Below are positions 1 to 64,000 of a stretch of DNA of 64,000 nucleotides, one piece after another. Positions within the stretch are counted from its first letter, which is position 1. Each line of letters opens with the position of its first letter. The stretch comes from Sulfurospirillum halorespirans DSM 13726 (lineage in GTDB: Bacteria > Campylobacterota > Campylobacteria > Campylobacterales > Sulfurospirillaceae), in the NCBI RefSeq assembly GCF_001723605.1, contig NZ_CP017111.1, forward strand, positions 1,302,001 through 1,366,000. The letters run 5' to 3'. Below the pieces are notes generated by a model. The model was given only the letters and a program-made list of their open reading frames with translations, had not been told where the DNA came from and searched no databases. Position numbers and translations under genes: made by a program.

Positions 1-1
1 C

Positions 2-523
2 GATGAAGAGGCGTATTGGGGCATGCACGGAGGCGATAAACTCTGCGTGTTTGAAACCGATGTGGGACGTGTGGGCATTTTGGTCTGTTACGATGTCGAG
101 TACCCCGAACTTCCACGCCTTTTAGCCGATCAAGGCATTGATATTCTCTTTGTACCGTACTGGACGGATACCAAAAACAGCTACTTACGTGTGCGTCGTT
201 GCGCGCAAGCTAGAGCCATTGAAAACGAGTGTTATGTTGCGATTTCAGGCAGTGTTGGAACCCTTCCAAAAGTTGAAAATATGGACATTCAGTACTCCCA
301 ATCGGCGGTCTTTAGCCCTTCGGATTTTGCGTTTCCACACGATGCAACGATTGCCGAAGCCACGCCAAATACCGAGATGACCTTGGTCGCCGATCTTGAT
401 CTGAGTCTTTTAAAAGAGCTAAGAGAACGAGGCAGCGTGCGCAATCTGCGTTCACGTCGTAATGATTTGTACAGTCTGAAATGGAAAGGCGATAAAGAAG
501 ATTTTGTCGTGGTTCAAGGCTAG
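2..523 (+). CDS. Carbon-nitrogen hydrolase (nitrilase superfamily), C-terminal part
   Basis: The reading frame enters from the left edge, so only the last about 173 residues are present. The stretch GILVCYDVEYPEL carries the nitrilase-family catalytic cysteine in its usual VCYDxxxPE context, followed by FVPYWTDTKNSY and ARAIENECYVA, which match the conserved region after the nucleophile. Enzymes of this superfamily hydrolyse amides or nitriles in the cytoplasm; the substrate cannot be told from this fragment. The Glu and Lys of the catalytic triad lie outside the window. The next gene starts on the base after its stop, so the two are probably cotranscribed. Confidence 0.88.
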   Translation, partial: DEEAYWGMHGGDKLCVFETDVGRVGILVCYDVEYPELPRLLADQGIDILFVPYWTDTKNSYLRVRRCAQARAIENECYVAISGSVGTLPKVENMDIQYSQSAVFSPSDFAFPHDATIAEATPNTEMTLVADLDLSLLKELRERGSVRNLRSRRNDLYSLKWKGDKEDFVVVQG

Positions 524-991
524 GTGATACGGCTTTTTTGCGATGGCAGTGTCAATGCTCACACCCATGTGGGCGTTGGTGCGTATCTCATAGTTCCTGA
601 AAATTCTACGCAGGATGAGGCTTTACATGTAAAGCTCAAAATCTTTCCTGAAACCTCTTCCACGAAGCTTGAATTGCAAACACTGTTATGGGCGATGGAA
701 GAGGTATGCGGCATGAGTGATGAGCTTGTGATTTACACCGATTCGCAAAATATCATCACCCTTCCAAGCCGAAAAGAGCGGTTTGAGCGAAGAGGTTATG
801 AGACAAACCACAAGAAGATTCATGAGCACGCTGAGTTGTATCAAGCGTTTTATAGGGTGATGGAGGAAGTGAACTGTTCGTTGGTGAAAGTGAAAGGGCA
901 TAAGCTTGAGTGCGATAAAGATGCGATGGATCGCTATTTTACGCTTGTGGATCGTGCCTCGCGTGAAGCGCTTCGCAAAAGTGGTCTGTGA
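524..991 (+). CDS. RNase H-like fold protein
   Basis: A 155-residue protein starting with GTG directly after the preceding stop codon. The pattern LFCDGSVN near the N-terminus, KLELQTLLWAM, VIYTDSQN and a final VDRASREALR places acidic residues in the order Asp, Glu, Asp, Asp expected for an RNase HI-type metal centre, so it may cleave RNA in RNA-DNA hybrids. The loop around VKGHK replaces the usual histidine-loop region. Length fits RNase HI. It contains one TTTACATGTAAA palindrome (622-633), read as LHVK. Overall identity to textbook RnhA looks low, so it may be a diverged family member rather than the housekeeping enzyme. Confidence 0.7.
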   Translation: MIRLFCDGSVNAHTHVGVGAYLIVPENSTQDEALHVKLKIFPETSSTKLELQTLLWAMEEVCGMSDELVIYTDSQNIITLPSRKERFERRGYETNHKKIHEHAELYQAFYRVMEEVNCSLVKVKGHKLECDKDAMDRYFTLVDRASREALRKSGL

Positions 992-1009
992 AGGTTTACA
1001 TGTAAAGAA

Positions 1010-1037
1010 AATAAGAGAAGGGAATCCTTCTCTTATT
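1010..1037. terminator. Bidirectional stem-loop terminator
   Basis: A 12-bp perfect stem (left arm 1010-1021, right arm 1026-1037) with a GAAT loop lies between two convergent genes. It follows immediately after a TTTACATGTAAA palindrome at 995-1006. T-rich sequence is modest on either side, so termination is inferred from the stem and its convergent location. Confidence 0.65.
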
Positions 1038-1048
1038 GTGTGGTAAAA

Positions 1049-1339
1049 TTATTTGCCGAAGTGTTTTGAAGCGTGGTGTAGGGTAGATTTGGTGGATTGC
1101 CAAATGGATTCAACCCCTTTTTTCATCTCGTCAAATTTTTCTTCGCCTGCATCAACAAGTTCCGCAAGTTTTATTTTACCTTCACTCATTTTTTCATCAA
1201 GTTGTTTGATCTGTTTGTGCATCTCTATTTGAATATCCGCACTTGCACCGGAGGCTTCTGCTTTAAATTTATCAATTTGAGCTTTTGAGGCGTCAAATTC
1301 TGCTTGAATTTTTTGTTCGTAAAGTTTTTTATCACTCAT
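1049..1339 (-). CDS. Small coiled-coil protein, paralogue of the gene at 7015
   Basis: A 96-residue, charged, helix-forming protein beginning MSDKKLYEQK and containing SEGKIKLAELV. I chose the ATG at 1339 because AGGA sits just upstream; a longer GTG reading exists but has no ribosome site. No signal peptide, membrane segment or enzyme motif is visible. A second copy of the family lies about 6 kb away with the same DKxLYxQK start and GKIKLAELV core. It is followed upstream by an lmo0937-type membrane peptide and a BON protein, a grouping seen in envelope or osmotic stress loci, so a stress-related role is likely but unproven. Confidence 0.75.
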   Translation of the reverse strand: MSDKKLYEQKIQAEFDASKAQIDKFKAEASGASADIQIEMHKQIKQLDEKMSEGKIKLAELVDAGEEKFDEMKKGVESIWQSTKSTLHHASKHFGK

Positions 1340-1361
1340 GAGGAATCCTTTTATAATGGGT

Positions 1362-1511
1362 TTAGAGAACACGTCTACCTTGAATAATTCGAACGAGCAC
1401 TACGATCAGAGCTATGACCAAGAGAAGGTGTATAAACCCTCCCAAAGTATAGCTCGAAACCAGACCGAGTGCCCACATGATAATCAGTAAAAGAGCAACT
1501 GTATAAAGCAT
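1362..1511 (-). CDS. lmo0937-family small membrane protein
   Basis: A 49-residue peptide beginning MLYTVALLLIIMWALGLV and continuing SSYTLGGFIHLLLVIAL then a basic tail RIIQGRRVL. This is the characteristic two-helix pattern of lmo0937/DUF5670 proteins: hydrophobic segment, SYTLGGFIH turn, second hydrophobic segment, arginine-rich end. AAGGAG lies 7 bases before the ATG. The function of the family is unknown; members are often general-stress genes. It lies between a coiled-coil gene and a BON-domain gene on the same strand, consistent with one stress operon. Confidence 0.87.
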   Translation of the reverse strand: MLYTVALLLIIMWALGLVSSYTLGGFIHLLLVIALIVVLVRIIQGRRVL

Positions 1512-1525
1512 GTGAGTCTCCTTGT

Positions 1526-2278
1526 TTAATTTTTCAATGATGCGTCAATACTCATGGTATTGACAACACCGATAACACCGTCAACATCTTCGACAAGTTT
1601 GGTAACCAAGTCTACTTCAGCAGCATTTTGTGCTTTTCCACTTACCATGGCAACACCATCTTTGGTGGTGACACTGGTACGGATCGCACTCGTTGAGCTA
1701 TGAAGCAACAAGGTCATTTTGACTTGAGCTGTGATGGAAGCGTCATCTATTTTTTCACCCATGGTTTCAGATTTTGAAAGTTTCATATTGTTTATGACAC
1801 TTTTAACACCTTCCACTTTTTTGGCGTATTGGGTTGTCAGCTCTTTTTTAGCAGAACTTTCAGCCTCGCCTTTTAGGGTAACAACGCCATTTTTAACGCT
1901 AACTTCCGTTTTACTTGCACTTACATTGCTGTGAAACACAAGCGCTGTTTGTACTTTCATTCTGATCCATGTATCGGAGTTTTCAGGAAGACGATCTTCA
2001 CGGATTACAATCTGATTGTCGACACTTTTAACACCAGTAATGGCTTCAGCAGTATTACCTGCCATTGGTTTATGCGCATCATCAAACACTTCGCCGGAGA
2101 GCGTAACCACACCCTCTTTTGAAGCAATTTTGATGTGCTCATCTTTTAAATAGGTCTTGAAAACAAAACTCTTTTTAAACGATGACTCAATTTGGTCATC
2201 CATATCAGACGCGTACGCTGAGATACTCGTTGAAAGAATAACCGCAACAATCGCTGCTGCTATAAATGAGTATTTCAT
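1526..2278 (-). CDS. Periplasmic BON-domain protein (OsmY-like)
   Basis: A 250-residue protein with an N-terminal signal peptide (MKYSFIAAAIVAVILSTSI, cleavage probably after AYA) and three successive BON domains, each with the pattern VxVKxGVVTLxGxV: roughly residues 35-100, 105-175 and 185-250. BON domains bind phospholipid or peptidoglycan surfaces and are typical of osmotic-stress proteins such as OsmY. The ATG at 2278 is preferred over an upstream TTG that would overlap the preceding small gene. Flanked by other small stress-type genes on the same strand. Confidence 0.88.
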   Translation of the reverse strand: MKYSFIAAAIVAVILSTSISAYASDMDDQIESSFKKSFVFKTYLKDEHIKIASKEGVVTLSGEVFDDAHKPMAGNTAEAITGVKSVDNQIVIREDRLPENSDTWIRMKVQTALVFHSNVSASKTEVSVKNGVVTLKGEAESSAKKELTTQYAKKVEGVKSVINNMKLSKSETMGEKIDDASITAQVKMTLLLHSSTSAIRTSVTTKDGVAMVSGKAQNAAEVDLVTKLVEDVDGVIGVVNTMSIDASLKN

Positions 2279-2307
2279 TGTCGCTGGATGTTTATACACT
2301 GAGTGTC

Positions 2308-2460
2308 TCAATGTTTGATCTTTTCGTCTTTTTTTGGATCAACTTTAACGCCGTCTTTTGCTGGCTCAGTGACTTTAGCAGAATCTTTTTTAGGATCGAC
2401 GCATGCAGCATCTTTTTTAGGATCGGTATGCGTATTGGTTTTATTTTTGTCGTTAAACAT
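2308..2460 (-). CDS. DPKKD-repeat small hydrophilic protein
   Basis: A 50-residue reading frame with AAGGA before its ATG. It contains three copies of DPKKD, the first two as DPKKDAACV and DPKKDSAKV, the last near the C-terminus. It is extremely Lys/Asp rich, has one cysteine, and is predicted to be disordered; no signal peptide is visible. Its stop lies 29 bases before the BON-protein ATG, suggesting cotranscription. I recognise no family. The clear ribosome site, repeats and position support a real gene, although it could be a spurious short frame. Confidence 0.55.
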   Translation of the reverse strand: MFNDKNKTNTHTDPKKDAACVDPKKDSAKVTEPAKDGVKVDPKKDEKIKH

Positions 2461-2630
2461 GATATGTCCTTATCTTTTGGTCGGTAGATATTGAAATACA
2501 CACGTATTCAGTCGATAGTACGGGTATGTAATATGAAGCTATAAAAGTATTTTCATTGTTGAAAAGACTCTTGAACTCTTTCTTACATGTAAACATCTTA
2601 CAGACCTTTGGTCATTTTTTGGTTATTATC

Positions 2631-2655
2631 AAACTCTTTACATGTAAAAGAGTTT
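2631..2655. terminator. Inverted repeat built around TTTACATGTAAA
   Basis: Arms AAACTCTTT and AAAGAGTTT flank a central copy of the palindrome (2637-2648), just downstream of the minus-strand peptidase gene. The run of T after the stem is short, so this may be a weak terminator or simply an extended protein-binding site. A second, one-mismatch copy of the palindrome is at 2582-2593. The 2461-2662 stretch shows nothing else. Confidence 0.4.
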
Positions 2656-2662
2656 TGATGGT

Positions 2663-3586
2663 TTACTCTTGCAGTCTTCGTTTGATCTCTTCGAGGGTTT
2701 TTTGGTATTCCACCGAAAAGACGCCACCAATATCAACGGCTTCGAGCGCATACTGTTTTGCTTCACGCAATTTGTTTTCTCGCATTAACGATTGCGCAAG
2801 GTTATTTAAAAGCACAGGATCATGTGGTTTAAGCGCAAGAGCGCGTTTATACTCTGCCGTGGCATTAAGATAATCTTGCATCTCCATATACATATTTGCC
2901 AACATCACCGAGCCCAAAGTTGAGCTAGGATAGGTTGCCACGTAGTTAATGGCGGAGAGTTTCGCTTGCTCTTTGTAGCCAACATCGTACATGTCGGTAA
3001 TGGCACGTATCATGGCTGGCTCATTGGAGGCAATAGGTAACAGTGGCGGTTTCAGTGCCACAATCGCCCAACTTCCACCGCGTTGTGAGAACATTTCAAA
3101 GTCATCAAAACTCATCCATGTTTGATCTCCCTTAGGTGCGGAGAGAAATACTTTTTTGTCTGCTTTATCAAAACCTGTGACCACCGCGTAGTGCCATGCA
3201 GGAAGCGGCGTAAGGCCTAGATTGAACAGAACCAGTACGGGTGTATTGTTAGAAACTTCACTTAAAATGGGTGCGAGCCCAGGATTGAGTGCATAAGGAA
3301 TGAGTCCGTAGCGTCTAGCAGTCGCTTTCATCTCCATTTGCAAGGAGCCTAAAAGCTCTGGCGTAAAAGTCGTTCCGACAACATCGCCATAGACAAACTC
3401 AACATTTTGATGCGTTAGCAGGGTTGCTAAAGATGCAGGACCACAAAAGTAAGCCTCTTGCGGGTAGATGGTTAATGAAAGCTTTTTAGACTCGACAATC
3501 GATTTATCCGCAGATAAATAGTCATAATTCTTAGAGACACACCCCGTAAAAAGCAAAAGGGTTGCGCAGAGAAGTAAGCGTTTCAT
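2663..3586 (-). CDS. PA2778-family C39-like cysteine peptidase lipoprotein with TPR repeats
   Basis: A 307-residue protein with a lipobox (LLLFTGC, lipidated Cys16). The segment EAYFCGPASLATLL supplies a papain-like/C39 nucleophile (Cys48) and PAWHYAVVTGFD the matching histidine (His132). The last third (about 195-300) contains TPR repeats, including a clear one at YLNATAEYKRALALKPHDP. This domain order is that of PA2778-type peptidases, which nearly always pair with a PA2779-type membrane protein, as here: the upstream gene overlaps by 4 bases. The natural substrate is unknown. The protein should be anchored in the envelope and face the periplasm. Confidence 0.87.
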   Translation of the reverse strand: MKRLLLCATLLLFTGCVSKNYDYLSADKSIVESKKLSLTIYPQEAYFCGPASLATLLTHQNVEFVYGDVVGTTFTPELLGSLQMEMKATARRYGLIPYALNPGLAPILSEVSNNTPVLVLFNLGLTPLPAWHYAVVTGFDKADKKVFLSAPKGDQTWMSFDDFEMFSQRGGSWAIVALKPPLLPIASNEPAMIRAITDMYDVGYKEQAKLSAINYVATYPSSTLGSVMLANMYMEMQDYLNATAEYKRALALKPHDPVLLNNLAQSLMRENKLREAKQYALEAVDIGGVFSVEYQKTLEEIKRRLQE

Positions 3587-3963
3587 TGCACACTTTTCGT
3601 AAAGTTAAACACTTTGGTAAAGCCTAAAATATCGGTAATTAAAAGAACGATAAAGATGAAAACCAAAACACCCAAGATGGCTCCACCTGCACTACCACCC
3701 GCAGGCATTGATTCTATTTGTTCGTTGATTTGCGCGATTTCTTCATCGGTTAACGAAGCGATTCTATTTTGAATATTTTCGCTGCTAACACCGAGTTCCG
3801 CAAGTTTAGCTTGCACCTCTTGTTTTGCTAAAAAACCATCAATACTAGCACTTGAGTGAGACTCCTGCAACACATCTTGTGCGCTGATAACGCCTGCAAA
3901 CATCGTGGTACTAAAGAGAGAAAGGGAGAGACTAAAGGCAAGAATCAGTTTTGCAATGTTCAT
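3583..3963 (-). CDS. PA2779-family protein
   Basis: A 126-residue protein with an N-terminal signal peptide (through MFAG), a helical middle part (SSENIQNRIASLTDEEIAQINEQIE) and one C-terminal membrane helix (ILGVLVFIFIVLLITDILG) preceded by a Gly/Ala/Ser-rich hinge. This matches PA2779-type proteins, small partners of PA2778-type cysteine peptidases. AAGGAG lies before the ATG. The last 4 bases overlap the peptidase start, so translation is coupled. One attractive role is that it presents or is processed by its neighbour, but that is inference. Confidence 0.83.
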   Translation of the reverse strand: MNIAKLILAFSLSLSLFSTTMFAGVISAQDVLQESHSSASIDGFLAKQEVQAKLAELGVSSENIQNRIASLTDEEIAQINEQIESMPAGGSAGGAILGVLVFIFIVLLITDILGFTKVFNFTKSVQ

Positions 3964-4160
3964 AATGAACTCCTTACATGTAAAGGGATCGATAAGCTTA
4001 TGACAAGCACAGAAATAACGGTTCGGATTTAAGGTTTGAGCCTTAAACCCGTTTCTTCACACACGATTTATTGTAAATCTTCAAGGTTATTTTTCAGTTA
4101 TTTTCGTTTGATGTGTCTGGGTAGGGCTTAGAGGTACCCATGCGAGAAAAGAGTCAATAC

Positions 4161-4174
4161 TTTGCTATAGTGAA
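4161..4174 (+). promoter_or_regulatory. Probable extended -10 promoter of the response regulator
   Basis: TGCTATAGT (inside this interval) fits an extended -10 element about 35 bases before the response regulator ATG. The core CTATAGTGAA is shared with the two near-palindromic repeats at 39713 and 39766 next to an XRE regulator gene, so the same short site may be read by a repressor, or the likeness may only reflect shared -10 sequence. Nothing else stands out in 3964-4208 apart from a TGGGTA/TACCCA inverted repeat at 4118-4140. Confidence 0.35.
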
Positions 4175-4208
4175 GTAAATACTAATCCACCACTGTAAAG
4201 GATGCACA

Positions 4209-4922
4209 ATGTTAGATCTCGGTGTTATGTCCTGCTGCAATCGTTACACGGTTTTATGCGTCGATGACGAAGAGGAGTTTTTAGCGTATCTCTCTTCCAT
4301 TCTTGAACGTTATTTTTTAAAGGTCTACTCTGTAGCTTCCGTCAACGAGGCTTATCAAATTATAGAAGAGCAGACGATAGATCTTATTATCACCGATTTG
4401 TATATGCCAAAGACCAATGGCATTGATTTTATTAAAAAGATTCGAAGTGAGCGCTCTGCTATCGCAGCTATTTTTTTAACGGCGTGCTTTGAAAAAGATT
4501 ATTTGCATGCGGCGATTCCTTTGGAGCTCGATGCCTATCTTGTCAAACCTGTCTCGCTCGAAAAGCTTTTTGAAACATTGCAGCGTACCATCGAGCACAT
4601 TGAAAAACGTTCCTCAAAAACGTACACGATCAAAGGCGGTATTTCGTTTGATTTGTGCGATCAGGTGGCGTATGAAACGGCGAGTCGTAAGCTGATCGAT
4701 GTGACTCAAAAAGAGCTTGCACTGCTCAGTCTGCTTCTTAAAAACCAGCATACGATTTTAAGCAAAAGTGTCATTGAGAGCTATTTGTGGGAATTTGAAT
4801 CCGCTGCGGATAGTTCCGTGAAGACATTAATCAACAAACTCAGAAAGAAGATCGGCAGTGACGCTATTATCACGCACAGCACGATTGGATATTCTATCGC
4901 TCTTGAGGAGCTTACAGTATGA
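4209..4922 (+). CDS. OmpR-family response regulator
   Basis: A 237-residue two-domain regulator. The receiver domain (about 12-130) has the acidic pocket VDDEE, the phosphorylation site Asp63 in IITDLYMP, a conserved Thr (LTACF) and Lys113 in YLVKPVS. The C-terminal winged-helix domain (about 140-235) ends with the typical recognition-helix and wing sequence SVKTLINKLRKKIG...THSTIGYSI. It would bind DNA when phosphorylated by its partner, the FIST-domain histidine kinase, whose ATG overlaps this stop by 4 bases. The genes it controls cannot be told from the window. Confidence 0.92.
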   Translation: MLDLGVMSCCNRYTVLCVDDEEEFLAYLSSILERYFLKVYSVASVNEAYQIIEEQTIDLIITDLYMPKTNGIDFIKKIRSERSAIAAIFLTACFEKDYLHAAIPLELDAYLVKPVSLEKLFETLQRTIEHIEKRSSKTYTIKGGISFDLCDQVAYETASRKLIDVTQKELALLSLLLKNQHTILSKSVIESYLWEFESAADSSVKTLINKLRKKIGSDAIITHSTIGYSIALEELTV

Positions 4923-6964
4923 AAATATACACCTATCGTTTTGTCTCACACGAAGATTTTGCCCTGTTTATCGCCCTTAAAGAGCTCAATCTTGCCCCCA
5001 ATATTTTTGTGATGTGCTACTCTGGCATCGACGATCAAGCGATCAACCAAGAGATACTTTCTAGCATCAAAACGCTTCTGCCCCAAGCGTCCATCATGGG
5101 TTCCACCACCGATGGGGAGATCTTTGAAACCGAGGTGATGGTGCACTCCTTTGTCCTCTCCCTCACGACGTTTGAGAGCACAAACTTGCAGATTGAGCTT
5201 TTCCCGTGCGATCAAGACTCTTTCAGATCAGGGCAGATGATCGCCAATGAAGGGGTGAAATTAGGGGCGAAAGTGGCGATTATCGTCGCGGATGGCATTG
5301 TCACCAATGGTGATTATTTGATGGATGGTGTGAACTCCATTGCCCCTTCTTTAGTCGTCGCAGGAGGACTTGCGGGAGATAACGGACGGTATGAAGAGAG
5401 TTTCATCTTTTGCGACACACAGATTCATTCCAAATCCATCGTGGTGGGCTATCTCATCAGCGACACGCTTGAAGTCTATCACACCAAAAGCTTTAACTGG
5501 GCACCCATGGGACCCAAATTTAAGGTCACGCGCGCCGATAAAAATTGTATCTACACGGTCGATGACATCTCGGTATTGGAGCTTTACCGCAAGTATTTAG
5601 GCTCCGCATTAGCGCAAAAACTTCCTCTTGGCGGCATCGAATTTCCGTTTGTTTTTTACAAAGAGGGACATCTGATCGGGCGGGCACCTATTCGCCTCAA
5701 CAATGATGGTTCGGTCGTTTTTGCGGGCAATATCAATGAAGGCGAAATCATTCAGTTTGGCTTTGGCGACATCGATGCCATTTTATCGGACGCGAGAGAA
5801 ATCATCTCCGATTTAGCCGAATTTGGACCTGAAAAAGTGATGATCTTTTCGTGTATGACACGCAAAAACTTTTTAGGGGAAGATGCACATAACGACTTTG
5901 AAGGACTCGCGTCCATAGCACCCACGACGGGATTTTTTACCTATGGAGAGTTCTTTCACGATTCCGATCACAAATGCAATTTTCTGCTCAATGAAACCAT
6001 GACCGTCTTGGGACTTAAAGAAGCATCTGCAGTTTCCAAAGCCAATATGCAGCAGAAAAAAAACCTTCCTCACAAGAAGATTTCACGTCATCATCGCTAC
6101 TCTGAGACGTTTGATGCACTTTTGCATATTGGCAGACAAACAGCCTTGGAGCTTGGAGCGCTGAATTCAACGCTCAACACCAAAGTCGAAGAGGCGGTCA
6201 AACGTTATCAGGCTTCGGAGGAGCTCATCATTATCCAAGCACGTTCTGCCATTATCGGTGAGATGCTCAGTATGATCGCTCATCAATGGCGCCAACCTCT
6301 CTCGATCATCGGGATGGTCATCAACAAAATACGCCTCTCTACCATGAGTAATCCAACCAAAGATGAAGCGCTTATAACCGACATCGACGTCGTGGATCGC
6401 AATGTAAGTTACCTCTCCAATACCATTGAAGATTTTAAAAACTTTTTTAAACCTGAGGTGAAAAAAGAGTGGCATACCGCTTCAAAGATTTGTGAGCAAC
6501 TGCGCTCCCTTGCCGATCCGATTCTTAAAATGTATAAAATTGAGTTAGAGATCACTTTGAATGATGATAAACAGTTTTTTATCTATGGAAGTGAGCTGGT
6601 GCAAGTGTTGCTCTCCATCGTCTCAAACGCCAAAGATGCGATCTTTGAGCAACAAAAAGAGAATGGAAAAATCAGCATCGTTTGTGAATACAAACCGCTT
6701 AAATCCATCTACCGTTTCACGATTTCGGACAACGGTGGAAGCATCGCTGCAGATATGATTAAGGTGATGTTCGAGCCTTACGTCTCTAGCAAAGGCATTA
6801 CAGGAACGGGACTGGGGCTTTATATGGCGAAGACGATCATTGAAAAGCATTTTAGAGGAACGATCAGCGGTAAAAATATTGAAGGTGGAGCGTGTATTAT
6901 TATCGATTTTCCGATAACAACCAAAGAGCCTCTCCTCTTGCTTGAGCCTAAATTACTCGCATAA
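4919..6964 (+). CDS. FIST-domain sensor histidine kinase
   Basis: A 681-residue cytoplasmic kinase. Residues about 25-210 form a FIST_N domain and about 215-370 a FIST_C domain, a ligand-binding pair thought to sense small molecules such as amino acids. After a linker, the dimerisation helix carries the phospho-acceptor His455 in AHQWRQPL, followed by an ATPase domain with N box (SNAKDAI), G1 box (ISDNGG) and G2 box (GTGLGLYMAKTI). There is no membrane segment, so the signal is intracellular. It follows the response regulator with a 4-base overlap and ends at a strong stem-loop. Confidence 0.92.
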   Translation: MKIYTYRFVSHEDFALFIALKELNLAPNIFVMCYSGIDDQAINQEILSSIKTLLPQASIMGSTTDGEIFETEVMVHSFVLSLTTFESTNLQIELFPCDQDSFRSGQMIANEGVKLGAKVAIIVADGIVTNGDYLMDGVNSIAPSLVVAGGLAGDNGRYEESFIFCDTQIHSKSIVVGYLISDTLEVYHTKSFNWAPMGPKFKVTRADKNCIYTVDDISVLELYRKYLGSALAQKLPLGGIEFPFVFYKEGHLIGRAPIRLNNDGSVVFAGNINEGEIIQFGFGDIDAILSDAREIISDLAEFGPEKVMIFSCMTRKNFLGEDAHNDFEGLASIAPTTGFFTYGEFFHDSDHKCNFLLNETMTVLGLKEASAVSKANMQQKKNLPHKKISRHHRYSETFDALLHIGRQTALELGALNSTLNTKVEEAVKRYQASEELIIIQARSAIIGEMLSMIAHQWRQPLSIIGMVINKIRLSTMSNPTKDEALITDIDVVDRNVSYLSNTIEDFKNFFKPEVKKEWHTASKICEQLRSLADPILKMYKIELEITLNDDKQFFIYGSELVQVLLSIVSNAKDAIFEQQKENGKISIVCEYKPLKSIYRFTISDNGGSIAADMIKVMFEPYVSSKGITGTGLGLYMAKTIIEKHFRGTISGKNIEGGACIIIDFPITTKEPLLLLEPKLLA

Positions 6965-6983
6965 GAAGCTTTACATGTAAGAA

Positions 6984-7012
6984 AAAAGAAGAGAGGTTTT
7001 CTCTCTTCTTTT
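6984..7012. terminator. Bidirectional terminator
   Basis: A 12-bp stem (6984-6995 with 7001-7012) with a GTTTT loop, A-rich on one side and T-rich on the other, sits between the convergent kinase gene and the small coiled-coil gene. A near-copy of the palindrome, TTTACATGTAAG, is directly before it at 6970. Confidence 0.8.
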
Positions 7013-7014
7013 GT

Positions 7015-7311
7015 TTAGGTAAGCGCTTTAAATTTGATCGCAGTATCGGCAAATGCCACGATAATACTATCCCACATAATTTCAAAATTTTTCTTGGCAG
7101 ATTCAAAACTGTGTCCAGTCATTTTGACCAATTCCGCCAGTTTGATTTTTCCCTCTTCCAGTTTACTTTCAAGCAATTTAACGTGTTTGTTTAATTCGAG
7201 TTGCAGATGCGTACGTGCCGCAAACGCTTGGGTACGAAACTGAATCATCCCCGTTTTCCACTCATTGAGTTGGGTCTGTTTTTTTTGTTGGTAAAGTTCT
7301 TTATCGTTCAT
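7015..7311 (-). CDS. Small coiled-coil protein, paralogue of the gene at 1049
   Basis: A 98-residue helical protein starting MNDKELYQQK with the shared core EEGKIKLAELV. The ATG at 7311 is preceded by GGAAATCC; a longer reading would add a cysteine-rich leader without a ribosome site. It shares start, core and length with the protein about 6 kb to the left, and each copy sits at one side of the stretch holding the peptidase pair and the two-component system. No signal or membrane segment. Function unknown; a phasin-like or stress-scaffold role is possible but not shown. Confidence 0.72.
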   Translation of the reverse strand: MNDKELYQQKKQTQLNEWKTGMIQFRTQAFAARTHLQLELNKHVKLLESKLEEGKIKLAELVKMTGHSFESAKKNFEIMWDSIIVAFADTAIKFKALT

Positions 7312-7533
7312 AGGATTTCCTTTTGGGTCTATCGTTGGTTGGCAGATACATGTGAAGTGACACGAAGAGATTAAAATGCACAAACTAAAGAATGCTACTT
7401 ATCACGTTCACTATACTCTTATTTGCACGATTGTGGTGTCTTTGGCAGTGCAAATGGGTAGATCGCTTCATTCGTTACCAAAGTACCCATTGTGAGGTTT
7501 AATCTTTTACATGTAAAAAAGACTTCTCATCGT

Positions 7534-8676
7534 TTAGACTTTAAATTCGTTGAGCTTCTCTTGGAGTGTCATGCCCCAATGATCAAGCACGGTTGTAATT
7601 TCCATAATCTCTTCACTCTTTTGATACGTTGCGTGAAAGATCGTCTCTATTTGAATGGATGCTTCTTTGATGTGCTCTGTCTCCTGTTTAAGATCGACAG
7701 ATTTAGTCACAATGGCATTGGAAAGTGCTATGTTTTTATCGGCTACATTGACCAGTTGTTCGAGCACAACATTGGCATTGGTTGAGACATCTTGAAGGAT
7801 GTTAATTTCACTCGCATTGTCTTTCATCTGCTGACTGATAGAGGTGATAGAGCTTACGATGGAGGTAATGGTGGCATTGATCTCTTCAAGGCTTTTTTGT
7901 GTCTTTTCTGCCAAAAGTCTGACTTCATCGGCAACGACGGCAAATCCACGACCGTGTTCACCTGCACGCGCTGCTTCAATGGCGGCATTGAGTGCCAATA
8001 AATTGGTCTGATCGGCGATATCGTCGATGACAGAGAGGATGTTTTTGGTCTCTTGGGTATCTTTACTGAGCGCATTGAGTTGGGTAACTAAAAGGTTCTC
8101 TTTTTGAACACTTTGCACTATTTTTTTGCCTAGATCAATGATGTTTTTTTGCGTATCACTGAGGTAATTGCCAATTTGTTGCATCTCTTCTTTACTCGCA
8201 TGGGCATTGTGGCTGATGTCATCAAAAACGATTTGCATATTGTTAATATGCTTGGTGCTCTCATCGATGATGATCTTCTCTTTTTGGGTTTGTGCATGGA
8301 AAAATGAGACAATCTGCTGTAATTGTGCAGATATTTGGCTGTGGGTTGTTGCATGTGCTTGAAAGCCAAGAATGGCATGTCTAATTTTCTCTTTAAAAAA
8401 GACAACAGAGTCAAGCATTTTGGCAGATTCAGCATTGAATCTGGTGTTGATCTTGATCTCTTTGGTAAGATCCATTGAGGCCAACGCTTGGTTGATTTTA
8501 ACGCTTAAATCCACGCCCCATTTTTTTTCATCAATATCATGCACAATGAGGATAACGGCTATGGCATACTGAACGATTGCTCCTAGTGTAATGGTTGTAA
8601 AAAAATAGGCATTGAGTGGAAGGATCAAAAACGCTGCAATGTGGATAACTCTCATTCTAAGAAACAGAGATTTCAT
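7534..8676 (-). CDS. Methyl-accepting chemotaxis protein, short N-terminus
   Basis: A 380-residue chemoreceptor. Two adjacent hydrophobic segments ([17 protein letters not shown] and the following [17 protein letters not shown]) form a hairpin membrane anchor with no periplasmic sensor domain. The rest is coiled-coil signalling domain with the universal tip [16 protein letters not shown], followed by [13 protein letters not shown]. It should join receptor arrays and drive CheA. Lack of a periplasmic domain suggests it senses membrane state, redox or a cytoplasmic signal. The C-terminus ends KLNEFKV without a CheR tether pentapeptide. Confidence 0.93.
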
Positions 8677-8794
8677 TATTTTTCTCCTGTATAAAATAGA
8701 ATTGGCATTCTACTTCATACAAAAAAATAAAGGATTGATCTGTATCAAAAAATAAGATAAAGTTACTCTCTTTTAGAAAATAACCTCAAAATCT

Positions 8795-10219
8795 TTACAT
8801 GTAAAGCTTCTGATCTTCCAAAACACCCAGTTTCCGAGCGATCGCTACAGCGGCAGTTCTGCCATCTAACGCGGCATTGACAACCAAATTTGCGCCTCTC
8901 ACTACATCGCCACCTGCGAAGATAAAAGGGTGGCTTGTCTCTTTATTCTCATCAACGATCAACGTGTTTGAGCGACCTACGGCGAGGTTGAGCTCATCGT
9001 AGAAACTAAAATGTTTTGCTTCAAAACCAAGGGCTAGGATGATGCTATCGGCTGGCAAGGTTTGAACACTGTGCGGTTTGGTTTGCAGGCGCTTGTTCTC
9101 ATCGGTGTAGGTTTCCATGATTTCAAGTCCCACAACACGATGCTCATCGTCCACCAACGCTTTTTTAGGAAGGGCATTAAAGATAAACTGTACCCCTTCT
9201 TCTTTGGCGTTAATGACCTCGCCCCGACTTCCAGGCATACTCTCTTCGCCCCTGCGGTAGACACAGGTCACGCTTTTGGCTTTATGGCGAATAGCGGTAC
9301 GAAGGGCGTCCATCGCGGAGTCTCCACCACCGATGACGACAACGTGTTTGTTGCGTAAAACTGATTTTTGGAGGGCATGATCGAAAATATTTTTTTGCGT
9401 TTGGGTGAGGAGCGTCATGACTTGATGCACACCATTTGCATCTTCATTTTCCATGTCGGCACTGCGACCTTTGGGCACACCAAGCCCCAAAAAGACGGCA
9501 TCAAACTTCTCTTGAAGCTCGCTGAGGCTCACATCTTTTCCCACTTCGGTGCTCAGATGCACTTTCATGCCCGCCTCTTTCATCCACTCAAAACGTCGTA
9601 AGATGACACTTTTGGGCAGTTTAAAGTTGGGAATGCCGTACATCAAAAGTCCGCCGACACGGTTTTCTCGCTCATACAGCTCGACTTCGATGTTGGAGCG
9701 AAGCAAAAACGTCGCACAGCTCAGACTCGCAGGGCCACTGCCCACAACGGCGACTTTGAACTTTCGACCTTCCGCTTGTCCGTAATCGGGAATAGCGCCT
9801 TGTTCGTATGCTTTTTCATTTAAAAAGACTTCGACATTGCCGATGGAAACCGCGTGGTATTCTGTTTTTTCGAGTGTGCATGAACTTTCACAGAGCCCTT
9901 TTTTGGGGCAGACGCGACCCAGAATTTCAGGAAAAGGTGAGCGTGCATTGGAGAGTTCAAACGCGCTTAAATAGTCATGCTCATAGGTTTTTTTAAGCCA
10001 TCTTGGAATGTTGTTATTGAGCGGACAGCCTGTGCGACAAAACGTAAACTCACTCTCAAGTCCGCGCAAAAGATCAATCGGGCATTGCAGACAACGGCTC
10101 GCTTGCGCGTTTGCTTCGCTCTCTTCAAAGTTATGATAGATAGGGTAATAATCCTCAACGCGTTCCTCTGCTGGGCGCTTTCTTGGATAGGCTTTTGCGA
10201 TTGTTTTATATTCTCTCAT
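8795..10219 (-). CDS. GltD-like FAD/NAD(P)H oxidoreductase of the hydrogenase operon
   Basis: A 474-residue protein of the glutamate synthase small-subunit family. The N-terminal part holds cysteine groups for two [4Fe-4S] clusters (ASRCLQCPI, FCRTGCPLNNNIP, RVCPKKGLCESSC). An FAD-binding GxGPAS motif (VVGSGPASL) and a second dinucleotide site (VVIGGGDSAMDALR) follow, with the family end motif FAGGDVVRGANLVVNAALDGR. It would move electrons between NAD(P)H and a ferredoxin-type partner. It is the last gene of the hydrogenase operon, one base after hypA, and no large GltB subunit is nearby, so coupling to the hydrogenase is the best reading. Its stop codon lies inside a TTTACATGTAAA palindrome. 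Confidence 0.88.
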   Translation of the reverse strand: MREYKTIAKAYPRKRPAEERVEDYYPIYHNFEESEANAQASRCLQCPIDLLRGLESEFTFCRTGCPLNNNIPRWLKKTYEHDYLSAFELSNARSPFPEILGRVCPKKGLCESSCTLEKTEYHAVSIGNVEVFLNEKAYEQGAIPDYGQAEGRKFKVAVVGSGPASLSCATFLLRSNIEVELYERENRVGGLLMYGIPNFKLPKSVILRRFEWMKEAGMKVHLSTEVGKDVSLSELQEKFDAVFLGLGVPKGRSADMENEDANGVHQVMTLLTQTQKNIFDHALQKSVLRNKHVVVIGGGDSAMDALRTAIRHKAKSVTCVYRRGEESMPGSRGEVINAKEEGVQFIFNALPKKALVDDEHRVVGLEIMETYTDENKRLQTKPHSVQTLPADSIILALGFEAKHFSFYDELNLAVGRSNTLIVDENKETSHPFIFAGGDVVRGANLVVNAALDGRTAAVAIARKLGVLEDQKLYM

Positions 10220-10220
10220 G

Positions 10221-10568
10221 CTATTCCTCTATGATCTCTATACTTTTTACATGTAACTCTTGCCCGCCTATCATGGAAACGTCCTCACTGTGACATTTGG
10301 GACAGATAAAATGGTTTTCGCTCACGACACTTTGTTCATGACATGAGGTACACAACAGCACCACTTCGCACAGCTCAACAACGAGCGTCGCATTGTGACA
10401 AATGGTCTCTTCTTTAAAGGTATCAAAACACTGTTCCAAAAAATGAACCTCAATGCCGCTAAGTCTTCCCACACGAATTTCAAGACGCTTAATCGCCTTA
10501 GCATGGTGCTTTTTCGCCTCTTTTTCACACAAATCAATGAGTGAAGCGACGATGGAATACTCGTGCAT
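10221..10568 (-). CDS. hypA: Hydrogenase nickel incorporation protein HypA
   Basis: A 115-residue protein beginning MHEYSI, whose N-terminal Met-His-Glu binds nickel in HypA. Two CxxC pairs (LLCTSCHEQ and FICPKCHSE) form the zinc site. It delivers nickel to the large subunit of NiFe hydrogenases with HypB. It lies inside the operon between the ferredoxin-like subunit and the flavoprotein, so the operon carries at least part of its own maturation. Other hyp genes are absent from the window. Confidence 0.95.
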   Translation of the reverse strand: MHEYSIVASLIDLCEKEAKKHHAKAIKRLEIRVGRLSGIEVHFLEQCFDTFKEETICHNATLVVELCEVVLLCTSCHEQSVVSENHFICPKCHSEDVSMIGGQELHVKSIEIIEE

Positions 10569-10573
10569 AACCC

Positions 10574-11047
10574 TTAGCCTTTGGCTGCCATAAGCGTTTC
10601 AAACGTATCGTAATCGACCAGACGAATCGCATCGGTGGTGCAGACACGCACGCACGAAGGCCCTTGCGGATGGCTAAAGCAGAGATTGCATTTCACCGCA
10701 ACGCGTCGGTCTTCTTTTTGAATCATGATAATCGCGCCATACGGGCAGACGAGTGAACAGCATCCGCACCCGACACACGCTTCTTCATGCAGTTTGATAA
10801 ACCCATCCATCCGCTCAATGACGCCATGCGGACAGATAATCGCACAGGGTGCATCTTCGCAGTGCATACACTGAAGTGGTGCCGTTTTGGTTTCCACTTT
10901 TACCACACGATTCCGCGAAATCAGCGGCACTTTGGTGGTGTAGGCTTCCTCAAAGGCAATGCCTTGGTAACTGGCGGCACATGCCAACTCACAACTCAAA
11001 CACCCCACACATTTGGTGCTATCGGCTAAAATAAATCGATGTCTCAT
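10574..11047 (-). CDS. Polyferredoxin-type 4Fe-4S hydrogenase subunit (CooF/HycB-like)
   Basis: A 157-residue protein with cysteine motifs for four [4Fe-4S] clusters: KCVGCLSCELAC, QCMHCEDAPCAIICP, ACVGCGCCSLVCP and KCNLC with SCVRVC. This DmsB/HycB/CooF-type protein passes electrons between clusters of partner enzymes. In CO-dependent systems CooF links CO dehydrogenase to hydrogenase; no CO dehydrogenase is visible here, so the likely partner is the GltD-like flavoprotein two genes downstream. The ATG is 2 bases past the stop of the large-subunit gene. Confidence 0.92.
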   Translation of the reverse strand: MRHRFILADSTKCVGCLSCELACAASYQGIAFEEAYTTKVPLISRNRVVKVETKTAPLQCMHCEDAPCAIICPHGVIERMDGFIKLHEEACVGCGCCSLVCPYGAIIMIQKEDRRVAVKCNLCFSHPQGPSCVRVCTTDAIRLVDYDTFETLMAAKG

Positions 11048-11048
11048 C

Positions 11049-12137
11049 TTAACGCTCGGTACAAGAGATACAAGGATCGATGCTGTTGAAAATCAGTGCA
11101 ACATCGTCAATGCTATTGTTTGGCATCATCACTTTAAGCGCTTCCCAGTTCATATAGGTCGGCACGCGCCACTTCATCCGCTCAGGCTTTTGACTGCCAT
11201 TGGTTTTAAGGTAATACACCAGCTCACCACGCGGCGCTTCGGTGCGAGAGATGGCTTCACCTTCTGGAATGAGTGTGCGTGTTGGAAGTACAATATCGCC
11301 TTTTGGAAGGGCGTCCAGTGCTTGATGGAGCAGTTTCATGGACTCTAAAATTTCATACAGTCTCACTTTGGCGCGTGAGAGTACATCGCCATCTTTTTGA
11401 AGCACGACATCAAAAGAGAGTTTGTCATACGCGGCATACGGAGAGCGTTTTCGCACATCATTGTTCACACCACTCGCACGTGCTACAGGACCTACAACGC
11501 CAAGTCTGAGTGCGTCTTCATAGCCCAAAACACCCACACCAGAGAGTCTGGAAATGAGCGTGGCATCGGTTTCAAACAGAGCGATAAATGCTTCGATCTT
11601 GCTTCTGTTTTGATCCAGTGTCGTTTTGATGGAAGCGATCAGTTTGGCATCCAGATCAAATTTTACGCCACCAATCGTGTTGGCGCTTAAGTCCATGCGA
11701 TTGCCCCAAATGGACTCTTTCAGGTCTTGGAAATCTTCACGTGTCTCTAAAAACTGTGTCATCAACGCTTTGTTGTGAATGAGATGGCTGAGCATACCAA
11801 GGTTAAAAAGATGGCTTGCGATGCGCTTGATCTCATCGGCAACAACACGAAGGTAAAGAGCTCGTTCAGGAAGGCTGAGTCCTGCGATCTTCTCCACCGC
11901 CATGCAGTAGGTAAACGGGTGGTTGTTTGAGCAGAGTGCGCAGACTTTTTCGGTGATGATGAGATTTTGCAAAAAATTTCGTTGAAGCACGATAGACTCG
12001 ATGCCACGGTGAACAAATCCGTTGATCATGTCAACCGTTTTGATCGTTTTACCATCACGATTGGGTTCGATTTTAAAATAAACGGGCTCTTCAAGTGCCA
12101 CATCAAACGGTCCTAAAATGACTTTGGTGTTATCCAT
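11049..12137 (-). CDS. Group 4-like NiFe hydrogenase large subunit (CooH/EchE-like)
   Basis: A 362-residue catalytic subunit. RGIE near residue 44 and EKVCALCSNNH (Cys66, Cys69) form the first nickel-ligand motif; the second, DPCISCTER (Cys356, Cys359), is the very end of the protein. All four NiFe ligands are therefore present. Length matches the compact CooH/EchE type rather than HycE, which carries an extra NuoC-like domain. The protein stops right at the Arg after the second motif, so there is no C-terminal tail for a maturation peptidase to remove. The ATG at 12137 has AAGGAG before it and overlaps the NuoC-like gene by 8 bases. Confidence 0.93.
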   Translation of the reverse strand: MDNTKVILGPFDVALEEPVYFKIEPNRDGKTIKTVDMINGFVHRGIESIVLQRNFLQNLIITEKVCALCSNNHPFTYCMAVEKIAGLSLPERALYLRVVADEIKRIASHLFNLGMLSHLIHNKALMTQFLETREDFQDLKESIWGNRMDLSANTIGGVKFDLDAKLIASIKTTLDQNRSKIEAFIALFETDATLISRLSGVGVLGYEDALRLGVVGPVARASGVNNDVRKRSPYAAYDKLSFDVVLQKDGDVLSRAKVRLYEILESMKLLHQALDALPKGDIVLPTRTLIPEGEAISRTEAPRGELVYYLKTNGSQKPERMKWRVPTYMNWEALKVMMPNNSIDDVALIFNSIDPCISCTER

Positions 12138-12624
12138 GAAGGACTCCTTCTTCTGCTTTGACGCGGTTCCACAGTGCTTGGCTGACTTTGCCACTCATGG
12201 CTGAGGAAAGCGAATAGTACTCTTTAAGAACATTCTCTTTAATCGCTTCATCAAGAAAAAGGCGTTTGGGATTGGGGTGATTGAGGATAGCAATACCATA
12301 AATTTCAGAAAGTTCCCTCTCCGTCCAGTCCGCACTTTTAAACAGTGGTGTGATGGAGGGAACACTTTTGTCGGTGATGTGCAGTTTGACATTGATCATA
12401 ATGCCATCAAGGTCGAAGTGATAGACCAGTTCATGTGCATCTTCCTTTTGATGCGCGGTGATCATACAGACCCGAGCATTCATGGTTTGAAGGATTTCGG
12501 CAAGGCTTAAAAGTAGGGCTTTATCGTCTATTTCGCACCAAAGGCTATCACCTTTCTTATCAAAATGGCACCCCAATTTTAAGGCACCAAGAACGTCATT
12601 GAGTTTTACATGTAAAGATTTCAT
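12130..12624 (-). CDS. NuoC-like hydrogenase subunit (CooU/EchD-like)
   Basis: A 164-residue protein whose middle matches the 30-kDa complex I subunit family: TPLFKSADWTERELSEIYGIAILNHPNPKRLFLDE resembles the conserved ADWxEREVYDxFGIxFxxHPxxxRLL pattern. In Coo/Ech hydrogenases this subunit docks the large subunit and has no cofactor of its own. It sits between the ferredoxin-like and large-subunit genes and its end overlaps the latter. A TTTACATGTAAA copy (12605-12616) lies in the fourth to eighth codons, read as LHVK. Confidence 0.88.
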   Translation of the reverse strand: MKSLHVKLNDVLGALKLGCHFDKKGDSLWCEIDDKALLLSLAEILQTMNARVCMITAHQKEDAHELVYHFDLDGIMINVKLHITDKSVPSITPLFKSADWTERELSEIYGIAILNHPNPKRLFLDEAIKENVLKEYYSLSSAMSGKVSQALWNRVKAEEGVLHG

Positions 12625-13047
12625 TTAGAGGACTCTTTGTTTGAAAGTATGTTCACGCCTGCATTTTGGGCAGAGTTTAAACAGAGCGGTAATAGGGTTA
12701 CTCACGTTTTTAAACCCACGTTTAAGCATCGTTAGAGGAACATTTATCATCGGTTCATGACAGTTGGGACACTGCGTATACTCAACCATATTGGCAGTAA
12801 TGGAAGTGTACTTTTCACTTTGCGGTGTCGCTTCCGCCAGCGTGTTACTTAGCGTGATAGCACCCGTTGGGCAGAAGTAAGTACAGTTGCCGCACACGGT
12901 ACAGGTGTTATGCCAGATGATGAAGTCGTAGCGTTGGGGCTCAACACACGAGATGTTGATCGCTCCTGCAGGGCAGACAAATACACAGGTTTGGCACAGA
13001 ACACACTGCTCTTTATCGAACGTGATTTTTCCTTTGTAGGCATTCAT
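12625..13047 (-). CDS. 2x[4Fe-4S] ferredoxin-type hydrogenase subunit (CooX/EchF-like)
   Basis: A 140-residue protein with two full ferredoxin motifs, CVLCQTCVFVCP and CTVCGNCTYFCP, expected to hold two [4Fe-4S] clusters as in NuoI, CooX and EchF. Unusually it has a C-terminal extension with two more CxxC pairs (QCPNCHEP and LCPKCRRE) that looks like a rubredoxin-type or zinc-ribbon knuckle. The ATG at 13047 overlaps the stop of the small-subunit gene as ATGA. It would carry electrons between the small subunit and the soluble partners. Confidence 0.9.
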   Translation of the reverse strand: MNAYKGKITFDKEQCVLCQTCVFVCPAGAINISCVEPQRYDFIIWHNTCTVCGNCTYFCPTGAITLSNTLAEATPQSEKYTSITANMVEYTQCPNCHEPMINVPLTMLKRGFKNVSNPITALFKLCPKCRREHTFKQRVL

Positions 13048-13460
13048 GCACTCACCTTCTCTTTCCAAAGCGCACAGGCTTTAATGAGTCCATCGACGAT
13101 GCTCTGCGGTGAGGGCGGACAGCCAGCGATGTTGACATCGACATTCACAAAGCGATCCAGTGGTCCTTCAATGGAGTAGCTATCACGAAATACGCCACCC
13201 GTGATCGGGCAAATTCCCATGGCAACGACCACTTTTTCATCGGGCAATCGTTTGAGCGTGGCTTCTAAAAAAGGTTTAGAACGCGTGGTGATGGAACCCG
13301 TGACGATGACAATATTTGCCTCTTCAGGAGTGTTGGTGTAGGTGCAATGAAGCGTGTCAAAGCCAAATTTGGGAACAAGGATGCTTGCCAAAAGCTCGAC
13401 ATCACAGCCATTACAGGAACCTGCGTTGATACGATAAACGTTAATATTATTATCTATCAT
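13044..13460 (-). CDS. NiFe hydrogenase small subunit (CooL/EchC, NuoB-like)
   Basis: A 138-residue NuoB-type protein with the four ligands of the proximal [4Fe-4S] cluster: INAGSCNGCDVE, MGICPITGG and NIAGCPPSP. It belongs to the short small-subunit class without a Tat signal, so the enzyme is cytoplasmic. The ATG at 13460 was chosen because the protein then begins directly before the family start (IDNNINVYRINAGS). It is the first gene of the operon, and the next gene upstream is on the other strand; no CooM/CooK or EchA/EchB membrane subunit is present. Confidence 0.93.
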   Translation of the reverse strand: MIDNNINVYRINAGSCNGCDVELLASILVPKFGFDTLHCTYTNTPEEANIVIVTGSITTRSKPFLEATLKRLPDEKVVVAMGICPITGGVFRDSYSIEGPLDRFVNVDVNIAGCPPSPQSIVDGLIKACALWKEKVSA

Positions 13461-13632
13461 AAAGAGTCTCTTTAGTTTATAGATTCTTATTAATATTAAT
13501 TCAATCAGTAAAGATTGTTTTAAAGTTGGTATTGTAACACAATAAACAAAAGATTTGGTCACACAAAAGAAACTTTTTTGAATCTTTACATGTAAAACGG
13601 TAAAATAATATATTTACATGTAAAGGATAGAA
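13461..13632. promoter_or_regulatory. Divergent intergenic region between hydrogenase operon and HD-domain gene
   Basis: This 172-base AT-rich gap must hold the promoters of both the hydrogenase operon (leftward) and the HD-domain gene (rightward). Two exact TTTACATGTAAA palindromes lie 28 bases apart at 13585-13596 and 13613-13624, the second only 9 bases from the HD gene ATG. I could not assign confident -35/-10 elements. Tandem spacing of the palindromes here is suggestive of protein binding, but the same motif is scattered throughout the window. Confidence 0.5.
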
Positions 13633-14196
13633 ATGCCAACACGAGAAGAGGCGTTTGCCTTGTTGAAAGCCTATAATGGCGCGGCACTTACAACCCATGG
13701 ATTAGCCGTTGAGGGAACGATGCGTTATTTTGCACGAAAAGCAGGCGAAGATGAGGAAAAATGGGGAATTGTCGGACTTTTGCACGATCTGGACTATGAA
13801 AAATACCCAGAGCTTCACTGCACAAAAACCGCAGAAATTATGCGTGAAAAGGGCTATAGTGAGGAGATTATACGCGCTATCGTCTCTCATGGCTGGGGCA
13901 TTTGCTCCGATGTCGAACCTCTCAGTCCAATGGAGAAAACCCTTTATGCTGTGGATGAACTTACTGGGCTTATCACCGCGTGTGCGCTGGTCAGACCAAG
14001 CAAATCGGTGATGGATTTGGAGCTCTCATCGGCGAAAAAGAAGTTTAAAGACAAAGGTTTTGCCGCAGGGGCAAGCAGGGAAGTCATTTCAAAAGGGGCG
14101 GATATGCTGGGTGTGAGTTTGGATGAGCTCATTACCGATGTGATTGCCGCAATGAGAGCGATTGCACCCTCATTGGGACTGGAGCTGAAAAACTAG
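13633..14196 (+). CDS. HD-domain (HDIG-type) hydrolase
   Basis: A 187-residue protein with the metal-binding signature LLHDLDYEKYP (the HD pair), an upstream His in TTHGLAVEGTMRYFA, and IVSHGWGI further on, as in the HDIG subgroup of metal-dependent phosphohydrolases annotated as predicted hydrolases. The substrate is not known; relatives are sometimes linked to nucleotide or tRNA metabolism. AAAGG precedes the ATG, and the end of the gene shares a CTAG tetranucleotide with the convergent NYN gene. Confidence 0.88.
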   Translation: MPTREEAFALLKAYNGAALTTHGLAVEGTMRYFARKAGEDEEKWGIVGLLHDLDYEKYPELHCTKTAEIMREKGYSEEIIRAIVSHGWGICSDVEPLSPMEKTLYAVDELTGLITACALVRPSKSVMDLELSSAKKKFKDKGFAAGASREVISKGADMLGVSLDELITDVIAAMRAIAPSLGLELKN

Positions 14197-14972
14197 CGAC
14201 GTCTTTTAGGAGCGGCGGTGGCTTTTTTCGCAACAGGACGGTAATCGACAATGGTCGTTGTTCCTTTACCAGGATAACGTTTCATTTCAAAGTGTTCGCC
14301 AAGCTTCGCAAGGAGCGAGGTGATCTTGCTAGAGCCATAGGTACGCGGGTCAAAGTCGGGAGACTGGCGTTTGATGTACGCACCTGCGGCTGAAACACTT
14401 GCCCAACCCTCATCATCTTGGGTCTTTTCCCAGCCTACATGTAAAATTTTTGCAAGCTCTTTAAGCAGGTCATCATTGGAGACTTTGGAAGGTTTTTGCT
14501 CAGGCGTGCCTTCGAGTGTTTCGGTGTTGACACTGAGGTTTTCGGTGAAAATAAAGTCATCGCAGGCATTACGAAACGAAATCGGCGTTTTATGCTCGCC
14601 AAATCCAAAGACGTAAATCTCCGACTCTTTCAGACGTGAAGCAAGCTTGGTAAAGTCACTATCACTCGATACAAGTGCGAAGGCGTCGAATTTTTGCGTA
14701 TAGAGTAGATCCATTGCATCGATAATCATCGAAGCATCGGTCGAATTTTTTCCCGTCGTGTACGCAAACTGCTGAATCGGCTGAACCGCTAGCTCATTGA
14801 GGCTCTCTTTCCAATTTTTAAGGTAACTGCTCGACCAGTCACCGTAAGCGCGTTTGACAATGATATGTCCGTGTGTTGAGAGTTCGGCTAAGATCAGTTC
14901 TAGTTTGCTTTGTTGCGCATTGTCCGCATCTATTAAGACAACGATTCGTTTCTCTTCATCGATATTTTTCAT
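14193..14972 (-). CDS. NYN-domain protein with C-terminal OST-HTH/LOTUS domain
   Basis: A 259-residue protein. The N-terminal NYN/PIN-like domain (about 8-150) has acidic residues at VVLIDADNAQ, STDASMIIDAMDLLY and LVSSDSDFTKLA, the metal-binding positions of this nuclease fold. The C-terminal part (about 180-250) has the OST-HTH pattern ending DPRTYGSSKITSLLAKLGEHFE, a putative RNA-binding domain. The combination (LabA-like protein) suggests an RNA-processing nuclease. The ATG at 14972 has AAAGG upstream. Its stop and that of the convergent HD gene overlap in one CTAG. Confidence 0.9.
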   Translation of the reverse strand: MKNIDEEKRIVVLIDADNAQQSKLELILAELSTHGHIIVKRAYGDWSSSYLKNWKESLNELAVQPIQQFAYTTGKNSTDASMIIDAMDLLYTQKFDAFALVSSDSDFTKLASRLKESEIYVFGFGEHKTPISFRNACDDFIFTENLSVNTETLEGTPEQKPSKVSNDDLLKELAKILHVGWEKTQDDEGWASVSAAGAYIKRQSPDFDPRTYGSSKITSLLAKLGEHFEMKRYPGKGTTTIVDYRPVAKKATAAPKRRR

Positions 14973-15017
14973 GCTCGTGCCTTTGTAAAGTGGTCTCATG
15001 AGAGCATTATAGCCTAG

Positions 15018-16241
15018 TTATGATGGCTTAACACCTTGTGCGCTCTTCCATAAGTAGCGTGAAAAAAGTGCGATGATGAAAAGAGCAATACATCCCTCAA
15101 ACAGCAAAGTCTCCGCCGCGCCAAAATAGTGCGAAATCGTACCAATTAAGAGCGCGCCAATGGGTTGCGTGCCAAAAAAAGCCATCGCAAAATAGCTGAT
15201 GACCCGTCCTCGCATTTCACTTGAAGAGGTGGTTTGAAGAAGCGTGTTGATGATAGTCGTTTGAAGCATCATACCAAATCCTGCAACCGTGCAAAAGAAA
15301 AACGCAAAAGTTAACGTGTGTGAAAGGGCAAAACAGACCAACCCAAAACCAAGAAGCACGGTGGCAAGAATCAGTAATTTTCTTAAGTTATTACTGGTTT
15401 TAAGCGACGCAAGCAAAAGCGCGCCACTGAGTGCGCCAATGCCTACAAAACTGTTCAAATACCCGTAAATCGTCGCATCTCCCGCCAACGTCTCTTTGGC
15501 AATGATCGGAAACAGCGTTGTGTATGGCAATACGAGCAGACTCATCAACGCAAGCAGTAAAACCAGCACACCAAGACTTGGGGTGGCTTTGAGGTAGCGC
15601 AGACCATCTTTAAGATCGCTCAAAACTTTTTGCGTGTGAGCTTGGGGGATATACGCAGGCAATTTTAACAGAAGCAACGAGGCGATCACGGCGACAAAAC
15701 TGAACGCGTTGATCATAAAACAGATGCCCGCTCCAAAGCTTTCAAGGATAAGACCCGCAACAGCAGGCCCAATGAGACGCGCGAGATTGACCATGGAAGA
15801 GTTCAGCGCAATCGCATTGCCCACATCCTCTTTTTGGCTCACCATAACATGCATCAAAGACTGACGCGCAGGTACATCAAACGCATTGATGATACCTAAT
15901 ATGACGCTTAAAACAATCAGCTCCACGACCGAATAATCGGTAAAAAAAACGATCAATGTCATAATAATAGCTTGAATCATCGAAGCAATTTGGGTAAACA
16001 GAAGCACATTGAAACGATTGTACCGATCGGCGATGGCACCACCTAAAAGGGAGAATAAAAAAGAGGGAAACTGAGAGGCAAACACACTAAGCCCCAAGAT
16101 AAAAGCAGAGTTCGTCTGCACATAAATCACCCAATAAACAGCCGTTCGCTGCATCCATGTGCCCATAAGCGAAACAGACTGCCCTGCAAAAAAGAGTCGA
16201 TAATTAAGACTTCGAAAAGCCCTGAAGGTGTTGATGTTCAT
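15018..16241 (-). CDS. MFS exporter (EntS-like, MFS_3)
   Basis: A 407-residue membrane protein with about 12 hydrophobic segments. The start MNINTFRAFRSLNYRLFFAGQSVSLMGTWMQ is typical of the MFS_3 family that includes the enterobactin exporter EntS, and AIADRYNR is the conserved loop after helix 2. It should be a proton-driven exporter in the inner membrane; the substrate cannot be guessed since no siderophore or drug genes are adjacent. A TTTACATGTAAA copy lies just upstream of the start (16277-16288). Confidence 0.88.
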   Translation of the reverse strand: MNINTFRAFRSLNYRLFFAGQSVSLMGTWMQRTAVYWVIYVQTNSAFILGLSVFASQFPSFLFSLLGGAIADRYNRFNVLLFTQIASMIQAIIMTLIVFFTDYSVVELIVLSVILGIINAFDVPARQSLMHVMVSQKEDVGNAIALNSSMVNLARLIGPAVAGLILESFGAGICFMINAFSFVAVIASLLLLKLPAYIPQAHTQKVLSDLKDGLRYLKATPSLGVLVLLLALMSLLVLPYTTLFPIIAKETLAGDATIYGYLNSFVGIGALSGALLLASLKTSNNLRKLLILATVLLGFGLVCFALSHTLTFAFFFCTVAGFGMMLQTTIINTLLQTTSSSEMRGRVISYFAMAFFGTQPIGALLIGTISHYFGAAETLLFEGCIALFIIALFSRYLWKSAQGVKPS

Positions 16242-16334
16242 GGCGAAATTATAGCGGAGTTAAGGTTTGAAATGGTTTTACATGTAAAGAGTAAGAGAAG
16301 ATTTAAGAGTAATTTTAAACAGAAAGAGATATGC

Positions 16335-16348
16335 TTTGTATATACAAA
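16335..16348. promoter_or_regulatory. Palindromic operator candidate of the toxin-antitoxin pair
   Basis: TTTGTATATACAAA is a perfect 14-base palindrome located 15 bases before the toxin start codon, overlapping the expected promoter or ribosome-site region. RHH antitoxins commonly bind such palindromes to repress their own operon. Assignment rests on position and symmetry only. Confidence 0.5.
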
Positions 16349-16363
16349 TTTTAAAGGATTTTC

Positions 16364-16645
16364 TTGAAATTTGAATGGGATGAAGCAAAAAATAGCGTGC
16401 TAAAAAAGACGAGAAATGTCTGTTTTGAAGATGTTTTGGTGGCGATGAGCGAAGATAGACTCTTAGATGTGGTGCCTCATCACAATCAAGAACGCTATGC
16501 ACATCAAAAACTTTTTATCGTCAAAATTCGTGCGTATGTCTATTATGTACCGTTTGTGGAAGATGATGAGAAAATATTTTTAAAAAACATCATTCCCTCT
16601 CGAAAATACCAAAAGTACTATACACAGGAGAAATCAAATGGATAA
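16364..16645 (+). CDS. BrnT-like toxin
   Basis: A 93-residue protein starting KFEWDEAKN, the usual BrnT beginning, with later VKIRAYVYYVPFV and ISxRK-like NIIPSRKYQKYY. BrnT toxins have a RelE-like RNase fold and block translation. The start is TTG with AAAGGA at 16352-16357. It overlaps the following RHH-type antitoxin gene by 8 bases, the gene order (toxin first) expected for brnT-brnA. Similarity to BrnT is recognisable but not strong in the middle, so I call it BrnT-like. Confidence 0.75.
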   Translation: MKFEWDEAKNSVLKKTRNVCFEDVLVAMSEDRLLDVVPHHNQERYAHQKLFIVKIRAYVYYVPFVEDDEKIFLKNIIPSRKYQKYYTQEKSNG

Positions 16646-16913
16646 ATTAACCAAAGAAGAGACCAAAATTGTAGAATATGTTGAGTCAGAAGCTGCTTCA
16701 AGTGTTGAGAATGTCAAAGATGAAATAGCGCGTTACAAAGCCATTGCTCTGAAGCAAACAACCAAGAAAAAAGCGATCAGCATTCGCCTTTTAGAAAGCG
16801 ATATAGAAGCCTTAAAAGCCAAAGCCTTGGCACAAGGAATGCCATACCAAACGCTTTTAAGTTCCATCGCGCATCAATATGCTAGTGGAAAAATTGAGTT
16901 GAAGAGTTCTTGA
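16638..16913 (+). CDS. Ribbon-helix-helix antitoxin
   Basis: A 91-residue protein. The C-terminal part KKAISIRLLESDIEALKAKALAQGMPYQTLLSSI has the beta-strand and two-helix layout of CopG/BrnA-type ribbon-helix-helix proteins, with the QGMPYQTLLSSIAHQYA end typical of CopG antitoxins. The N-terminal half is acidic and probably wraps the toxin. It overlaps the toxin gene by 8 bases and should neutralise the toxin and repress the operon by binding the palindrome upstream. Confidence 0.82.
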   Translation: MDKLTKEETKIVEYVESEAASSVENVKDEIARYKAIALKQTTKKKAISIRLLESDIEALKAKALAQGMPYQTLLSSIAHQYASGKIELKSS

Positions 16914-17035
16914 AATTTAGAATTCTTCTTCTCTCATGTAACAGAAAGTAAACCCCGCATTCACTCCTTCTCATAATTTTCATAATCTCATACATTCGTC
17001 ATTCGCCCAAGCTAAAATATTTCTATATTTACATT

Positions 17036-17055
17036 AAGTATAATAATTTATACTT
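17036..17055. promoter_or_regulatory. Palindrome over the -10 region of the lut operon
   Basis: An inverted repeat with 8-base arms AAGTATAA and TTATACTT around TAAT contains a perfect -10 hexamer (TATAAT at 17039-17044). It lies about 60 bases before lutC. An exact TTTACATGTAAA copy (17070-17081) follows downstream. A repressor binding this palindrome would occlude the promoter; no regulator gene is adjacent, so the binding protein is unknown. The rest of 16914-17114 shows no gene. Confidence 0.5.
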
Positions 17056-17114
17056 GATTAAGTTTTATCTTTACATGTAAAGAAGATTAGCTCACATAAA
17101 AAGGAGACATACGT

Positions 17115-17678
17115 ATGTTTGAAAATTTTAAAGCGAGGGCTGAAACATCGGGCAATACCGAAGTGAAGCGTTTTGCGACAACGAATGAGGCACTTGGTTT
17201 TATTGAATCGTTCCTCGAAACAGAGGAGGTTAAAGATGCGTCAGGCTCTTACGCTGTTTGGGCGGATAGTCCCATCTTGAAGCAATTTGACAACCAAGCG
17301 ATGGCAGAGAAATTTCCAGGTCTTTATTTTCACGTGACACGGGATTTGGCAAAAGGTGCCAAAGTGGGGATAACCCAGTTAAAATGGGGTTTGGCAGAGA
17401 CGGGCAGTATGGCACAAGACTCGACCGATGTGGAGCAACGCCTTGCTTCAGCACTTGCGTGGATACATGTAGCGATTCTTCCGACTTCAAAAATCATTGC
17501 AGATATTCCTGCATTGATGACCAAAATGCACCCCAAAAATGACAAATACATCACGCTTATCACAGGTGCGAGTAAAACAGCAGATATTGAACGCATGCTT
17601 GCCATTGGTGTGCATGGCCCTGAGCGATTGGTGATCGTGTGTGTCGATGATTTAGAGTTAGAAGGAGTAGAGTCATGA
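17115..17678 (+). CDS. lutC: LutC-like lactate utilization protein
   Basis: A 187-residue LUD-domain protein. The stretch GITQLKWGLAETGSMAQDS and the end GVHGPERLVIVCVDD match LutC/LldG. With LutA and LutB it forms the cytoplasmic iron-sulfur L-lactate dehydrogenase found in Bacillus and in Campylobacter (Cj0073c-Cj0075c type). AAGGAG lies before the ATG. Its stop overlaps the start of the fused LutBA gene (ATGA), so they are translated together. Confidence 0.9.
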   Translation: MFENFKARAETSGNTEVKRFATTNEALGFIESFLETEEVKDASGSYAVWADSPILKQFDNQAMAEKFPGLYFHVTRDLAKGAKVGITQLKWGLAETGSMAQDSTDVEQRLASALAWIHVAILPTSKIIADIPALMTKMHPKNDKYITLITGASKTADIERMLAIGVHGPERLVIVCVDDLELEGVES

Positions 17679-19801
17679 AACAAGATATGTCAGCATCCAT
17701 CCACAAAGCCCTTGAAAATCAAAACCTCGCAGGTATTTTAGACCGATGGAATTATCCCGCAACGAGGGCAAAAGCGTTTGAAGGTGTCGATTTTGAGGCA
17801 CTGCGTTCGAAAATTGCAGATATTAAAGGTGAAGCAGCCGGTCGTCTTGATGAATTAGCCGAAATGTTTAAGAAAAATGCAGAAGCCAATGGCATTAAAG
17901 TGTTTCGTGCTAGCAGTGCTGAAGCAGCAAGGCAATACATTGCCAATCTGTGCAAAGAAAAAGGTGTCAAAAAAATCGTCAAATCCAAATCGATGGCAAC
18001 CGAAGAGATTCATCTCAACCATTTCCTTGATGAATTTGGCATTCAATCGGACGAAACCGATTTGGGTGAATGGATCTGCCAGCTTGCGCACCAAACGCCT
18101 TCCCACATGGTTATGCCAGCACTTCACTTAACCAAAGAGGAGATCTCAGATCTTTTTGCGGAAGAGACACAACAACCTTTAGATAACGACATTCAAAAGC
18201 TGGTTAAAGTGGCACGAACGGCGATTCGTGAGAAGTTTTTTGAAGCCGATATGGGCATTTCGGGTGCGAACATCGCCATCGCAGAGACAGGTTCCATCGT
18301 CATCTGTACCAACGAGGGCAATGCTCGTCTTGTCACAACGCTTCCAAAAGTGCATGTTGCCTTAGTCGGTCTTGAAAAACTCGTTCCTAACTACACCGAT
18401 GCAGCGCCTATTTTGGCCGCACTTCCTAGAAATGCAACCAGTCAGCTTCTTACCAGTTACGCATCGTTTATCTCCGCTCCAACGCTCAATGATGATGGGA
18501 CGATGAAAGAGGTGCATATCGTTTTAATGGACAATAATCGTATAAAGATGGCGGAAGACCCTAAATTTAAAGAAGCGCTTCAGTGCATTCGCTGTGCCGC
18601 CTGTTTGAATGTGTGCCCTGTGTATCGTCTGGTTACTGGACATGTCTTTGGTGACATCTACACAGGCGGTATTGGTACGATTTTAACGGCATGGTTTAAT
18701 GAACTTAAATCCGCTGAAGATATTCAAGCGTTGTGTATCGGATGCGACAAATGTAAAGAGATTTGCGCCGCGAAAATTGACATCCCTGGACTCATTTTAG
18801 AAATTCGTCGTCGTGCTGCTACGAAAGAAGGTTTGCCATTTATCTATAAAAGTGCGCTTCAAGTCATCAACAACCGTAAGGTTTTCCACACGATGCTTCG
18901 TACCGCTTCTGTGCTTCAAAAGCCATTTGTCAAAGAAGGATTTATCAGACACTTGCCGATGTTCCTCTCTGGTCTTTCGGAGTATCGAAGTTTGCCATCC
19001 GTCGCACCTTCTCCGTTTAGGGATATTTTCAAAACCATTAAACAACCCAAATGCACTGAAAAAGCGGCCTTTTATGCAGGATGCGCGCTTGATTTTGTCT
19101 ATCCAGACGCAGGCGTGGCGATTGTTAAGATTTTAAATAAAGCGGGTATTGAAGTGCTCTTCCCTGAAGCGCAATCATGTTGTGGTATTCCACATTGGGG
19201 AAGTGGCTCGTTTGATATGGCTGCAGACGCTGCAGAGCGCAATATCTTGCCTCTTTTAGAGGGCAATCCTGAGTATGTTGTTGTCAGTTGTGCGAGTTGT
19301 ACGACTGCTTTGAAAAAAGAGTGGGTAAAAATCCTTAAAGAACAACACAGAGAATCCCTCATCCCTCAAGCTAAAAAAGTGGCGGAAAAAACCTATATGT
19401 TCACTGAATTGGTCGATAAGCTGATTAAAGAAAAACGTTTGACACCAAAAGAAGGCATGAAACTTCATACGCTCACCTACCATGACTCGTGTCACGCTAA
19501 ACGCCATGTGGGGATTTCAAAAGAGCCAAGAGATGCGCTTAGTGCTGCAGGCTATGAAATCAAAGAGATGAATGAGTGCGATACATGTTGTGGTATGGGC
19601 GGTTCTTACACCCTTAAACAACCTGAGATTTCGATGCAAATGCTCAAACGAAAGCTCGAAAATATCGAAGCAACGGGTGCAGAATTTGTCTCTGCTGAGT
19701 GTCCGGGCTGTTTGATTCAATTACGAGGCGGTTTGGATAAGTCAGGCTCCAAAGTCAAGGCGATTCACCCTGCGGAACTCATGGTCGATAAGTTCAAATA
19801 A
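17675..19801 (+). CDS. Fused LutB-LutA lactate utilization iron-sulfur protein
   Basis: A 708-residue protein that equals LutB (about 470 aa) plus LutA (about 240 aa). The N-terminal LUD domain has AETGSIVICTNEGN; then two [4Fe-4S] motifs CIRCAACLNVCPVY and CIGCDKCKEICAAK; the C-terminal third has the two CCG domains of LutA (AGCALDFVYPD with CCGIPHWG, and YHDSCHAK with CCGMGGSY). It should oxidise L-lactate to pyruvate and pass electrons through its clusters to the membrane. In most bacteria these are separate proteins; the fusion is uninterrupted here. It ends just before a strong bidirectional terminator. Confidence 0.92.
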   Translation: MKQDMSASIHKALENQNLAGILDRWNYPATRAKAFEGVDFEALRSKIADIKGEAAGRLDELAEMFKKNAEANGIKVFRASSAEAARQYIANLCKEKGVKKIVKSKSMATEEIHLNHFLDEFGIQSDETDLGEWICQLAHQTPSHMVMPALHLTKEEISDLFAEETQQPLDNDIQKLVKVARTAIREKFFEADMGISGANIAIAETGSIVICTNEGNARLVTTLPKVHVALVGLEKLVPNYTDAAPILAALPRNATSQLLTSYASFISAPTLNDDGTMKEVHIVLMDNNRIKMAEDPKFKEALQCIRCAACLNVCPVYRLVTGHVFGDIYTGGIGTILTAWFNELKSAEDIQALCIGCDKCKEICAAKIDIPGLILEIRRRAATKEGLPFIYKSALQVINNRKVFHTMLRTASVLQKPFVKEGFIRHLPMFLSGLSEYRSLPSVAPSPFRDIFKTIKQPKCTEKAAFYAGCALDFVYPDAGVAIVKILNKAGIEVLFPEAQSCCGIPHWGSGSFDMAADAAERNILPLLEGNPEYVVVSCASCTTALKKEWVKILKEQHRESLIPQAKKVAEKTYMFTELVDKLIKEKRLTPKEGMKLHTLTYHDSCHAKRHVGISKEPRDALSAAGYEIKEMNECDTCCGMGGSYTLKQPEISMQMLKRKLENIEATGAEFVSAECPGCLIQLRGGLDKSGSKVKAIHPAELMVDKFK

Positions 19802-19805
19802 ACTG

Positions 19806-19835
19806 ACATGTAAGGAGGTTTTCCTCCTTACATGT
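19806..19835. terminator. Bidirectional terminator made from two ACATGTAA half-elements
   Basis: A perfect 13-bp stem (19806-19818 with 19823-19835) and TTTT loop lies between the convergent lutBA and slyD genes. Each arm contains ACATGTAAGGAGG or its complement, so the iterated palindrome sequence has been incorporated into a terminator stem. A T-run follows on the plus strand a few bases later. Confidence 0.8.
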
Positions 19836-19843
19836 AAAGATTT

Positions 19844-20317
19844 TTATCTTGCGTGCTCTTCTTTGATCTCTTTTGCCGTTGCTTTACGAACCGCTAAAAC
19901 GGTTGCCGTAAAAATGACATCAATGCCTGCAAGTGGGTGATTGCCATCTAAGGTAACATTGTCTTTGGTGATCTCTTTAATGGTATAGGAGATTTTTTGA
20001 TCTTCGACCGCTTCGTCTTCATCTTCAATGACTTCGACAAATTGCTCGCCCACATAGATATTATCATCAAATTCACCACGCTCTTCGATGCTTACGAGTG
20101 AGTCATCGTATTCGCCAAAGGACTCTTTGGGTGTAAGTTGAACGGTGATGCTATCGCCTACGGTTTTACCCTCGAGCTCTTTTTCGATTTTGTCAAAGAT
20201 GTCGTTATAACCACCATGAAGGTAAATGAGCGAATCAGCACCTGAATCCAGCAGGTTTTTAGCCGTATCGGTGATGGTGTATTCGAGGGTTACGACAGAA
20301 TTTTTAGAGATGGTCAT
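19844..20317 (-). CDS. slyD: FKBP-type peptidyl-prolyl isomerase, SlyD-like
   Basis: A 157-residue protein with the SlyD layout: FKBP strands (VVTLEYTITDTAKNLLDSG, YLHGGYNDIFDKIEKELEGKTVGDSITVQLTPKESFGEYD), an inserted IF chaperone domain (about 70-125) and the returning FKBP strand VTLDGNHPLAGIDVIFTATVLAVRKAT. SlyD catalyses proline isomerisation, acts as a chaperone and in E. coli helps deliver nickel to hydrogenase. The His/Cys-rich nickel tail of E. coli SlyD is absent: this protein ends KEIKEEHAR. Confidence 0.92.
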   Translation of the reverse strand: MTISKNSVVTLEYTITDTAKNLLDSGADSLIYLHGGYNDIFDKIEKELEGKTVGDSITVQLTPKESFGEYDDSLVSIEERGEFDDNIYVGEQFVEVIEDEDEAVEDQKISYTIKEITKDNVTLDGNHPLAGIDVIFTATVLAVRKATAKEIKEEHAR

Positions 20318-20346
20318 TGTGTTTCCTTGTATCTGTTTTTTGGATT

Positions 20347-21465
20347 TTATCCTCTTTTGGACAAATAATCCCTGAGTCGAGCTATGCCTTCACGCATATG
20401 TTCAATGCTTCTGGTGTAAGCAAAGCGGAGGTAATGCGCTGTGCCATTACTTCCAAAGTCGATGCCCGGTGTGGTTGCAACATGGATGTTTTCTAAAAGC
20501 TCTTTGGCAAAGGCAAAGCTGTCATTGGAGTACTGTGAGATATTTGCCCAGATGTAAAAAGCCCCCTCAGGTTTCGCATCGATCTCAAAAAGCTGTGAGA
20601 GTTCGGTGTACAAGTAGTCACGTCGAGCTTTGAATTCGGTTTTTATTTCAGCAAGGTAGGCTTCATCAAAGGCTTCAAGAGCTCCGTATTGGCTGAGTGT
20701 GGGTGCAGAGATAAAAAGATTTTGTGCGACGATTTCGGCATGGCGTACTTTTTCTTTGGGAACGATGACCCAACCTAAGCGCTGACCGGGCATACAGTAG
20801 TATTTTGAAAAACCATTAATCACCAAGACGTTTTTGCCAAATTCAAGCGCACTGTGGGCGTTTTCTTCATAGGTTAAACCGTGGTAAAGTTCATCGGAGA
20901 TGAACGCAATATTTTGCTTTTCACAGTACTCGACGAGTGCTTGGAGATTCTCTTTAGCGTAGATATTTCCCGTAGGATTGGCAGGGGAAGAGATTTGAAG
21001 TGCATCTAACTGATGTGGCTTTAAATCCTTTACATGTAATTCAAAATCATCCTCTTTGCCGATGGGCATAAACAGAGATTTGATGTCAAGAAGATGCGCA
21101 AAATTTTTGTAACACGGGTAAGAGGGATCGCTCAGTCCTAGCGTTGCGCCACCTTTGAGGGTAAGGGCATACGCAATCAAAAAAGCACCGCTGGTTCCTG
21201 GTGTTAAAAAGATTTGGTCGATGTCAATTCTCACATTGTAGGTTGTAGCGTAATGCTGTGCAATTTTTTCACGTAAAGCAATTAAGCCGTGGCTTTGCGT
21301 GTAGGAAAATCGGTTTTCATCAATGCTTACATGTAACGCTTTTTTCACTTTGGGAGAGGGTGGAAGATCAGGTTGTCCGATCTCAAAATGGATACTGTCT
21401 TCAAACTTTTCAGCCTCTTTGACGATGTCCATAACAATAAAAGAACTCATTTCTTTGCAACGCAT
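20347..21465 (-). CDS. Class I/II aminotransferase (PLP-dependent)
   Basis: A 372-residue fold-type I aminotransferase. The PLP lysine lies in VINGFSKYYCMPGQRLGWV, and SPANPTGNIY, ISDELYHGLTY and the C-terminal YLRFAYTRS are conserved family motifs. Amino donor and acceptor cannot be assigned; relatives are often annotated as aspartate or aromatic aminotransferases. A TTTACATGTAAT near-copy of the palindrome occurs inside (21029). An alternative start 5 codons in (MSSF) is possible. Confidence 0.92.
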   Translation of the reverse strand: MRCKEMSSFIVMDIVKEAEKFEDSIHFEIGQPDLPPSPKVKKALHVSIDENRFSYTQSHGLIALREKIAQHYATTYNVRIDIDQIFLTPGTSGAFLIAYALTLKGGATLGLSDPSYPCYKNFAHLLDIKSLFMPIGKEDDFELHVKDLKPHQLDALQISSPANPTGNIYAKENLQALVEYCEKQNIAFISDELYHGLTYEENAHSALEFGKNVLVINGFSKYYCMPGQRLGWVIVPKEKVRHAEIVAQNLFISAPTLSQYGALEAFDEAYLAEIKTEFKARRDYLYTELSQLFEIDAKPEGAFYIWANISQYSNDSFAFAKELLENIHVATTPGIDFGSNGTAHYLRFAYTRSIEHMREGIARLRDYLSKRG

Positions 21466-21534
21466 ACAATTACCTTTGAGTTTTAAAGTGGATAGTATAG
21501 CTCATTTGAAAGCAGAAGGAAGCAATGGCTTCCC

Positions 21535-22578
21535 TTAAGCTATGGTTTGGAGAAACTGAACTTTGAGTTCTTCATAAGGCAGATAACGACCAATCACCAC
21601 GAGTAACGATTTGCGTTCATCCTCAAAGGGTGAGCCAAAATCAAATCCTACGACTTTGTGTACCCCTTGAACGATCAAGCGACGCTCATCGCTTTCCACG
21701 GCAAGGACACCTTTGTAGCGCAGCATATCGTTGCCATACTCCTCAACAAGTGTCTCCATAAATGCACCAATCTTTTTGATGTCAAGCTCACCCGCTTCAA
21801 AGACATACGATGTGATGTCATCGCTCCATGATTGGGTCTGTTTTTGCGCACTAAAGCTCTTAAACTGGATGTTTTTTGCATCTTTGGCTTGGTAAAAGCC
21901 TTGGTTTACATGTAAAGAATCACTGAGATCAAACGCGCCAATGCCGATCCAAATCTCTTTAGGAAGTTCACCTTGATATGCTTCAAAAATCTCTGCTTTG
22001 GCGTTAATCGCATGGATGCGCGAAAGCACCATCTCTTTGTGTGCTTCATCAACACTATCGGCTTTCGTTAAAATGATGCGATCAGCAAAACCAATTTGCG
22101 AGGCAGCCACTCGGTGTTCATCGAGTTGTTTAAGAATGTGAATGGCATCTACAAGTGTAATCACCGCATCTAGCATGATGCGCTCACGAATAATTTCATC
22201 AACAAAAAAGGCTTGAACAATCGGTGCAGGATCTGCCAGCCCCGTTGTTTCTAAAAGCAGGCGATCGGCCCTAAACGCACCTGAGTCAATTTTGGCAAGC
22301 AATTCGTGAAGTGCTTGGGTTAATTCTCCTCTAATGCTACAGCAAACACAGCCATTGCTAAGCTCGACGATTTCGACATCTTCGGTACTTTTTAAAAGAG
22401 CACCATCGATATTAACGGCGCCAAATTCATTTTCAATAATCGCAATGCGTTCACCGTGATTGTGTTCTAAAAGATAGTTGATCAGCGTGGTTTTGCCCGA
22501 TCCTAAAAAACCGGTTAAAAGCGTAACGGGAAGCGGCGTGTGGCTTAGTGTCTCATCAGCAACAGCGGGAGCTGCCAT
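21535..22578 (-). CDS. yjiA: G3E GTPase of the CobW/YjiA family
   Basis: A 347-residue metallochaperone-type GTPase. The Walker A motif LTGFLGSGKTTLINYLL is followed by ENEFG, the CxCC motif GCVCCSIRGEL that binds metal, ETTGLADP and the guanine motif LTKAD. I start at 22578, where GGAGG lies 5 bases ahead; upstream ATGs have no such site. The start lies inside the end of the ybdD-like gene (23-base overlap). In many proteobacteria yjiA follows yjiX and yjiY (cstA family), the same order as here, linking it to pyruvate uptake, though its metal and client are not known. Confidence 0.88.
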   Translation of the reverse strand: MAAPAVADETLSHTPLPVTLLTGFLGSGKTTLINYLLEHNHGERIAIIENEFGAVNIDGALLKSTEDVEIVELSNGCVCCSIRGELTQALHELLAKIDSGAFRADRLLLETTGLADPAPIVQAFFVDEIIRERIMLDAVITLVDAIHILKQLDEHRVAASQIGFADRIILTKADSVDEAHKEMVLSRIHAINAKAEIFEAYQGELPKEIWIGIGAFDLSDSLHVNQGFYQAKDAKNIQFKSFSAQKQTQSWSDDITSYVFEAGELDIKKIGAFMETLVEEYGNDMLRYKGVLAVESDERRLIVQGVHKVVGFDFGSPFEDERKSLLVVIGRYLPYEELKVQFLQTIA

Positions 22579-22756
22579 TTTTGCCTCCATAGCGTGCTTC
22601 AACACGGTCTCTGTAAAACTCTTCGTATGTCATGGGCGTTTGTTCCGGATGGGTGAGGCGCATGTGTTGAACATACGTGTCATAATCAGGCACACCCACC
22701 ATCAAACGTGCGGCTTGCCCCAAATATTTCCCCGCTTTCGCAAGATTTTCAAACAT
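22556..22756 (-). CDS. YbdD/YjiX family small protein (DUF466)
   Basis: A 66-residue protein with the family pattern LMVGVPDYDTYVQHMRLTHPEQ, then MTYEEFYRDRVEARYGG near the end. These proteins are always found beside CstA or BtsT pyruvate transporters and are thought to assist them. The gene follows the cstA-like gene by about 50 bases and overlaps the yjiA-like gene at its end. Confidence 0.95.
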   Translation of the reverse strand: MFENLAKAGKYLGQAARLMVGVPDYDTYVQHMRLTHPEQTPMTYEEFYRDRVEARYGGKNGSSRCC

Positions 22757-22807
22757 TGTTTTCCTTTAAATGGTGAAGAGGTGTTGCCACCTCTTCATGT
22801 TTACACC

Positions 22808-24931
22808 TTAGTGTGCAGTTCCGCGAATGATCGCTTCTGCATTGGCAGGCATTGGAGCATAAGGGACTTCAACGGCAGTTGGTTGATCTGATTTGAGTGC
22901 TTTAAGGCATGCTTGAACCGTAAAGCCAATCATTGCAACAACGACGATCATAAATCCAACAATTAAAAAACCATCGAGTTGGTTATTGAAAATAACGCGC
23001 TCAACCGCTTCTTGAGATTTGAAAACCGCATTAGGTTTAAAATTACCGCTTGCAAGCAGTGTTTGGAGTTGGTTTGCTTTTGCAAAGAAGCTGATCGCTG
23101 GATCAGAACTAAACGCTTTAAGCCAACCTGCGCTCATCGTACAAATAACAAGCCATGTCGCTGGAACGATGGAAACCCACGCAACCGCTTGTTGTTTCAT
23201 TTTGAAAAGTACCACAGTACATAGCATGAGAGCAATCGCCGCTAGCATTTGGTTCGTAATACCAAAGAGTGGCCATAACGTATTGATACCGCCCAATGGA
23301 TCGACAACGCCGACATAGAGGAAGTAACCCCATGATGCAACCACGAGTGCCGTAGCCAGTAAGTTGGCAAACAATGAGTTAGTACGTTTAAGATTTGGAT
23401 TGATGAGTCCTAGTAAATCTTGCAACATAAAGCGAGCGGCACGTGTACCTGCATCAACGGCTGTCAAGATAAAGAGCGCTTCAAACAAAATCGCGAAGTG
23501 ATACCAAAAAGACATAGACCCAAGTCCGCCAAGTGCGCTATGGATGATGTGTGCCATACCCACAGCAAGGGTTGGTGCACCACCTGCACGGGAGATAATG
23601 CTTTTTTCACCCACATCGGCTGCAATTTGAGTCAGAATATCCGGTGTCACCACAAATCCCCAGCTACTGACCGTTGCAGAAGCAGCAGCAGCGATGTCGG
23701 CTAAACCTGTTGGGTTTAGTGCACCCATAGGAGAGTTCATTGCAAAGTAAACACCCGGATCAATGATAGACGCAGAAATCAGTGCCATCATCGCAACGAA
23801 TGATTCCATCAACATACCACCATACCCAATCATACGTGCTTGGGTTTCATTGGCAAGCATCTTAGGTGTGGTACCTGAAGAGATGAGGGCGTGGAAACCA
23901 GAAACGGCGCCGCACGCAATGGTAATAAACAAGAATGGGAAGAGTGTTCCTGCCCAAACAGGTCCATGACTGTCAAAAGCGTATTTGGTAACCGCAGGCA
24001 TTTGCATATGAGGCATCATCACGACAATACCAATAGCAAGACCTACAATAGCGCCAATTTTGAGAAACGTGGAGAGGTAATCACGAGGTGCCAAAAGTAA
24101 CCATACGGGAAGTACAGATGCTACGAAACCGTAGATGACCAATGCCCATGTAAGTGCAACACCATCAAGATCAAAGTAAGGTGCCCATGTTGGACTCACC
24201 GCGACTTGACCTCCTAAGATAATGCCAAAAATAAGCCCAGCAATACCAAAAACAGATGCTTCAAGAATACGACCAGGGCGAATAAAGCGGAGGTAAATTC
24301 CCATAATGAATGCAAGTGGAATGGTAAAGCCAACCGTAAACGTTCCCCACGGACTGTGCGTAAGGGCTTTAACAACAACCATAGCAAGAACCGCTAGGAT
24401 AATGATCATGATCATAAAGCACGCAATGAGTGCAATAACACCAGGAATCGTTCCCATTTCTGTTTTAACAAGATCACCAAGTGATCTACCATCGCGTCTG
24501 GTGGAGACAAAAAGAACCATATAATCTTGCACCGCACCGGCGATAACAACACCGATTAAGATCCAAAGCATACTTGGCAAATAACCCATTTGCGCGGCTA
24601 AAACAGGACCAACAAGCGGACCTGCTCCTGCGATGGCGGCAAAGTGGTGCCCAAAGAGAATGACTTTGTTGGTTGGGACGTAATCAAGTCCATCATTATG
24701 ACGAAACGCGGGTGTCATACGTGTGGCATCCACCTTTAGAACCTTATCTGCAATGTAAAGGCTGTAAAAACGGTATCCAATCAAATAGACACATACAGAC
24801 GCGGTTAATACCCACATAGCATTAATCGATTCACCTCTGTTCAACGCAATGTAACCAAATGCAAAAGCACCTAAAATGGCTACAAATAACCAAGCAATCT
24901 TTGAAGATGCGCTGGTATTGCTTCCTGACAT
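22808..24931 (-). CDS. cstA: CstA-family transporter (pyruvate/peptide carbon starvation protein)
   Basis: A 707-residue integral membrane protein with about 16-18 hydrophobic segments. FGHHFAAIAGAGPLVGPVLAAQMG, followed by DYMVLFVSTRRDGRSLGDL, is the hallmark of CstA and BtsT, and GFHALISSGTTPKMLANE is the conserved later motif. CstA imports pyruvate and in Campylobacter supports peptide or pyruvate uptake. GGAGG stands 6 bases before the ATG. It heads the operon cstA-ybdD-yjiA. No palindrome copies were seen inside this long gene. Confidence 0.95.
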   Translation of the reverse strand: MSGSNTSASSKIAWLFVAILGAFAFGYIALNRGESINAMWVLTASVCVYLIGYRFYSLYIADKVLKVDATRMTPAFRHNDGLDYVPTNKVILFGHHFAAIAGAGPLVGPVLAAQMGYLPSMLWILIGVVIAGAVQDYMVLFVSTRRDGRSLGDLVKTEMGTIPGVIALIACFMIMIIILAVLAMVVVKALTHSPWGTFTVGFTIPLAFIMGIYLRFIRPGRILEASVFGIAGLIFGIILGGQVAVSPTWAPYFDLDGVALTWALVIYGFVASVLPVWLLLAPRDYLSTFLKIGAIVGLAIGIVVMMPHMQMPAVTKYAFDSHGPVWAGTLFPFLFITIACGAVSGFHALISSGTTPKMLANETQARMIGYGGMLMESFVAMMALISASIIDPGVYFAMNSPMGALNPTGLADIAAAASATVSSWGFVVTPDILTQIAADVGEKSIISRAGGAPTLAVGMAHIIHSALGGLGSMSFWYHFAILFEALFILTAVDAGTRAARFMLQDLLGLINPNLKRTNSLFANLLATALVVASWGYFLYVGVVDPLGGINTLWPLFGITNQMLAAIALMLCTVVLFKMKQQAVAWVSIVPATWLVICTMSAGWLKAFSSDPAISFFAKANQLQTLLASGNFKPNAVFKSQEAVERVIFNNQLDGFLIVGFMIVVVAMIGFTVQACLKALKSDQPTAVEVPYAPMPANAEAIIRGTAH

Positions 24932-25353
24932 AACTTACCTCCGTATAAAATGTGAAACACTAACGTAGAGAACTTTACCATGGAGAAATCGCACAGAACA
25001 CGAAAATCCCTTAGATGCGTAAAAGCTATCATATATTCTTTTAGTTTTGGATTAAGATTTTTTCATTTTCCAGGGTAAAATAATGGCACCTTAAAGCATG
25101 CTTTTTGAATATTTTTTGCTATTATAGCCCTGTAATAGGTGGTTTTTGATAATGAATAACAGACAAAAGCGACGTATCGTGTTCAAAATTACATGTAAAA
25201 GTCATGTAATCTTTGAGTATTTTTTTAAGAAAAGTATGTAGTTTTGTAGCACCACGTTCAAAACTCTTTCCAATCGTTGCAGGCGCTATACGGAACGTTT
25301 CTTGTATATGAAAGAATGGGTTACACTAAAGTTCATTTTTAAAGAGAGAAAGA
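24932..25353. other. Long intergenic region between cstA and the aldo/keto reductase
   Basis: This 422-base AT-rich stretch must contain the divergent promoters of the cstA operon and the next gene. TGCTATTAT near 25118-25126 could be an extended -10. A near-copy of the palindrome (ATTACATGTAAA) is at 25188. On the minus strand 25122-25325 stays open for about 68 codons and includes plausible peptide such as ATIGKSFERGATKLHTF, but there is no start codon with a ribosome site, so it may be a gene remnant or chance. I see no RNA gene. Confidence 0.4.
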
Positions 25354-26481
25354 ATGTGTTTGACATATGCGACAGCAGAAGCGACTTATAATTTTGCTAA
25401 ACGTTTTGCGCACTATAAAGATTTTTATGCCAGACACAATGGGCTTATCTTTTCAAAGCTTGGGTTCGGAACCTTTAAAAAAGAGCCGTATAAAGAAGAA
25501 AATTACATATTTGATTACAAAGAGGCGCTCAAAACGGCCATTAAAAGTGGCGTGAATGTGATCGACACCGCCATCAACTACCGCTATCAACAAAGCGAAC
25601 GTGAAATCGGGGAAGTGCTTGAAGAACTCTTTGCACGTGATGAAGTCAAACGTGAAGAGCTCATTATCTGTTCTAAAGGGGGCTTTGTTCCGCTTGATTT
25701 TCCGTTTCCTGCAAATCCTTATGAGTGGATTAGTGAGCATATTATTCAAAAGGGTTTAGCGACAACGCAAGACATCGAGCTGGATCAGCACTGTATGACA
25801 CCCGCTTTTTTAAAAGACTCTCTGGATCGCTCACTGTCTAATTTACATGTAGAGTGTTTGGACATCTATTTTTTGCACAATCCTGAAACGCAACTCACAC
25901 GCATCGGCTATAACCATTTTTTGAAAAAGCTCGAAGAGATTTTTGCTAGTTTTGAAGAGCATGTGCGTGAGGGAAAGATCAAATCGTATGGCATTGCTGT
26001 GTGGAACGCTTTTACCTACGAAGAGGGCAATAGCGAGTACATTAACCTCGAAGATGTCTATGATGTCGCTTGCCTCGTGGGCGGATCTAATCATCATTTT
26101 AAGTACATCCAACTGCCTTTTAATATCGCTAAAACCAATGCCTACAGTGTGCCAAACCAAAAAATGCGCGATGGCAACTACTACACACCCTTGCAAGTGG
26201 CGCACAAACTGGGTCTTGGCGTCATGAGCAGCTCTTCGTTGTTACAGATGCACCTGTTTCAAAAACCGTTTAAGCCTGAAGTTGGGTATCTGCTCGATTC
26301 AAAAATGGAGCTTCAAAGCGATGTTCAACTCGCCCTTCAGTTTGTACGCTCGACCAGAGGCATCATCACGTCACTGTTTAGTTCAAGCAAAAGTGAACAC
26401 GTGAGCAGTAATCTTAGTATTGCTTCTATTCCTGCGACTAACAGTGCTAAATACAACCTTCTTTTCAAAGTGGAGCGATAA
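25354..26481 (+). CDS. Aldo/keto reductase
   Basis: A 375-residue TIM-barrel oxidoreductase of the AKR superfamily. LGFGTFKK, the catalytic Asp/Tyr segment NVIDTAINYRYQQSEREIG, the Lys in ICSKGGF and the later LDIYFLHNPE fit the family. It should reduce carbonyl compounds with NAD(P)H. It is followed one base after the stop by a flavoprotein gene, and then nifT, so it is the first gene of a small island rather than an isolated gene; its physiological substrate is unknown. Confidence 0.9.
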   Translation: MCLTYATAEATYNFAKRFAHYKDFYARHNGLIFSKLGFGTFKKEPYKEENYIFDYKEALKTAIKSGVNVIDTAINYRYQQSEREIGEVLEELFARDEVKREELIICSKGGFVPLDFPFPANPYEWISEHIIQKGLATTQDIELDQHCMTPAFLKDSLDRSLSNLHVECLDIYFLHNPETQLTRIGYNHFLKKLEEIFASFEEHVREGKIKSYGIAVWNAFTYEEGNSEYINLEDVYDVACLVGGSNHHFKYIQLPFNIAKTNAYSVPNQKMRDGNYYTPLQVAHKLGLGVMSSSSLLQMHLFQKPFKPEVGYLLDSKMELQSDVQLALQFVRSTRGIITSLFSSSKSEHVSSNLSIASIPATNSAKYNLLFKVER

Positions 26482-26482
26482 T

Positions 26483-28120
26483 ATGACATACGACGTGCTC
26501 ATCATAGGCTCAGGCATCGCAGGTCTGATGGCAGCGATTGAAGCCAAGAGTGAAACCAACAGCGTTGCGATTATTACCAAAAGCAATATCTTTAAATCCA
26601 ATAGTTCGGTTGCGAGTGGTGGTATCAACGCTGTTTTAGATGAAAAAGATGAGGTCGAGATTCAAAAACACATCGATGATACGATGAAAAGCTCCAAAGA
26701 TTTGGGCGATAAAAAAGCGATCAGCTACCTGTGCCATCAAGCGCCTTTGATTATGAAAAAATTGGTCGAATACGGTGTTGCGTTTGATCGCGATGTTAAT
26801 GGGAAGATATTGCAACGCAGTTTTGGAGGCGGAAGTTCCAAACGCACCTGTTTTGTGGGCGATAGCACGGGCTCTGCGATCACACAAGCGCTGATTAAAA
26901 AAGCAAAACTGGTCGGCGTTGATTTTTTAGTCAACCACTTTGTGATGGACATTACCAAAATAGATGAGTACATCAGTGGCGTGGTGACGCTTAAAAAACT
27001 GGACTCTACGGTCGTTGTTTATCCCACTAAAGCAGTTGTCTTTGCAGGTGGCGGCTACGCAGGTATTTACAGAGGTTTTAGCACCAATGCCCAAGACTGT
27101 ACGGGGGATCTTTTAAGTGTTGCCCTTCGTGCTGGCATGAGCCTTAAAGATATGGAGTTTGTGCAGTTTCACCCCACGGGATTTGCCAAGACCAGTTATT
27201 TGGTCTCCGAAGCGGCGCGGGGTGAGGGTGGATACCTTGTCAACGCGGATGGAGAGCGTTTTGTCAACGAGCTTGGCACGCGCGATGTCCTTGCACGCGC
27301 CATTTTTGAGCAGATGCGAAGTGGCAAAAAAGTCTACCTTGATATGCGTCATATCTCCAAAGAGATTTTAGAAACACGCGTTCCTTCTTTGTATAAAAAT
27401 GCGTACAATCAAGTCGGCATTGACCTCTCCACGGAACTTTTAGAGATCAAACCTGTTGCACACTACAGCATGGGAGGCATCGCTTCTACGATGACTTCCA
27501 GTGAAGTTAAAGGTCTGTTTATCTGCGGTGAAAGTGCTGCCCTTGGGGTGCATGGCGCAAACCGATTGGGTGGAAATTCTCTCTTAGAAGGGGCTGTTTT
27601 TGGCGAACTTGCGGGTAAAAAAGCCAAAGAGTATGCGTTCAATAAAGAGTTCCTACCGATTGATTACAATGTGGTCATTAGAAATATGGATTTGGTGCAA
27701 CGCATTTTTGATGGAGATTGCTCCAAAAACTTTAACGCGATGCGTATTTCTGTGGGTAAAATCATGTTTGATAAAGCAGGAATTTTTCGCAATGAAAGCT
27801 CTTTGCAAGAAGCATTTGACTATATGAAATACCTCCGCTTGGAGTCCAATACGCTTCACTGCATTGATAAAAGTAAGCACAATAACGTTGAGCTGATTTC
27901 GATTTTAGAACTGCGCAATGCGTTGGAACTGAGTGAAGCGATCATCCTCTCTGCGATGCAACGCGCAGAGAGTAGGGGGGCGCATTTTAGGGAGGATTTT
28001 GCCTTTACATGTAAAGAGGGAAATCGCCATGTTTTCATTAAAGAGCTCCAAAAAGGGTTCTTTAAAGTGCACTACGAAGAGGGCGGATTGACCAAATGGC
28101 TCAAAAAAATTTTAACATAA
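26483..28120 (+). CDS. SdhA/FrdA/NadB-family FAD flavoprotein
   Basis: A 545-residue soluble flavoprotein with the dinucleotide site LIIGSGIAGLMAAIEA, an SSVASGGINAVLD FAD contact, the substrate-site motif FVQFHPTG, ARGEGGYLVNADGERF and GANRLGGNSLLEGAVFG. It belongs to the fumarate reductase/succinate dehydrogenase/L-aspartate oxidase group. No signal peptide, and no classical iron-sulfur SdhB or quinone-binding gene is adjacent. The nearest candidates are the cysteine-poor SdhB-like and HdrB-like genes 4 kb to the right. It could be an L-aspartate oxidase for NAD synthesis, but its position before nifT argues for a special role. One TTTACATGTAAA lies at 28004. Confidence 0.87.
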   Translation: MTYDVLIIGSGIAGLMAAIEAKSETNSVAIITKSNIFKSNSSVASGGINAVLDEKDEVEIQKHIDDTMKSSKDLGDKKAISYLCHQAPLIMKKLVEYGVAFDRDVNGKILQRSFGGGSSKRTCFVGDSTGSAITQALIKKAKLVGVDFLVNHFVMDITKIDEYISGVVTLKKLDSTVVVYPTKAVVFAGGGYAGIYRGFSTNAQDCTGDLLSVALRAGMSLKDMEFVQFHPTGFAKTSYLVSEAARGEGGYLVNADGERFVNELGTRDVLARAIFEQMRSGKKVYLDMRHISKEILETRVPSLYKNAYNQVGIDLSTELLEIKPVAHYSMGGIASTMTSSEVKGLFICGESAALGVHGANRLGGNSLLEGAVFGELAGKKAKEYAFNKEFLPIDYNVVIRNMDLVQRIFDGDCSKNFNAMRISVGKIMFDKAGIFRNESSLQEAFDYMKYLRLESNTLHCIDKSKHNNVELISILELRNALELSEAIILSAMQRAESRGAHFREDFAFTCKEGNRHVFIKELQKGFFKVHYEEGGLTKWLKKILT

Positions 28121-28130
28121 GGATTGTGTA

Positions 28131-28340
28131 ATGGCTAAAGTAATGCTCAGAGAAGAAAATAACGAGATCTGCTTTTATATCGCAAAAAAAGATATGGAAG
28201 AGACGATCACCAAAATAGAGTTTGAGACCGAAGAGATGTGGGGTGGCGAAGTGGAGCTTAGTAACGGTGAAACATGGTGGATACAACCAGGTCCCAAGAA
28301 GCTTCCAAAAGAGGAAGTCTGTAAGAAATTGTCAGACTGA
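28131..28340 (+). CDS. nifT: NifT/FixU family protein
   Basis: A 69-residue protein starting AKVMLREENNEICFYIAKKD and containing MWGGEVELSNGETWWI, which line up with the NifT pattern (KVMIRR..., FYVPKKDLEE, WGGxVxLxNG). NifT is a small protein of nitrogenase gene clusters with an unclear role. AAGGA lies before the ATG, 10 bases after the flavoprotein stop. No nitrogenase structural gene is in the window, so it is an outlying part of a nif regulon or an orphan. Confidence 0.85.
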   Translation: MAKVMLREENNEICFYIAKKDMEETITKIEFETEEMWGGEVELSNGETWWIQPGPKKLPKEEVCKKLSD

Positions 28341-28365
28341 TTTGGTTAAAATATAAACATAAAAT

Positions 28366-28384
28366 ATGAGCATTAACTGCTCAT
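28366..28384 (+). terminator. Stem-loop between nifT and the nifA-like gene
   Basis: ATGAGCA and TGCTCAT form a 7-bp stem around TTAAC and are followed by TTTT, a short intrinsic terminator. A good -10 hexamer (TATAAT at 28392-28397) follows, so the nifA-like gene probably has its own promoter. Confidence 0.6.
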
Positions 28385-28422
28385 TTTCAACTATAATATT
28401 TTAAACAGATAAAGGAGTGCAA

Positions 28423-29820
28423 ATGGTTGCATTTGATGCTAAGTGTGGGGATTGCCTCACCACCAGAGAACTAATGACACTCTATGAGACAGCAATGGTT
28501 GTCTCTAACTCACTTGATTTAGTTGCATCGCTTGAAAAAGCATTAATGATTTTAAAAAATAGATTGCATCTTGAAAAATGCGTAATTCACACGCTGGGTG
28601 AAGAAAATATTTTAACGATTTACGCCTGTATCGATTTTAGTAAGCACCAAAAAGAGCTTGCCACGTATAAATTGGGTGAGGGCGCGACTGGTTTTGCGGC
28701 TGAGAGTAAAGAGCCTGTTGTGATTGAAAATTTACACAACGATATGCTCTTTCTCAATAAATCAGGCAATCGTGACCAAAATGCGATCTCGTATATCGCC
28801 GTTCCGATGCTCGTTGATCAAGAAGTGATCGGTGTTTTAGGGGCGAATATTACCAAAACAACGGCGATTGACTTTGAAAGTACGATTCGTGTTTTGACCA
28901 TTTTAAGCTCTATCTTTGCACAGTCTATTCGCTCACATGACATCAATCTCAAAGAAAAAGAGCGTTTAAAAGAGCTTAAACTCTACTACAAAATGGAGTG
29001 GGACTCCAAGGTACACAATTTTGGAGACATCATTGGTGAGAGTCCAAAGATGAAAATGGTCTACAACGTCGTGGAGCGCATTGCGGAGAGCAATGTCACC
29101 GTTTTGGTACGAGGTGAGACGGGGACGGGAAAAGAGCTCGTCGCTGCTGCGATTCACAAGCGTTCCAAACGTCGCGAAGAGCCTTTTGTGAAGCTAAACT
29201 GTGCCGCCATCACCGATACGCTCATTGAGAGTGAACTTTTTGGGCATGAAAAAGGGGCGTTTACCGATGCGAAAGAGGCACGCAAAGGTCGTTTTGAACT
29301 CGCTGATGGTGGAACACTCTTTTTGGATGAAATCGGCGATATTTCAGCCTCTGCGCAGGTGAAATTGCTTCGTGTTTTACAAGAGCGCGAGTTTGAGCGC
29401 GTCGGTGGAAGTAAGACCGTTAAAGTCAATGTCCGCCTTGTTGCGGCAACGAACCGAAACCTTGAAGAGATGGTCAAAAATGGTACCTTTAGGGAAGATC
29501 TTTACTATCGTTTGAATGTAATACCCATTGATTTGCCGCCGCTTCGTGAGCGTGGTGATGATATTGCGCTTTTGGTCAATTTCTTTTTGCAAAAATCGAT
29601 GAGCAACCATAAAAAACGTATTGTCATTACCGATGAAGCGATGGAAATTCTGTGCCAATACACATGGCCTGGAAATGTGAGAGAGCTTGAAAATACGGTT
29701 GAACGTATTGTGTTAATGGGCAGTGAAGACGGCATTAGTGCCGATGAGATGCTGCTTATGCTTCCCGCTTTTAATCAAAAATTGATGTGTCAGAGAAGGA
29801 TCATGAGTGAAGAAGAGTGA
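28423..29820 (+). CDS. NifA-like sigma-54 activator lacking the DNA-binding domain
   Basis: A 465-residue protein. Residues about 25-165 form a GAF sensor domain. The AAA+ sigma-54 interaction domain (about 195-425) is complete, with Walker A GETGTGKE, the sigma-54 contact loop GAFTDA, Walker B GGTLFLDEIGD and the arginine finger region. After PGNVRELENTVERIV only about 35 residues follow, without the helix-turn-helix seen at the C-terminus of NifA. AAAGGAG precedes the ATG at 28423. It lies after nifT, so nitrogen-fixation control is likely. Without a DNA-binding domain it may act from solution, as FlgR does in Helicobacter. It overlaps the next gene by 14 bases. Confidence 0.85.
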   Translation: MVAFDAKCGDCLTTRELMTLYETAMVVSNSLDLVASLEKALMILKNRLHLEKCVIHTLGEENILTIYACIDFSKHQKELATYKLGEGATGFAAESKEPVVIENLHNDMLFLNKSGNRDQNAISYIAVPMLVDQEVIGVLGANITKTTAIDFESTIRVLTILSSIFAQSIRSHDINLKEKERLKELKLYYKMEWDSKVHNFGDIIGESPKMKMVYNVVERIAESNVTVLVRGETGTGKELVAAAIHKRSKRREEPFVKLNCAAITDTLIESELFGHEKGAFTDAKEARKGRFELADGGTLFLDEIGDISASAQVKLLRVLQEREFERVGGSKTVKVNVRLVAATNRNLEEMVKNGTFREDLYYRLNVIPIDLPPLRERGDDIALLVNFFLQKSMSNHKKRIVITDEAMEILCQYTWPGNVRELENTVERIVLMGSEDGISADEMLLMLPAFNQKLMCQRRIMSEEE

Positions 29821-30637
29821 TTTTGAAAAAGAGATTAAAGAGGGTCGTTTAGTTCCATTCCTCGGAATGGGTGTTTTTAAAGAGACGAAAACAGAGGAGG
29901 GTGGACAGATTCCCTTTGATAGTGACTCCATGATCTTAGCACTCAATGGCGGTCGTGCGATGTCGCCTCGTTTGATGTATGAGTATTCCAGAGCTGCTAT
30001 GAGTTTGGAACAACGCAAAGGGAGAGCGTTTATCGAGCAGATGACGAACCATATTTTCACGGCAAAGCCTTACCCCATGCCAGAAGTGTATATGTGGCTT
30101 AAGACGTTAATGCCTCGCTATGTGGTTGATCTCAATTTGGATGATTCATTGTTGAAACTTTACGCGGATCAGGATCATTTTCTTATCACGGGTGTAAGCC
30201 GTATTATGGCAGGATATGATCGTTTTCTTGTTTACATGTACACCGTTTCGACGGGTGAATATCAGCGTGTGGAAAAAGAGCTTTTAAGTCCAATGTTGCC
30301 TATTCTTTTTAAACCACTCGGCTGTACGGTGCCTGAGAAAAGCTTTATCATCAGCGATGCCGATTTTGTCGATTGGTTGACCGAAGCGATGGGTGGGTAT
30401 GCACTTCCTCCGTTTTTGAAGACGTTTAAAAATGACAAAAGTTATCTCTTCTTAGGGATTGATTTTGATCGCGATACGTATCGTATGGTGGCAAATGAAG
30501 TGACCTTAGGATTAAAAGATGGCTATTTGGTCAACGATAAAGAGAAGATCAGCAAAAAAGAGGAGAAGTTTTTGAGTGGTCATAAGATCGAAAAACTTGA
30601 AATGTCACTTGCAGATTTTTTAAAAGCTACCGAATAG
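29807..30637 (+). CDS. SIR2-like domain protein
   Basis: A 276-residue protein starting with GTG, with GAAGGA upstream inside the end of the nifA-like gene. The N-terminal RLVPFLGMGVFKE resembles the nucleotide-binding GAGxS loop of SIR2-fold proteins, and RYVVDLNLDDSLLKLY resembles their TTNxDxLLE strand. The catalytic His of deacetylating sirtuins is not obvious. SIR2-like proteins can bind or cleave NAD. Translational coupling to a NifA-like regulator suggests it reports a cell signal to that regulator, but this is inference. It ends at a strong stem-loop. Confidence 0.65.
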   Translation: MKKSDFEKEIKEGRLVPFLGMGVFKETKTEEGGQIPFDSDSMILALNGGRAMSPRLMYEYSRAAMSLEQRKGRAFIEQMTNHIFTAKPYPMPEVYMWLKTLMPRYVVDLNLDDSLLKLYADQDHFLITGVSRIMAGYDRFLVYMYTVSTGEYQRVEKELLSPMLPILFKPLGCTVPEKSFIISDADFVDWLTEAMGGYALPPFLKTFKNDKSYLFLGIDFDRDTYRMVANEVTLGLKDGYLVNDKEKISKKEEKFLSGHKIEKLEMSLADFLKATE

Positions 30638-30654
30638 ATTTACCAAAAATAGAT

Positions 30655-30685
30655 GAAGCTTTCCAATCAAATATTGGAAAGCTTC
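30655..30685. terminator. Bidirectional terminator
   Basis: A perfect 13-bp stem (30655-30667 with 30673-30685) with a CAAAT loop lies between the convergent SIR2-like gene and the superoxide reductase-like gene. Confidence 0.75.
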
Positions 30686-30694
30686 GCTAAAAAC

Positions 30695-31087
30695 CTACTC
30701 TTCAACACTCACTTCAACAGGATCACTTTCCCAAACACCGTGTTTTGTACAGTAACTTTGTGCCACAAGGCTCAGCTTTTTACCCGTTGGAACGATGGTA
30801 AATGTGACCTCTGCCTGTCCTTTTTTATCTTGTCCACCCAGGGTTCCAGAGATAAAATCAGCGCGCGCTAAAAGTGCATCCCCCGTATAAAGCTGGATAT
30901 TAGCGATGTAGTGGTCGAAATCATCAGGATGCGTATAAGCATTACCCACTTTTACAGTGACTTTAAACGGCGCATTTTGTTTTGCCGTAGCAGCACAGGT
31001 GATAAACGGAGAGTGTCTATCGATATAATCTTTCTTAGCTTCTCTCTCAACGGTGTCAATATCAACATAACGATTGATTTTTGGCAT
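30695..31087 (-). CDS. Superoxide reductase-like (class II, neelaredoxin-type) protein
   Basis: A 130-residue protein with ligands of the SOR centre in order: His25 (DRHSPF), His53 (AYTHPDD), His59 (FDHYIANI), Cys113 and His116 (SYCTKHGVW). There is no N-terminal rubredoxin-type domain, so it is the one-iron class. Such proteins reduce superoxide to peroxide without making oxygen, which suits protection of oxygen-sensitive enzymes next to nif genes. The usual Glu/Lys pair near the active site is not clearly present; the AKDYIDRHSP segment differs from the EKHVP consensus, so activity is not certain. Confidence 0.75.
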   Translation of the reverse strand: MPKINRYVDIDTVEREAKKDYIDRHSPFITCAATAKQNAPFKVTVKVGNAYTHPDDFDHYIANIQLYTGDALLARADFISGTLGGQDKKGQAEVTFTIVPTGKKLSLVAQSYCTKHGVWESDPVEVSVEE

Positions 31088-31187
31088 TTTAGAACTCCTT
31101 TTTCATATTTTGTGGTGAAATGATATTAAATTTCCACGCAAATATCTCTTAAGAAAGGGATAAAATAAGTCTGATTTAGATTGATTT

Positions 31188-31211
31188 AAGGAGCAAGCAG
31201 TGTTGCTCCTT
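31188..31211 (-). terminator. Stem-loop after the HdrB-like gene
   Basis: AAGGAGCAA and TTGCTCCTT form a 9-bp stem around GCAGTG, 13 bases beyond the stop of the minus-strand HdrB-like gene. A short run of T precedes AAATC on the minus strand, so it may end that transcript. Confidence 0.6.
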
Positions 31212-31224
31212 TATTATGCGGTGA

Positions 31225-32070
31225 TTAAATAAGCGTAATAGCGACTTTGTGTTGCTCAAGCCCAATGCTTTTTTTATTCGTCTCTACAAAAGCTAAGAGA
31301 AGCAGTTCGGCAAGGCTTAAGACACTGAGACCTATTTCACGTCCTGCGGTTTTCTCCAGCTCTTTTTGGTAAAAATCAAACAAGATAAAACTTCGTGCAT
31401 CACTGGTCAGTACAAAATCTGCGGCATTATCGAACATATCAAGCATCGCTTTGGAGGCGAGTTTTTTGGCAAGAAGGGGTGAGGCACTGTAGACTTCAAA
31501 ACCATCACTCTCATAGGTACTTTCGTGTTTGACCCTTTTAAGTTTGATGAGATCCAGCAGTTGTAACAGTAGCGCTTCTTTTCGGTATTTTTTAGCACGA
31601 CATGCGTTTGAGCCTAAGAAAAGGGCTGCTTGAAAGTTTGTAAAGGGATTTTTCACCAAACTTGCTAGTTTTTCCACGCCGACTTCTTCAAGCAGCAGTT
31701 GTTCTAAAGAGAGAACATTCACTTCTAAATTGAGTGATACATTGTGTTTTTCCAAACGCTGTGCGATCTCAAATTTCAGATTAGCATCGTTTAAAAGTAG
31801 CTCTTTGGTGTGCGCATGACAAATGAAAGAGCTCTGCTCAATGCAGACAATATCGCGTTTTTCCGTAGCGGCAAGGGTAAGATTGTACGCATAATGCTCT
31901 AAAAATTTAAGACGATCCAGTCCCATAAATTCGCTTCCAAGATCATTTTTTGCCCCTTTGAGCGCGGGCGCATCGATGCCTAAGAGTTCGATCAGTTTTC
32001 GAGCAGCCGTGATCATTGGGGCTGTTTTTTCACGCTCGATGAGGGATTCAAAAAGAAAATAGTTTTTCAT
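31225..32070 (-). CDS. HdrB/SdhE-like protein without CCG cysteines
   Basis: A 281-residue protein whose layout follows HdrB/SdhE: a YFLFESLIERE start where the family has YxPGCSLE, an internal IVCIEQSSFICHAHTKELLL, then VLSLEQLLLEEVGVEKLASLVKNPFTNFQAALFLGSNACR, and VLTSDARSFILFDFYQKEL near the end. The two CCG motifs that bind the noncubane [4Fe-4S] clusters are replaced (for example by YSASPLL). Only four cysteines remain, scattered. It is therefore a degenerate, probably structural, relative. It lies 9 bases after an SdhB-like gene that has likewise lost its cysteines. Confidence 0.65.
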   Translation of the reverse strand: MKNYFLFESLIEREKTAPMITAARKLIELLGIDAPALKGAKNDLGSEFMGLDRLKFLEHYAYNLTLAATEKRDIVCIEQSSFICHAHTKELLLNDANLKFEIAQRLEKHNVSLNLEVNVLSLEQLLLEEVGVEKLASLVKNPFTNFQAALFLGSNACRAKKYRKEALLLQLLDLIKLKRVKHESTYESDGFEVYSASPLLAKKLASKAMLDMFDNAADFVLTSDARSFILFDFYQKELEKTAGREIGLSVLSLAELLLLAFVETNKKSIGLEQHKVAITLI

Positions 32071-32079
32071 GGTTTCTCC

Positions 32080-32757
32080 TTACAAAAGATCGAGGTGGTG
32101 TGAAAATTTTTCCACAAGAGGGTTCAAAAAGGGTCGGTGTTTCATCACGTCATTTTTAAGCTCCGTGATCTTCTTCTCAACTTCCGCGCCACAAGGGTAA
32201 ATTTTCGTGCACAATCTTACATGTAAAAAGATTCCGCTCTGATCGTTTGCAATCACTTCTAAAATCTCACGTTTGCGTTCTGGGTGTTTTTGAATCATAT
32301 CGTACGCAAAGGCAAACAGGGCATCGCCTTGGTAATTTTCAAGTAAATCCAGCACGCTTGAAGCGTAGTAGTAGATGATGTAGTGCGCATAAAGGGGTCT
32401 GTCTTTACCATCCACAAACGCATCCAAAAGATCAAAACGTTGGTAAAAATCGTCCGTATTAATGATCATATCTTTGATGACACGCTTGGTCGAAAGAGGC
32501 TCTAGGGTGAGTGATTTTCCAAAGGAGTTGATAAGTCCGTCTATGGAGACATTGCTAAAAAGTGCTTTTCCGTTAATTTTCAAAGCAGCCAAGTCACCTT
32601 TTGGGTAGTCAAAACTGACATCTTCGGCTTTGATCTTTAAAAGAAGATCATTAAGCGTTAGACTTCGATCGATGGTTATAAAATGTTTTTTATAATAAGG
32701 CAAAAAATCCGTTTTAGCGTCAAATCGAAAGACGCTCAACTCAAGCTTACACTCCAT
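32080..32757 (-). CDS. SdhB-like protein without iron-sulfur cysteines (DUF5644-type)
   Basis: A 225-residue protein that follows the succinate dehydrogenase/fumarate reductase iron-sulfur subunit from end to end: KLELSVFRFDAKTDFLPYY is the beta-grasp start, AALKINGKALFSNVSI occupies the CGSCAMxINGxxxLAC region, LTLEPLSTKRVIKDMIINTDDFY the next, and FLHVRLCTKIYPCGAEVEKKITELK the NCTEVCPKG end. Nearly all cluster cysteines are gone; only Cys183 and Cys189 persist. This suggests a structural or regulatory paralogue. I believe it corresponds to the epsilonproteobacterial DUF5644 family, from memory. It sits upstream of the HdrB-like gene. Confidence 0.65.
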   Translation of the reverse strand: MECKLELSVFRFDAKTDFLPYYKKHFITIDRSLTLNDLLLKIKAEDVSFDYPKGDLAALKINGKALFSNVSIDGLINSFGKSLTLEPLSTKRVIKDMIINTDDFYQRFDLLDAFVDGKDRPLYAHYIIYYYASSVLDLLENYQGDALFAFAYDMIQKHPERKREILEVIANDQSGIFLHVRLCTKIYPCGAEVEKKITELKNDVMKHRPFLNPLVEKFSHHLDLL

Positions 32758-32913
32758 AATTGAGGACTCCTTTTTAGGTATGAGAATCTATTTTAGCGCA
32801 TCTTTACTTAAGCGTAACTCTCAATTTTAAAGTGATTTAACCCGCATTTTGCGCCCTAATGGCTTCTTAATGCACAACATCTTACAATAGGAAAGTTTAA
32901 TAAGCGAGGCACC

Positions 32914-33738
32914 ATGTCAAAAGAGGCATTTTTTATCTCAGAATTTTCCAGCAAACGCATTGGCGACGACGGTGCGGTTGTGGGGGATTTTGTCTATTCA
33001 AAAGATCTGTTTTGCGAAGGTATTCACTTTAAGCGTTCGTGGATGAGTTTAACGCAGATCGCGCAAAAAAGCATGCTGGTCAATATCTCCGATGCCATTG
33101 CGATGAATGCCAAACCCACGTTAGCACTAATTGGGGTTGTGATACCCAAATCGTTTTCGTACGAGCAGCTACGTGAATTGGGTGTGGGGTTTCAAAAAGT
33201 AGCACAAATCTACGGTGTTGAGATCATCGGTGGCGATACTACCGCGGGCGAAAAGTTGATGATCTCCATCACCATCATCGCCAAACGCCCTTCCAAAGTG
33301 CTCTACCGAAGTGGCGCGAAGCTAGGTGATTTGGTTGCGTATACAGGAACGCTTGGAAAGTCACACAAAGAGCTGACACGGCTGATGCGTGGTGGAACTG
33401 TTGGCAAAGATGCGCGGTTTATGAAACCTGATTTAAAAGCGCAGTTTATCTATAAGGCTACGAAGCATTTAAACGCAGGGATGGACATCTCCGATGGACT
33501 CTCCAAAGACCTCTCAAGACTGCTCAAAGCCAGTGGCAATTTGGGTTTACATGTAAAGCGTAAAATGCCCAAGAAAACGCTCTGCAGTGGCGAAGAGTAC
33601 GAGATGCTATTCACCTTTGATTCCCGTAAAAAAAAGGCGATAGAGCGCATTGCTAAGCAGACACGCACAAAAATTACTATTATTGGCAAAGTAGCGCGTA
33701 AACGTTATGCTTGTCATTGTAAAGAACACCATTTTTAA
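32914..33738 (+). CDS. thiL: Thiamine-monophosphate kinase, ThiL-like
   Basis: A 274-residue protein with IGDDGAVV, VNISDAIAMNAKPTLALIGV, GGDTTAGEKLMISIT, GLSKDLSRLL preceded by GMDISD, and SGEEYEMLFT, all ThiL motifs. It phosphorylates thiamine monophosphate to the active diphosphate. It is somewhat shorter than E. coli ThiL (325 aa), lacking part of the C-terminus, as in other epsilonproteobacteria. It lies directly before truD. The thiD-cytX-thiM operon and its TPP riboswitch are 7 kb away. Confidence 0.9.
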   Translation: MSKEAFFISEFSSKRIGDDGAVVGDFVYSKDLFCEGIHFKRSWMSLTQIAQKSMLVNISDAIAMNAKPTLALIGVVIPKSFSYEQLRELGVGFQKVAQIYGVEIIGGDTTAGEKLMISITIIAKRPSKVLYRSGAKLGDLVAYTGTLGKSHKELTRLMRGGTVGKDARFMKPDLKAQFIYKATKHLNAGMDISDGLSKDLSRLLKASGNLGLHVKRKMPKKTLCSGEEYEMLFTFDSRKKKAIERIAKQTRTKITIIGKVARKRYACHCKEHHF

Positions 33739-33755
33739 CCATTTTAAGGACATCT

Positions 33756-34841
33756 ATGATTCGACAATTTTTTCTCACCCATTCGCCCATTAATGCGATG
33801 TTTACCAAAAATAGCAGTGACTTTGTGGTCAGTGAAATTCCTCTGTATCCTTTCAGTGGCGAGGGCGAGCATCTCGTTTTACATGTAAGAAAAAAAGATA
33901 TGACAACATGGGATATGTTGCAGTATTTAAGCGAAGTCACAGGCTGCAAAGTACGTGATTTTGGGTATGCAGGGCTTAAAGACAAAGATGGCATGACGAC
34001 ACAGTACATTTCACTGCATAAAAATTTCGAGCCAAAACTTGCCAATTTTACGCACGATAAGATCAAAATACTCGATACGACCTACCATAACAACAAAATC
34101 CGCACAGGGCATCTTAAGGGCAATCGCTTTTTTGTCCGTCTTAAAAAAGTCAACCCAATTGATGCACGAAAACTTCAAGACGGGCTGAAAAAGATCAGCA
34201 AAGAGGGTTTCCCCAACTTCTTTGGGTACCAACGTTTTGGCATCGATGGCGATAACTATGTTAAAGGTAAGGCAATTTTAGAGGGGAAGCGCAAAGAGCA
34301 CAATCATAAAATGAAAGAGTTTTTCATTAATGCTTATCAAAGTTATCTTTTTAACAACTGGCTTTCCAAGCGCATCGAAATCAGCCGTTTGATAGAAGAG
34401 TTTAACTTAGCGGATGCAACACGTGCAACGAATTTACCTAAAGAGATGGTCGATAGCCTTAAAAAACAGCCACAATTCTTCAAACTCCTTCACGGAGATG
34501 TTTTGCATCATTACCCTGCGGGAAAAGCATTTGTGTGCGAAAATGTGGAAGAAGAGTTACCGCGCTTTTTGGAGCATGGCATTACCATTGCAGGTTGGTT
34601 ACTGGGTGGTAAAAACATCCGAGCAGAGTATGAAGCAGGTGTGATTGAACAACAGATTTTTGAAGAGTGTGAACCTTTCTTAGACAAACTCAATGGAAGC
34701 AGACGTTTTGCGTGGAGCTTTGCAGAAGATGTTGAGGGCGTTTATAAAGAGGAAGAGGCATGGTTTGAAATGCACTTTTCATTGCCTAAAGGCTCGTACG
34801 CGACGGTTATTATAGAAGAGCTAATAAAAGTTTCGCTATAA
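33756..34841 (+). CDS. truD: tRNA pseudouridine synthase D
   Basis: A 361-residue TruD protein. The catalytic region FGYAGLKDKDGMTTQYISL contains the Asp of the KD motif, and GNRFFVRLKK, FPNFFGYQRFG and NAYQSYLFNNWLS are conserved TruD segments. It converts uridine 13 of tRNA-Glu to pseudouridine. Its stop codon overlaps the -10 hexamer of the RNase P RNA gene. A TTTACATGTAAG near-copy is at 33878. Confidence 0.95.
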   Translation: MIRQFFLTHSPINAMFTKNSSDFVVSEIPLYPFSGEGEHLVLHVRKKDMTTWDMLQYLSEVTGCKVRDFGYAGLKDKDGMTTQYISLHKNFEPKLANFTHDKIKILDTTYHNNKIRTGHLKGNRFFVRLKKVNPIDARKLQDGLKKISKEGFPNFFGYQRFGIDGDNYVKGKAILEGKRKEHNHKMKEFFINAYQSYLFNNWLSKRIEISRLIEEFNLADATRATNLPKEMVDSLKKQPQFFKLLHGDVLHHYPAGKAFVCENVEEELPRFLEHGITIAGWLLGGKNIRAEYEAGVIEQQIFEECEPFLDKLNGSRRFAWSFAEDVEGVYKEEEAWFEMHFSLPKGSYATVIIEELIKVSL

Positions 34842-34842
34842 T
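34837..34842 (+). promoter_or_regulatory. -10 hexamer of rnpB
   Basis: TATAAT lies across the truD stop codon, 10 bases before the first helix of RNase P RNA. No good -35 is visible 17 bases upstream, so the promoter may rely on the -10 element and upstream AT-rich DNA. Confidence 0.6.
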
Positions 34843-34851
34843 CGATCCTTC

Positions 34852-35258
34852 AAAAGGTACAGTAGGTGATTGCTTGAGAGTTTCTCTTAAGAGGAAAGTC
34901 CGGGCTGCATGTGAGACATGGTTCCGTCTAACGGACGGCTAGGGTAACCTAAGGGATTAGTGCAACAGAGAGTAAACTACCATTTTGTCACTCTTGCGAA
35001 AGCGCAAGCATAAGTAAGATGAATTGGTGACGAGCTTTGCTTGTCTCCAAGAAGACAGTTTAATGGAAAAGGTGAAACGGTGGGGTAAGAGCCCACCAGT
35101 GCTTTAAGTAATTAAGGCAGCTATGTAAACCCAACCTGCAGCAAGAAGGGATGGTTTTGGTCTCACACACGATAAACCCTTCGCTAGAGGTCTATCGTAA
35201 GATAGATCGTAGATAAATAATCACCCACGACAGAACCCGGCTTATCGCTGTACCTTTT
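34852..35258 (+). ncRNA. rnpB: RNase P RNA
   Basis: The sequence contains the universally conserved P4 strands: GAGGAAAGTCCGGGCT near the 5' end and AGAACCCGGCTTA near the 3' end, as well as the GCAACAGAGAG, GGTGAAACGGTGGGGTAAGAG and CCCAACCTGCAGCAAGAAG internal conserved segments. The ends pair as an 11-bp P1 helix (34852-34862 with 35248-35258). This is the catalytic RNA that trims the 5' leaders of tRNA precursors. The boundaries are set by P1 and may be off by a few bases. Confidence 0.95.
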
Positions 35259-35280
35259 GTCCACAAAGCCTAAAAAAAGG

Positions 35281-36465
35281 ATGTTTTTGGAAAATCTTAT
35301 CTTTTTAGCGCATGTTGTGCTTTTGATGGTTCTTTCTCCTATTCTTTCACGCCTTTTTCGCGTTCCTACTCCTGTTGTTGAAATTTTACTAGGTTCGCTT
35401 GCGGTTTGGGTGGGGCTTTTACATGTAGACAACGAAGTCTTTCGAAACCTCGCAAAAATAGGCTTTTTCTACCTTATGTTTCTAGCCGGTCTTGAGATCG
35501 ACATTCAGCGTTTTTTACACTACCGCGACCGTTTTTTGAAAAAAGCTATTTTATATTTTATCTGCTTGTACAGTATCTCGTTCATTCTCTACATCATCTT
35601 TGGACTCTCTCCTGTGTATATTGTCGCGATTCCTATTGTCTCTTTAGGGATGATTATGGCGCTCATTAATCAGCATGGGCGTGAGCACAAGTGGTTAGAG
35701 CTTTCATTGATTATTGGTGTTATTGGGGAGCTTATTAGTATAGGGGCTCTCGTTATTTTTGATGGCGCGATTACGCATGGTTTGGGGTGGCAGTTTGCTA
35801 AAAGCATTGTTATGCTTATTGCGGTTCTTTTTTCGTCCTATTTTCTCTATCGCTTACTCAAAATCATCTTTTGGTGGTATCCGAATTTAAAACGCATTAT
35901 TATGCCACATAACGATACAATGCATCAAAGTTTACGTTTTAGTATGGCACTCTTTTTTGTGCTGATTGCCACGATGCAATGGCTTGAAATCGACATGGTT
36001 TTGGGCGCTTTCATCGCCGGTATTTTTATCTCAAACTTTTTTGCGCATAAAAAAGAGCTTCCGCATCAGCTTTCGATGTTTGGGTTTGGCTTTTTAGTAC
36101 CGCTCTTTTTTATCTTTGTTGGCACAACACTTGATCTTAACTTGATCTTTACAACACAAATTCTAATGCATGCACTGTGGATTGTCCTCGCGATGGTGGG
36201 GGCTCGCATGGCGAGTTCTTTTGCTGCGTACCATAGCTATCTAGGTTTTCGCGGAACAATTCTTTTCAGTCTGGGAGATTCGATGCCGTTGACCTTTTTG
36301 GTTGCTATTGCAACGATTGCAGTCAAAAATGGCGCTATTGGAGGCGAAGAGTATGCTTCATTCATCGTGGCGGCATTGATGGAAGGCATTGTGATTATGA
36401 CATTGATTCAATTTTTGATGTTTCTTTTTAAACGTGCCGATGGGAAGAGTGAAGAAAAAATATAA
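35281..36465 (+). CDS. CPA2 cation:proton antiporter (Kef/Nha-like)
   Basis: A 394-residue protein with 11-13 hydrophobic segments and no C-terminal TrkA domain. VPTPVVEILLGSLAVWVGLLHV, FLMFLAGLEIDIQRFL and DMVLGAFIAGIFISN are typical for the Na+/H+ exchanger family (KefB/GerN-like). I start at ATG 35281; a TTG at 35257 would lie in the RNase P P1 helix. It exchanges Na+ or K+ for protons in the inner membrane; the ion cannot be told. It ends 13 bases before the large c-di-GMP protein. Confidence 0.87.
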   Translation: MFLENLIFLAHVVLLMVLSPILSRLFRVPTPVVEILLGSLAVWVGLLHVDNEVFRNLAKIGFFYLMFLAGLEIDIQRFLHYRDRFLKKAILYFICLYSISFILYIIFGLSPVYIVAIPIVSLGMIMALINQHGREHKWLELSLIIGVIGELISIGALVIFDGAITHGLGWQFAKSIVMLIAVLFSSYFLYRLLKIIFWWYPNLKRIIMPHNDTMHQSLRFSMALFFVLIATMQWLEIDMVLGAFIAGIFISNFFAHKKELPHQLSMFGFGFLVPLFFIFVGTTLDLNLIFTTQILMHALWIVLAMVGARMASSFAAYHSYLGFRGTILFSLGDSMPLTFLVAIATIAVKNGAIGGEEYASFIVAALMEGIVIMTLIQFLMFLFKRADGKSEEKI

Positions 36466-36478
36466 TTAAGGAGCAACG

Positions 36479-39433
36479 ATGGATTTACATAAAAAGTTAA
36501 GCCTTTTCCATTATTTTCACATCATAGCCTTAATTCTTTTCGTGACATTTGCGAGTACCTTCTTTGCCCTGAGTTTCTACAACGCCAAAATAAAGTTTGA
36601 AAAAGAGTCACATCGGCTTCAAAAAGAGTATAGCGATTCTAAAAAAAAGATGCTAATCACCGAAGTGGATCGGTTTCTTGAACATATCGAAGAGAAGCGC
36701 CAAGAAGCCTATGCGCAGACACAACAATTGGTAAAAACACGCGTTTACGAAGCCTATGAAATAGCCACTAAACTCTACCAGACCTATCATAAAACACACA
36801 GTGATGCTCAAATTGCGACGATGATCGTTGATACATTGCGATTATTGCGCTATGAAAACAATAAAGGCTACTACTTTATCACGCACCTTGATGGTACCGA
36901 GATTCTTTTTGCAGATCGTCCTGAGCTGGAAGGGCAAAATATGCTCAAAATGGTGAACAGTGAAGGACGGTATATTGTTAAAGGAATGCTGGATGTGATT
37001 CAATCGACCAAAGAGGGATTTTACGACTACGCATGGAGTAAACCACTGGAGAGCAAAGATACCTTTAAAAAAATTGCGTATGTTAAACTCTTTGAACCTT
37101 TTGACTGGATGATCGGTACGGGGTTTTACCTTGATGATATGGAGAGCAAAGTTCAAGAGAAGATTTTAAACGATGAGAAGCATCTCTTGGCTGAGAAGCA
37201 GAGTGGTAATTATCTCTTCATTGGAACGTGGGATGGCGTTTCACTCACTTATCCTGCTAAAAATAAAAACATGTACGCTTTGCAAGATAGCAATGGCAAA
37301 TTTATTGTTCAAGAGTTGATTGAAAAGGCAAAAAAGGGTGGCGGTTTTGTGGAGTATATGATGCCTCCATTTAAGGGGCAAAAATCACTTTCAAAGATGA
37401 GTTATGTGGAATCGATTGATGATTGGAAATGGTATGTGGGTGCCGGAATTTATGTGGATGATCTCAACCATGAGCTTTTTGAATTAAAAATGACCATTGA
37501 CGAAGAGTTAAAGCGAACACTCTACTCGATTCTTTTTTGGATGCTTGTTTTTAGTGTTGTTATGGGCGGGTTTTATCTTATCATTAGCCGTAAAATTCGG
37601 AAGGATTTTGATCTTTTTATCACTTTTTTTGACTCCTTGGTCAATAAAGACCAACTTATCGACACATCAAAAGTCAAATTTAAAGAGTTTGAAGAACTTG
37701 CAAACCATGCCAATGTCATGCTGAAAGCCAAAATTTTTAGCAACAAACATTTAGAGCAGTATAAAAAAATCGTCTCAAGTTCGGATGACTTTTTAGCCTT
37801 GATCGACCGAAACTACACCTATTTGGCGATCAGCGAAGCGTATCAAAAGTTTTTCAATAAACGTAAAGAGGAGATTCTTGGGCACAGTATGCCTGAGCTT
37901 TATGGCGCGCAGTATTTTGTTGAAAACTTAAAACATCTCAGCGATCGCGTCCTCGGTGGTGAGACGTTTGAGCATGAATTTTGGGCACTTGCTTCCTTTG
38001 GTAAGCGTTTTTTGCATACCAAATATTTTCCGTATTATGAAAATGAAGATGATCCACTTCCGATGGCGTATGTGGTTTCAGCGCGCGATAATACCGAGAA
38101 GAAGGCGAACGAAGAGCGTTTGCTCGCGTCCGAAAAAGAGCTGGAATTTTTAGCTCACAATGATGCCCTTACAGGACTTCCCAATCGTTTGCTTCTCACC
38201 GATCGTATCGCGCATGCGATTGAGAACAGTAAACGTCAAGGAGGAATGATCGCTGTCTGTTTTCTTGATCTGGACAATTTTAAAAAAATTAACGACAGCT
38301 ACGGGCACTCCTATGGCGATGAGATTCTCAAACAACTTGCCCTTAGACTTCAAGGAAGAATTCGCCATTGTGACACGCTCTCTCGCATTGGCGGGGATGA
38401 GTTTATTTTGCTGGTGGAAAATATCAAAGAAAAACATGAAATTGAAGTTATCATTGCTAAAATTCAAGCGATTTTTGAAGAGCCATTTATCAATAAATCG
38501 CAAAAATTCTTTCTCTCTGCCAGCATTGGGGTGAGTGTCTATCCCGATCACGGCACCGATGGCGAAACACTGATTAAAAATGCAGATACGGCGATGTATA
38601 AGGCCAAAGAGGCAGGTAAAAACACCTATACATTTTATACGCTCGATATGACAATAGCGTCGTATGAGCGCATCGGCATGGAAAATGCCCTCAGAGAGGC
38701 GATTAAAGAGAAGCAATTTGTGGTCTATTATCAGCCTCAAATCGATCTTAAAACAGGAAAACTCATAGGCCTTGAAGCACTTTTGAGATGGAACCATCCT
38801 CTTGAGGGTATCTTGCCTCCTGGAAGATTCATCGCATTTTCGGAAGAGACGCATTTGATCGTTGAAATCGGCGCATGGATACTCAAACAGACCTGCATTG
38901 ATCTGGTTTCATTGCATCATGAAAGGCTTTTTAATGGTACGATTTCGGTCAATATCTCAGGTGTTCAGATCGAATTTAGTGACTTTTTAAGCACCCTCAA
39001 AGAGACGATTGCGGAGACCAAAGTAGATCCTTCGATGCTGGAGATTGAAGTGACCGAATCGTTCATCATGCACGATCCTGAGCGCTGGATTGTCCTTTTA
39101 AAAGAGATGCAACATTTAGGCATGAGCATTGCCATCGATGATTTTGGTACCGGTTACTCCTCGCTCAGTTATTTGCGCAAACTGCCGATTAATAAACTGA
39201 AAATCGATATGTCCTTTGTCAAAGATATCCCCAAACTTGAAGACGCATGTGCCATTGTCAATTCCATTATTAATTTAGCCCAAAATATGAAAATCACCAC
39301 GTTGGCGGAGGGCATTGAGCACAAAGACCAAGAAGACTACCTTGCAGAACACGGATGTGAACAAGGTCAAGGGTATTTGTACGCAAAGCCGATGAGTCTA
39401 AAAAATCTTAAAACATGGATTCAGAAATTTTAA
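36479..39433 (+). CDS. Cache-PAS-GGDEF-EAL c-di-GMP signalling protein
   Basis: A 984-residue membrane protein. A signal-anchor helix (about 11-32) and a second helix (about 345-370) bracket a periplasmic double Cache region (two YFITHLDGTEILF / YLFIGTWDGVS-type units). Then come a short PAS domain (about 430-540), a GGDEF domain with intact RIGGDEF (active-site signature) and an EAL domain with intact GLEALLRW and DDFGTGYSSLSYL. Both the cyclase and phosphodiesterase halves keep their catalytic residues, so it could make or break c-di-GMP in response to small carboxylate or amino-acid ligands. It follows the antiporter gene by 13 bases. Confidence 0.93.
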   Translation: MDLHKKLSLFHYFHIIALILFVTFASTFFALSFYNAKIKFEKESHRLQKEYSDSKKKMLITEVDRFLEHIEEKRQEAYAQTQQLVKTRVYEAYEIATKLYQTYHKTHSDAQIATMIVDTLRLLRYENNKGYYFITHLDGTEILFADRPELEGQNMLKMVNSEGRYIVKGMLDVIQSTKEGFYDYAWSKPLESKDTFKKIAYVKLFEPFDWMIGTGFYLDDMESKVQEKILNDEKHLLAEKQSGNYLFIGTWDGVSLTYPAKNKNMYALQDSNGKFIVQELIEKAKKGGGFVEYMMPPFKGQKSLSKMSYVESIDDWKWYVGAGIYVDDLNHELFELKMTIDEELKRTLYSILFWMLVFSVVMGGFYLIISRKIRKDFDLFITFFDSLVNKDQLIDTSKVKFKEFEELANHANVMLKAKIFSNKHLEQYKKIVSSSDDFLALIDRNYTYLAISEAYQKFFNKRKEEILGHSMPELYGAQYFVENLKHLSDRVLGGETFEHEFWALASFGKRFLHTKYFPYYENEDDPLPMAYVVSARDNTEKKANEERLLASEKELEFLAHNDALTGLPNRLLLTDRIAHAIENSKRQGGMIAVCFLDLDNFKKINDSYGHSYGDEILKQLALRLQGRIRHCDTLSRIGGDEFILLVENIKEKHEIEVIIAKIQAIFEEPFINKSQKFFLSASIGVSVYPDHGTDGETLIKNADTAMYKAKEAGKNTYTFYTLDMTIASYERIGMENALREAIKEKQFVVYYQPQIDLKTGKLIGLEALLRWNHPLEGILPPGRFIAFSEETHLIVEIGAWILKQTCIDLVSLHHERLFNGTISVNISGVQIEFSDFLSTLKETIAETKVDPSMLEIEVTESFIMHDPERWIVLLKEMQHLGMSIAIDDFGTGYSSLSYLRKLPINKLKIDMSFVKDIPKLEDACAIVNSIINLAQNMKITTLAEGIEHKDQEDYLAEHGCEQGQGYLYAKPMSLKNLKTWIQKF

Positions 39434-39435
39434 AT

Positions 39436-39708
39436 CTAACCTCTATTTGGAAGAATACAAGGCTTGAAAAATTCACAAATATCCACTTCCAAAACGGCCG
39501 CAATTTTATAAAGATGCTCGATGTTATAATGCTTATTTTCCAAGCCAGCTTCAATTTTTGCAATGGTGCTGACCGACTTGTGTCCAATGGTAAGTGCCAA
39601 ATCCAACTGTGTAATTTTTTTTAGTTTTCGTATACATTGTACATTGTATGCAATACGTCGATAAAAAGCTTCAATTTCTGTATTCGAAAACTCTTTGTAC
39701 AGTAACAT
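39436..39708 (-). CDS. XRE-family transcriptional regulator (paralogue of the gene at 45170)
   Basis: A 90-residue protein with a helix-turn-helix: KITQLDLALTIGHKSVSTIAKIEAGL and the dimer-type end NIEHLYKIAAVLEVDICEFF. It shares the FYRRIAYNVQCIRKLKK start with the FYQKIARKVQQIRKKRG of the regulator 5.5 kb to the right. It is divergent from a GGDEF gene, and a near-palindrome 4 bases before its ATG (39713-39726) is repeated 53 bases further on, so autoregulation and control of the GGDEF gene is likely. Its stop is 2 bases from the end of the Cache-GGDEF-EAL gene. Confidence 0.85.
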   Translation of the reverse strand: MLLYKEFSNTEIEAFYRRIAYNVQCIRKLKKITQLDLALTIGHKSVSTIAKIEAGLENKHYNIEHLYKIAAVLEVDICEFFKPCILPNRG

Positions 39709-39712
39709 ATAT

Positions 39713-39779
39713 TTCCCTATAGTGAAGTATTATTTAAGTTTATAATGGTTAGAATCATTTTTAAATTCCCTATAGTGAA
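39713..39779. promoter_or_regulatory. Two direct repeats TTCCCTATAGTGAA, XRE operator candidates
   Basis: TTCCCTATAGTGAA occurs at 39713-39726 and 39766-39779, 53 bases apart. Each is a near-palindrome (TTC-CTATAG-GAA with two mismatches). The first overlaps the ribosome site of the XRE gene, the second lies before the GGDEF start. This is the layout of a regulator controlling itself and its neighbour. Confidence 0.6.
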
Positions 39780-39813
39780 CATTCTAAAAATAAAAACTCC
39801 TGGCAAAAATGTA

Positions 39814-40419
39814 ATGATGGATCAAGAGACACTTTATAAGCTTGTTATTGTAGTATTGATTATTGGCATACTTCTATTACTTTATTACTATCAAAAACGT
39901 TTATGTGAATTAAAGTTACACAATGGTCAGTTAGAACTGCTAAGTCAGTACGATGATTTGACGCAAATCTATAACAGACGTTATTTTCTAGAGATAGTGC
40001 AGTATCATTTTACAAAAATGTATCATCACAAACCTTCTGCTATTATGATGATTGATATTGACCATTTTAAGCAGATTAACGATACCCATGGTCATATTTT
40101 AGGCGATGATGTTTTGCAATATGTTGTTAAGTTAATCAGCGAACACTTACGCGAAAGTGATATTTTTGCGCGTTATGGTGGCGACGAGTTTATCGTATTT
40201 TTTCCCGCTATTTCACAAAAAGATATTTACAATATTGCACTCAGAATTCAATCAAAACTTTTCGAAGACTCCTCGTATGCTTCTCCGGTAACGCTAAGTA
40301 TAGGAATATGCCTTTTTAGCACTTCTTTAGCACTTCAAAACGTTATTGAATATGCAGATAATGCTCTTTATGTAGCAAAAAGTAAAGGACGTAACCGAAT
40401 CGAATTTTATCCATCTTGA
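39814..40419 (+). CDS. Membrane-anchored diguanylate cyclase (GGDEF)
   Basis: A 201-residue protein with one N-terminal membrane helix (YKLVIVVLIIGILLLLYYY) and a GGDEF domain with YDDLTQIYNRRYF, DIDHFKQINDTHGH and an intact ARYGGDEF active site. It should make c-di-GMP from GTP. No inhibitory RxxD motif or sensor domain is apparent. A longer start at 39745 is possible but would place the second operator repeat inside the gene; the ATG at 39814 is preferred. Its gene lies opposite the XRE regulator. Its stop codon overlaps the -35 element of the thiamine operon. Confidence 0.88.
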   Translation: MMDQETLYKLVIVVLIIGILLLLYYYQKRLCELKLHNGQLELLSQYDDLTQIYNRRYFLEIVQYHFTKMYHHKPSAIMMIDIDHFKQINDTHGHILGDDVLQYVVKLISEHLRESDIFARYGGDEFIVFFPAISQKDIYNIALRIQSKLFEDSSYASPVTLSIGICLFSTSLALQNVIEYADNALYVAKSKGRNRIEFYPS

Positions 40420-40444
40420 AAATCGTTTTAAATCAGAGTATAAT
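40416..40444 (+). promoter_or_regulatory. Promoter of the thiamine riboswitch operon
   Basis: TTGAAA (40416-40421) and TATAAT (40439-40444) are separated by exactly 17 bases, a good sigma-70 promoter. The predicted start near 40451 gives a leader of about 478 nt before thiD. Confidence 0.75.
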
Positions 40445-40454
40445 TGTCCGCAAT

Positions 40455-40825
40455 AGTTCGTGCTAGGAGGGCTGGTAAACCAGCTGAGATAAAGAATGGT
40501 GATTCTTTGATCCTTATACCAAGCGCACCTATCTATCGCATCAATAGCTTGTCAAGCACCAAGTTTCATGAGGCGATACTTTGCAAGTGTAGTCAAACTA
40601 CACTCAAAAGTATCAACAAAATGAAACGCCGTGTGATTGACAAGCCCTACGGGAACTTTTTTAAAATCATCTTTGGGGCGTTAAAGATACTTGCCTTGCA
40701 CTTAGCAAGGTTGCGCATCTTTGCCTACCAAACACAATTTTTAAAAAGTTCTATTGACGAGATAGATAGATGCGCTTGGTATCTACCTGATCTGGGTAAT
40801 GCCAGCGTAGGAAAGCTCAATCAAA
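40455..40825 (+). promoter_or_regulatory. TPP riboswitch with a giant three-way insertion
   Basis: Conserved thi-box pieces are split. The 5' part has P3 (GCTGG/CCAGC at 40471-40484), the TGAGA joining strand at 40485, an extra hairpin (40491-40508) and TCCT. The 3' part has the pyrophosphate-binding arm ACCTGATCTGGGTAATGCC with AGCGTAGGA at 40785-40812. Between them a 21-bp helix with one mismatch (40516-40536 with 40762-40782) carries two long hairpins (40547-40645 and 40653-40751, 99 nt each). The insertion is therefore about 267 nt in the P2-P4 joining strand. It lies before thiD, whose pathway makes TPP. No terminator is clear after it, so control may be at translation. Confidence 0.9.
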
Positions 40826-40871
40826 CCAACACACATCCTCCTTTTTAAGCCCTTCCACGACCTTCATTATC

Positions 40872-40896
40872 TTTACATGTAAAGCTTACATGTAAA
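40872..40896 (+). repeat. Tandem TTTACATGTAAA copies forming one perfect hairpin
   Basis: An exact palindrome (40872-40883) and a one-mismatch copy (40885-40896) overlap so closely that TTTACATGTAA and TTACATGTAAA form an 11-bp stem with a 3-base loop. It lies between the riboswitch and the thiD ribosome site. It could be part of the expression platform or merely two motif copies. Confidence 0.6.
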
Positions 40897-40928
40897 CGCA
40901 ATTCAACTCAATTTTACGAGGAAAACGT

Positions 40929-41732
40929 ATGAAACATTGTTTAACCATAGCAGGCTCAGACAGCTGTGGCGGAGCGGGCATCCAAGCTGACCTTAAAGCC
41001 TTTAGCGCCAATGGAACGTATGGTATGAGCGTTATCACCGCGATTACGGCGCAAAATACCCAAGGCGTTTTTGATGTGCAAGACATTAACCCTTCTGTGA
41101 TACAACATCAAATCGAAGCAATTTTTGATGACATTCGCGTGGATGCGATCAAAATTGGTATGGTCTCTCGTCCTGAAACGATAGAAATCATCGCCACAAC
41201 CCTTAAAAAATACCCTTTGCCGCCACTCGTCATTGACCCTGTGATGATCTCCAAAAGTGGGTATGACCTGTTGCAACCCGAAGCAAAAAAGGCACTCGTT
41301 GAAATGCTTTTACCGATGGCAACGTTGATTACGCCCAATCTTCCCGAAGCCGAAGTCATTGTAGGGTATAAAATTGACACGATTGAACGGATGCAAAAAG
41401 CTGCCCTTGATCTGCATAAACTGGGCTGTAAATACGTCCTTGTCAAAGGTGGACATCTAGAAAATGATGCGACCGATGTGCTGTACGATGGCGCGCAGTT
41501 TCATCTTTTACACTCCAAACGATTAGAAACGATCAACACGCATGGAACGGGCTGTACGCTCTCTTCTGCCATTGCAGCGAACCTAGCAAAGGGTTTACAT
41601 GTAAAGAGTGCTGTTGAAGCAGCTAAGGCGTATATCACCGAAGCGATTACTCATGGATTTAAACTGGGGCATGGCGTGGGACCTGTGCACCATTTTTACG
41701 CACTTTACACAAAAGCAGGAATGGAATCATGA
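40929..41732 (+). CDS. thiD: Hydroxymethylpyrimidine/phosphomethylpyrimidine kinase
   Basis: A 267-residue ribokinase-like enzyme with [35 protein letters not shown] and the catalytic [20 protein letters not shown]. It phosphorylates HMP and then HMP-P in thiamine synthesis. It is the first gene after the TPP riboswitch; GAGGAA precedes its ATG. Its end overlaps the start of cytX by 4 bases (ATGA). An exact palindrome at 41594 is read as LHVK. Confidence 0.95.
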
Positions 41733-42940
41733 TGGAAGAAAAAACGAGTTTAAGTAGTTTTGGATTGTTCGCACTCTGGTTTGGTGCGGCAGTCTCGATG
41801 GCAGAGATTTTTACAGGTGGACTTTTAGCGCCTTTGGGTTTTAGTGAAGGTTTAAAAGCAATTCTTTTGGGTCATCTGATTGGTGGTTTGATTTTGATTT
41901 TGGGTGGTTACATCGGAGCCAAAAGCCATCTTCCTGCCATCATGTCCACACGCATCTCGTTTGGGCGTTATGGCTCGTATCTTTTTTCACTTCTCAATGT
42001 GCTTCAACTCATCGGTTGGACAGCGGTGATGATCATATCAGGTGGGCGCGCTGCCAATGAGCTTGGGATCAATCTTTTTGAATTTGATAGCATCAACACG
42101 TGGGCGATTGCTATTGGTGTCTTGATAGCGTTGTGGATTTGGCTTGGAAAAGTGGGCTTTCAAAAGCTCAATCTCATCGCCGTCAGCCTCCTTTTTGTGC
42201 TTACGTTGGTGTTGTGTGGCGTTGTGTTTCAAGAGGGACGCATTTTACATGTAAAGCCTACAGGGGAGATGAGTTTTGGATCAGCTTTAGAGCTTAGCAT
42301 CATTATGCCGCTTTCGTGGTTGCCGTTGATTTCGGATTATACCCGTTTTGCGAAGAGCAAAAAAGGCGGGCTTATCGGTAGTTTTATGGGTTATCTTATT
42401 GGTAGTTCTTTGATGTATGCCATTGGTCTTGCCATCGCGCTGTATGCCAAAGATGCGAGTCTGGGAACGATGATGATGGCACTGCATTTAGGCTTTGTGG
42501 CTCTTGGTATCGTGCTACTTTCCACCATCACAACGACCTTTTTAGATGCGTACTCCGCAGGCGTAACCTTTACCAATATTTTCCCACAGATCAATGAGCG
42601 AAAGATCGCGTTTGTACTGGCTGTTGTTGGTCTTTTGGTCGCACTGTTTACGCCCATAGAACAGTATGAGAATTTTCTGTATGCGATCGGCTCGGTCTTT
42701 GGACCATTGTTTGCGATTGTGCTGAGTGATTATTTCATCTTTAAAAAAGAGCAGATCGAACCTACGTTAGCGTTACATGTAGGCTCACTTATTGTCTGGG
42801 CAATTGGTGTTGCGCTTTATTATCAGTTCATTACTCTCGATCTTCCTTTGGGCTCAACGCTTCCGACGATGCTTGCAACAAGCATCCTTTTTATCATTTC
42901 AAAAAAGGCAATTTCATCATGGACATTCAAGAGCAACTAA
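41729..42940 (+). CDS. cytX: Putative hydroxymethylpyrimidine transporter CytX (NCS1 family)
   Basis: A 403-residue membrane protein with about 12 hydrophobic segments. FALWFGAAVSMAEIFTGGLLAPLG and SFGRYGSYLFSLLNVLQLIGWTAVM are NCS1 motifs, and the position between thiD and thiM under a TPP riboswitch is the known context of CytX. It should import HMP or a related pyrimidine. Overlaps both neighbours (4 and 22 bases). Contains an exact TTTACATGTAAA at 42244. Confidence 0.9.
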   Translation: MMEEKTSLSSFGLFALWFGAAVSMAEIFTGGLLAPLGFSEGLKAILLGHLIGGLILILGGYIGAKSHLPAIMSTRISFGRYGSYLFSLLNVLQLIGWTAVMIISGGRAANELGINLFEFDSINTWAIAIGVLIALWIWLGKVGFQKLNLIAVSLLFVLTLVLCGVVFQEGRILHVKPTGEMSFGSALELSIIMPLSWLPLISDYTRFAKSKKGGLIGSFMGYLIGSSLMYAIGLAIALYAKDASLGTMMMALHLGFVALGIVLLSTITTTFLDAYSAGVTFTNIFPQINERKIAFVLAVVGLLVALFTPIEQYENFLYAIGSVFGPLFAIVLSDYFIFKKEQIEPTLALHVGSLIVWAIGVALYYQFITLDLPLGSTLPTMLATSILFIISKKAISSWTFKSN

Positions 42941-43722
42941 ACGAAGTATTTGAAGCTTTACAAAACAAGCGTGCGCTCATTCATCACATTACCAATTATG
43001 TCACGGTCAATGACTGCGCTAATGTTGTTTTAGCCATGGGTGCATCGCCGATTATGGCAGATGAACTCAGTGAAGTAGAGGAGATGGTCGGCATTTGCGA
43101 TGCGCTGGTACTGAACATAGGCACAGCTAACGAGCGCATCATCGCTTCCATGCTCAAAGCGGGCAGAGCAGCAAACGCCAAAGGCATCCCCGTGGTGCTT
43201 GATCCTGTCGGCGTGGGTGCAACACCGTTTCGTCGCAAGAGTGTTGCAAAGCTCATGGATACAATCTCTTTTAGTGTGATTCGCGGCAATATGGCAGAGA
43301 TCAAAACCATTGCAGGGCTTGAAGCCAAAAGCGCAGGCGTTGACTCCTTGGATGAGGAGAGCGATGGCGCTAAAATCGCTTTAACGCTAGCGAAAAAATT
43401 GGATTGTGTGATTGCCATTACGGGCAAAATGGACATTGTATCAGATGGCGTGAGTACTTACAGCCTTGACAACGGCGATGTGGCTCTGACGAAACTGACA
43501 GGAACAGGGTGCATGAGCAGTTCGCTCATCGGCAGTTTTCTAGGCGCTTCAAACAAAGCTCTAGCAAGTGCTATTGCAGGTATTCTAACTATGTCCATTG
43601 CGGGTGAGATAGCCAATAAAAGCCAAGGAATGGGAACATTTCACACATCACTGATCGATGCGATAAGCCAAATGGATGTTCAACGTATGATCAATAGCGC
43701 TAAGATTGACTTCATTAAATAA
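42919..43722 (+). CDS. thiM: Hydroxyethylthiazole kinase
   Basis: A 267-residue ribokinase-like protein with HHITNYVTVNDCANVVLAMGASPIMA, VLNIGT, VLDPVGVGATPFR, RGNMAEIKTIAG and the catalytic LTGTGCMSSSLIG. It phosphorylates the thiazole moiety for thiamine salvage. The start lies within the end of cytX. With ThiD and CytX it completes a salvage operon; thiE (joining enzyme) and thiazole synthesis genes are not in the window. Confidence 0.95.
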   Translation: MDIQEQLNEVFEALQNKRALIHHITNYVTVNDCANVVLAMGASPIMADELSEVEEMVGICDALVLNIGTANERIIASMLKAGRAANAKGIPVVLDPVGVGATPFRRKSVAKLMDTISFSVIRGNMAEIKTIAGLEAKSAGVDSLDEESDGAKIALTLAKKLDCVIAITGKMDIVSDGVSTYSLDNGDVALTKLTGTGCMSSSLIGSFLGASNKALASAIAGILTMSIAGEIANKSQGMGTFHTSLIDAISQMDVQRMINSAKIDFIK

Positions 43723-43740
43723 TAAAAATTATTATTTAAT
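43714..43740. terminator. AT-only inverted repeat at the thiM stop
   Basis: A 12-bp perfect stem of only A and T (43714-43725 with 43729-43740) overlaps the thiM stop codon. It may be a weak terminator or a site for a regulator of the ferritin-like gene downstream. Confidence 0.35.
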
Positions 43741-43795
43741 ATAGACTTTAGTTTTGATAGAGTAAGATAACTCATTACCATACAAGGAGTCAATC

Positions 43796-44311
43796 ATGGC
43801 AAGAGTTGGAAATTCTATTATTAAAGGTATCGAAGTTCAAGAGATCATTACAACGCTTAATCGTGCATATGCCGATGAGTGGTTGGCGTACTACCAGTAT
43901 TTTATTGAAGCAAAAGTCGTTAAAGGGTTGATGAAAGATGCTGCCATTGCGGAGCTTGTACAACATGCAGCCGATGAATTGCGACATGCCACGATGATAG
44001 CCGATCGTATCATCCAATTGGGCGGTGCTCCACTACTCCATCCAGCGGATTGGCTCAAACAGAGCAACTGTGGTTACGATGCTCCCAATGATTTTGATGT
44101 CGTTGCCGTTTTAAATGACTCCATCAAAGGTGAGCAGTGTGCGATTGCAACTTACTCAAGCATTGTCGATCTTACACGCAATAAAGATATCGTTACCTAC
44201 GATATAATGTCGCAGATTTTGGCGGATGAAGTCATGCACGAAGAGGACCTTCAAAACTTACACGATGACATTACTGAATTTATCAGTGATCTTAAAAAAT
44301 CAATGAAGTAA
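43796..44311 (+). CDS. Ferritin-like (Dps-like) di-iron protein
   Basis: A 171-residue four-helix protein. The pattern YADEWLAYYQYF, AADELRHATMIADRI, IKGEQCAIATYSSI and ADEVMHEEDLQNL gives the Glu, ExxH, Glu, ExxH set of a ferroxidase centre, as in bacterioferritin, rubrerythrin and Dps-like (DpsL) proteins. It probably stores iron or removes peroxide. AAGGAG precedes its ATG. No haem-binding methionine typical of Bfr is evident. The next gene encodes a ZIP metal transporter, so metal handling is a common theme. Confidence 0.87.
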   Translation: MARVGNSIIKGIEVQEIITTLNRAYADEWLAYYQYFIEAKVVKGLMKDAAIAELVQHAADELRHATMIADRIIQLGGAPLLHPADWLKQSNCGYDAPNDFDVVAVLNDSIKGEQCAIATYSSIVDLTRNKDIVTYDIMSQILADEVMHEEDLQNLHDDITEFISDLKKSMK

Positions 44312-44323
44312 CAAGGAACAGGT

Positions 44324-45169
44324 ATGATCGATGTCACGTTAGAGCAGTTCATACCTGCTTTTCTTCTCACCCTGTTTGCAGGGCTTAGCACAGGATTTGG
44401 CGCACTCATCGCCTTTTTTTCCAAAAATAAAAGCCACACTTTTTTATCGATCGGTCTAGGATTTTCAGCAGGCGTGATGGTCTATGTCTCCTTTGTTGAG
44501 ATTCTTTATAAATCTAAAATGGCATTTACTACGATCTATGCGAGCCCCATCATTGGAGAGTCTTTTGCGTTGGTCTGTTTTTTTGGAGGCATCGGCATGA
44601 GTGCCATCATTGATCGGTTGATTCCTGATGATGTCAACCCGCATGAACCCAAATCCAATAAAGAACTCAGTGTGCTCAAAGAGGGTAACCAACACTCGGT
44701 GCTGAAAGATTCAGCGCTCAAACGTACTGGTATTTTTACGGCTCTTGCGATTGGGATTCACAATTTTCCAGAAGGTTTTGCCACATTTATTGCCGCACTT
44801 GAAAATGTTCATGTTGGCGTTACCATAGCACTTGCCATCGCGATTCACAATATTCCAGAGGGAATGGCGGTCTCTTTGCCCATCTACCATGCAACAGGAA
44901 ATCGTAAAAGTGCTTTTTGGTATGCGTTTATCTCAGGTTTGGCAGAACCCGTTGGTGCATTGGTTGGGTTTTTTCTCCTGCTTCCTATTATGGGAGAACT
45001 TACACTTGGGGTTACCTTTGGTATTGTCGCAGGCATTATGGTGTACATCTCGTTTGACGAGCTTTTACCCTCCGCTAGAGTGTATGGTAATGCCCATACG
45101 ACTATTTTAGGCATTGTTCTTGGTATGATGGTGATGGCGGTGAGTTTGGTTGCTTTTAAATTGATCTAA
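44324..45169 (+). CDS. zupT: ZIP-family metal transporter ZupT
   Basis: A 281-residue membrane protein with eight hydrophobic segments. TALAIGIHNFPEGFATFIAAL and LAIAIHNIPEGMAVSLPIY are the paired HNxPEG metal-binding motifs of ZupT. It imports zinc and other divalent metals. AAGGAAC lies before its ATG, 12 bases after the ferritin-like gene. Its stop abuts that of the convergent XRE gene. Confidence 0.94.
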   Translation: MIDVTLEQFIPAFLLTLFAGLSTGFGALIAFFSKNKSHTFLSIGLGFSAGVMVYVSFVEILYKSKMAFTTIYASPIIGESFALVCFFGGIGMSAIIDRLIPDDVNPHEPKSNKELSVLKEGNQHSVLKDSALKRTGIFTALAIGIHNFPEGFATFIAALENVHVGVTIALAIAIHNIPEGMAVSLPIYHATGNRKSAFWYAFISGLAEPVGALVGFFLLLPIMGELTLGVTFGIVAGIMVYISFDELLPSARVYGNAHTTILGIVLGMMVMAVSLVAFKLI

Positions 45170-45442
45170 TTAGTCAAAAAACTCTTTAACCTCTACTTGC
45201 AATACTTTGGCAATTTTATAGAGGTGCTCTAACGAAAAGCGGATATTGCTGTACCCAGCTTCCGCACCTGCTACGAGCGATGTTGATTTGAAGCCTATGA
45301 GGTAGGAGAGTTCAAGTTGGCTCAACCCTCTTTTTTTTCGGATTTGCTGAACCTTGCGGGCTATCTTTTGATAGAAGAGTTTGGTCTCTTCAACGCTACA
45401 CTCGACTGCTGAAATATTAATATCATTAAATTTTTTTCTCAT
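45170..45442 (-). CDS. XRE-family transcriptional regulator (paralogue of the gene at 39436)
   Basis: A 90-residue helix-turn-helix protein: GLSQLELSYLIGFKSTSLVAGAEAG, then SLEHLYKIAKVLQVEVKEFF. Length and dimer end are shared with the regulator at 39.5 kb. It is divergent from an HD-GYP gene. Three palindromic sites lie in the 237-base gap between them, the first only 9 bases from this gene's ATG, suggesting autoregulation and control of the HD-GYP gene. Confidence 0.87.
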   Translation of the reverse strand: MRKKFNDINISAVECSVEETKLFYQKIARKVQQIRKKRGLSQLELSYLIGFKSTSLVAGAEAGYSNIRFSLEHLYKIAKVLQVEVKEFFD

Positions 45443-45451
45443 GGTGCTTAC

Positions 45452-45596
45452 TCTATTATGATAGATTTTTAAGAACGATGAAGTCTAGTATTCTTGAAAC
45501 TTCATTACAATCTATTACCGTAGAGTAGATGTTTTTGAAACGTTTTATCGTATTTATGATAAAGATGTTACATCTTAAACACTCTATTATAATAGA
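45452..45596. promoter_or_regulatory. Three TCTATTA-type palindromic operator candidates
   Basis: TCTATTATGATAGA (45452-45465), TCTATTACCGTAGA (45511-45524) and the perfect palindrome TCTATTATAATAGA (45583-45596) share the form TCTATTAnnRTAGA. Their spacing is 59 and 72 bases. An imperfect TTTATC/GATAAA repeat lies at 45544-45563 between the last two. The layout fits cooperative binding by the XRE regulator. Confidence 0.7.
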
Positions 45597-45679
45597 TTAT
45601 CTTTTTTTAATATTTAATTATGTATTATTCATTTAACACCATAATTACGTCTGCTTAAAAAATAAAAAAAGAGTCTGAT

Positions 45680-46750
45680 GTGAATACTTTTTCGATCATT
45701 GAGCAAGAAATTGTGGAGATGTTTACAACCATTATTGAGGAAAAAGATGCCTATACTGCGGGTCATTCCAAACGTGTGGCAATGTATAGTACCAAAATTG
45801 CTGAAGCGATGGGGTGTAGTGACGATGAACAAAGCAGAGTTTATCAAGCAGGACTGTTACATGATATTGGAAAACTTCTAACGCCAGAATCCATTTTACT
45901 TAAACCTCGGAAATTCAATCGTACTGAGTATGCTATCATTAAAAATCATTCTACTGATGGTGAAAAAATGCTCAGTTTTATCTCTGCTTTTAAACCGTAT
46001 ATGCCTCTTGTGCGCCACCATCATGAATATTTTGACGGAACAGGGTATCCAGATGGTCTCAAAGGCGATTGCATCCCTTTTCTCTCACGCATTATTGCGA
46101 TTGCTGATGCTTTTGATGCAATGACAACGAACCGTATTTACAAGCCACGTAAGAGTATCGCTAGTGCTATTAAAGAGTTGCAAAAGTGCAGTGGAACACA
46201 GTTTGATCCTTTGATCGTGGGAATTGCCGTCAAAGTTTTTAGTACCTACCAAGAGCTTGTATTTATTCATCAATTACCTGAAACAGGTGTTCAAGAAGAG
46301 CGATTTGCCTATTTTTACAAAGACACATTGACCTCTGCTTACAGCGGAGAGTATCTTAGCTATTTTTTACATAACAATCATACTAGTAAACGCTTTCGGT
46401 GTTGCTATTTTATTCAACTCCATCATGTTCACACATACAATCAAAATTTTGGTTGGAAGTTAGGCGATAAACTGCTAAGCGAAGTTGCTCTTCGCTTAAA
46501 AATACTCTTTCATACGCCTTTTATATTTCGAATTTTCGGTGATGACTTTGTGGTGCTCAATGCTTTACATGTAGAAATTGATGAAGCGCAAGTCAAAGAG
46601 AAAATTAGCGTTGGCTTTAATGGTATTGATGTCAGTATGAAGCATTTTGCCTTAAAAGATTTTAGTTTAGACGCTTGGGAAAATTTTGAAAACTTTCTAA
46701 CGCACTCACAACCATGCTCCATTGAAGATCATTATAATAAGCATAATTAA
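45680..46750 (+). CDS. HD-GYP phosphodiesterase with degenerate GGDEF-like C-terminus
   Basis: A 356-residue cytoplasmic protein starting with GTG. The HD-GYP domain (about 15-185) has AGHSKRVAMYS, LLHDIGKLLTPESILLKP, VRHHHEYFDGTGYPDGLKG and IAIADAFDAMT with all metal ligands, so it should hydrolyse c-di-GMP. The C-terminal part (about 225-345) resembles a GGDEF fold (RIFGDDFVVL) with the signature lost, perhaps a regulatory nucleotide site. It is opposite the XRE regulator. No signal peptide or receiver domain. It contains TTTACATGTAGA at 46564. Confidence 0.88.
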   Translation: MNTFSIIEQEIVEMFTTIIEEKDAYTAGHSKRVAMYSTKIAEAMGCSDDEQSRVYQAGLLHDIGKLLTPESILLKPRKFNRTEYAIIKNHSTDGEKMLSFISAFKPYMPLVRHHHEYFDGTGYPDGLKGDCIPFLSRIIAIADAFDAMTTNRIYKPRKSIASAIKELQKCSGTQFDPLIVGIAVKVFSTYQELVFIHQLPETGVQEERFAYFYKDTLTSAYSGEYLSYFLHNNHTSKRFRCCYFIQLHHVHTYNQNFGWKLGDKLLSEVALRLKILFHTPFIFRIFGDDFVVLNALHVEIDEAQVKEKISVGFNGIDVSMKHFALKDFSLDAWENFENFLTHSQPCSIEDHYNKHN

Positions 46751-46793
46751 AGTATGGATTACACAAAAATCAAATTAACAAAAGGAGTTGAAT

Positions 46794-46917
46794 ATGCGTC
46801 TATCCAAACAGCTATTAGAGTGAGAATGCTAGAAGTGCAGAAGAGATCGCAAGTGCTGCCGATCATCTCTCAAAGTTGGCGGAAAATCTCAATATCAAAC
46901 TTGGGCAATTTCAGTAA
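46794..46917 (+). pseudogene. Chemoreceptor remnant with internal deletion
   Basis: AAAGGAG and ATG begin MRLSKQLLE then stop (46821). In a shifted frame 46825-46914 reads NARSAEEIASAADHLSKLAE followed by NLNIKLGQFQ and a stop, which is the end of a methyl-accepting chemotaxis protein. A receptor gene has lost nearly its whole middle, leaving start and tail joined out of frame. It lies directly before an intact chemoreceptor gene. The remaining 46751-46995 DNA holds only a TTTACATGTAAG near-copy at 46927. Confidence 0.75.
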
Positions 46918-46995
46918 AAAGTAACCTTTACATGTAAGCATTCTTAGGGATGGCTTACGGTAGAATCTAACCCTATTTATACAAAAAGGAATCGT

Positions 46996-48099
46996 ATGTT
47001 TGGACGAGATAAAGCCTTACTTCATGAAGAAAATGTAGGTTTACGCGCTGAAAATGAACGCTTAAAACACGAAGCAACGACTTTACAGGTTCAACTGGAA
47101 AAACTCCTACAATCTGAAGAAAACACCCGCAGAACCCTTAGCGAAAACCGCCTGAAAACCGAGCTTATCAACAGTATGTTGAGTGGTTGTGGTAACAGTG
47201 TGAAAGAGATTCAGCATGACATCGAACAAAACCTTGAAGCTTCCAAAGAGATCGTGCAGATCAGTGTTTCTACGGTAGAAAGCATCACGAATCTCAATGC
47301 GATCTCCAACAACCTGTTAAGCTCACTGTCAAACATCTCACACTCCGCAGTCGAATCACGTCATATGGCGGAAAATCTTCACCATAGTGTCGATGAAATT
47401 GCCAGTGTGATCAATCTGATCAAAGATATTTCCGATCAAACGAATCTGCTGGCACTCAATGCCGCGATCGAAGCAGCCAGAGCAGGGGAGCATGGACGTG
47501 GTTTTGCGGTCGTTGCAGATGAAGTGCGCAAATTGGCTGAGCGAACGCAAAAAGCGACGGCTGAAGTTGAGATGAACATCAATGTGCTCAAACAAAATGC
47601 CAATTTAATGTTTAAACAAAACGAAGAGGTTGAGAGTGTTGCGGTAGAGTCTAACCAACACATTGAAAATTTTAAAGTTGAATTCGATGCGTTGCAACAC
47701 AGTGCAACCACGATTCAAGATGACTCTCAAAACATCAGTTTTGAAGTCTTTACGGCGTTGGCTAAACTGGATCACGTTCTTTTTAAAGTTGCAGGGTATG
47801 GCTCCGTGTTTGATAAAGAGCACAAAGAGCTGAGTGATCATACCAATTGTCGTTTGGGTAAATGGTACGCAGGAGTTGGCAAAGAGAATTTTAGTGCGAC
47901 ATCTGCGTTTAAAGCGTTGGACGAACCGCATAAAATTGTTCATGGTGAGATCAACCAAGCGATCAAATGCGTTAAAGAGGGAACCTGTTTGAACGACATC
48001 AGTGTCGTGATAAACCATTTTGTTAAAGCCGAAGAGGCATCGAAAACGCTTTTTGGTTTGCTCAACCAAATGTTAAACGAAAAACAAAAAAACGCGTAG
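46996..48099 (+). CDS. Soluble chemoreceptor with CZB zinc-binding domain (TlpD-like)
   Basis: A 367-residue protein with no membrane segment. A coiled coil at the N-terminus leads into the signalling tip [16 protein letters not shown] with [16 protein letters not shown]. The C-terminal CZB domain (about 245-355) has [17 protein letters not shown] and [10 protein letters not shown], the His-Cys-His-His zinc ligands. H. pylori TlpD has the same layout and reports oxidants or energy state. AAAGGAA precedes the ATG. It is followed closely by a metallo-beta-lactamase-fold gene. Confidence 0.93.
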
Positions 48100-48108
48100 G
48101 AAAACTCT

Positions 48109-48849
48109 TTGAAATTTGAATTTTTAGGAACCGCCGATACGGGTGGCATTCCACTGCATCAGTGTCATTGTGCAATTTGTGAAGCTGCACGTGTTGAAGG
48201 GGTGAGCAATCGTTCGACGAGTGCTTATTTAGAGCTAGACGATGGCAGTGTCATTTTGTTTGACGCAGGGTATGATCTTTTGTGTGAAACGTTTAATACG
48301 ACGAAGATTCGCGCAGTTTTTCTGACCCATTTTCATGCCGATCACTGCTTGGGATTGCTTCGTTTACGAAAGTCAGTGGATTCGATTACATGCTACATTC
48401 CTAGCGACGAACACGGGTTTGGCGATCTTTTTCTGCATAAAGATTCCATTGATTACCTCGTGCTTGAACCCTTTTCGTCCATTGAGATTGAGGGCGTTAA
48501 AATTGTTGCAGTACCGCTCTTTCACTCAAAGCCAACGCATGGTTACGTGATCTTTACATGTAAAGGTGTTGTGGCGTATTTGACCGATTGTGAGAGCATT
48601 CCTGAGCAATCGCTTGCCTATTTGAAAGCACAAAACATCGATTATCTTTTTATAGACGCAGCGTATACACCGTGGTTTGAGTCGAAAAAACATCTGAATT
48701 GGGAGAGTGCTGGGGCATATATTGACGAGGTTTCCCCTAAGAAAGGCTATCTGATTCACGCGAGTTGTAAAACCTTACTTCCTTTACATGTAAAAAAAAT
48801 AAGGCTGAAATACCCTTACATTGAAAAGGGTTTTGCTATCGAGGTGTGA
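48109..48849 (+). CDS. Metallo-beta-lactamase-fold hydrolase, PhnP-like
   Basis: A 246-residue protein with the THFHADHCLGL metal motif, and further ligands at YLTDCES and LIHASC. The start KFEFLGTADTGGIPLHQCHCAICEAAR resembles PhnP, whose cysteines there bind a structural zinc. PhnP is a cyclic phosphodiesterase, so a similar activity is possible, but no phosphonate genes are near. TTG start with AGGA upstream. Two exact palindromes lie inside (48553 and 48783). Confidence 0.85.
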   Translation: MKFEFLGTADTGGIPLHQCHCAICEAARVEGVSNRSTSAYLELDDGSVILFDAGYDLLCETFNTTKIRAVFLTHFHADHCLGLLRLRKSVDSITCYIPSDEHGFGDLFLHKDSIDYLVLEPFSSIEIEGVKIVAVPLFHSKPTHGYVIFTCKGVVAYLTDCESIPEQSLAYLKAQNIDYLFIDAAYTPWFESKKHLNWESAGAYIDEVSPKKGYLIHASCKTLLPLHVKKIRLKYPYIEKGFAIEV

Positions 48850-48852
48850 AGA

Positions 48853-49155
48853 TTACTCTTCATCCTCGTCATCTTCAAAAGCCTCTTCACCGTCTTCGTC
48901 TTCAAAGTAGATGTTATCTTCGTTGCCATCATAGTTGTAGTCACTTTGATAAATCGGATCGTCTTCCTCTTCATCAAAATCTTCTTCGTCTTCTTCTAAG
49001 CCTTCTTCATAGTCCTCTTCGTTCATTAAAATATCTTCAACTTTGTCAAGAAACGCATCGATATCTCCGGTATAGAGATGCTCAAAACGCATCGCCTCGA
49101 GGATAAATTCGCTGGAGCAACCGCTCTCTAAAAGAAGTTCTTTCAAGTCACGCAT
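48853..49155 (-). CDS. Highly acidic hypothetical protein
   Basis: A 100-residue protein. The first 45 residues form an ordinary helical segment (LKELLLESGCSSEFILEAM, then HLYTGDIDAFLDKVEDIL). The rest is almost wholly Asp and Glu (DEEDFDEEEDDP, later DEDGEEAFEDDEDEE). I recognise no family. Such tails occur in proteins that bind basic partners or calcium. Conservation of the frame and a reasonable start support a gene. It ends 3 bases from the convergent PhnP-like gene. Confidence 0.7.
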   Translation of the reverse strand: MRDLKELLLESGCSSEFILEAMRFEHLYTGDIDAFLDKVEDILMNEEDYEEGLEEDEEDFDEEEDDPIYQSDYNYDGNEDNIYFEDEDGEEAFEDDEDEE

Positions 49156-49189
49156 ACTATTTCACCTTTGCTTTTTCTGCAATTCTACA

Positions 49190-51022
49190 CTAATTTTGAA
49201 TGTTTTTCAATTGCGTTTCATACGCTTCAAAAAGCGCGTCATGGTTTACATGTAAGCATTCAAACTGCTCGTAGAGTTTTTCAAGCGACGCTTCATCATT
49301 TTTTAACTCTTTGGAGAGGCGTTGCAATTCACCGATGTCATTTCCCGATGAACACGCGATAAGGGCTTCATTTTTGGTTTTCATTGCTTCTTCAAGCTTC
49401 ATGATGGTTGCTTCACACTGCTCGATCTGTTTTTTAAGCGGGGAGAGTTTAAAGCTTCGTTCTTGGATGAGTTTGGCACGAAGCTTTTTACTCTCATTGT
49501 AATCATTGGAAACTACTTTTTTAGGAGCGCTTTCGCTCTCTTCTTCCCAACCGATTTTCTCTAAAAATTCATCGTAATTGCCATCAAAAAACTCGGCTTT
49601 GTCATGATGAAAGATGATGAGAGCGTCGGCTAATTCTCGAAGCATCATCTCCGAGTGGGTGACTAAAATGGTGGAGCCCTCAAAGCTTTTGATCGCCTCA
49701 CACAAGGAGTCGATGGAGTACATATCAAGGTGGTTGGTTGGCTCATCCAAAAACAGAAGGTTCGCAGGTGTCGCGATGATTTTACCCAGCATGACGCGAC
49801 TGCGCTCACCTCCTGAGAGAATGTTGATCTCTTTTTCTGCCATCTTGCCACTGAACATCATACCACCACAAATGGCACGTACTTTGGTGATGCCTAGCAG
49901 TGGGTCAACCTCGTAAATTTCATCCATAACGTTATTTTTAAGATTGAGTCGTTGAATATTTGTTTGTCCAAAGTGTGCAAACGCAGTCTCAGGATGATAG
50001 TTCAGGCTTCCGTGTTGCAGTTGTAGTTCGCCTGCTAGAACGTTGAGAAGGGTTGATTTTCCTTTACCATTTTTACCGATGATCGCAAGGCATTTGCCTT
50101 TTTCAAGTTTAAATGAGAGGTTTTGAAACAAAGGATGTTCGGGGTCATACCCAAAGCGGACATCGTGAGCATCGAGGACGATTTTGGCAGGTGTTTTTTT
50201 GTAGTTAAACGAAAATGAGAGATTGCTTTCTTCTTCAAGATCATCCATTTCGCCCATTTTTTCAAGCTGTTTGGCTTTACTTTGTGCCATGACCGCTTTG
50301 GAAGCGCGCGCTTTTTGGCGCGTCACGAAGTCTTCGAGTTCAGCACGCTTCTTGTCCAAATTGGCTTTGGTTTTAAGGTAACGCTCATCGTCCTCTTCGA
50401 GTTTGGCATAGTACTTGTGACTGTTTCCCTCAATCATCATCAAGCTTTTACGACGAAGTCCCATTGTGTGCGTGGTAACGGCGTCCATAAAGTCACGATC
50501 GTGGGTGATGAGAATGATCTCGCCTTTAAACTCCCTCAAAAAGGTTTGAAGCCAGCGCATTGAGACGATGTCAAGGTAGTTGGTCGGCTCATCGAGAAGA
50601 AGTAAGGATGGGTTGGTTGCCAGCAGTTTGACAAGATTGAGACGAATCTGATAGCCTCCCGAAAAACTCATCGGATCTTTGTCTAAATCTTCTTGGGAAA
50701 AGCCCAGACCAAAAAGCATCTTCTCGATCTTGTAGACATCAAAGACTTCATCGCCTTGTAACGCAGAAGCACACTCAGCGCGTACGGTTTTATGGGTAAA
50801 CTCGATATGCTGACGAAGAGCGCCAATCGTATAGTTTTTTGGGATGAGAATATCGCCAGAATCGGCTTCTTCTTCGCCTAAAAGGATTTTAAAAAGGGTG
50901 GATTTACCAGAGCCATTGCGTCCGACAAAGCCTATTTTATTGCCTTTCGTGAGCATAAAGCTGATAGGTTCAAAAAGGGTTTGTGCCCCAAAGTGTTTGG
51001 AAAGATTAGTGACTTGAATCAT
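49190..51022 (-). CDS. ABC-F family ATPase
   Basis: A 610-residue soluble protein with two ABC domains: GRNGSGKSTLFKILLGEE and SFSGGYQIRLNL in the first, GKNGKGKSTLLNVLAGE and LSGGERSRVML in the second, each with LLLDEPTNYLD or LFLDEPTNHLD. No membrane part. A linker (about 220-290) and a charged coiled-coil tail are present. ABC-F proteins bind the ribosome (EttA, Uup) and resolve stalls or give antibiotic protection. It stands alone on this strand. A palindrome near-copy is at 49245 inside its 3' end. Confidence 0.93.
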   Translation of the reverse strand: MIQVTNLSKHFGAQTLFEPISFMLTKGNKIGFVGRNGSGKSTLFKILLGEEEADSGDILIPKNYTIGALRQHIEFTHKTVRAECASALQGDEVFDVYKIEKMLFGLGFSQEDLDKDPMSFSGGYQIRLNLVKLLATNPSLLLLDEPTNYLDIVSMRWLQTFLREFKGEIILITHDRDFMDAVTTHTMGLRRKSLMMIEGNSHKYYAKLEEDDERYLKTKANLDKKRAELEDFVTRQKARASKAVMAQSKAKQLEKMGEMDDLEEESNLSFSFNYKKTPAKIVLDAHDVRFGYDPEHPLFQNLSFKLEKGKCLAIIGKNGKGKSTLLNVLAGELQLQHGSLNYHPETAFAHFGQTNIQRLNLKNNVMDEIYEVDPLLGITKVRAICGGMMFSGKMAEKEINILSGGERSRVMLGKIIATPANLLFLDEPTNHLDMYSIDSLCEAIKSFEGSTILVTHSEMMLRELADALIIFHHDKAEFFDGNYDEFLEKIGWEEESESAPKKVVSNDYNESKKLRAKLIQERSFKLSPLKKQIEQCEATIMKLEEAMKTKNEALIACSSGNDIGELQRLSKELKNDEASLEKLYEQFECLHVNHDALFEAYETQLKNIQN

Positions 51023-51140
51023 CGTGAAAGCTCATTACATGTAAAGATTTTTGCCTTTAAAGAGGCGAGTGGTATTATAAAAAAAGTTTTGCAAGAACTT
51101 GATTAAACAAGATAAATAGTTTACCTCAAAGGAGGTAAAA

Positions 51141-51938
51141 CTACTCTATTTTTTTATTAATCGTATTGAGTGTGTCTAAAATAGACTTTTTAGCAGCGTT
51201 ATCAGGGCCTGAGATGCGCATGGTAAACTCAACGCGTCCATTTTTTTCACGACCTTCTGCCGTGTCATTGCTTGCAAGTGGTTTTGTCTCTCCATAACCT
51301 GCGGAGCTTAAGCGATCTTTGGCAATGCCATTGCGAACAAGAACGCGAATGACTGCATTTGCACGAGCCGTTGAAAGTTCTAAATTGTCTTGAAATTTAG
51401 AACCACTTGGAAGTGCAGTTGTATCGGTGTACCCTTTGACGATCACTTCAACATTTTTAGGAAGCATCGCGATAATGTCGGAGACACGTTTTAAGAAAAG
51501 CATGGAATCACTGTTGATAATTTCAGCAGAACCTTGTGCAAAAAGCATTTTTGTCGGAAGTTTGATGATGGCACCATCGATTTTTTGCTCCAAAGAGCCC
51601 TCGCCGATGTTCATTTTTTCAATCATTTGAGCCAATCTTGCAATCTCTTCAAGTTGAGCAGAACTTCCCCCCGCATTGCCTTTGTCTTTATCTTGATCTT
51701 TTGACGCTTCTCCTGATTTAACTGCCATATTCATAACAGGGGTTGCCTCTTCAGGCTTAGCACTGTAGTCGTAGATTTTGACGAACTCTTCTTTGAGAGC
51801 TTTCATCTTTTCGGTATTGGTTGAAGCAATGGCAAAGAGGGCAATGAAAAGAGCGAGTAAAAGACTGAAAAAGTCAGAGAAAGGTACTGCCCATTTTTCA
51901 CCGGCTTCACAGACTACTTTTTTACATTTTTTACCCAC
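51141..51938 (-). CDS. motB: Flagellar motor stator protein MotB
   Basis: A 265-residue protein. The N-terminal membrane helix includes AVPFSDFFSLLLALFIALFAIAS with the proton-carrying Asp at the start, and a C-terminal OmpA-like peptidoglycan-binding domain (about 125-245) has VKGYTDTTALPSG, STARANAVIRVLV and GYGETKPLASN. It anchors the stator. It follows motA by 11 bases. Confidence 0.94.
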   Translation of the reverse strand: MGKKCKKVVCEAGEKWAVPFSDFFSLLLALFIALFAIASTNTEKMKALKEEFVKIYDYSAKPEEATPVMNMAVKSGEASKDQDKDKGNAGGSSAQLEEIARLAQMIEKMNIGEGSLEQKIDGAIIKLPTKMLFAQGSAEIINSDSMLFLKRVSDIIAMLPKNVEVIVKGYTDTTALPSGSKFQDNLELSTARANAVIRVLVRNGIAKDRLSSAGYGETKPLASNDTAEGREKNGRVEFTMRISGPDNAAKKSILDTLNTINKKIE

Positions 51939-51949
51939 GGTGTCGTTCC

Positions 51950-52723
51950 TTATTTATCAAATTGGCTTTTTTTCTCTTCGAGTGGAGAGAGATAATTGAG
52001 GAGTTTCATCTCAAGTGTACGAGGATTGTCACCATGTGAAATGCCTAAAATACCTGCTAAAATGACATGTTTTTCTTTAATAATATCTTTGGATTTGCCT
52101 TTGAGCTTATGCCCCCAAGGACCTAGAAAGAGGTATGAGCCTGCAATACCAAAAACCGTTGCCGTAAACGCACCACCAATACCCATCGCCATTTCAGCAG
52201 GGTTATCCAGTTTTTGAAGTGCCAAAATAAGACCCAAAACCGCACCAATGAGTCCCATAACGGGGCAGGTTTCACCGGCGTGAATCCAATAATGCGCAGA
52301 GCCGTGGTAATACTCTTCGGTCTCTTCAATGAGAATTTCTAACGTCTCTTCGATCTCATGGGCTTCAACACCATCGACCGCCATACTCAGACCTTTTTTA
52401 AAGAACTCATCTTCCATGATGTTGGCATGTGATTCAAGTGCCAAAATTCCATCGCGTCTTGCGATAATAGCAAAATCAATAATTTGTTTAATACGTGCAT
52501 GAAAATCAACGGGGGATTTTTTCATAATAACTTTAAACTCTTTGAAAGCACCCTTGACATACTCTTGAGGCGTTGCCGTCATGGCTGCCGCCATCGCAGT
52601 TGGAATAACGATAATAAAGGAAGTGATATGCAGAATATGAAGAGGATTTCCACCTTCCATAATATCGCCTACGGAAATGGTGGTAATGGCAATTACCATG
52701 CCCAAAATGACGGTTAAGTCCAT
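51950..52723 (-). CDS. motA: Flagellar motor stator protein MotA
   Basis: A 257-residue protein with four hydrophobic segments and the MotA/ExbB pattern: MDLTVILGMVIAITTISVGDIMEGG, a cytoplasmic loop with ARRDGILALESH, then PVMGLIGAVLGLILAL and GIGGAFTATVFGIAGSY. It forms the proton channel with MotB and pushes the rotor. I start at ATG 52723, with GGAGC before it, since the upstream TTG has no ribosome site. A TTTACATGTAAA copy (52787) lies upstream of the operon. Confidence 0.94.
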   Translation of the reverse strand: MDLTVILGMVIAITTISVGDIMEGGNPLHILHITSFIIVIPTAMAAAMTATPQEYVKGAFKEFKVIMKKSPVDFHARIKQIIDFAIIARRDGILALESHANIMEDEFFKKGLSMAVDGVEAHEIEETLEILIEETEEYYHGSAHYWIHAGETCPVMGLIGAVLGLILALQKLDNPAEMAMGIGGAFTATVFGIAGSYLFLGPWGHKLKGKSKDIIKEKHVILAGILGISHGDNPRTLEMKLLNYLSPLEEKKSQFDK

Positions 52724-52909
52724 AAAGTCAGCTCCAAAAATAGTATTCAAACACTTTCAAGCATTATCGGTTAAAACCCGAAAAACTTTACATGTAAACA
52801 ATAATATAACATTATTCCTTAGACAAGATGGTACTATTCGCTCTCTTAAAGCACAAAAATAGATTTAGTGTATAATTGCAAAAAATGATGTAAAAGGAGG
52901 AAAAGTGTA

Positions 52910-53566
52910 ATGAATGATCATAAATGTTGTATCAGTACTTTATTTGAACGATTGAGCGGAAAAGCAGAATCACGGTGTCAGAAAATTGTTGATGTTGCAT
53001 ATCGTCTATTTTTAGATAATGGGTATGAAAAAGTCAGTATGAATGATATTGTCAAAGAAGCTGGTGGTTCACTGGCGACGTTATACAAACATTTTGGAAA
53101 CAAGGAACAACTTTTAATTTATGTATTAAAAGAAAAAACAGAGAAGCTCTTTGGTGAATGGGAACGTCGTAGTCATTACTATGAAGGCCGAATTGAAGAG
53201 TTTTTAAGGGAAACAGGTAAGCTTTTTTTAGATTTAATTATTACAGATGATGCCGTGTTGTTTCATCGCTTAATTGTATCGGTTGGGTATATGAATGATT
53301 TAAGATTCAGTGAGCAAGTAATGCAGAATGTAATGTCTCGTCCGACCAATATTATTGCAGAATATTTAGAGAATGAAAAAGCAAAAGGGCATATTGAAGT
53401 AGATGATACAGTATTGTGTGCACAACAATTTTTTCATGCTCTTGAAGAACCTTTTATGTTTCCACGAATCTTAGGTGTAGAGACGGATGTTTCAGAGCCA
53501 AGACGCCTCAAAGCACTAAATCAAGTCGTTACTATTTTTTGCCGTGGAGTGCTGATAAAATCGTAA
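52910..53566 (+). CDS. TetR-family repressor of the RND efflux operon
   Basis: A 218-residue protein with an N-terminal helix-turn-helix (KIVDVAYRLFLDNGYEKVSMNDIVKEAGGSLATLYKHFGNKEQLL split over helices 1-3) and a C-terminal ligand-binding part similar to the AefR/CmeR-type. AAAGGAGG precedes the ATG. It lies immediately before an RND pump operon whose promoter carries a palindrome, the usual regulator-operator-pump layout, comparable to CmeR and CmeABC in Campylobacter. Ligands are not known. Confidence 0.9.
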   Translation: MNDHKCCISTLFERLSGKAESRCQKIVDVAYRLFLDNGYEKVSMNDIVKEAGGSLATLYKHFGNKEQLLIYVLKEKTEKLFGEWERRSHYYEGRIEEFLRETGKLFLDLIITDDAVLFHRLIVSVGYMNDLRFSEQVMQNVMSRPTNIIAEYLENEKAKGHIEVDDTVLCAQQFFHALEEPFMFPRILGVETDVSEPRRLKALNQVVTIFCRGVLIKS

Positions 53567-53586
53567 ATATTGAGTGAAAATATAGC

Positions 53587-53615
53587 TTGACTTATTTATG
53601 TTTTGTGACTATAAT
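53587..53615 (+). promoter_or_regulatory. Promoter of the RND efflux operon
   Basis: TTGACT (53587-53592) and TATAAT (53610-53615) are separated by 17 bases, a near-ideal sigma-70 promoter. It lies in the 102-base gap between the TetR gene and the first pump gene. Confidence 0.85.
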
Positions 53616-53627
53616 TCGCCTACAAAA

Positions 53628-53648
53628 TGTAATGTAATTTACATTACA
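53628..53648. promoter_or_regulatory. TetR operator palindrome
   Basis: TGTAATGTAA and TTACATTACA form a perfect inverted repeat around a single T. The site starts about 7 bases after the predicted transcription start. Half-sites begin TGTAAT as in the Campylobacter CmeR site (TGTAATAAATATTACA, from memory). A repressor here would block elongation or initiation. Confidence 0.8.
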
Positions 53649-53668
53649 CTAATCAATGGAGTTTAAAA

Positions 53669-54829
53669 ATGACTAAAAACAGAGGGTTTATGACGTATGC
53701 CAAATACGCATTAGTAGCGACATTGGGGGCTTTTTTAGTCTCTGGATGCTCAAATGAAACAGATAAAAAAGTTGGAGGAATGCCAGCCATGCCACCTTTA
53801 CCGGTTGCAACGTATAAAGTGGTCGCAAGTGATGTACCTGTTTCCCTTGAATACCCAGCCAAAGTCAAAAGTATGCAGCAAGTAGGTATCGTTGCACGTG
53901 TTAGCGGTGTTTTAGAGAAGAAGCTCTTCACCGAAGGCAGTTTTGTCAAAGCGGGCGATATGCTGTACCAAATCGACTCAGATCGTTATGAAGCATTGAT
54001 GCAAGAAGCAGTGGCGGATGTGGGTGTTAAAGAAGCGACTCTTAAACAAACGACGCGTGATTGGGATCGAACCAAAGTGTTGTTTGAACAAGACGCTGTT
54101 TCTCAAAAAGAGAGAGATTCTGCCCTTTCCGCGTATGAATCAGCAGGTGCTTCACTGAAATCTTCACAGGCAGCACTTAAAAAAGCGACGATTGACTTTA
54201 ACTATACCAAAGTAAAAGCGACCATTTCAGGTATGACAAGTCTCAATGCCCAAGATATTGGAAGTTATGTAGGATCAAGCAGCGATACGATGACCCTCAC
54301 AACCATTACGCAAACTGACCCCGTTTATGTTGAATTTTCATTGCCAGACATTGAGCTTTTGAAAAAACGTTATGTGATGGGGCAAGGTAATTGGAATAGT
54401 ATCGCTCAAGCGAAACTTCCTGTACAACTCTCTACACCCGATGGTACAAAATATGCCAAAATGGGTACATTGGACTTTTTAGACAGTTATGTGGATGGTG
54501 AAACCTCTACGATTAAAGCACGTGCAACTTTTTCAAATCCAAACAATATTTTAATACCAGGACTTTTTGTTCGTGTCAATGTTGAGGGTTTAGTCTATAA
54601 AGATGCCATTAGCATTCCTCAAAAGGCTCTTTTACAAGAGGCCATTGGCTCATTTGTCTATGTGGCTAAAGAAGGTAAGGCTGAAAAAGTGCCTGTTAAG
54701 GCAGGTACGGTTCATAATGATACCTATATCATTGAGAGTGGTTTACATGTAAACGATCTTGTCATTACAAACAATCTGACCAAACTACGTCCAGGGTCTG
54801 CCATTGTTGTTGCAGAAGCAAAGGAATAA
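53669..54829 (+). CDS. RND efflux periplasmic adaptor (AcrA/CmeA-like)
   Basis: A 386-residue lipoprotein (lipobox ALVSGCSNE) of the HlyD/AcrA family. Motifs: PVSLEYPAKVKSMQQVGIVARVSGVLEKKLFTEGSFVKAGDMLYQID (barrel-sandwich first half), a coiled-coil hairpin (about 95-165), and the beta-barrel LIPGLFVRVNVEG. It links the RND pump to the outer membrane channel. The first gene of the operon after the TetR operator. Exact palindrome at 54742 is read as LHVN. Confidence 0.93.
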   Translation: MTKNRGFMTYAKYALVATLGAFLVSGCSNETDKKVGGMPAMPPLPVATYKVVASDVPVSLEYPAKVKSMQQVGIVARVSGVLEKKLFTEGSFVKAGDMLYQIDSDRYEALMQEAVADVGVKEATLKQTTRDWDRTKVLFEQDAVSQKERDSALSAYESAGASLKSSQAALKKATIDFNYTKVKATISGMTSLNAQDIGSYVGSSSDTMTLTTITQTDPVYVEFSLPDIELLKKRYVMGQGNWNSIAQAKLPVQLSTPDGTKYAKMGTLDFLDSYVDGETSTIKARATFSNPNNILIPGLFVRVNVEGLVYKDAISIPQKALLQEAIGSFVYVAKEGKAEKVPVKAGTVHNDTYIIESGLHVNDLVITNNLTKLRPGSAIVVAEAKE

Positions 54830-54832
54830 AGT

Positions 54833-57800
54833 ATGTTTTCTAAATTTTTTATCAATCGACCTATTTTTGCAACCGTTCTCTCGATCGTTGTGATTATTGC
54901 GGGTTTGATGGCTATTCGCGGCTTGCCTATTGAAGAGTACCCTGAAGTCACGCCTCCTCAAGTCAGTGTGAAAGCTACTTATGCGGGAGCAAGTGCAGAA
55001 ACTATCTCTAAAACAGTAGCAGCCCCCCTAGAGCAACAGATCAACGGTGTTGAAGATATGATCTATATGTCTTCCACCGCTTCTTCAACAGGTTCATTGA
55101 CGATTAATGTCTATTTTAAAATTGGAACCGATGCCGATCAAGCAACGATTAACGTCAATAACCGTGTTCAAGCAGCTTTGAGTAGTCTTCCAAGTGAAGT
55201 ACAAGCCCAAGGTGTGACGGTACGAAAGCAATCATCAACTATTTTGAAGGTTGTCTCGATTATTTCTCCCAATAACACGTATGATGAAATTTACATGGCA
55301 AACTATGCGCTTGTCAACGTTATTGATGAACTCAAACGTCTTGAGGGTGTCGGTGATGCTTCCTTGTTTGGTAATCAAGATTACTCCATGCGTATTTGGA
55401 TGAAACCCGATCAATTGGCGAAATACAATCTCACCCCAACCGATGTAATTAATGCCATCAGTGAGCAAAATGTGCAGTTTGCGACAGGAAGGTTCAATCA
55501 ATCTCCTACCAAAACCGCTCAAGCCTATACCTATACGGTTACAACACAAGGACGGTTTGACAAAGTAGAAGAGTTTGAGAATATCATCCTAAAATCGAAC
55601 AAAGATGGCTCGACCCTTCGCCTTAAAGACGTAGCGCGCTTGGAGCTTGGTGCCGAATCGTATGATGTGACCGCAACGCTCAATGGTCAAACGATGGTAC
55701 CAATTGGTATCTATTTACAATCAGGTGCCAATGCCTTAGAAACAGCTAAAAAAGTTGATGCGGCAATGGAGAAGCTTTCCAAATCATTCCCTGAAAATAT
55801 GGCTTACCTAACGCCGTACGATACAACGAAATTTATTCAAATTTCTGTAAATGAAGTGGTGAAAACACTTATTGAAGCGCTACTTTTAGTCGTTATTATT
55901 GTTTACATGTTCTTGCAAAATATGCGTGCAACGATTATTCCAATTCTTGCTATTCCTGTTTCCATCATTGGAACCTTTGCGGGTATGTATGCGCTTGGCT
56001 ACTCCATCAATCTTTTAACGCTTTTTGGGTTGGTGCTTGCCATTGGTATCGTTGTGGATGATGCTATTATTGTTATCGAAAATGTTGAGCGTATCTTGCA
56101 TTCCGAAGAAGATATTAGCGTTAAAGATGCAACGATTAAAGCAATGCAAGAGGTGACCGCTCCTGTTGTGGCGATTGTTCTTGTATTGTGTGCGGTCTTT
56201 ATTCCTGTATCGTTTATGGGTGGTTTTACAGGGCAAATGTACCAACAATTTGCGATTACCATTGTTATTTCGGTCATTATTTCAGGTATGGTAGCCTTAA
56301 CGTTGACTCCCGCTTTGTGCGCCATTTTCCTTAAGAAAAAAGAGTCAAAACCCTTTTGGTTTGTCAAAAAATTTAATGAATTTTTTGATCTCTCAACCAA
56401 TTGGTTTACCAGTGGTGTCAGTTTAGTGGTACGTCATGGGGTGATTAGTATTATCATCTTTGCAGCACTGATGGGTGTGACCTATGAACTTTTCCAAAAA
56501 GTGCCTACAAGTCTTGTTCCAATGGAAGATAAAGGCTTTTTACTTGCAGTAGTTACTCTGCCACCTGCCTCTTCACTCAACCGTACGGAAGCTGTGAATG
56601 ATGAATTGAGTGCAATTACTACCAAAGTGCCTGAGATCGAATATACCGTTGCTGTTGCAGGATATGACCTTATCAGTGGTGCCGCTAAAACCAATGCATC
56701 AACTGCCTTTATCAATCTTAAAGATTGGAATGAACGAAAAGCGCTCAATCAACACTCAGAAGCACTCAGTGGTGCTTTAAACGGTGCTTTTTTGGGCATA
56801 CCCGATGCAACGACTTTTGCGCTCAATCCTCCTCCGATTATGGGACTTAGTATCTCAGGTGGATTTGAGATGTATTTGCAAGATAAAACGGGTGGGTCTT
56901 TAGAAGAGCTTGGTAATATTACCAATCAGATCGTTGCAAAAGCGAGACAAAGACCTGAGCTTACGATGGTAAGAAGTACCTTTGATACGGCTGTACCACA
57001 GTATAGAATTACCCTTGATCGTGAAAAAGCTAAAGCACTGGGTGTTTCGATTCAAGATGCTTTTACAACTTTACAATCAACGTTTGGTGCGTACTATGTC
57101 AATGACTTTAACCTTTTTGGACGAACCTATCAAGTGAATGTTCAGTCTGAAACAGACTTTAGAGAAAAACCTGAAGATATGCAAAATGTTTTTGTGAAAT
57201 CAAGTAGTGGAAAATTGATTCCTATGAGTGCGTTAGTAACGTATGAGCGTACCATTGGACCAGATATCGTCGATCGTTTTAACATTTTTACGGCAGCGAA
57301 AATTGTAGGTGAACCAAGCCCTGGTTATACGTCTGGTGACGCGATTAAAGCCATTGAAGAGGTGGTCAAAGAGGTTGCACCTGAGGGATTTAGCATAGGA
57401 TGGGCAGGAACATCGTATCAAGAAAAAGAGATGGAAGGCAGTGGTTCACAAGCCTTTATCTTTGGTCTTGTCTTTATCTTCTTGATTTTAGCTGCGCAGT
57501 ATGAGAGGTGGCTCATGCCACTCGCGGTCTTAACATCGGTTCCATTTGGCGTATTTGGCGCAATTACAGCGGTTTATTTACGAGGACTTAGCAATGATAT
57601 CTATTTCCAAATTGGTTTGTTGGTACTCATTGCCTTGTCGGCTAAAAATGCGATTTTGATTGTGGAATTTGCGATGCAAGCTGAGGAGAGAGGCAAATCG
57701 ATTTTTGATGCAACCCTCGAAGCGGCACGTCTGCGTTTCCGTCCGATTGTTATGACCTCACTTGCCTTTACCATTGGTGTTTTACCGTTGGCTCTAAGCT

Positions 57801-57964
57801 CAGGTGCGGGTGCAGGAAGCAGACATGCCATTGGTACGGGTGTTGTTGGTGGTATGATTGCCGCAACAACGATTGCGATCTTCTTTATTCCACTCTTTTA
57901 CAACTGGCTCGCACAGTTAAATGCAAAATTTAGTAAAAAAGGAGAGCGTCATGATGAAGCGTAA
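54833..57964 (+). CDS. RND multidrug efflux pump (AcrB/CmeB-like)
   Basis: A 1043-residue inner-membrane pump. [38 protein letters not shown] is the HAE1 start; [16 protein letters not shown] carries the proton-relay Asp pair, and [20 protein letters not shown] the relay Lys. Two large periplasmic loops with the porter domain ([23 protein letters not shown]) are complete. It exports hydrophobic compounds with proton antiport. It begins 3 bases after the adaptor and overlaps the outer-membrane gene by 14 bases. Confidence 0.96.
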
Positions 57965-59378
57965 TCTTTACTCATTTTCTCTCGTCGCTTTAATATTTTC
58001 AGGATGTTCACTCTCTCCAGAGCTGAGCATCCCAACAACGCAGTTTCCAGAAGCCTACCGTGCCGATGTGAAAAATGAAACAACGTATGTGGACGCGGCT
58101 TGGTGGAGCAATTACCATGACGAAAAGTTGACCGCTTTGATTGAAGAGGCACTTTCTAATAACTATGATCTCCAAACAGCAATGGCAAATATCTCCCTTG
58201 CGCGTGCTACGCTCTCTAGCAGTACATCGGATCGTTACCCAAGTCTTGATCTTCAAGGTTCAGGTCAACGTATACGAACTAGCAGTGACACGTTTACCTC
58301 TAAAACACACAGCACGTACAATGATTTTTCAGTGAGTGCGGTGCTTAGTTACGAGCTTGATTTGTGGGGAAAATACAAAGAAGCCGAAGCGTCATCTCGT
58401 GCCTCATTGATCGCTTCGTACGCGGCGAAAGATACTGTGAAAATTTCCCTTGCATCCAGTGTAGCGGACAGTTATTTTACGCTGATTAGTTTGTACGAAC
58501 AACTCGATATCACCAATGAAACGATCAAAGCACGTGAAGAGGGGCTCAAACGCAATGAGTTTAAGTACTCTGTTGGTGCCATTTCTAAAGGAACGCTTTT
58601 GTCTGAGCGTGCTGAATTGAACAGTGCTCAAATCACCAAAGATGCGTTGGAGCAATCTATTTTAACACAACAAAGTGCGTTAGCCGTTTTGGTAGGAAAA
58701 TCACCCGAAGCGATTGCAAATTTTAGCAAAGATGGATTGCCTCGCGTGCTACCCGCTGATGTAAAAGTGCCGGCGAATTTGCCCTCTGAGCTTTTAACCA
58801 AACGCCCCGATATTAAACAAGCCGAAGAGAATCTCAAAGCGGCCAATGCGAACATTGGTGTAGCACGTGCGGCGTATTTCCCCAGTATTAGCCTCTCAGG
58901 TGCTCTTGGGTTTGAGAGCACACAGCTTTCCAATTTGATGAAATCCAAGTCAGCAACGAACAATTTTGGTGGAAGCCTTGCCGCACCACTCTTTAACATG
59001 GGTAAAACAAGCTCAAACGTAGAGAGTGCCAAAGCAAATAAAGAGCTTGCCGAGATTTCGTACGCACAAACGGTGCAACAAGCGTTTCAAGATGCGTATG
59101 ACGCGCTTAACAAACGTCATACACTCACGCAAAAGCTTGAGCATCAACTCGCTTACGAAAAAAACATTGAGCAAGTCTATCTTTTGGCTCAAAAACAGTA
59201 TGAGAATGGCTATGGCGATTACTTAACGCTTTTAGATGCAAAGCGCAATTTGCTCTCCGCCAAACTCACAACGTCTCAAACGAAACAAGCCCTGATTAGT
59301 TCAGGTGTTTCGCTGTACAAATCCCTCGGCGGTGGTTGGGACAAAGAAGTATTTGAACGCCACGCTGACACGCTCTAA
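57951..59378 (+). CDS. RND outer membrane channel (OprM/CmeC-like)
   Basis: A 475-residue lipoprotein ([12 protein letters not shown]) of the NodT/OprM family with duplicated coiled-coil repeats: [27 protein letters not shown] and its later counterpart [23 protein letters not shown], and [13 protein letters not shown]. It forms the trimeric exit duct. ATG ATG at 57951/57954, with GGAG before; the gene start lies inside the pump gene end. It ends just before an exact TTTACATGTAAA. Confidence 0.93.
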
Positions 59379-59381
59379 CTC

Positions 59382-59440
59382 TTTACATGTAAACGTCCAA
59401 AACTTTATCTTTGGGCGTTTACACCTGCTTTACATGTAAG
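59382..59440. terminator. Convergent end region with terminator stem and two palindromes
   Basis: AAACGTCCAAA and TTTGGGCGTTT form an 11-bp stem (one G-T pair) around ACTTTATC between the convergent efflux and DUF4130 genes. An exact TTTACATGTAAA (59382) and a TTTACATGTAAG (59429) lie on each side of the stem. Confidence 0.6.
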
Positions 59441-59446
59441 CTTTTT

Positions 59447-60181
59447 CTACACTTGAAATTCACTCATATACGTACGATACAGCAGTGGAACCCAGCTTTG
59501 CTGAAGCTTTGGATTGTATCTACTCTCAACGGCGGCTGCTTTAAAAAAGCTCTTCCATAATGCTTTAAAATTTTCCTCTTCGCTTGAAAAAGTTGGGGCA
59601 TCAAAAGAGGCGATAGAGCGAATTTCTCGAAGTGTATCGTTTTTCACAAACGCAAGAGCACGCTTGACATCGTGGATGATGAAGGGGATGTTTCCTAAAC
59701 GTTTGCAAAAGTGCTCACCTAAAAAGGGCACAATGTTAAATTTTGTCTCAATTTTGGCATACAAAGTACCATCTTCCAACTCCTCAAAACGGGTAAAGCC
59801 GTACATTTTATGCACCAAACATAAGAGCTCTTTTTCGAGATTTTGGATGTAAAAAAGATTGGCGTTGTTAATGTTACGAAGCTCTTTTTTGTTTTTAAAC
59901 CCGATGCGAAGATACTCCAAAAGTGCCATCTCATAGTCTCGTGTGTCGCATAAAATAATGTGAAAGATGGTATGTTGTTGCTCTTTGGTGAAGTGTTTGG
60001 TAATGGCTTCCAAAACTTTACGCGCTTTTATAATATCTGTAAAAACCTCATGAAAACGCTCAAACAGAAGTGCTTCAGGCATTTTTTTAATAATCTCAGC
60101 GACCTCTAGTTTTTCATAATAAACCTCATAGACTAAGCTCAAAAAACCTTCAAAACTACCATCGTACAGCAAGAGCATCAC
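59447..60181 (-). CDS. TIGR03915-type DNA metabolism protein (DUF4130)
   Basis: A 244-residue protein starting with LLYDGSFEGFLSLVYEVYYEK, the TIGR03915/DUF4130 start, with FNIVPFLGEHFCKRLGNIPFIIHDVKRALAFVKN later. It overlaps the upstream radical SAM gene by 4 bases. The pair (TIGR03915 with TIGR03916) is widespread and is linked to uracil-DNA glycosylase-type repair; the substrate has not been shown to my knowledge. Confidence 0.88.
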   Translation of the reverse strand: MMLLLYDGSFEGFLSLVYEVYYEKLEVAEIIKKMPEALLFERFHEVFTDIIKARKVLEAITKHFTKEQQHTIFHIILCDTRDYEMALLEYLRIGFKNKKELRNINNANLFYIQNLEKELLCLVHKMYGFTRFEELEDGTLYAKIETKFNIVPFLGEHFCKRLGNIPFIIHDVKRALAFVKNDTLREIRSIASFDAPTFSSEEENFKALWKSFFKAAAVESRYNPKLQQSWVPLLYRTYMSEFQV

Positions 60182-61410
60182 AGCTCTCCTGTGTAGATGG
60201 ACGTATCGAACAAGGTAGGTTGGATGATGTTACTTTCTTGATGAATCAGAGCTAGTTTGATCTTCTCTTCATAGAGGCTAGAACTTCTGTGAAAATCTTT
60301 ACCCGCAACGATGAAATAACGTGCTTTTTTGAGCGATATTTTAAGGTTAACAAGGTCTTCAAAGCAAAGCTTCTTAAACCGTCTTGCTTGCAAAATTTTA
60401 AGTGCTCCACGGATACCAATGCCAGGAATGCGGACTAAAACTTCTTGGGGCGCGAAGTTGACATCAATGGGAAAAAGATGAAGATTTGAGAGTGCCCAAA
60501 AGGTTTTTGGGTCAAACTGGATGTCAAGATTTTGGTTTTCACTCAAAATCTCATCGTACGAAAAACCATAAAAGCGCAATAACCAATCGGCTTGATAAAG
60601 CCTGTGTTCCCGAAGCAATGGAGGCTTAGAGAGTTCAGGAACAGGCAGATGTTTATGGTTATTGACCGCAATGTACGCAGAGTAGTAGACTCGTTTTAGC
60701 AGCGCTTTATCATAGAGTGCTGAAGAGAGTTTGAGGATCTCAAAATCACTCTCGCTGGTAGCTCCAATAATCATCTGCGTGCTCATGGAAATAGGCTTGG
60801 CACTTCGTTGCATGGTGATGCCACGTGCGTGTTTGAGCGGGGAGAGAAGCTTCTCTTTGGTTTTATCGGGTGCGAGTAGGGCAAGGCTTTTAGAACTTGG
60901 AAGTTCGATATTGGAGCTGACACGATGTGCTAAAAGGGTTGCTTCTTCGATGAGCTCTTTAGAAGCTCCAGGGATGAGTTTGACGTGAATATAGCCATTG
61001 AAGCGGTATTCGTGGCGCAATATGCGCAACGTTTGAAGTAATAAACTCATTGTATGGTCTTCATTTTTAATGATTCCAGAACTTAAAAAGAGCCCTTCAA
61101 TGTAGTTGCGTTTGTAAAAATTGATGGTAATATCGGCGAGTTCTCGTGGCGTAAACGCCGTTCGAGGAGTGTCATTGCTTACGCGATTAATGCAGTACGC
61201 ACAGTCGTAAATGCAGACATTGGTAAGCAAGACTTTCAAAAGTGAAACGCACCGTCCGTCACTGGTAAAACTGTGGCAAATACCACTGTTATGCGCACAA
61301 CCAAGCTCGCCTGTTTTGTAGTTATTCTCGCTGCCACTGGATGAGCATGAGACGTCGTATTTGGCACTGCCTGCTAAGAGGGATAGTTTATCTTCGGTTG
61401 TAAGTTTCAT
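60178..61410 (-). CDS. Radical SAM DNA modification/repair protein (TIGR03916)
   Basis: A 410-residue radical SAM protein. The family start MKLTTEDKLSLLAGSAKYDV leads into the cluster motif CIYDCAYC, preceded by CHSFTSDGRCVSLLKVL. The C-terminal part has a helix-hairpin-helix of repair proteins (LVRIPGIGIRGALKIL). I start at ATG 61410, where the family begins; a longer upstream frame reads through the intergenic hairpins. It works with the DUF4130 partner gene, which overlaps its end. Confidence 0.9.
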   Translation of the reverse strand: MKLTTEDKLSLLAGSAKYDVSCSSSGSENNYKTGELGCAHNSGICHSFTSDGRCVSLLKVLLTNVCIYDCAYCINRVSNDTPRTAFTPRELADITINFYKRNYIEGLFLSSGIIKNEDHTMSLLLQTLRILRHEYRFNGYIHVKLIPGASKELIEEATLLAHRVSSNIELPSSKSLALLAPDKTKEKLLSPLKHARGITMQRSAKPISMSTQMIIGATSESDFEILKLSSALYDKALLKRVYYSAYIAVNNHKHLPVPELSKPPLLREHRLYQADWLLRFYGFSYDEILSENQNLDIQFDPKTFWALSNLHLFPIDVNFAPQEVLVRIPGIGIRGALKILQARRFKKLCFEDLVNLKISLKKARYFIVAGKDFHRSSSLYEEKIKLALIHQESNIIQPTLFDTSIYTGEL

Positions 61411-61429
61411 GCGAGCATGATAGAATTTT

Positions 61430-61558
61430 TTTACATGTAAAGGCTGAAATATTTCAAAATGAAATGTAATTAGTTCTGCCTCGTATGAGGCAAGCTTTAG
61501 TGCCTTAGCGGCAAGCGTAGTCTCTTGAGCTTTGCCCAAGAGACGTGTTAAAAGTAGG
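61430..61558. repeat. Hairpin array between radical SAM and nitroreductase genes
   Basis: An exact TTTACATGTAAA (61430) is followed by four inverted repeats: GAAATATTTC, GCCTC/GAGGC (61478-61491), TGCC/GGCA (61501-61513) and GTCTCTTG/CAAGAGAC (61520-61544). The segment ATGAGGCAAGCTTTAGTG resembles ATGAAGCTTTAGGGGGTG in the array on the other side of the nitroreductase pair. The last hairpin may end the minus-strand nitroreductase transcript. Confidence 0.6.
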
Positions 61559-62188
61559 TTACTTAATAAATTCTACGGCTTCGTTAAACGGTACGCGAAG
61601 TTGTGTGGATTGTGGGTTGATGCGATAGCCAAAAGGAAGCACCATCGCCACTTGGTATTTGCTCGTATCAAGACCTAAAACCGCTTCGACTTTCTCTTTC
61701 TCAAAGCCTTCAATCGGGCAAGAATCTATGCCGATAAATGCAGCCGCGGTCATCATGTTTCCTGCCGCGATGTAGCATTGACGCGCTGTCCACGCATAAA
61801 CATTGGCGTCTGAACTAAGAGTCTCTTTAAGGTGATTGGCGTACAAATTGATGTAAAAATCTTTTTTCTCTTGGGGCATGTCACGTCGTGCAAAACGTTT
61901 CATCGGAATGCCACTCTCGACTTTGACTGCATCAATCGCCGCTAGAATGACAACGAGGTGTGAGCATGTCGTCACTTGGGGTTGATCCCAACAGACAGGG
62001 CGAAGTTTGGCTTTGAGCTCTTCATTGGTAATGACCAAAAATTTCCACGGCTCCATGCCAAACGAAGAGGGCGATTTTTGACCGGCTTCTAGGATGAAGT
62101 GCATTTGATCATCGCTGATTTTCTTCGTCTCATCAAAAATCTTGCACGCGTGGCGAAAGTCCATCGCTTTGGTAAAGTCGTTTTGCAT
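61559..62188 (-). CDS. NAD(P)H-dependent nitroreductase
   Basis: A 209-residue FMN enzyme of the nitroreductase family. MDFRHACKIFDETKKISDD, SPSSFGMEPWKFLVI, AAGNMMTAAAFIGIDSCPIEGF and VLPFGYRINP are family motifs. It shares nearly all these with the divergent gene at 62.4 kb. Substrates may be quinones or nitro compounds. A normal start with AAAGGA precedes. Confidence 0.92.
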   Translation of the reverse strand: MQNDFTKAMDFRHACKIFDETKKISDDQMHFILEAGQKSPSSFGMEPWKFLVITNEELKAKLRPVCWDQPQVTTCSHLVVILAAIDAVKVESGIPMKRFARRDMPQEKKDFYINLYANHLKETLSSDANVYAWTARQCYIAAGNMMTAAAFIGIDSCPIEGFEKEKVEAVLGLDTSKYQVAMVLPFGYRINPQSTQLRVPFNEAVEFIK

Positions 62189-62381
62189 TCGTAATCCTTT
62201 TTTTTAAATAGTAAGACAATTATAGGAATAAATTACTTTAATTTCTCTTACAATACTTTTTGTATGTAATAGTGTTTTATTTTATTAAGAGATTTCTTAA
62301 CAAAATGACCTTCATTTTTAGCTTAACGCAAAGCGTGTTCGAGTTGTATTATAATCTACCAAAATTACAAGGAGATTTCCA

Positions 62382-63005
62382 ATGGATAAAAAAGAACTTT
62401 TTTTAGAAGCAATGAACTTTCGTCACGCATGCAAGCTTTTTACTGAGAAAAGAATACCCACTGAAGAGTTAGAATTTATTTTAGAAGCAGGGCGTTTGAG
62501 CCCTAGTTCGTTTGGGGTTGAGCAGTGGAAATTTGTCGTCGTGCAAAATGAAGCGCTCAAAAAAGAGATCGAAAACGTATCATGGAATCAAAAACAGATC
62601 TCAACGTGCAGCGATCTTCTCATCATCCTAGCGCGCAAAGATGTGAGAAGTAGCGATGCTTATACGGTCAAACAGCTTAAACGATGGGGTTTAGACGAAA
62701 ATGCTTTTAAAGGATTTCTTGGTATTTATCACGGTTGGGTTGATGGCAGAGATGACCATACGATTGAGATGTGGAGCGAAAAACAGTGCTACATCGCAGC
62801 AGGAAACATGATGACGGCTGCTGCGAGCATCGGTATTGATTCATGTCCGATTGAAGGGTTTGAGTACCAAAAAGTCGATGCACTTTTGGGCATTGATACT
62901 TCTGTGTACCAAAGTGCTTTAGTGATTCCTTTTGGGTACCGTGCGGCAGAGCAAAGAGGCAAACATCGCTTGAGTTTTGACGAAGTTGTAGAGTTTAAAA
63001 AATAA
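62382..63005 (+). CDS. NAD(P)H-dependent nitroreductase, divergent paralogue
   Basis: A 207-residue FMN enzyme with MNFRHACKLFTEKRIPTEEL, SPSSFGVEQWKFVVV, CYIAAGNMMTAAASIGIDSCPIEGFEYQKVDALLG and VIPFGYRA. Very close to the minus-strand gene 190 bases away, so the two arose by duplication. The middle region (KQLKRWGLDENAFKGFLGIYHGWVDGRDD) differs, suggesting different substrates. AAGGAG precedes its ATG. The 62189-62381 gap holds divergent promoters; TTGTAT..TATAAT-type elements are likely near 62345-62354. Confidence 0.92.
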   Translation: MDKKELFLEAMNFRHACKLFTEKRIPTEELEFILEAGRLSPSSFGVEQWKFVVVQNEALKKEIENVSWNQKQISTCSDLLIILARKDVRSSDAYTVKQLKRWGLDENAFKGFLGIYHGWVDGRDDHTIEMWSEKQCYIAAGNMMTAAASIGIDSCPIEGFEYQKVDALLGIDTSVYQSALVIPFGYRAAEQRGKHRLSFDEVVEFKK

Positions 63006-63009
63006 TTCT

Positions 63010-63116
63010 CATAAAACTTGTTTTATGAAGCTTTAGGGGGTGTCGGGGATTTATCCCTGACCTTAAGCAATGGGTTTTACTCATTGTTTAAGATACCGTT
63101 ACGCAAACTGCGTAAC
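63010..63116. repeat. Array of four hairpins
   Basis: Four perfect or one-wobble inverted repeats follow each other: CATAAAAC/GTTTTATG (63010-63027), GTCGGGGA/TCCCTGAC (63042-63061), CTTAAGCAATG/CATTGTTTAAG (63062-63092) and GTTACGCA/TGCGTAAC (63098-63116). They lie between convergent genes. At least one can end transcription; four in a row is more than a terminator needs and resembles the array at 61430-61558. Confidence 0.75.
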
Positions 63117-63123
63117 ATAATCT

Positions 63124-64000
63124 TTAAAAAATAATTCGCGCTAATCCTAGTGTGAATAAAACCAGTGCGACCTCTTTGAGTGCGGGGTCGTACATCAGCG
63201 TAAACAGCGCGCTGAGTAGCAGTATTATTCCGAACATAAAGGGTTTTAGGTACTGTTTTAACTCTTTTTTGAGCCACTCTAACTGCGAAAGAGAGAGTTC
63301 AACCTTAACCTCGCCATCGCTGATCTGTTTAATAGACGATTTGAGATGGTGAAGTGTCAGTGGAAGTGACTTAAACTCTTTAATCAAGCTCTCCAAAATC
63401 CCCCCATCCATGCCGAGCGCTTTGGGAATATTCTCTTGCAAAATGGGCAAAATATCTTTAATGCCGTTAAAATTTTCAATGTACGTTGTCCCCAATCCTT
63501 CAATAATCGCACTTACACGTAAAATATAAATGGCTTCTTGTGGCAATTTAAACGGCAGGTCACGGGTGGAACCTAGTACATCTAAGGCAAGTTTTTGCAT
63601 ACTCTCAGAGCTTAGATTTTCATTGCCAAAGATCTCAAACATGCGCTCACTTAAAAGGGCCAATTCACTCACAGGCGCTTCATACGCAACGGTTCCAAGT
63701 CGTTTACTCGCACTAATGTAGAGTTCATAATCTTTCTCATTGGCAGCTTTTAGAAGCTCAATGATGGCGATACGGGTCTGATTTGGGATGGATTTCACCA
63801 TGCCAAAATCAAGTAAAACGAGCTCTCCTTTGGTCGTAATGAGCAGATATTGCCAGGGTGTGGATCAGCGTGGAAATAGCCACGAAGGAGCATTTGCTCG
63901 GTGTAAAAGGAGATAAGTTTGCTAATAATTGCTCTAAAATCAATATTTTCTTTTTGCAAACGCTCTTTATCATCAAAGCGAAAACCCTCTTCATAACTCA
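63124..64000 (-). pseudogene. UbiB/AarF-like ABC1 kinase, C-terminal part with apparent frameshift
   Basis: Read from the right edge, one frame gives FTEQMLLRGYFHADPHPGN-type sequence (YTEQMLLRGYFHADPHPGN), the ABC1 kinase catalytic loop. It then runs to a stop, while the frame that continues as LVLLDFGMVKSI (the DFG motif) is shifted by one base. The break lies near 63845-63851. A single missing base would explain it: the two parts together form a normal UbiB core with two C-terminal membrane helices. The gene extends beyond the window. Either a real frameshift or a sequence error; UbiB is required for quinone synthesis in many bacteria. Confidence 0.8.

What the first reader, a model, noticed from the sequence alone, without database searches (positions are those of the whole stretch)
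31225..32757. SdhB-like and HdrB-like gene pair stripped of iron-sulfur cysteines
The two adjacent proteins follow SdhB and SdhE/HdrB along their full lengths, but the cluster ligands are replaced: AALKINGKALFSN where SdhB has CGSCAMxING, and no CCG motifs in the HdrB-like protein. Both frames are intact and operonic, so selection keeps them as proteins without clusters. A SdhA-like flavoprotein lies 4 kb away. They may be a structural or regulatory shadow of the Mfr/Sdh complex.
Basis: partly seen in the sequence, partly recalled or inferred. Interest (0 to 1): 0.7.

Follow-up and report, generated by a model that had tools for sequence, protein, structure and literature searches.

The report
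Iron-sulfur-free copies of complex II subunits
Sulfurospirillum and most of its relatives, including the ulcer bacterium Helicobacter pylori, keep a copy of two electron-carrying respiratory subunits that has lost every iron-holding cysteine yet keeps its shape, so it probably now helps build or hold a respiratory enzyme instead of carrying electrons.

Summary
The two proteins are full-length SdhB and SdhE/HdrB folds: confident models (pLDDT 92 and 94) match SdhB/FrdB over about 200 residues and HdrB over 278 of 281 residues. All Fe-S ligands are gone: 1 Cys in 127 relatives at the 12 SdhB ligand columns, and no CCG motif in 114 HdrB-like relatives. dN/dS is 0.08-0.19, so they are maintained proteins. 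They belong to a known but unexplained family, DUF5644 plus HdrB-like_C; a fused H. pylori member has a crystal structure (3KWL) without a function. New here: the family has one origin, by duplication of the cytoplasmic, cluster-bearing SdhBE. In Sulfurimonas/Sulfurovum-type genomes it is the first gene of the sdhABE operon (truD-thiL | copy-sdhA-sdhB-sdhE-dfx). In Sulfurospirillum and Campylobacter sdhABE is gone from that place and the copy remains. It is therefore not an obligate Sdh/Mfr subunit. The SdhA-like protein 4 kb away is not its general partner. Best explanation (mechanism inferred, about 0.4): a cluster-free mimic of SdhBE that docks on the B-subunit face of SdhA/FrdA as an assembly or holding factor; the usual factor, Sdh5/SdhE, was found in 0 of 150 genomes of the class.

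The parts
32080..32757 (-). pB: 225-aa SdhB-like protein without cluster ligands (Fer2_3 + DUF5644)
32551..32589 (-). residues 57-69 AALKINGKALFSN, eroded [2Fe-2S] cluster loop (CxxGICGxCAxKxNG in the cluster-bearing paralogue)
31225..32070 (-). pE: 281-aa HdrB/SdhE-like protein without CCG motifs (HdrB-like_C)
31942..31947 (-). residues 42-43 (ND) at the place of the first CCG of SdhE/HdrB
   Evidence: alignment
31501..31509 (-). residues 188-190 (SDG) at the place of the second CCG; some relatives keep xCG
31375..31401 (-). residues 224-232 (DARSFILFD), replaces CPLCHLxxD; aromatic residues at or near former ligand positions
30695..31087 (-). neelaredoxin-type desulfoferrodoxin gene; follows sdhE in the ancestral locus and follows pE here
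32914..33738 (+). thiL, divergent neighbour that marks the conserved locus
33756..34841 (+). truD, second gene of the divergent marker pair

Best explanation
What it is (shown): a pair of cluster-free paralogues of SdhB and SdhE, born once in the Campylobacterota by duplication of the cytoplasmic sdhABE operon at the thiL/truD locus, kept under purifying selection, and fused into one chain in many Campylobacter, Arcobacter and Helicobacter. How it works (inferred): without clusters it cannot pass electrons. It keeps the fold and the non-ligand conserved residues of SdhB, so it probably still docks on the SdhB-binding face of an SdhA/FrdA-type flavoprotein, with the HdrB-like half as a lid or brace, and acts as an assembly or holding factor (FAD loading or covalent flavinylation, or protection of the unassembled flavoprotein) until the real B subunit takes its place. 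In Sulfurospirillum and Helicobacter, where the old SdhABE is missing, the client would be FrdA, which in this genome carries the FAD-binding histidine motif.
For: Full-length SdhB and HdrB folds. Total ligand loss with retention of the other SdhB-conserved residues (F10, R11, F12, D17, Y22, N62, E86, P87, D96, G144, G175). The cluster loop is among the least conserved segments tested (0.42, against 0.83 in true SdhB), while the b1-b2 and EPLSTKR..KDLII segments stay at 0.62-0.63. dN/dS 0.08-0.19. Single origin, support 100/100, on the branch with cytoplasmic SdhB rather than Tat-type MfrB, support 97/99. Adjacent to or first gene of sdhABE in at least ten genomes, touching sdhA in L058. SdhA of that operon and FrdA of this genome have the covalent-FAD motif HS.AAQGG. 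Sdh5/SdhE in 0 of 150 genomes while E. coli and Caulobacter controls ring. Published: SdhE binds FrdA on the same surface as FrdB, and loss of FrdB lowers flavinylation (PMC5773532; PMC9557727).
Against: No interaction or mutant data. Genera with FrdA but without this protein exist (for example g16, g18, g26), as do sdhABE loci without it (L135, L137, L139, L147), so it cannot be essential to either. Covalent flavinylation can proceed without a factor (PMC9557727). The docking face was not tested: no coordinates or multimer prediction were available. The HdrB-like half has no obvious role in flavin loading and is shortened in many lineages.
Confidence: 0.42

Rival explanations
1. A permanent non-catalytic subunit: it binds inside or beside complex II (SdhABE or FrdABC) as a structural pseudo-dimer partner, like other cluster-less pseudo-subunits of respiratory complexes.
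For: First gene of the sdhABE operon in several lineages, touching sdhA in L058 and 40 bp from it in L059.
Against: Present without SdhABE in Helicobacter, Campylobacter and Sulfurospirillum; absent from many genomes with SdhABE. The published Wolinella FrdABC structure (1QLB, listed) has no such subunit (own knowledge).
Confidence: 0.2
2. A repurposed scaffold with a function no longer tied to complex II, for example a regulatory or cell-envelope role.
For: Persists after loss of SdhABE; HP0468 (DUF5644) is on a list of proteins conserved in Helicobacter with sheathed flagella (PMC9570263) and is reported as induced by H2-enhanced growth (stated in PMC6090961). Evolves fast and the HdrB half shrinks.
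Against: Conserved residues are those of SdhB itself; the list in PMC9570263 is an association only.
Confidence: 0.25
3. Subunits of a local complex with the SdhA-like flavoprotein at 26420-28120 (a cluster-less Tfr/Sdh-like enzyme).
For: Both lie within 4 kb and in the same order in nine Sulfurospirillum-type loci; the flavoprotein has no Fe-S subunit beside it.
Against: Opposite strand, three genes between; orthologues of 49% identity or more in 101 genomes only in Sulfurospirillum and two distant genomes (G087, G102), whose only match to the B profile is at the level of true MfrB.
Confidence: 0.06
4. Decaying relics without function.
For: A few lineages show stops (G276) or a shortened copy (L123).
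Against: dN/dS 0.08-0.19, intact frames in nearly all genomes, conserved core residues.
Confidence: 0.02

Closest known systems
DUF5644 (PF18712) / HdrB-like_C (PF22196) family, with PDB 3KWL (H. pylori, fused, 514 aa) and HP0468 annotated as DUF5644
   Same: Same family: both Pfam models over cut-off, 3KWL a strong structural match for both proteins
   Different: Here two separate genes and a full-length HdrB half; no function has been assigned to the family
SdhB and SdhE of cytoplasmic SdhABE (non-classical type E succinate dehydrogenase)
   Same: Fold, order B-E, locus, conserved non-ligand residues
   Different: All cluster ligands lost; sdhA missing here
8-Methylmenaquinol:fumarate reductase MfrABE (Wolinella, Campylobacter; PMC2680327)
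   Same: Homologous B and E subunits; two MfrABE copies exist elsewhere in this genome
   Different: Mfr is Tat-exported, keeps its clusters and lies on another branch of the tree
TfrB of methanogens and HdrB
   Same: SdhB-HdrB architecture, as in the fused members
Sdh5/SdhE flavinylation factor (E. coli YgfY)
   Same: Proposed role: binds the SdhB face of SdhA/FrdA
   Different: Unrelated small protein; not found in this class

Membership tests
DUF5644 / HdrB-like_C (3KWL) family | Scores over the Pfam cut-offs of PF18712 and PF22196 | tested here: met
   46.1 bits against 25, and 46.2 against 33.4
DUF5644 / HdrB-like_C (3KWL) family | Fold of 3KWL | tested here: met
   pB Z 16.4 over 212 residues; pE Z 28.9 over 263 residues
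SdhB/FrdB iron-sulfur subunit | Two-domain SdhB fold | tested here: met
   Z 17-18 over 200-206 residues
SdhB/FrdB iron-sulfur subunit | Cys ligands of the three Fe-S clusters | tested here: not met
   none of the 12 conserved Cys in the window protein; 1 Cys in 127 relatives
HdrB/SdhE/MfrE | CCG-domain fold | tested here: met
   HdrB Z 32.6, 278 aligned, rmsd 2.2
HdrB/SdhE/MfrE | CCG motifs that bind the non-cubane clusters | tested here: not met
   0 of 114 relatives have CCG
SdhABE/Mfr complex component | Encoded with an SdhA-type flavoprotein | tested here: not met
   Not in the window; met in relatives such as L058, L114, L121, L138, L143
SdhABE/Mfr complex component | Physical association with SdhA/FrdA | not testable with these tools
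   needs multimer prediction or pull-down
Sdh5/SdhE flavinylation factor | PF03937 domain | tested here: not met
   No PF03937 match in either protein

The most novel reading that the evidence does not exclude
An apo-mimic of two electron-transfer subunits stands in for Sdh5/SdhE across most of a phylum: a dead SdhBE copy serves as the complex II flavoprotein's assembly or capping factor, and outlived the complex it was copied from.
Probability: 0.3. Interest if true: 0.8.

Novelty: new variant of a known kind. Interest (0 to 1): 0.6.

Why it matters
It explains where DUF5644 and the HP0468-type protein come from: DUF5644 corresponds to the SdhB C-terminal cluster domain without its clusters. 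It gives H. pylori and Campylobacter 'unknown' genes a testable link to complex II. If the mechanism holds, it shows how a respiratory subunit can turn into an assembly factor, and suggests how Campylobacterota mature covalently flavinylated FrdA without Sdh5/SdhE.

Tried and rejected
Pseudogene: rejected by dN/dS. Chance resemblance: rejected by fold and phylogeny. Tat-type Mfr as parent: rejected by the tree. NadB for the nearby flavoprotein: another gene in the genome (L152, 486 aa, C1:763573, flavin loop CNTFYAQGG) fits NadB better by length and motif; it was not scanned separately. The flavoprotein as general partner: rejected by distribution. 'No MfrB in this genome' was an artefact of the single-protein search: two MfrABE copies are present. 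A wide-alignment scan of genome contigs failed for lack of conserved stretches and was repeated with closer rows. Literature on HP0468 gave associations only; Cj1459 and Cj1460, my guess from memory for the C. jejuni genes, gave no paper.

Full report
The window lies in a 3.03-Mb Sulfurospirillum-like genome (Campylobacterota); its nearest named relatives are Sulfurospirillum genomes. The two genes of the finding are real, intact and 9 bp apart on the minus strand. I call them pB (32080-32757) and pE (31225-32070).

Identity. pB matches Fer2_3 at its N-terminus and DUF5644 (PF18712) at its C-terminus; pE matches HdrB along its length and the Pfam domain HdrB-like_C. Both match PDB entry 3KWL, a 514-residue H. 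pylori protein of unknown function in which the two halves are fused. Structure models from alignments of window and relative sequences are confident (pLDDT 92.3 and 94.3). pB matches SdhB/FrdB over its whole length (Z 17-18, 200-206 residues), pE matches HdrB (Z 32.6, 278 of 281 residues, rmsd 2.2), and both match 3KWL. DUF5644 aligns with the C-terminal two-cluster domain of SdhB.

Cluster loss. In a joint alignment of 127 distinct cluster-free B proteins with 27 cluster-bearing SdhB/MfrB, the 12 invariant Cys columns of the latter hold one Cys in all 127. Most of the 21 positions conserved in the cluster-free set carry the same or a similar residue in the cluster-bearing set (F10, R11, F12, D17, Y22, D37, N62, E86, P87, D96, G144, G175, I197 and others). 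For the E half, none of 114 has a CCG motif; a single Cys of the second CCG survives in about 10 of 114, and aromatic residues sit near the former ligands. The cluster loop falls from 0.83 conservation in true SdhB to 0.42, among the lowest of the segments tested, while the first hairpin and the EPLSTKR..KDLII segment stay at 0.62-0.63.

Selection. Pairwise dN/dS against Sulfurospirillum relatives is 0.085-0.19 for pB and 0.08-0.19 for pE, similar to thiL (0.09-0.14) and higher than truD.

Distribution. PF18712 is found in 156 of 298 genomes of the class. A profile of the B half finds 247 of 298, but that count includes true SdhB at weaker scores. The genome scan of about 85,000 species returned Campylobacterota or unassigned or broadly named MAGs, at the sensitivity of two short patterns. 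Forms: split pair (Sulfurospirillum, part of Campylobacter and Helicobacteraceae), fused with a shortened HdrB half (many Campylobacter, Arcobacter, Sulfurimonas), fused and about 500 aa long (Helicobacter).

Origin and locus. A maximum-likelihood tree puts all 35 cluster-free B proteins in one clade (100/100), joined with cytoplasmic SdhB and apart from Tat-type MfrB (97/99). The rooting is by one distant FrdB, so the exact branching inside the cytoplasmic SdhB group is open. Synteny explains the window: in L064, L114, L121, L126, L138 and L143 the order is thiL (with truD usually nearby, divergent), cluster-free copy, sdhA, sdhB, sdhE, mostly followed by dfx; L058, L059, L124 and L134 also have the copy before sdhA, and in L057, L133, L140, L141 and L144 it lies beside sdhABE on the opposite strand. 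The copy touches sdhA in L058 and is 40-215 bp from it elsewhere. In Sulfurospirillum the same frame is truD-thiL | pB-pE-dfx, without sdhABE; in Campylobacter truD-thiL | copy. The simplest reading is that sdhABE was lost and the copy kept. Other loci have thiL | sdhABE and no copy (L135, L137, L139, L147).

Inventory of this genome. SdhA-family genes: FrdA with FrdB (C1:551375), two Tat-type MfrABE sets (C1:913314 and C1:2706898), a probable NadB (C1:763573) and the window's flavoprotein. No cytoplasmic SdhA of the ancestral kind was found. The window's flavoprotein lacks the FAD-binding His (KSNSSVASGGI), and in 101 genomes its orthologues of 49% identity or more occur only in Sulfurospirillum and two distant genomes whose match to the B profile is at the level of true MfrB. 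It is not the general partner.

Is it a subunit of Sdh or Mfr? Not obligately. All 24 genomes of the H. pylori-type genus g19 carry it and none has a strong SdhE/MfrE match. Conversely many genomes with SdhABE lack it. FrdA/SdhA-type flavoproteins, by contrast, occur in 296 of 298 genomes.

Mechanism. Shown: fold kept, clusters gone, purifying selection, origin from SdhBE, operon with sdhABE in relatives. Inferred: docking on the SdhB face of a complex II flavoprotein. The published precedent is that the unrelated factor SdhE binds FrdA on the FrdB surface, and that loss of the Fe-S subunit lowers flavinylation (PMC5773532; PMC9557727). Sdh5/SdhE was found in 0 of 150 genomes tested in this class, with E. 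coli and Caulobacter as positive controls. A cluster-free SdhB would be a natural substitute. The weak points are that FrdA occurs in genomes without the copy and that flavinylation can be autocatalytic. I put the assembly or holding-factor reading at about 0.4, a repurposed unrelated role at 0.25, and a permanent structural subunit at 0.2.

Novelty. The family, its Pfam domains and one structure are known; its function is not, and I found no paper that describes its origin or operon link in the open library searched. Absence from that library is not proof that nobody has described it.

Noticed in passing
26420-28120 (+): SdhA-like flavoprotein without an Fe-S partner and without the covalent-FAD His (NSSVASGGI); scores between SdhA, TfrA and NadB models and under all cut-offs; orthologues only in Sulfurospirillum and two distant genomes.
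   Followed up: partly
28417-29820 (+): NifA-like sigma-54 activator (GAF, AAA+, lid) with no Pfam DNA-binding domain match; its end overlaps the next gene, a SIR2-like protein at 29807-30637.
   Followed up: no
30695-31087 (-): Neelaredoxin-type superoxide reductase gene; linked to sdhABE or to the cluster-free pair across Campylobacterota.
   Followed up: partly
L156, L157 (G000 C1:910500-918500 and 2703000-2711000): Two complete Tat-type MfrABE sets in one genome; their MfrA has SATTMAEGGI where FrdA has the covalent-FAD motif HSAAAQGGM.
   Followed up: no
L061, L062, L066-L069, L088-L112: In Campylobacter the cluster-free gene is followed by two conserved small genes (about 127 and 220 aa) and then flagellar genes.
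   Followed up: no
L169: In genome G071 an sdhABE-like set of another kind is followed by a second, 238-aa SdhB-like protein that matches MfrB.
   Followed up: no

Follow-up and report, generated by a model that had tools for sequence, protein, structure and literature searches.

The leader of the thiamin operon thiD-cytX-thiM carries a TPP riboswitch whose aptamer is divided by a 267-nt structured insert in the joining strand J2/4. This insert is very probably a copy of a dispersed, non-autonomous, structure-conserved and MITE-like family of Campylobacterota that entered J2/4 once, forms a separate arm and leaves the binding core in place. The operon lies in the window, by which we mean the whole 64-kb stretch of DNA analysed, held by a genome of 3.03 Mb in a single contig (G000).

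The divided TPP aptamer and its insert

The first gene of the regulated operon is thiD, encoding HMP/HMP-P kinase (40929–41732, + strand; TIGR00097 above cut-off), followed by cytX (41729–42940, +; TIGR02358 above cut-off) and thiM (42919–43722, +; TIGR00694/NF006830 above cut-offs), and the riboswitch is positioned before these thiamin genes. A predicted promoter of the operon, TTGAAA-17-TATAAT (40416–40444, +), agreed with the consensus at 11 of 12 positions, and its -10 region (TATAAT/TACAAT) is retained in relatives. Since the predicted promoter ends at 40444, the whole thiD leader should be transcribed.

Searching the leader with RF00059 in Infernal returned two pieces, 40455–40538 (25.7 bits) and 40767–40830 (34.8 bits). 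Both scores are below the gathering cut-off of 54.3 bits because the match is split by the insert, and a gathering scan of the window therefore misses the riboswitch. The conserved thi-box segments were found in order, as seen from the two half matches and from identity to intact orthologues. Naturally element-free orthologous leaders, which have GTG instead of the insert, scored 71–75 bits (71.4–74.5; G008, 72.2) as ordinary RF00059 TPP riboswitches. The sub-cut-off score thus stems from how the model searches rather than from a missing part of the aptamer. The covariance search proposed in the preliminary description thus bears out its claim of a TPP riboswitch with a structured J2/4 insertion.

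The 5' half of the aptamer (40455–40515, +; 25.7-bit half match) comprises the 5' strands of P1 (40460–40464) and P2 (40465–40468), P3 (40471–40484), UGAGA (40485–40489), P3a (40491–40508) and the 3' strand of P2 (40511–40514). The 3' half (40785–40822, +; 34.8-bit half match) comprises P4/P5, GCGUAGG and the 3' strand of P1 (40814–40818). The thi-box segments, UGAGA, P3, P3a, P4/P5 and the place before thiD-cytX-thiM are the same as in other RF00059 riboswitches, whereas the three-way element of 267 nt in J2/4 is different. In the predicted fold of the leader, P3, P3a and P4/P5 form alongside the folded element, and the folding energy was -145.6 kcal/mol compared with -91.3 ± 5.7 for shuffled sequences (z -9.6).

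A candidate expression-platform segment, CCTCCT (40837–40842, +), pairs in the predicted fold with AGGAGG (40465–40470), or alternatively with the Shine-Dalgarno sequence GAGGA (40918–40922). UCCUC and GAGGA are retained in the thiD leaders of most relatives. Control of thiD is probably translational: AGGAGG of the P2 region may take up CCTCCT, which otherwise could cover GAGGA. The gap between riboswitch and thiD also holds two adjoining palindromes, TTTACATGTAAA and TTACATGTAAA (40870–40898); sites of this kind are seen repeatedly between genes in the genus and may bind a regulator.

We built one covariance model, R1, from the four thiD orthologues that carry the insert, and a broader model, R2. 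The element spans 40516–40782 (+), where the whole R2 model matched at 246 bits, and its reverse strand also scored 203 bits, reflecting near palindromy; R2 found no further element in the 64-kb window. The terminal inverted repeats pair with each other as the left (40516–40547, +) and right (40751–40782, +) arms of an outer helix, 91% complementary over 32 nt; no other inverted repeat in the window reaches 29 of 32 matches within a span of up to about 340 nt. This helix had been described as 21 bp; it is present and longer, with 28 consensus pairs. Pairing and covariation place hairpin 1, whose internal loop has the (A)AGGC and AAC(G) motifs of the family, at 40547–40645 (+) and hairpin 2 (CGTTA ... 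TGCC), which is similar to hairpin 1 in reverse complement, at 40653–40751 (+). The two hairpins of about 99 nt stand as they were first described, and to them is added a 3-bp mini-hairpin, CCC-UAC-GGG (40645–40653, +), at the junction of both (columns 147–158 of alignment A4, 97.4% of cells paired). A coding function was considered for a 134-aa frame in the insert and rejected: the frame has no Pfam match and is interrupted by stops in two of the four species (G015 and G004).

Large J2/4 insertions are rare, and the preliminary description was right to call such a domain unusual: among TPP matches in a 150-genome sample of the phylum and 44 genomes of the bacterial family, only these four leaders were split. 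Known tolerated insertions in TPP riboswitches are stem-loops at specific sites, for example the optional P3a (PMC2258182). The thiD insert resembles these variable insertions as a stable stem-loop structure that spares the core, and differs from them in its traceable mobile origin.

Filled and empty thiD leaders in the genus

Comparison of thiD leaders, likewise proposed at the outset, distinguished carriers from non-carriers. The same insert occupies the same site in G015, G004 and G020, which are further species of the genus, at 94.4–97.0% identity and without indels. Five leaders (G008, G017, G023, G012 and G009) are element-free and read GATCCTT-GTG-ACCTGATC, that is, GTG at the insert site. 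The leader of G013 holds a short hairpin, ATACCAAGCG-TATG-TGCTTGATAT, built from the insert ends, which we read as a putative deletion remnant of the insert and which is intermediate between filled and empty leaders. Carriers do not group together in a TruD gene tree and have element-free close relatives. No clear target duplication was seen for the thiD copy, though the site is empty in relatives. Blastn searches with the insert of its own genome and of the family and phylum samples gave nothing convincing beyond the four thiD orthologues; weak matches in the phylum sample lay within apparent coding genes and were taken as chance.

Between the window and nine relatives, the aptamer 5' half is 98.4–100% identical over 61 nt and the 3' half 97.4–100% identical, whereas the post-aptamer region is 60–99% identical and fourfold-degenerate sites of thiD are only about 55% identical between carriers. 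Near-identity of the aptamer halves beside diverged flanks and fourfold sites indicates purifying selection on the aptamer in carriers too. Carriers and non-carriers share at least 97% identity in each half, and on this ground the riboswitch probably remains functional and the carrier leader TPP-responsive.

The simplest reading is a single insertion of the element into J2/4 of the thiD riboswitch, since the sequence subfamily of the thiD copy is known only at this site. Once transcribed, the element would fold as a separate arm, its ends pairing with each other; because they pair, the aptamer junction would gain one helix and stay closed. The three-way junction (P1/P2/P4) would thereby become a four-way junction with the binding core preserved, and the carrier leader would still bind TPP and control thiD translation. 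Identical empty alleles in several clades, together with two bases just upstream of the insert (CCGCAATAG) that G000 and G020 share and the others lack, point to allele exchange by recombination, and the filled thiD allele may have spread between species through recombination in the conserved aptamer arms.

Separately, J2/4 of the thiD leaders in the sister species G002 and G021 (L021 and L024) holds small hairpins unrelated to the insert, AAACCGA...TCGGTTT and CGCCGAG...CTCGGTCG, respectively. TPP riboswitches of this genus can therefore have one more optional stem, and J2/4 tolerates stems.

An alternative, which we regard as possible though unlikely, is that the insert is of mobile origin and is now a domesticated domain, selected for tuning the riboswitch through delayed aptamer completion or the recruitment of RNase III or a protein. 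The high identity of the insert across four species, without a single indel and at thiD fourfold identities of only about 55%, fits such selection, and so do its variable sites: 11 of 22 fall within the 66 unpaired columns, while changes in the helices mostly preserve pairs and include two double changes. The order of insert distances, with G020 the most distant, resembles the TruD tree; the distribution of the insert, however, is patchy, with G008 (close to G000), G009 (close to G020) and G017/G023 all lacking it and all showing the same GTG. The upstream bases common to G000 and G020 but lacking in the others suggest recent allele transfer, and G013 retains just the short end hairpin, apparently without harm.

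A dispersed and mobile element family

R1 matched over the full length at further loci in the genus, the bacterial family and other families of the order, with E-values down to about 1e-48. Such copies at unrelated loci contradict an ordinary J2/4 stem that expanded in situ through slippage or template switching; the small unrelated hairpins of G002 and G021 speak for this reading, which has next to no probability. R2 detected the element in 26 of 44 genomes of the bacterial family and gave no match in the other 18. The matches listed in these 44 genomes represent 91 distinct loci, with matches on both strands counted once in view of the near palindromy; the richest genomes among them hold at least 15 (G060 and G064) or at least 12 (G032 and G066) copies, and the genome of the window holds two. 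Copies of the same architecture, about 261–281 nt in size, occupy unrelated intergenic sites across Campylobacterota, and the earlier suggestion of a mobile hairpin element tolerated in the loop proved right because relatives occur at unrelated loci.

The copies we retrieved share one layout: an outer inverted repeat, a hairpin of about 99 nt, a CCC-NNN-GGG mini-hairpin and a second hairpin of about 99 nt. The length to the inverted-repeat ends was 265–281 nt in 40 of 41 tabulated copies and 256 nt in one. The motifs AAGGC and AACG recur together in hairpin 1, as do CGTTA and TGCC in hairpin 2. When the right half of the element is reverse-complemented, the left half is 58–69% identical to it (shuffled mean about 51%). 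Subfamilies drop below 50% identity, and their ends differ (ATACCAAG, ATGCCAAATCC, AGTACCTAACC, TAGACTTCTTGC, AACTGACCTTAC and GGGCATCACC). One further subfamily, with AACTGACCTTAC ends (L196–L200), has four aligned copies at different loci that are 86–93% identical, and its copy L199 has a TTAGTAA direct repeat.

In a MAFFT alignment of 39 copies, which was not fitted to structure, RNAalifold predicted 68 pairs, and double compensatory changes were seen in 65. Paired cells amounted to 89.3%, compared with 59.8% in shuffled and 37–45% in slid controls, and the covariation score was 0.747, compared with 0.222 in shuffled and at most 0.202 in slid controls, all of these figures counting sequences and not events. 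The four thiD orthologues alone showed weak covariation, with only two double changes, and strong covariation arises only with the wider family. Compensatory base changes, the check first suggested for the hairpins, support the inner pair. The other idea, a role of its own for the domain in the riboswitch, is no more than a possibility; the fold is also conserved in copies unconnected with riboswitches.

The second copy in the window's genome (C1:1124092-1124357) is about 96% identical to a copy at another locus of G007 (95.9% in alignment A4) and about 91–92% identical to copies at other loci of G003 (90.7% in alignment A4). Its site is empty in five relatives (G008, G013, G012, G009 and G006), which read GCACAATGGTTTACATG or nearly so. 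The filled site reads GCATAAT-[element]-AATAGTTTACATG, with a direct repeat of AAT or, at another boundary, TAATA. Near-identity across loci in other species, clean empty sites and a short target duplication indicate that the element is mobile and MITE-like. A uniform TA target duplication was dropped as inconsistent with the length of the empty site. At this site, G017 and G023 (L168 and L169, about position 1486) have a solo left end of about 20 nt (AGACTTCTTGCATAATCTAA), the footprint of an excision or deletion. Another copy, in G021 (L134:1191-1456), sits in the leader of thiC between a second TPP aptamer, which it directly follows, and the ribosome site; relatives lack the element and read GGAAATAAGGAG there. 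The family has thus entered another TPP leader besides that of thiD.

Movement would depend on a trans-acting enzyme, and limited searches revealed no autonomous partner or transposase. R2 gave no match at E<=1 in 119 kb of viral contigs, where 14 single matches to one end pattern were seen and set aside. A sequence search of plasmids with three element copies gave no match, and one of phages gave a single 26-nt match, taken as chance.

The conserved fold and length, and the presence of several copies within 100 nt upstream of start codons, could also be expected of a cis-regulatory or trans-acting structured RNA that spread with genes rather than as a mobile element. We consider this very unlikely, because the copies have unrelated neighbours in convergent, divergent and tandem intergenic regions, orthologous sites are empty with target duplication, and the element is nearly palindromic.

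Relation to known systems

The element type is closest to MITEs. Like the bacterial MITEs Correia/NEMIS, ERIC, RUP, BOX and QMITE (PMC10969869), it is short (267 nt), non-coding (no Pfam match) and bounded by terminal inverted repeats (32-nt arms), occurs in multiple dispersed intergenic copies and would give stable stem-loop transcripts; target-site duplication and empty sites were found for the second copy in the window's genome. Its unusual trait is that the three-way architecture, about 267 nt long, hardly varies even below 50% identity, and its subfamilies, unlike those MITEs, have different terminal sequences without any Rfam match. Rfam searches of the window and 38 copy-bearing loci gave no match to the element at gathering, only weak chance matches. 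The family is also unnamed in the literature searched, which excluded preprints and most subscription journals, and is apparently new to science and absent from Rfam.

Such near invariance of length and fold is unusual for a passive MITE and counts against the mobile-MITE reading. Subfamilies share less than 50% identity and differ in their termini, yet preserve length and three-way fold. The family may therefore, quite tentatively and against the likelier MITE-like interpretation, be a novel type of small mobile element that moves by virtue of its folded structure and not of its terminal sequence, for example if a recombinase or transposase acts on the folded single strand, with one copy adopted as an extra riboswitch arm.

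It is highly improbable that the insertion inactivated the riboswitch and left a decaying relic. RF00059 scores below the cut-off would agree with decay, but the four carriers have unchanged aptamer halves beside leader sequence that differs by 15–35% among them, and the promoter and the anti-SD/SD elements persist.

Returning to the MITE-like insertion, transcripts containing Correia elements are cleaved by RNase III at the TIRs (PMC10969869), and by analogy RNase III may cut the outer helix, in which case P1 and the helix stub would hold the two halves together. Such cutting, with fragmentation of the leader like that of rRNA intervening sequences, is possible. The intervening sequences of Campylobacter 23S rRNA (PMC2801512) likewise add sequence within an RNA gene and are unevenly distributed among relatives; the thiD insert differs in residing in an mRNA riboswitch and in having intergenic relatives.

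TPP riboswitches that are almost identical apart from the presence or absence of a 267-nt arm in J2/4 provide natural paired test material. The case would show how a riboswitch can gain a domain from a mobile element and stay intact, and that large inserts are tolerated in J2/4, a useful point for engineering. A family with strong covariation and at least 15 copies per genome raises the question of what selects for the fold, and standard riboswitch annotation misses such split aptamers. Elsewhere in the window, RNase P RNA (34854–35260; class A, 261 bits) carries about 66 nt of extra sequence between model positions 136 and 137.
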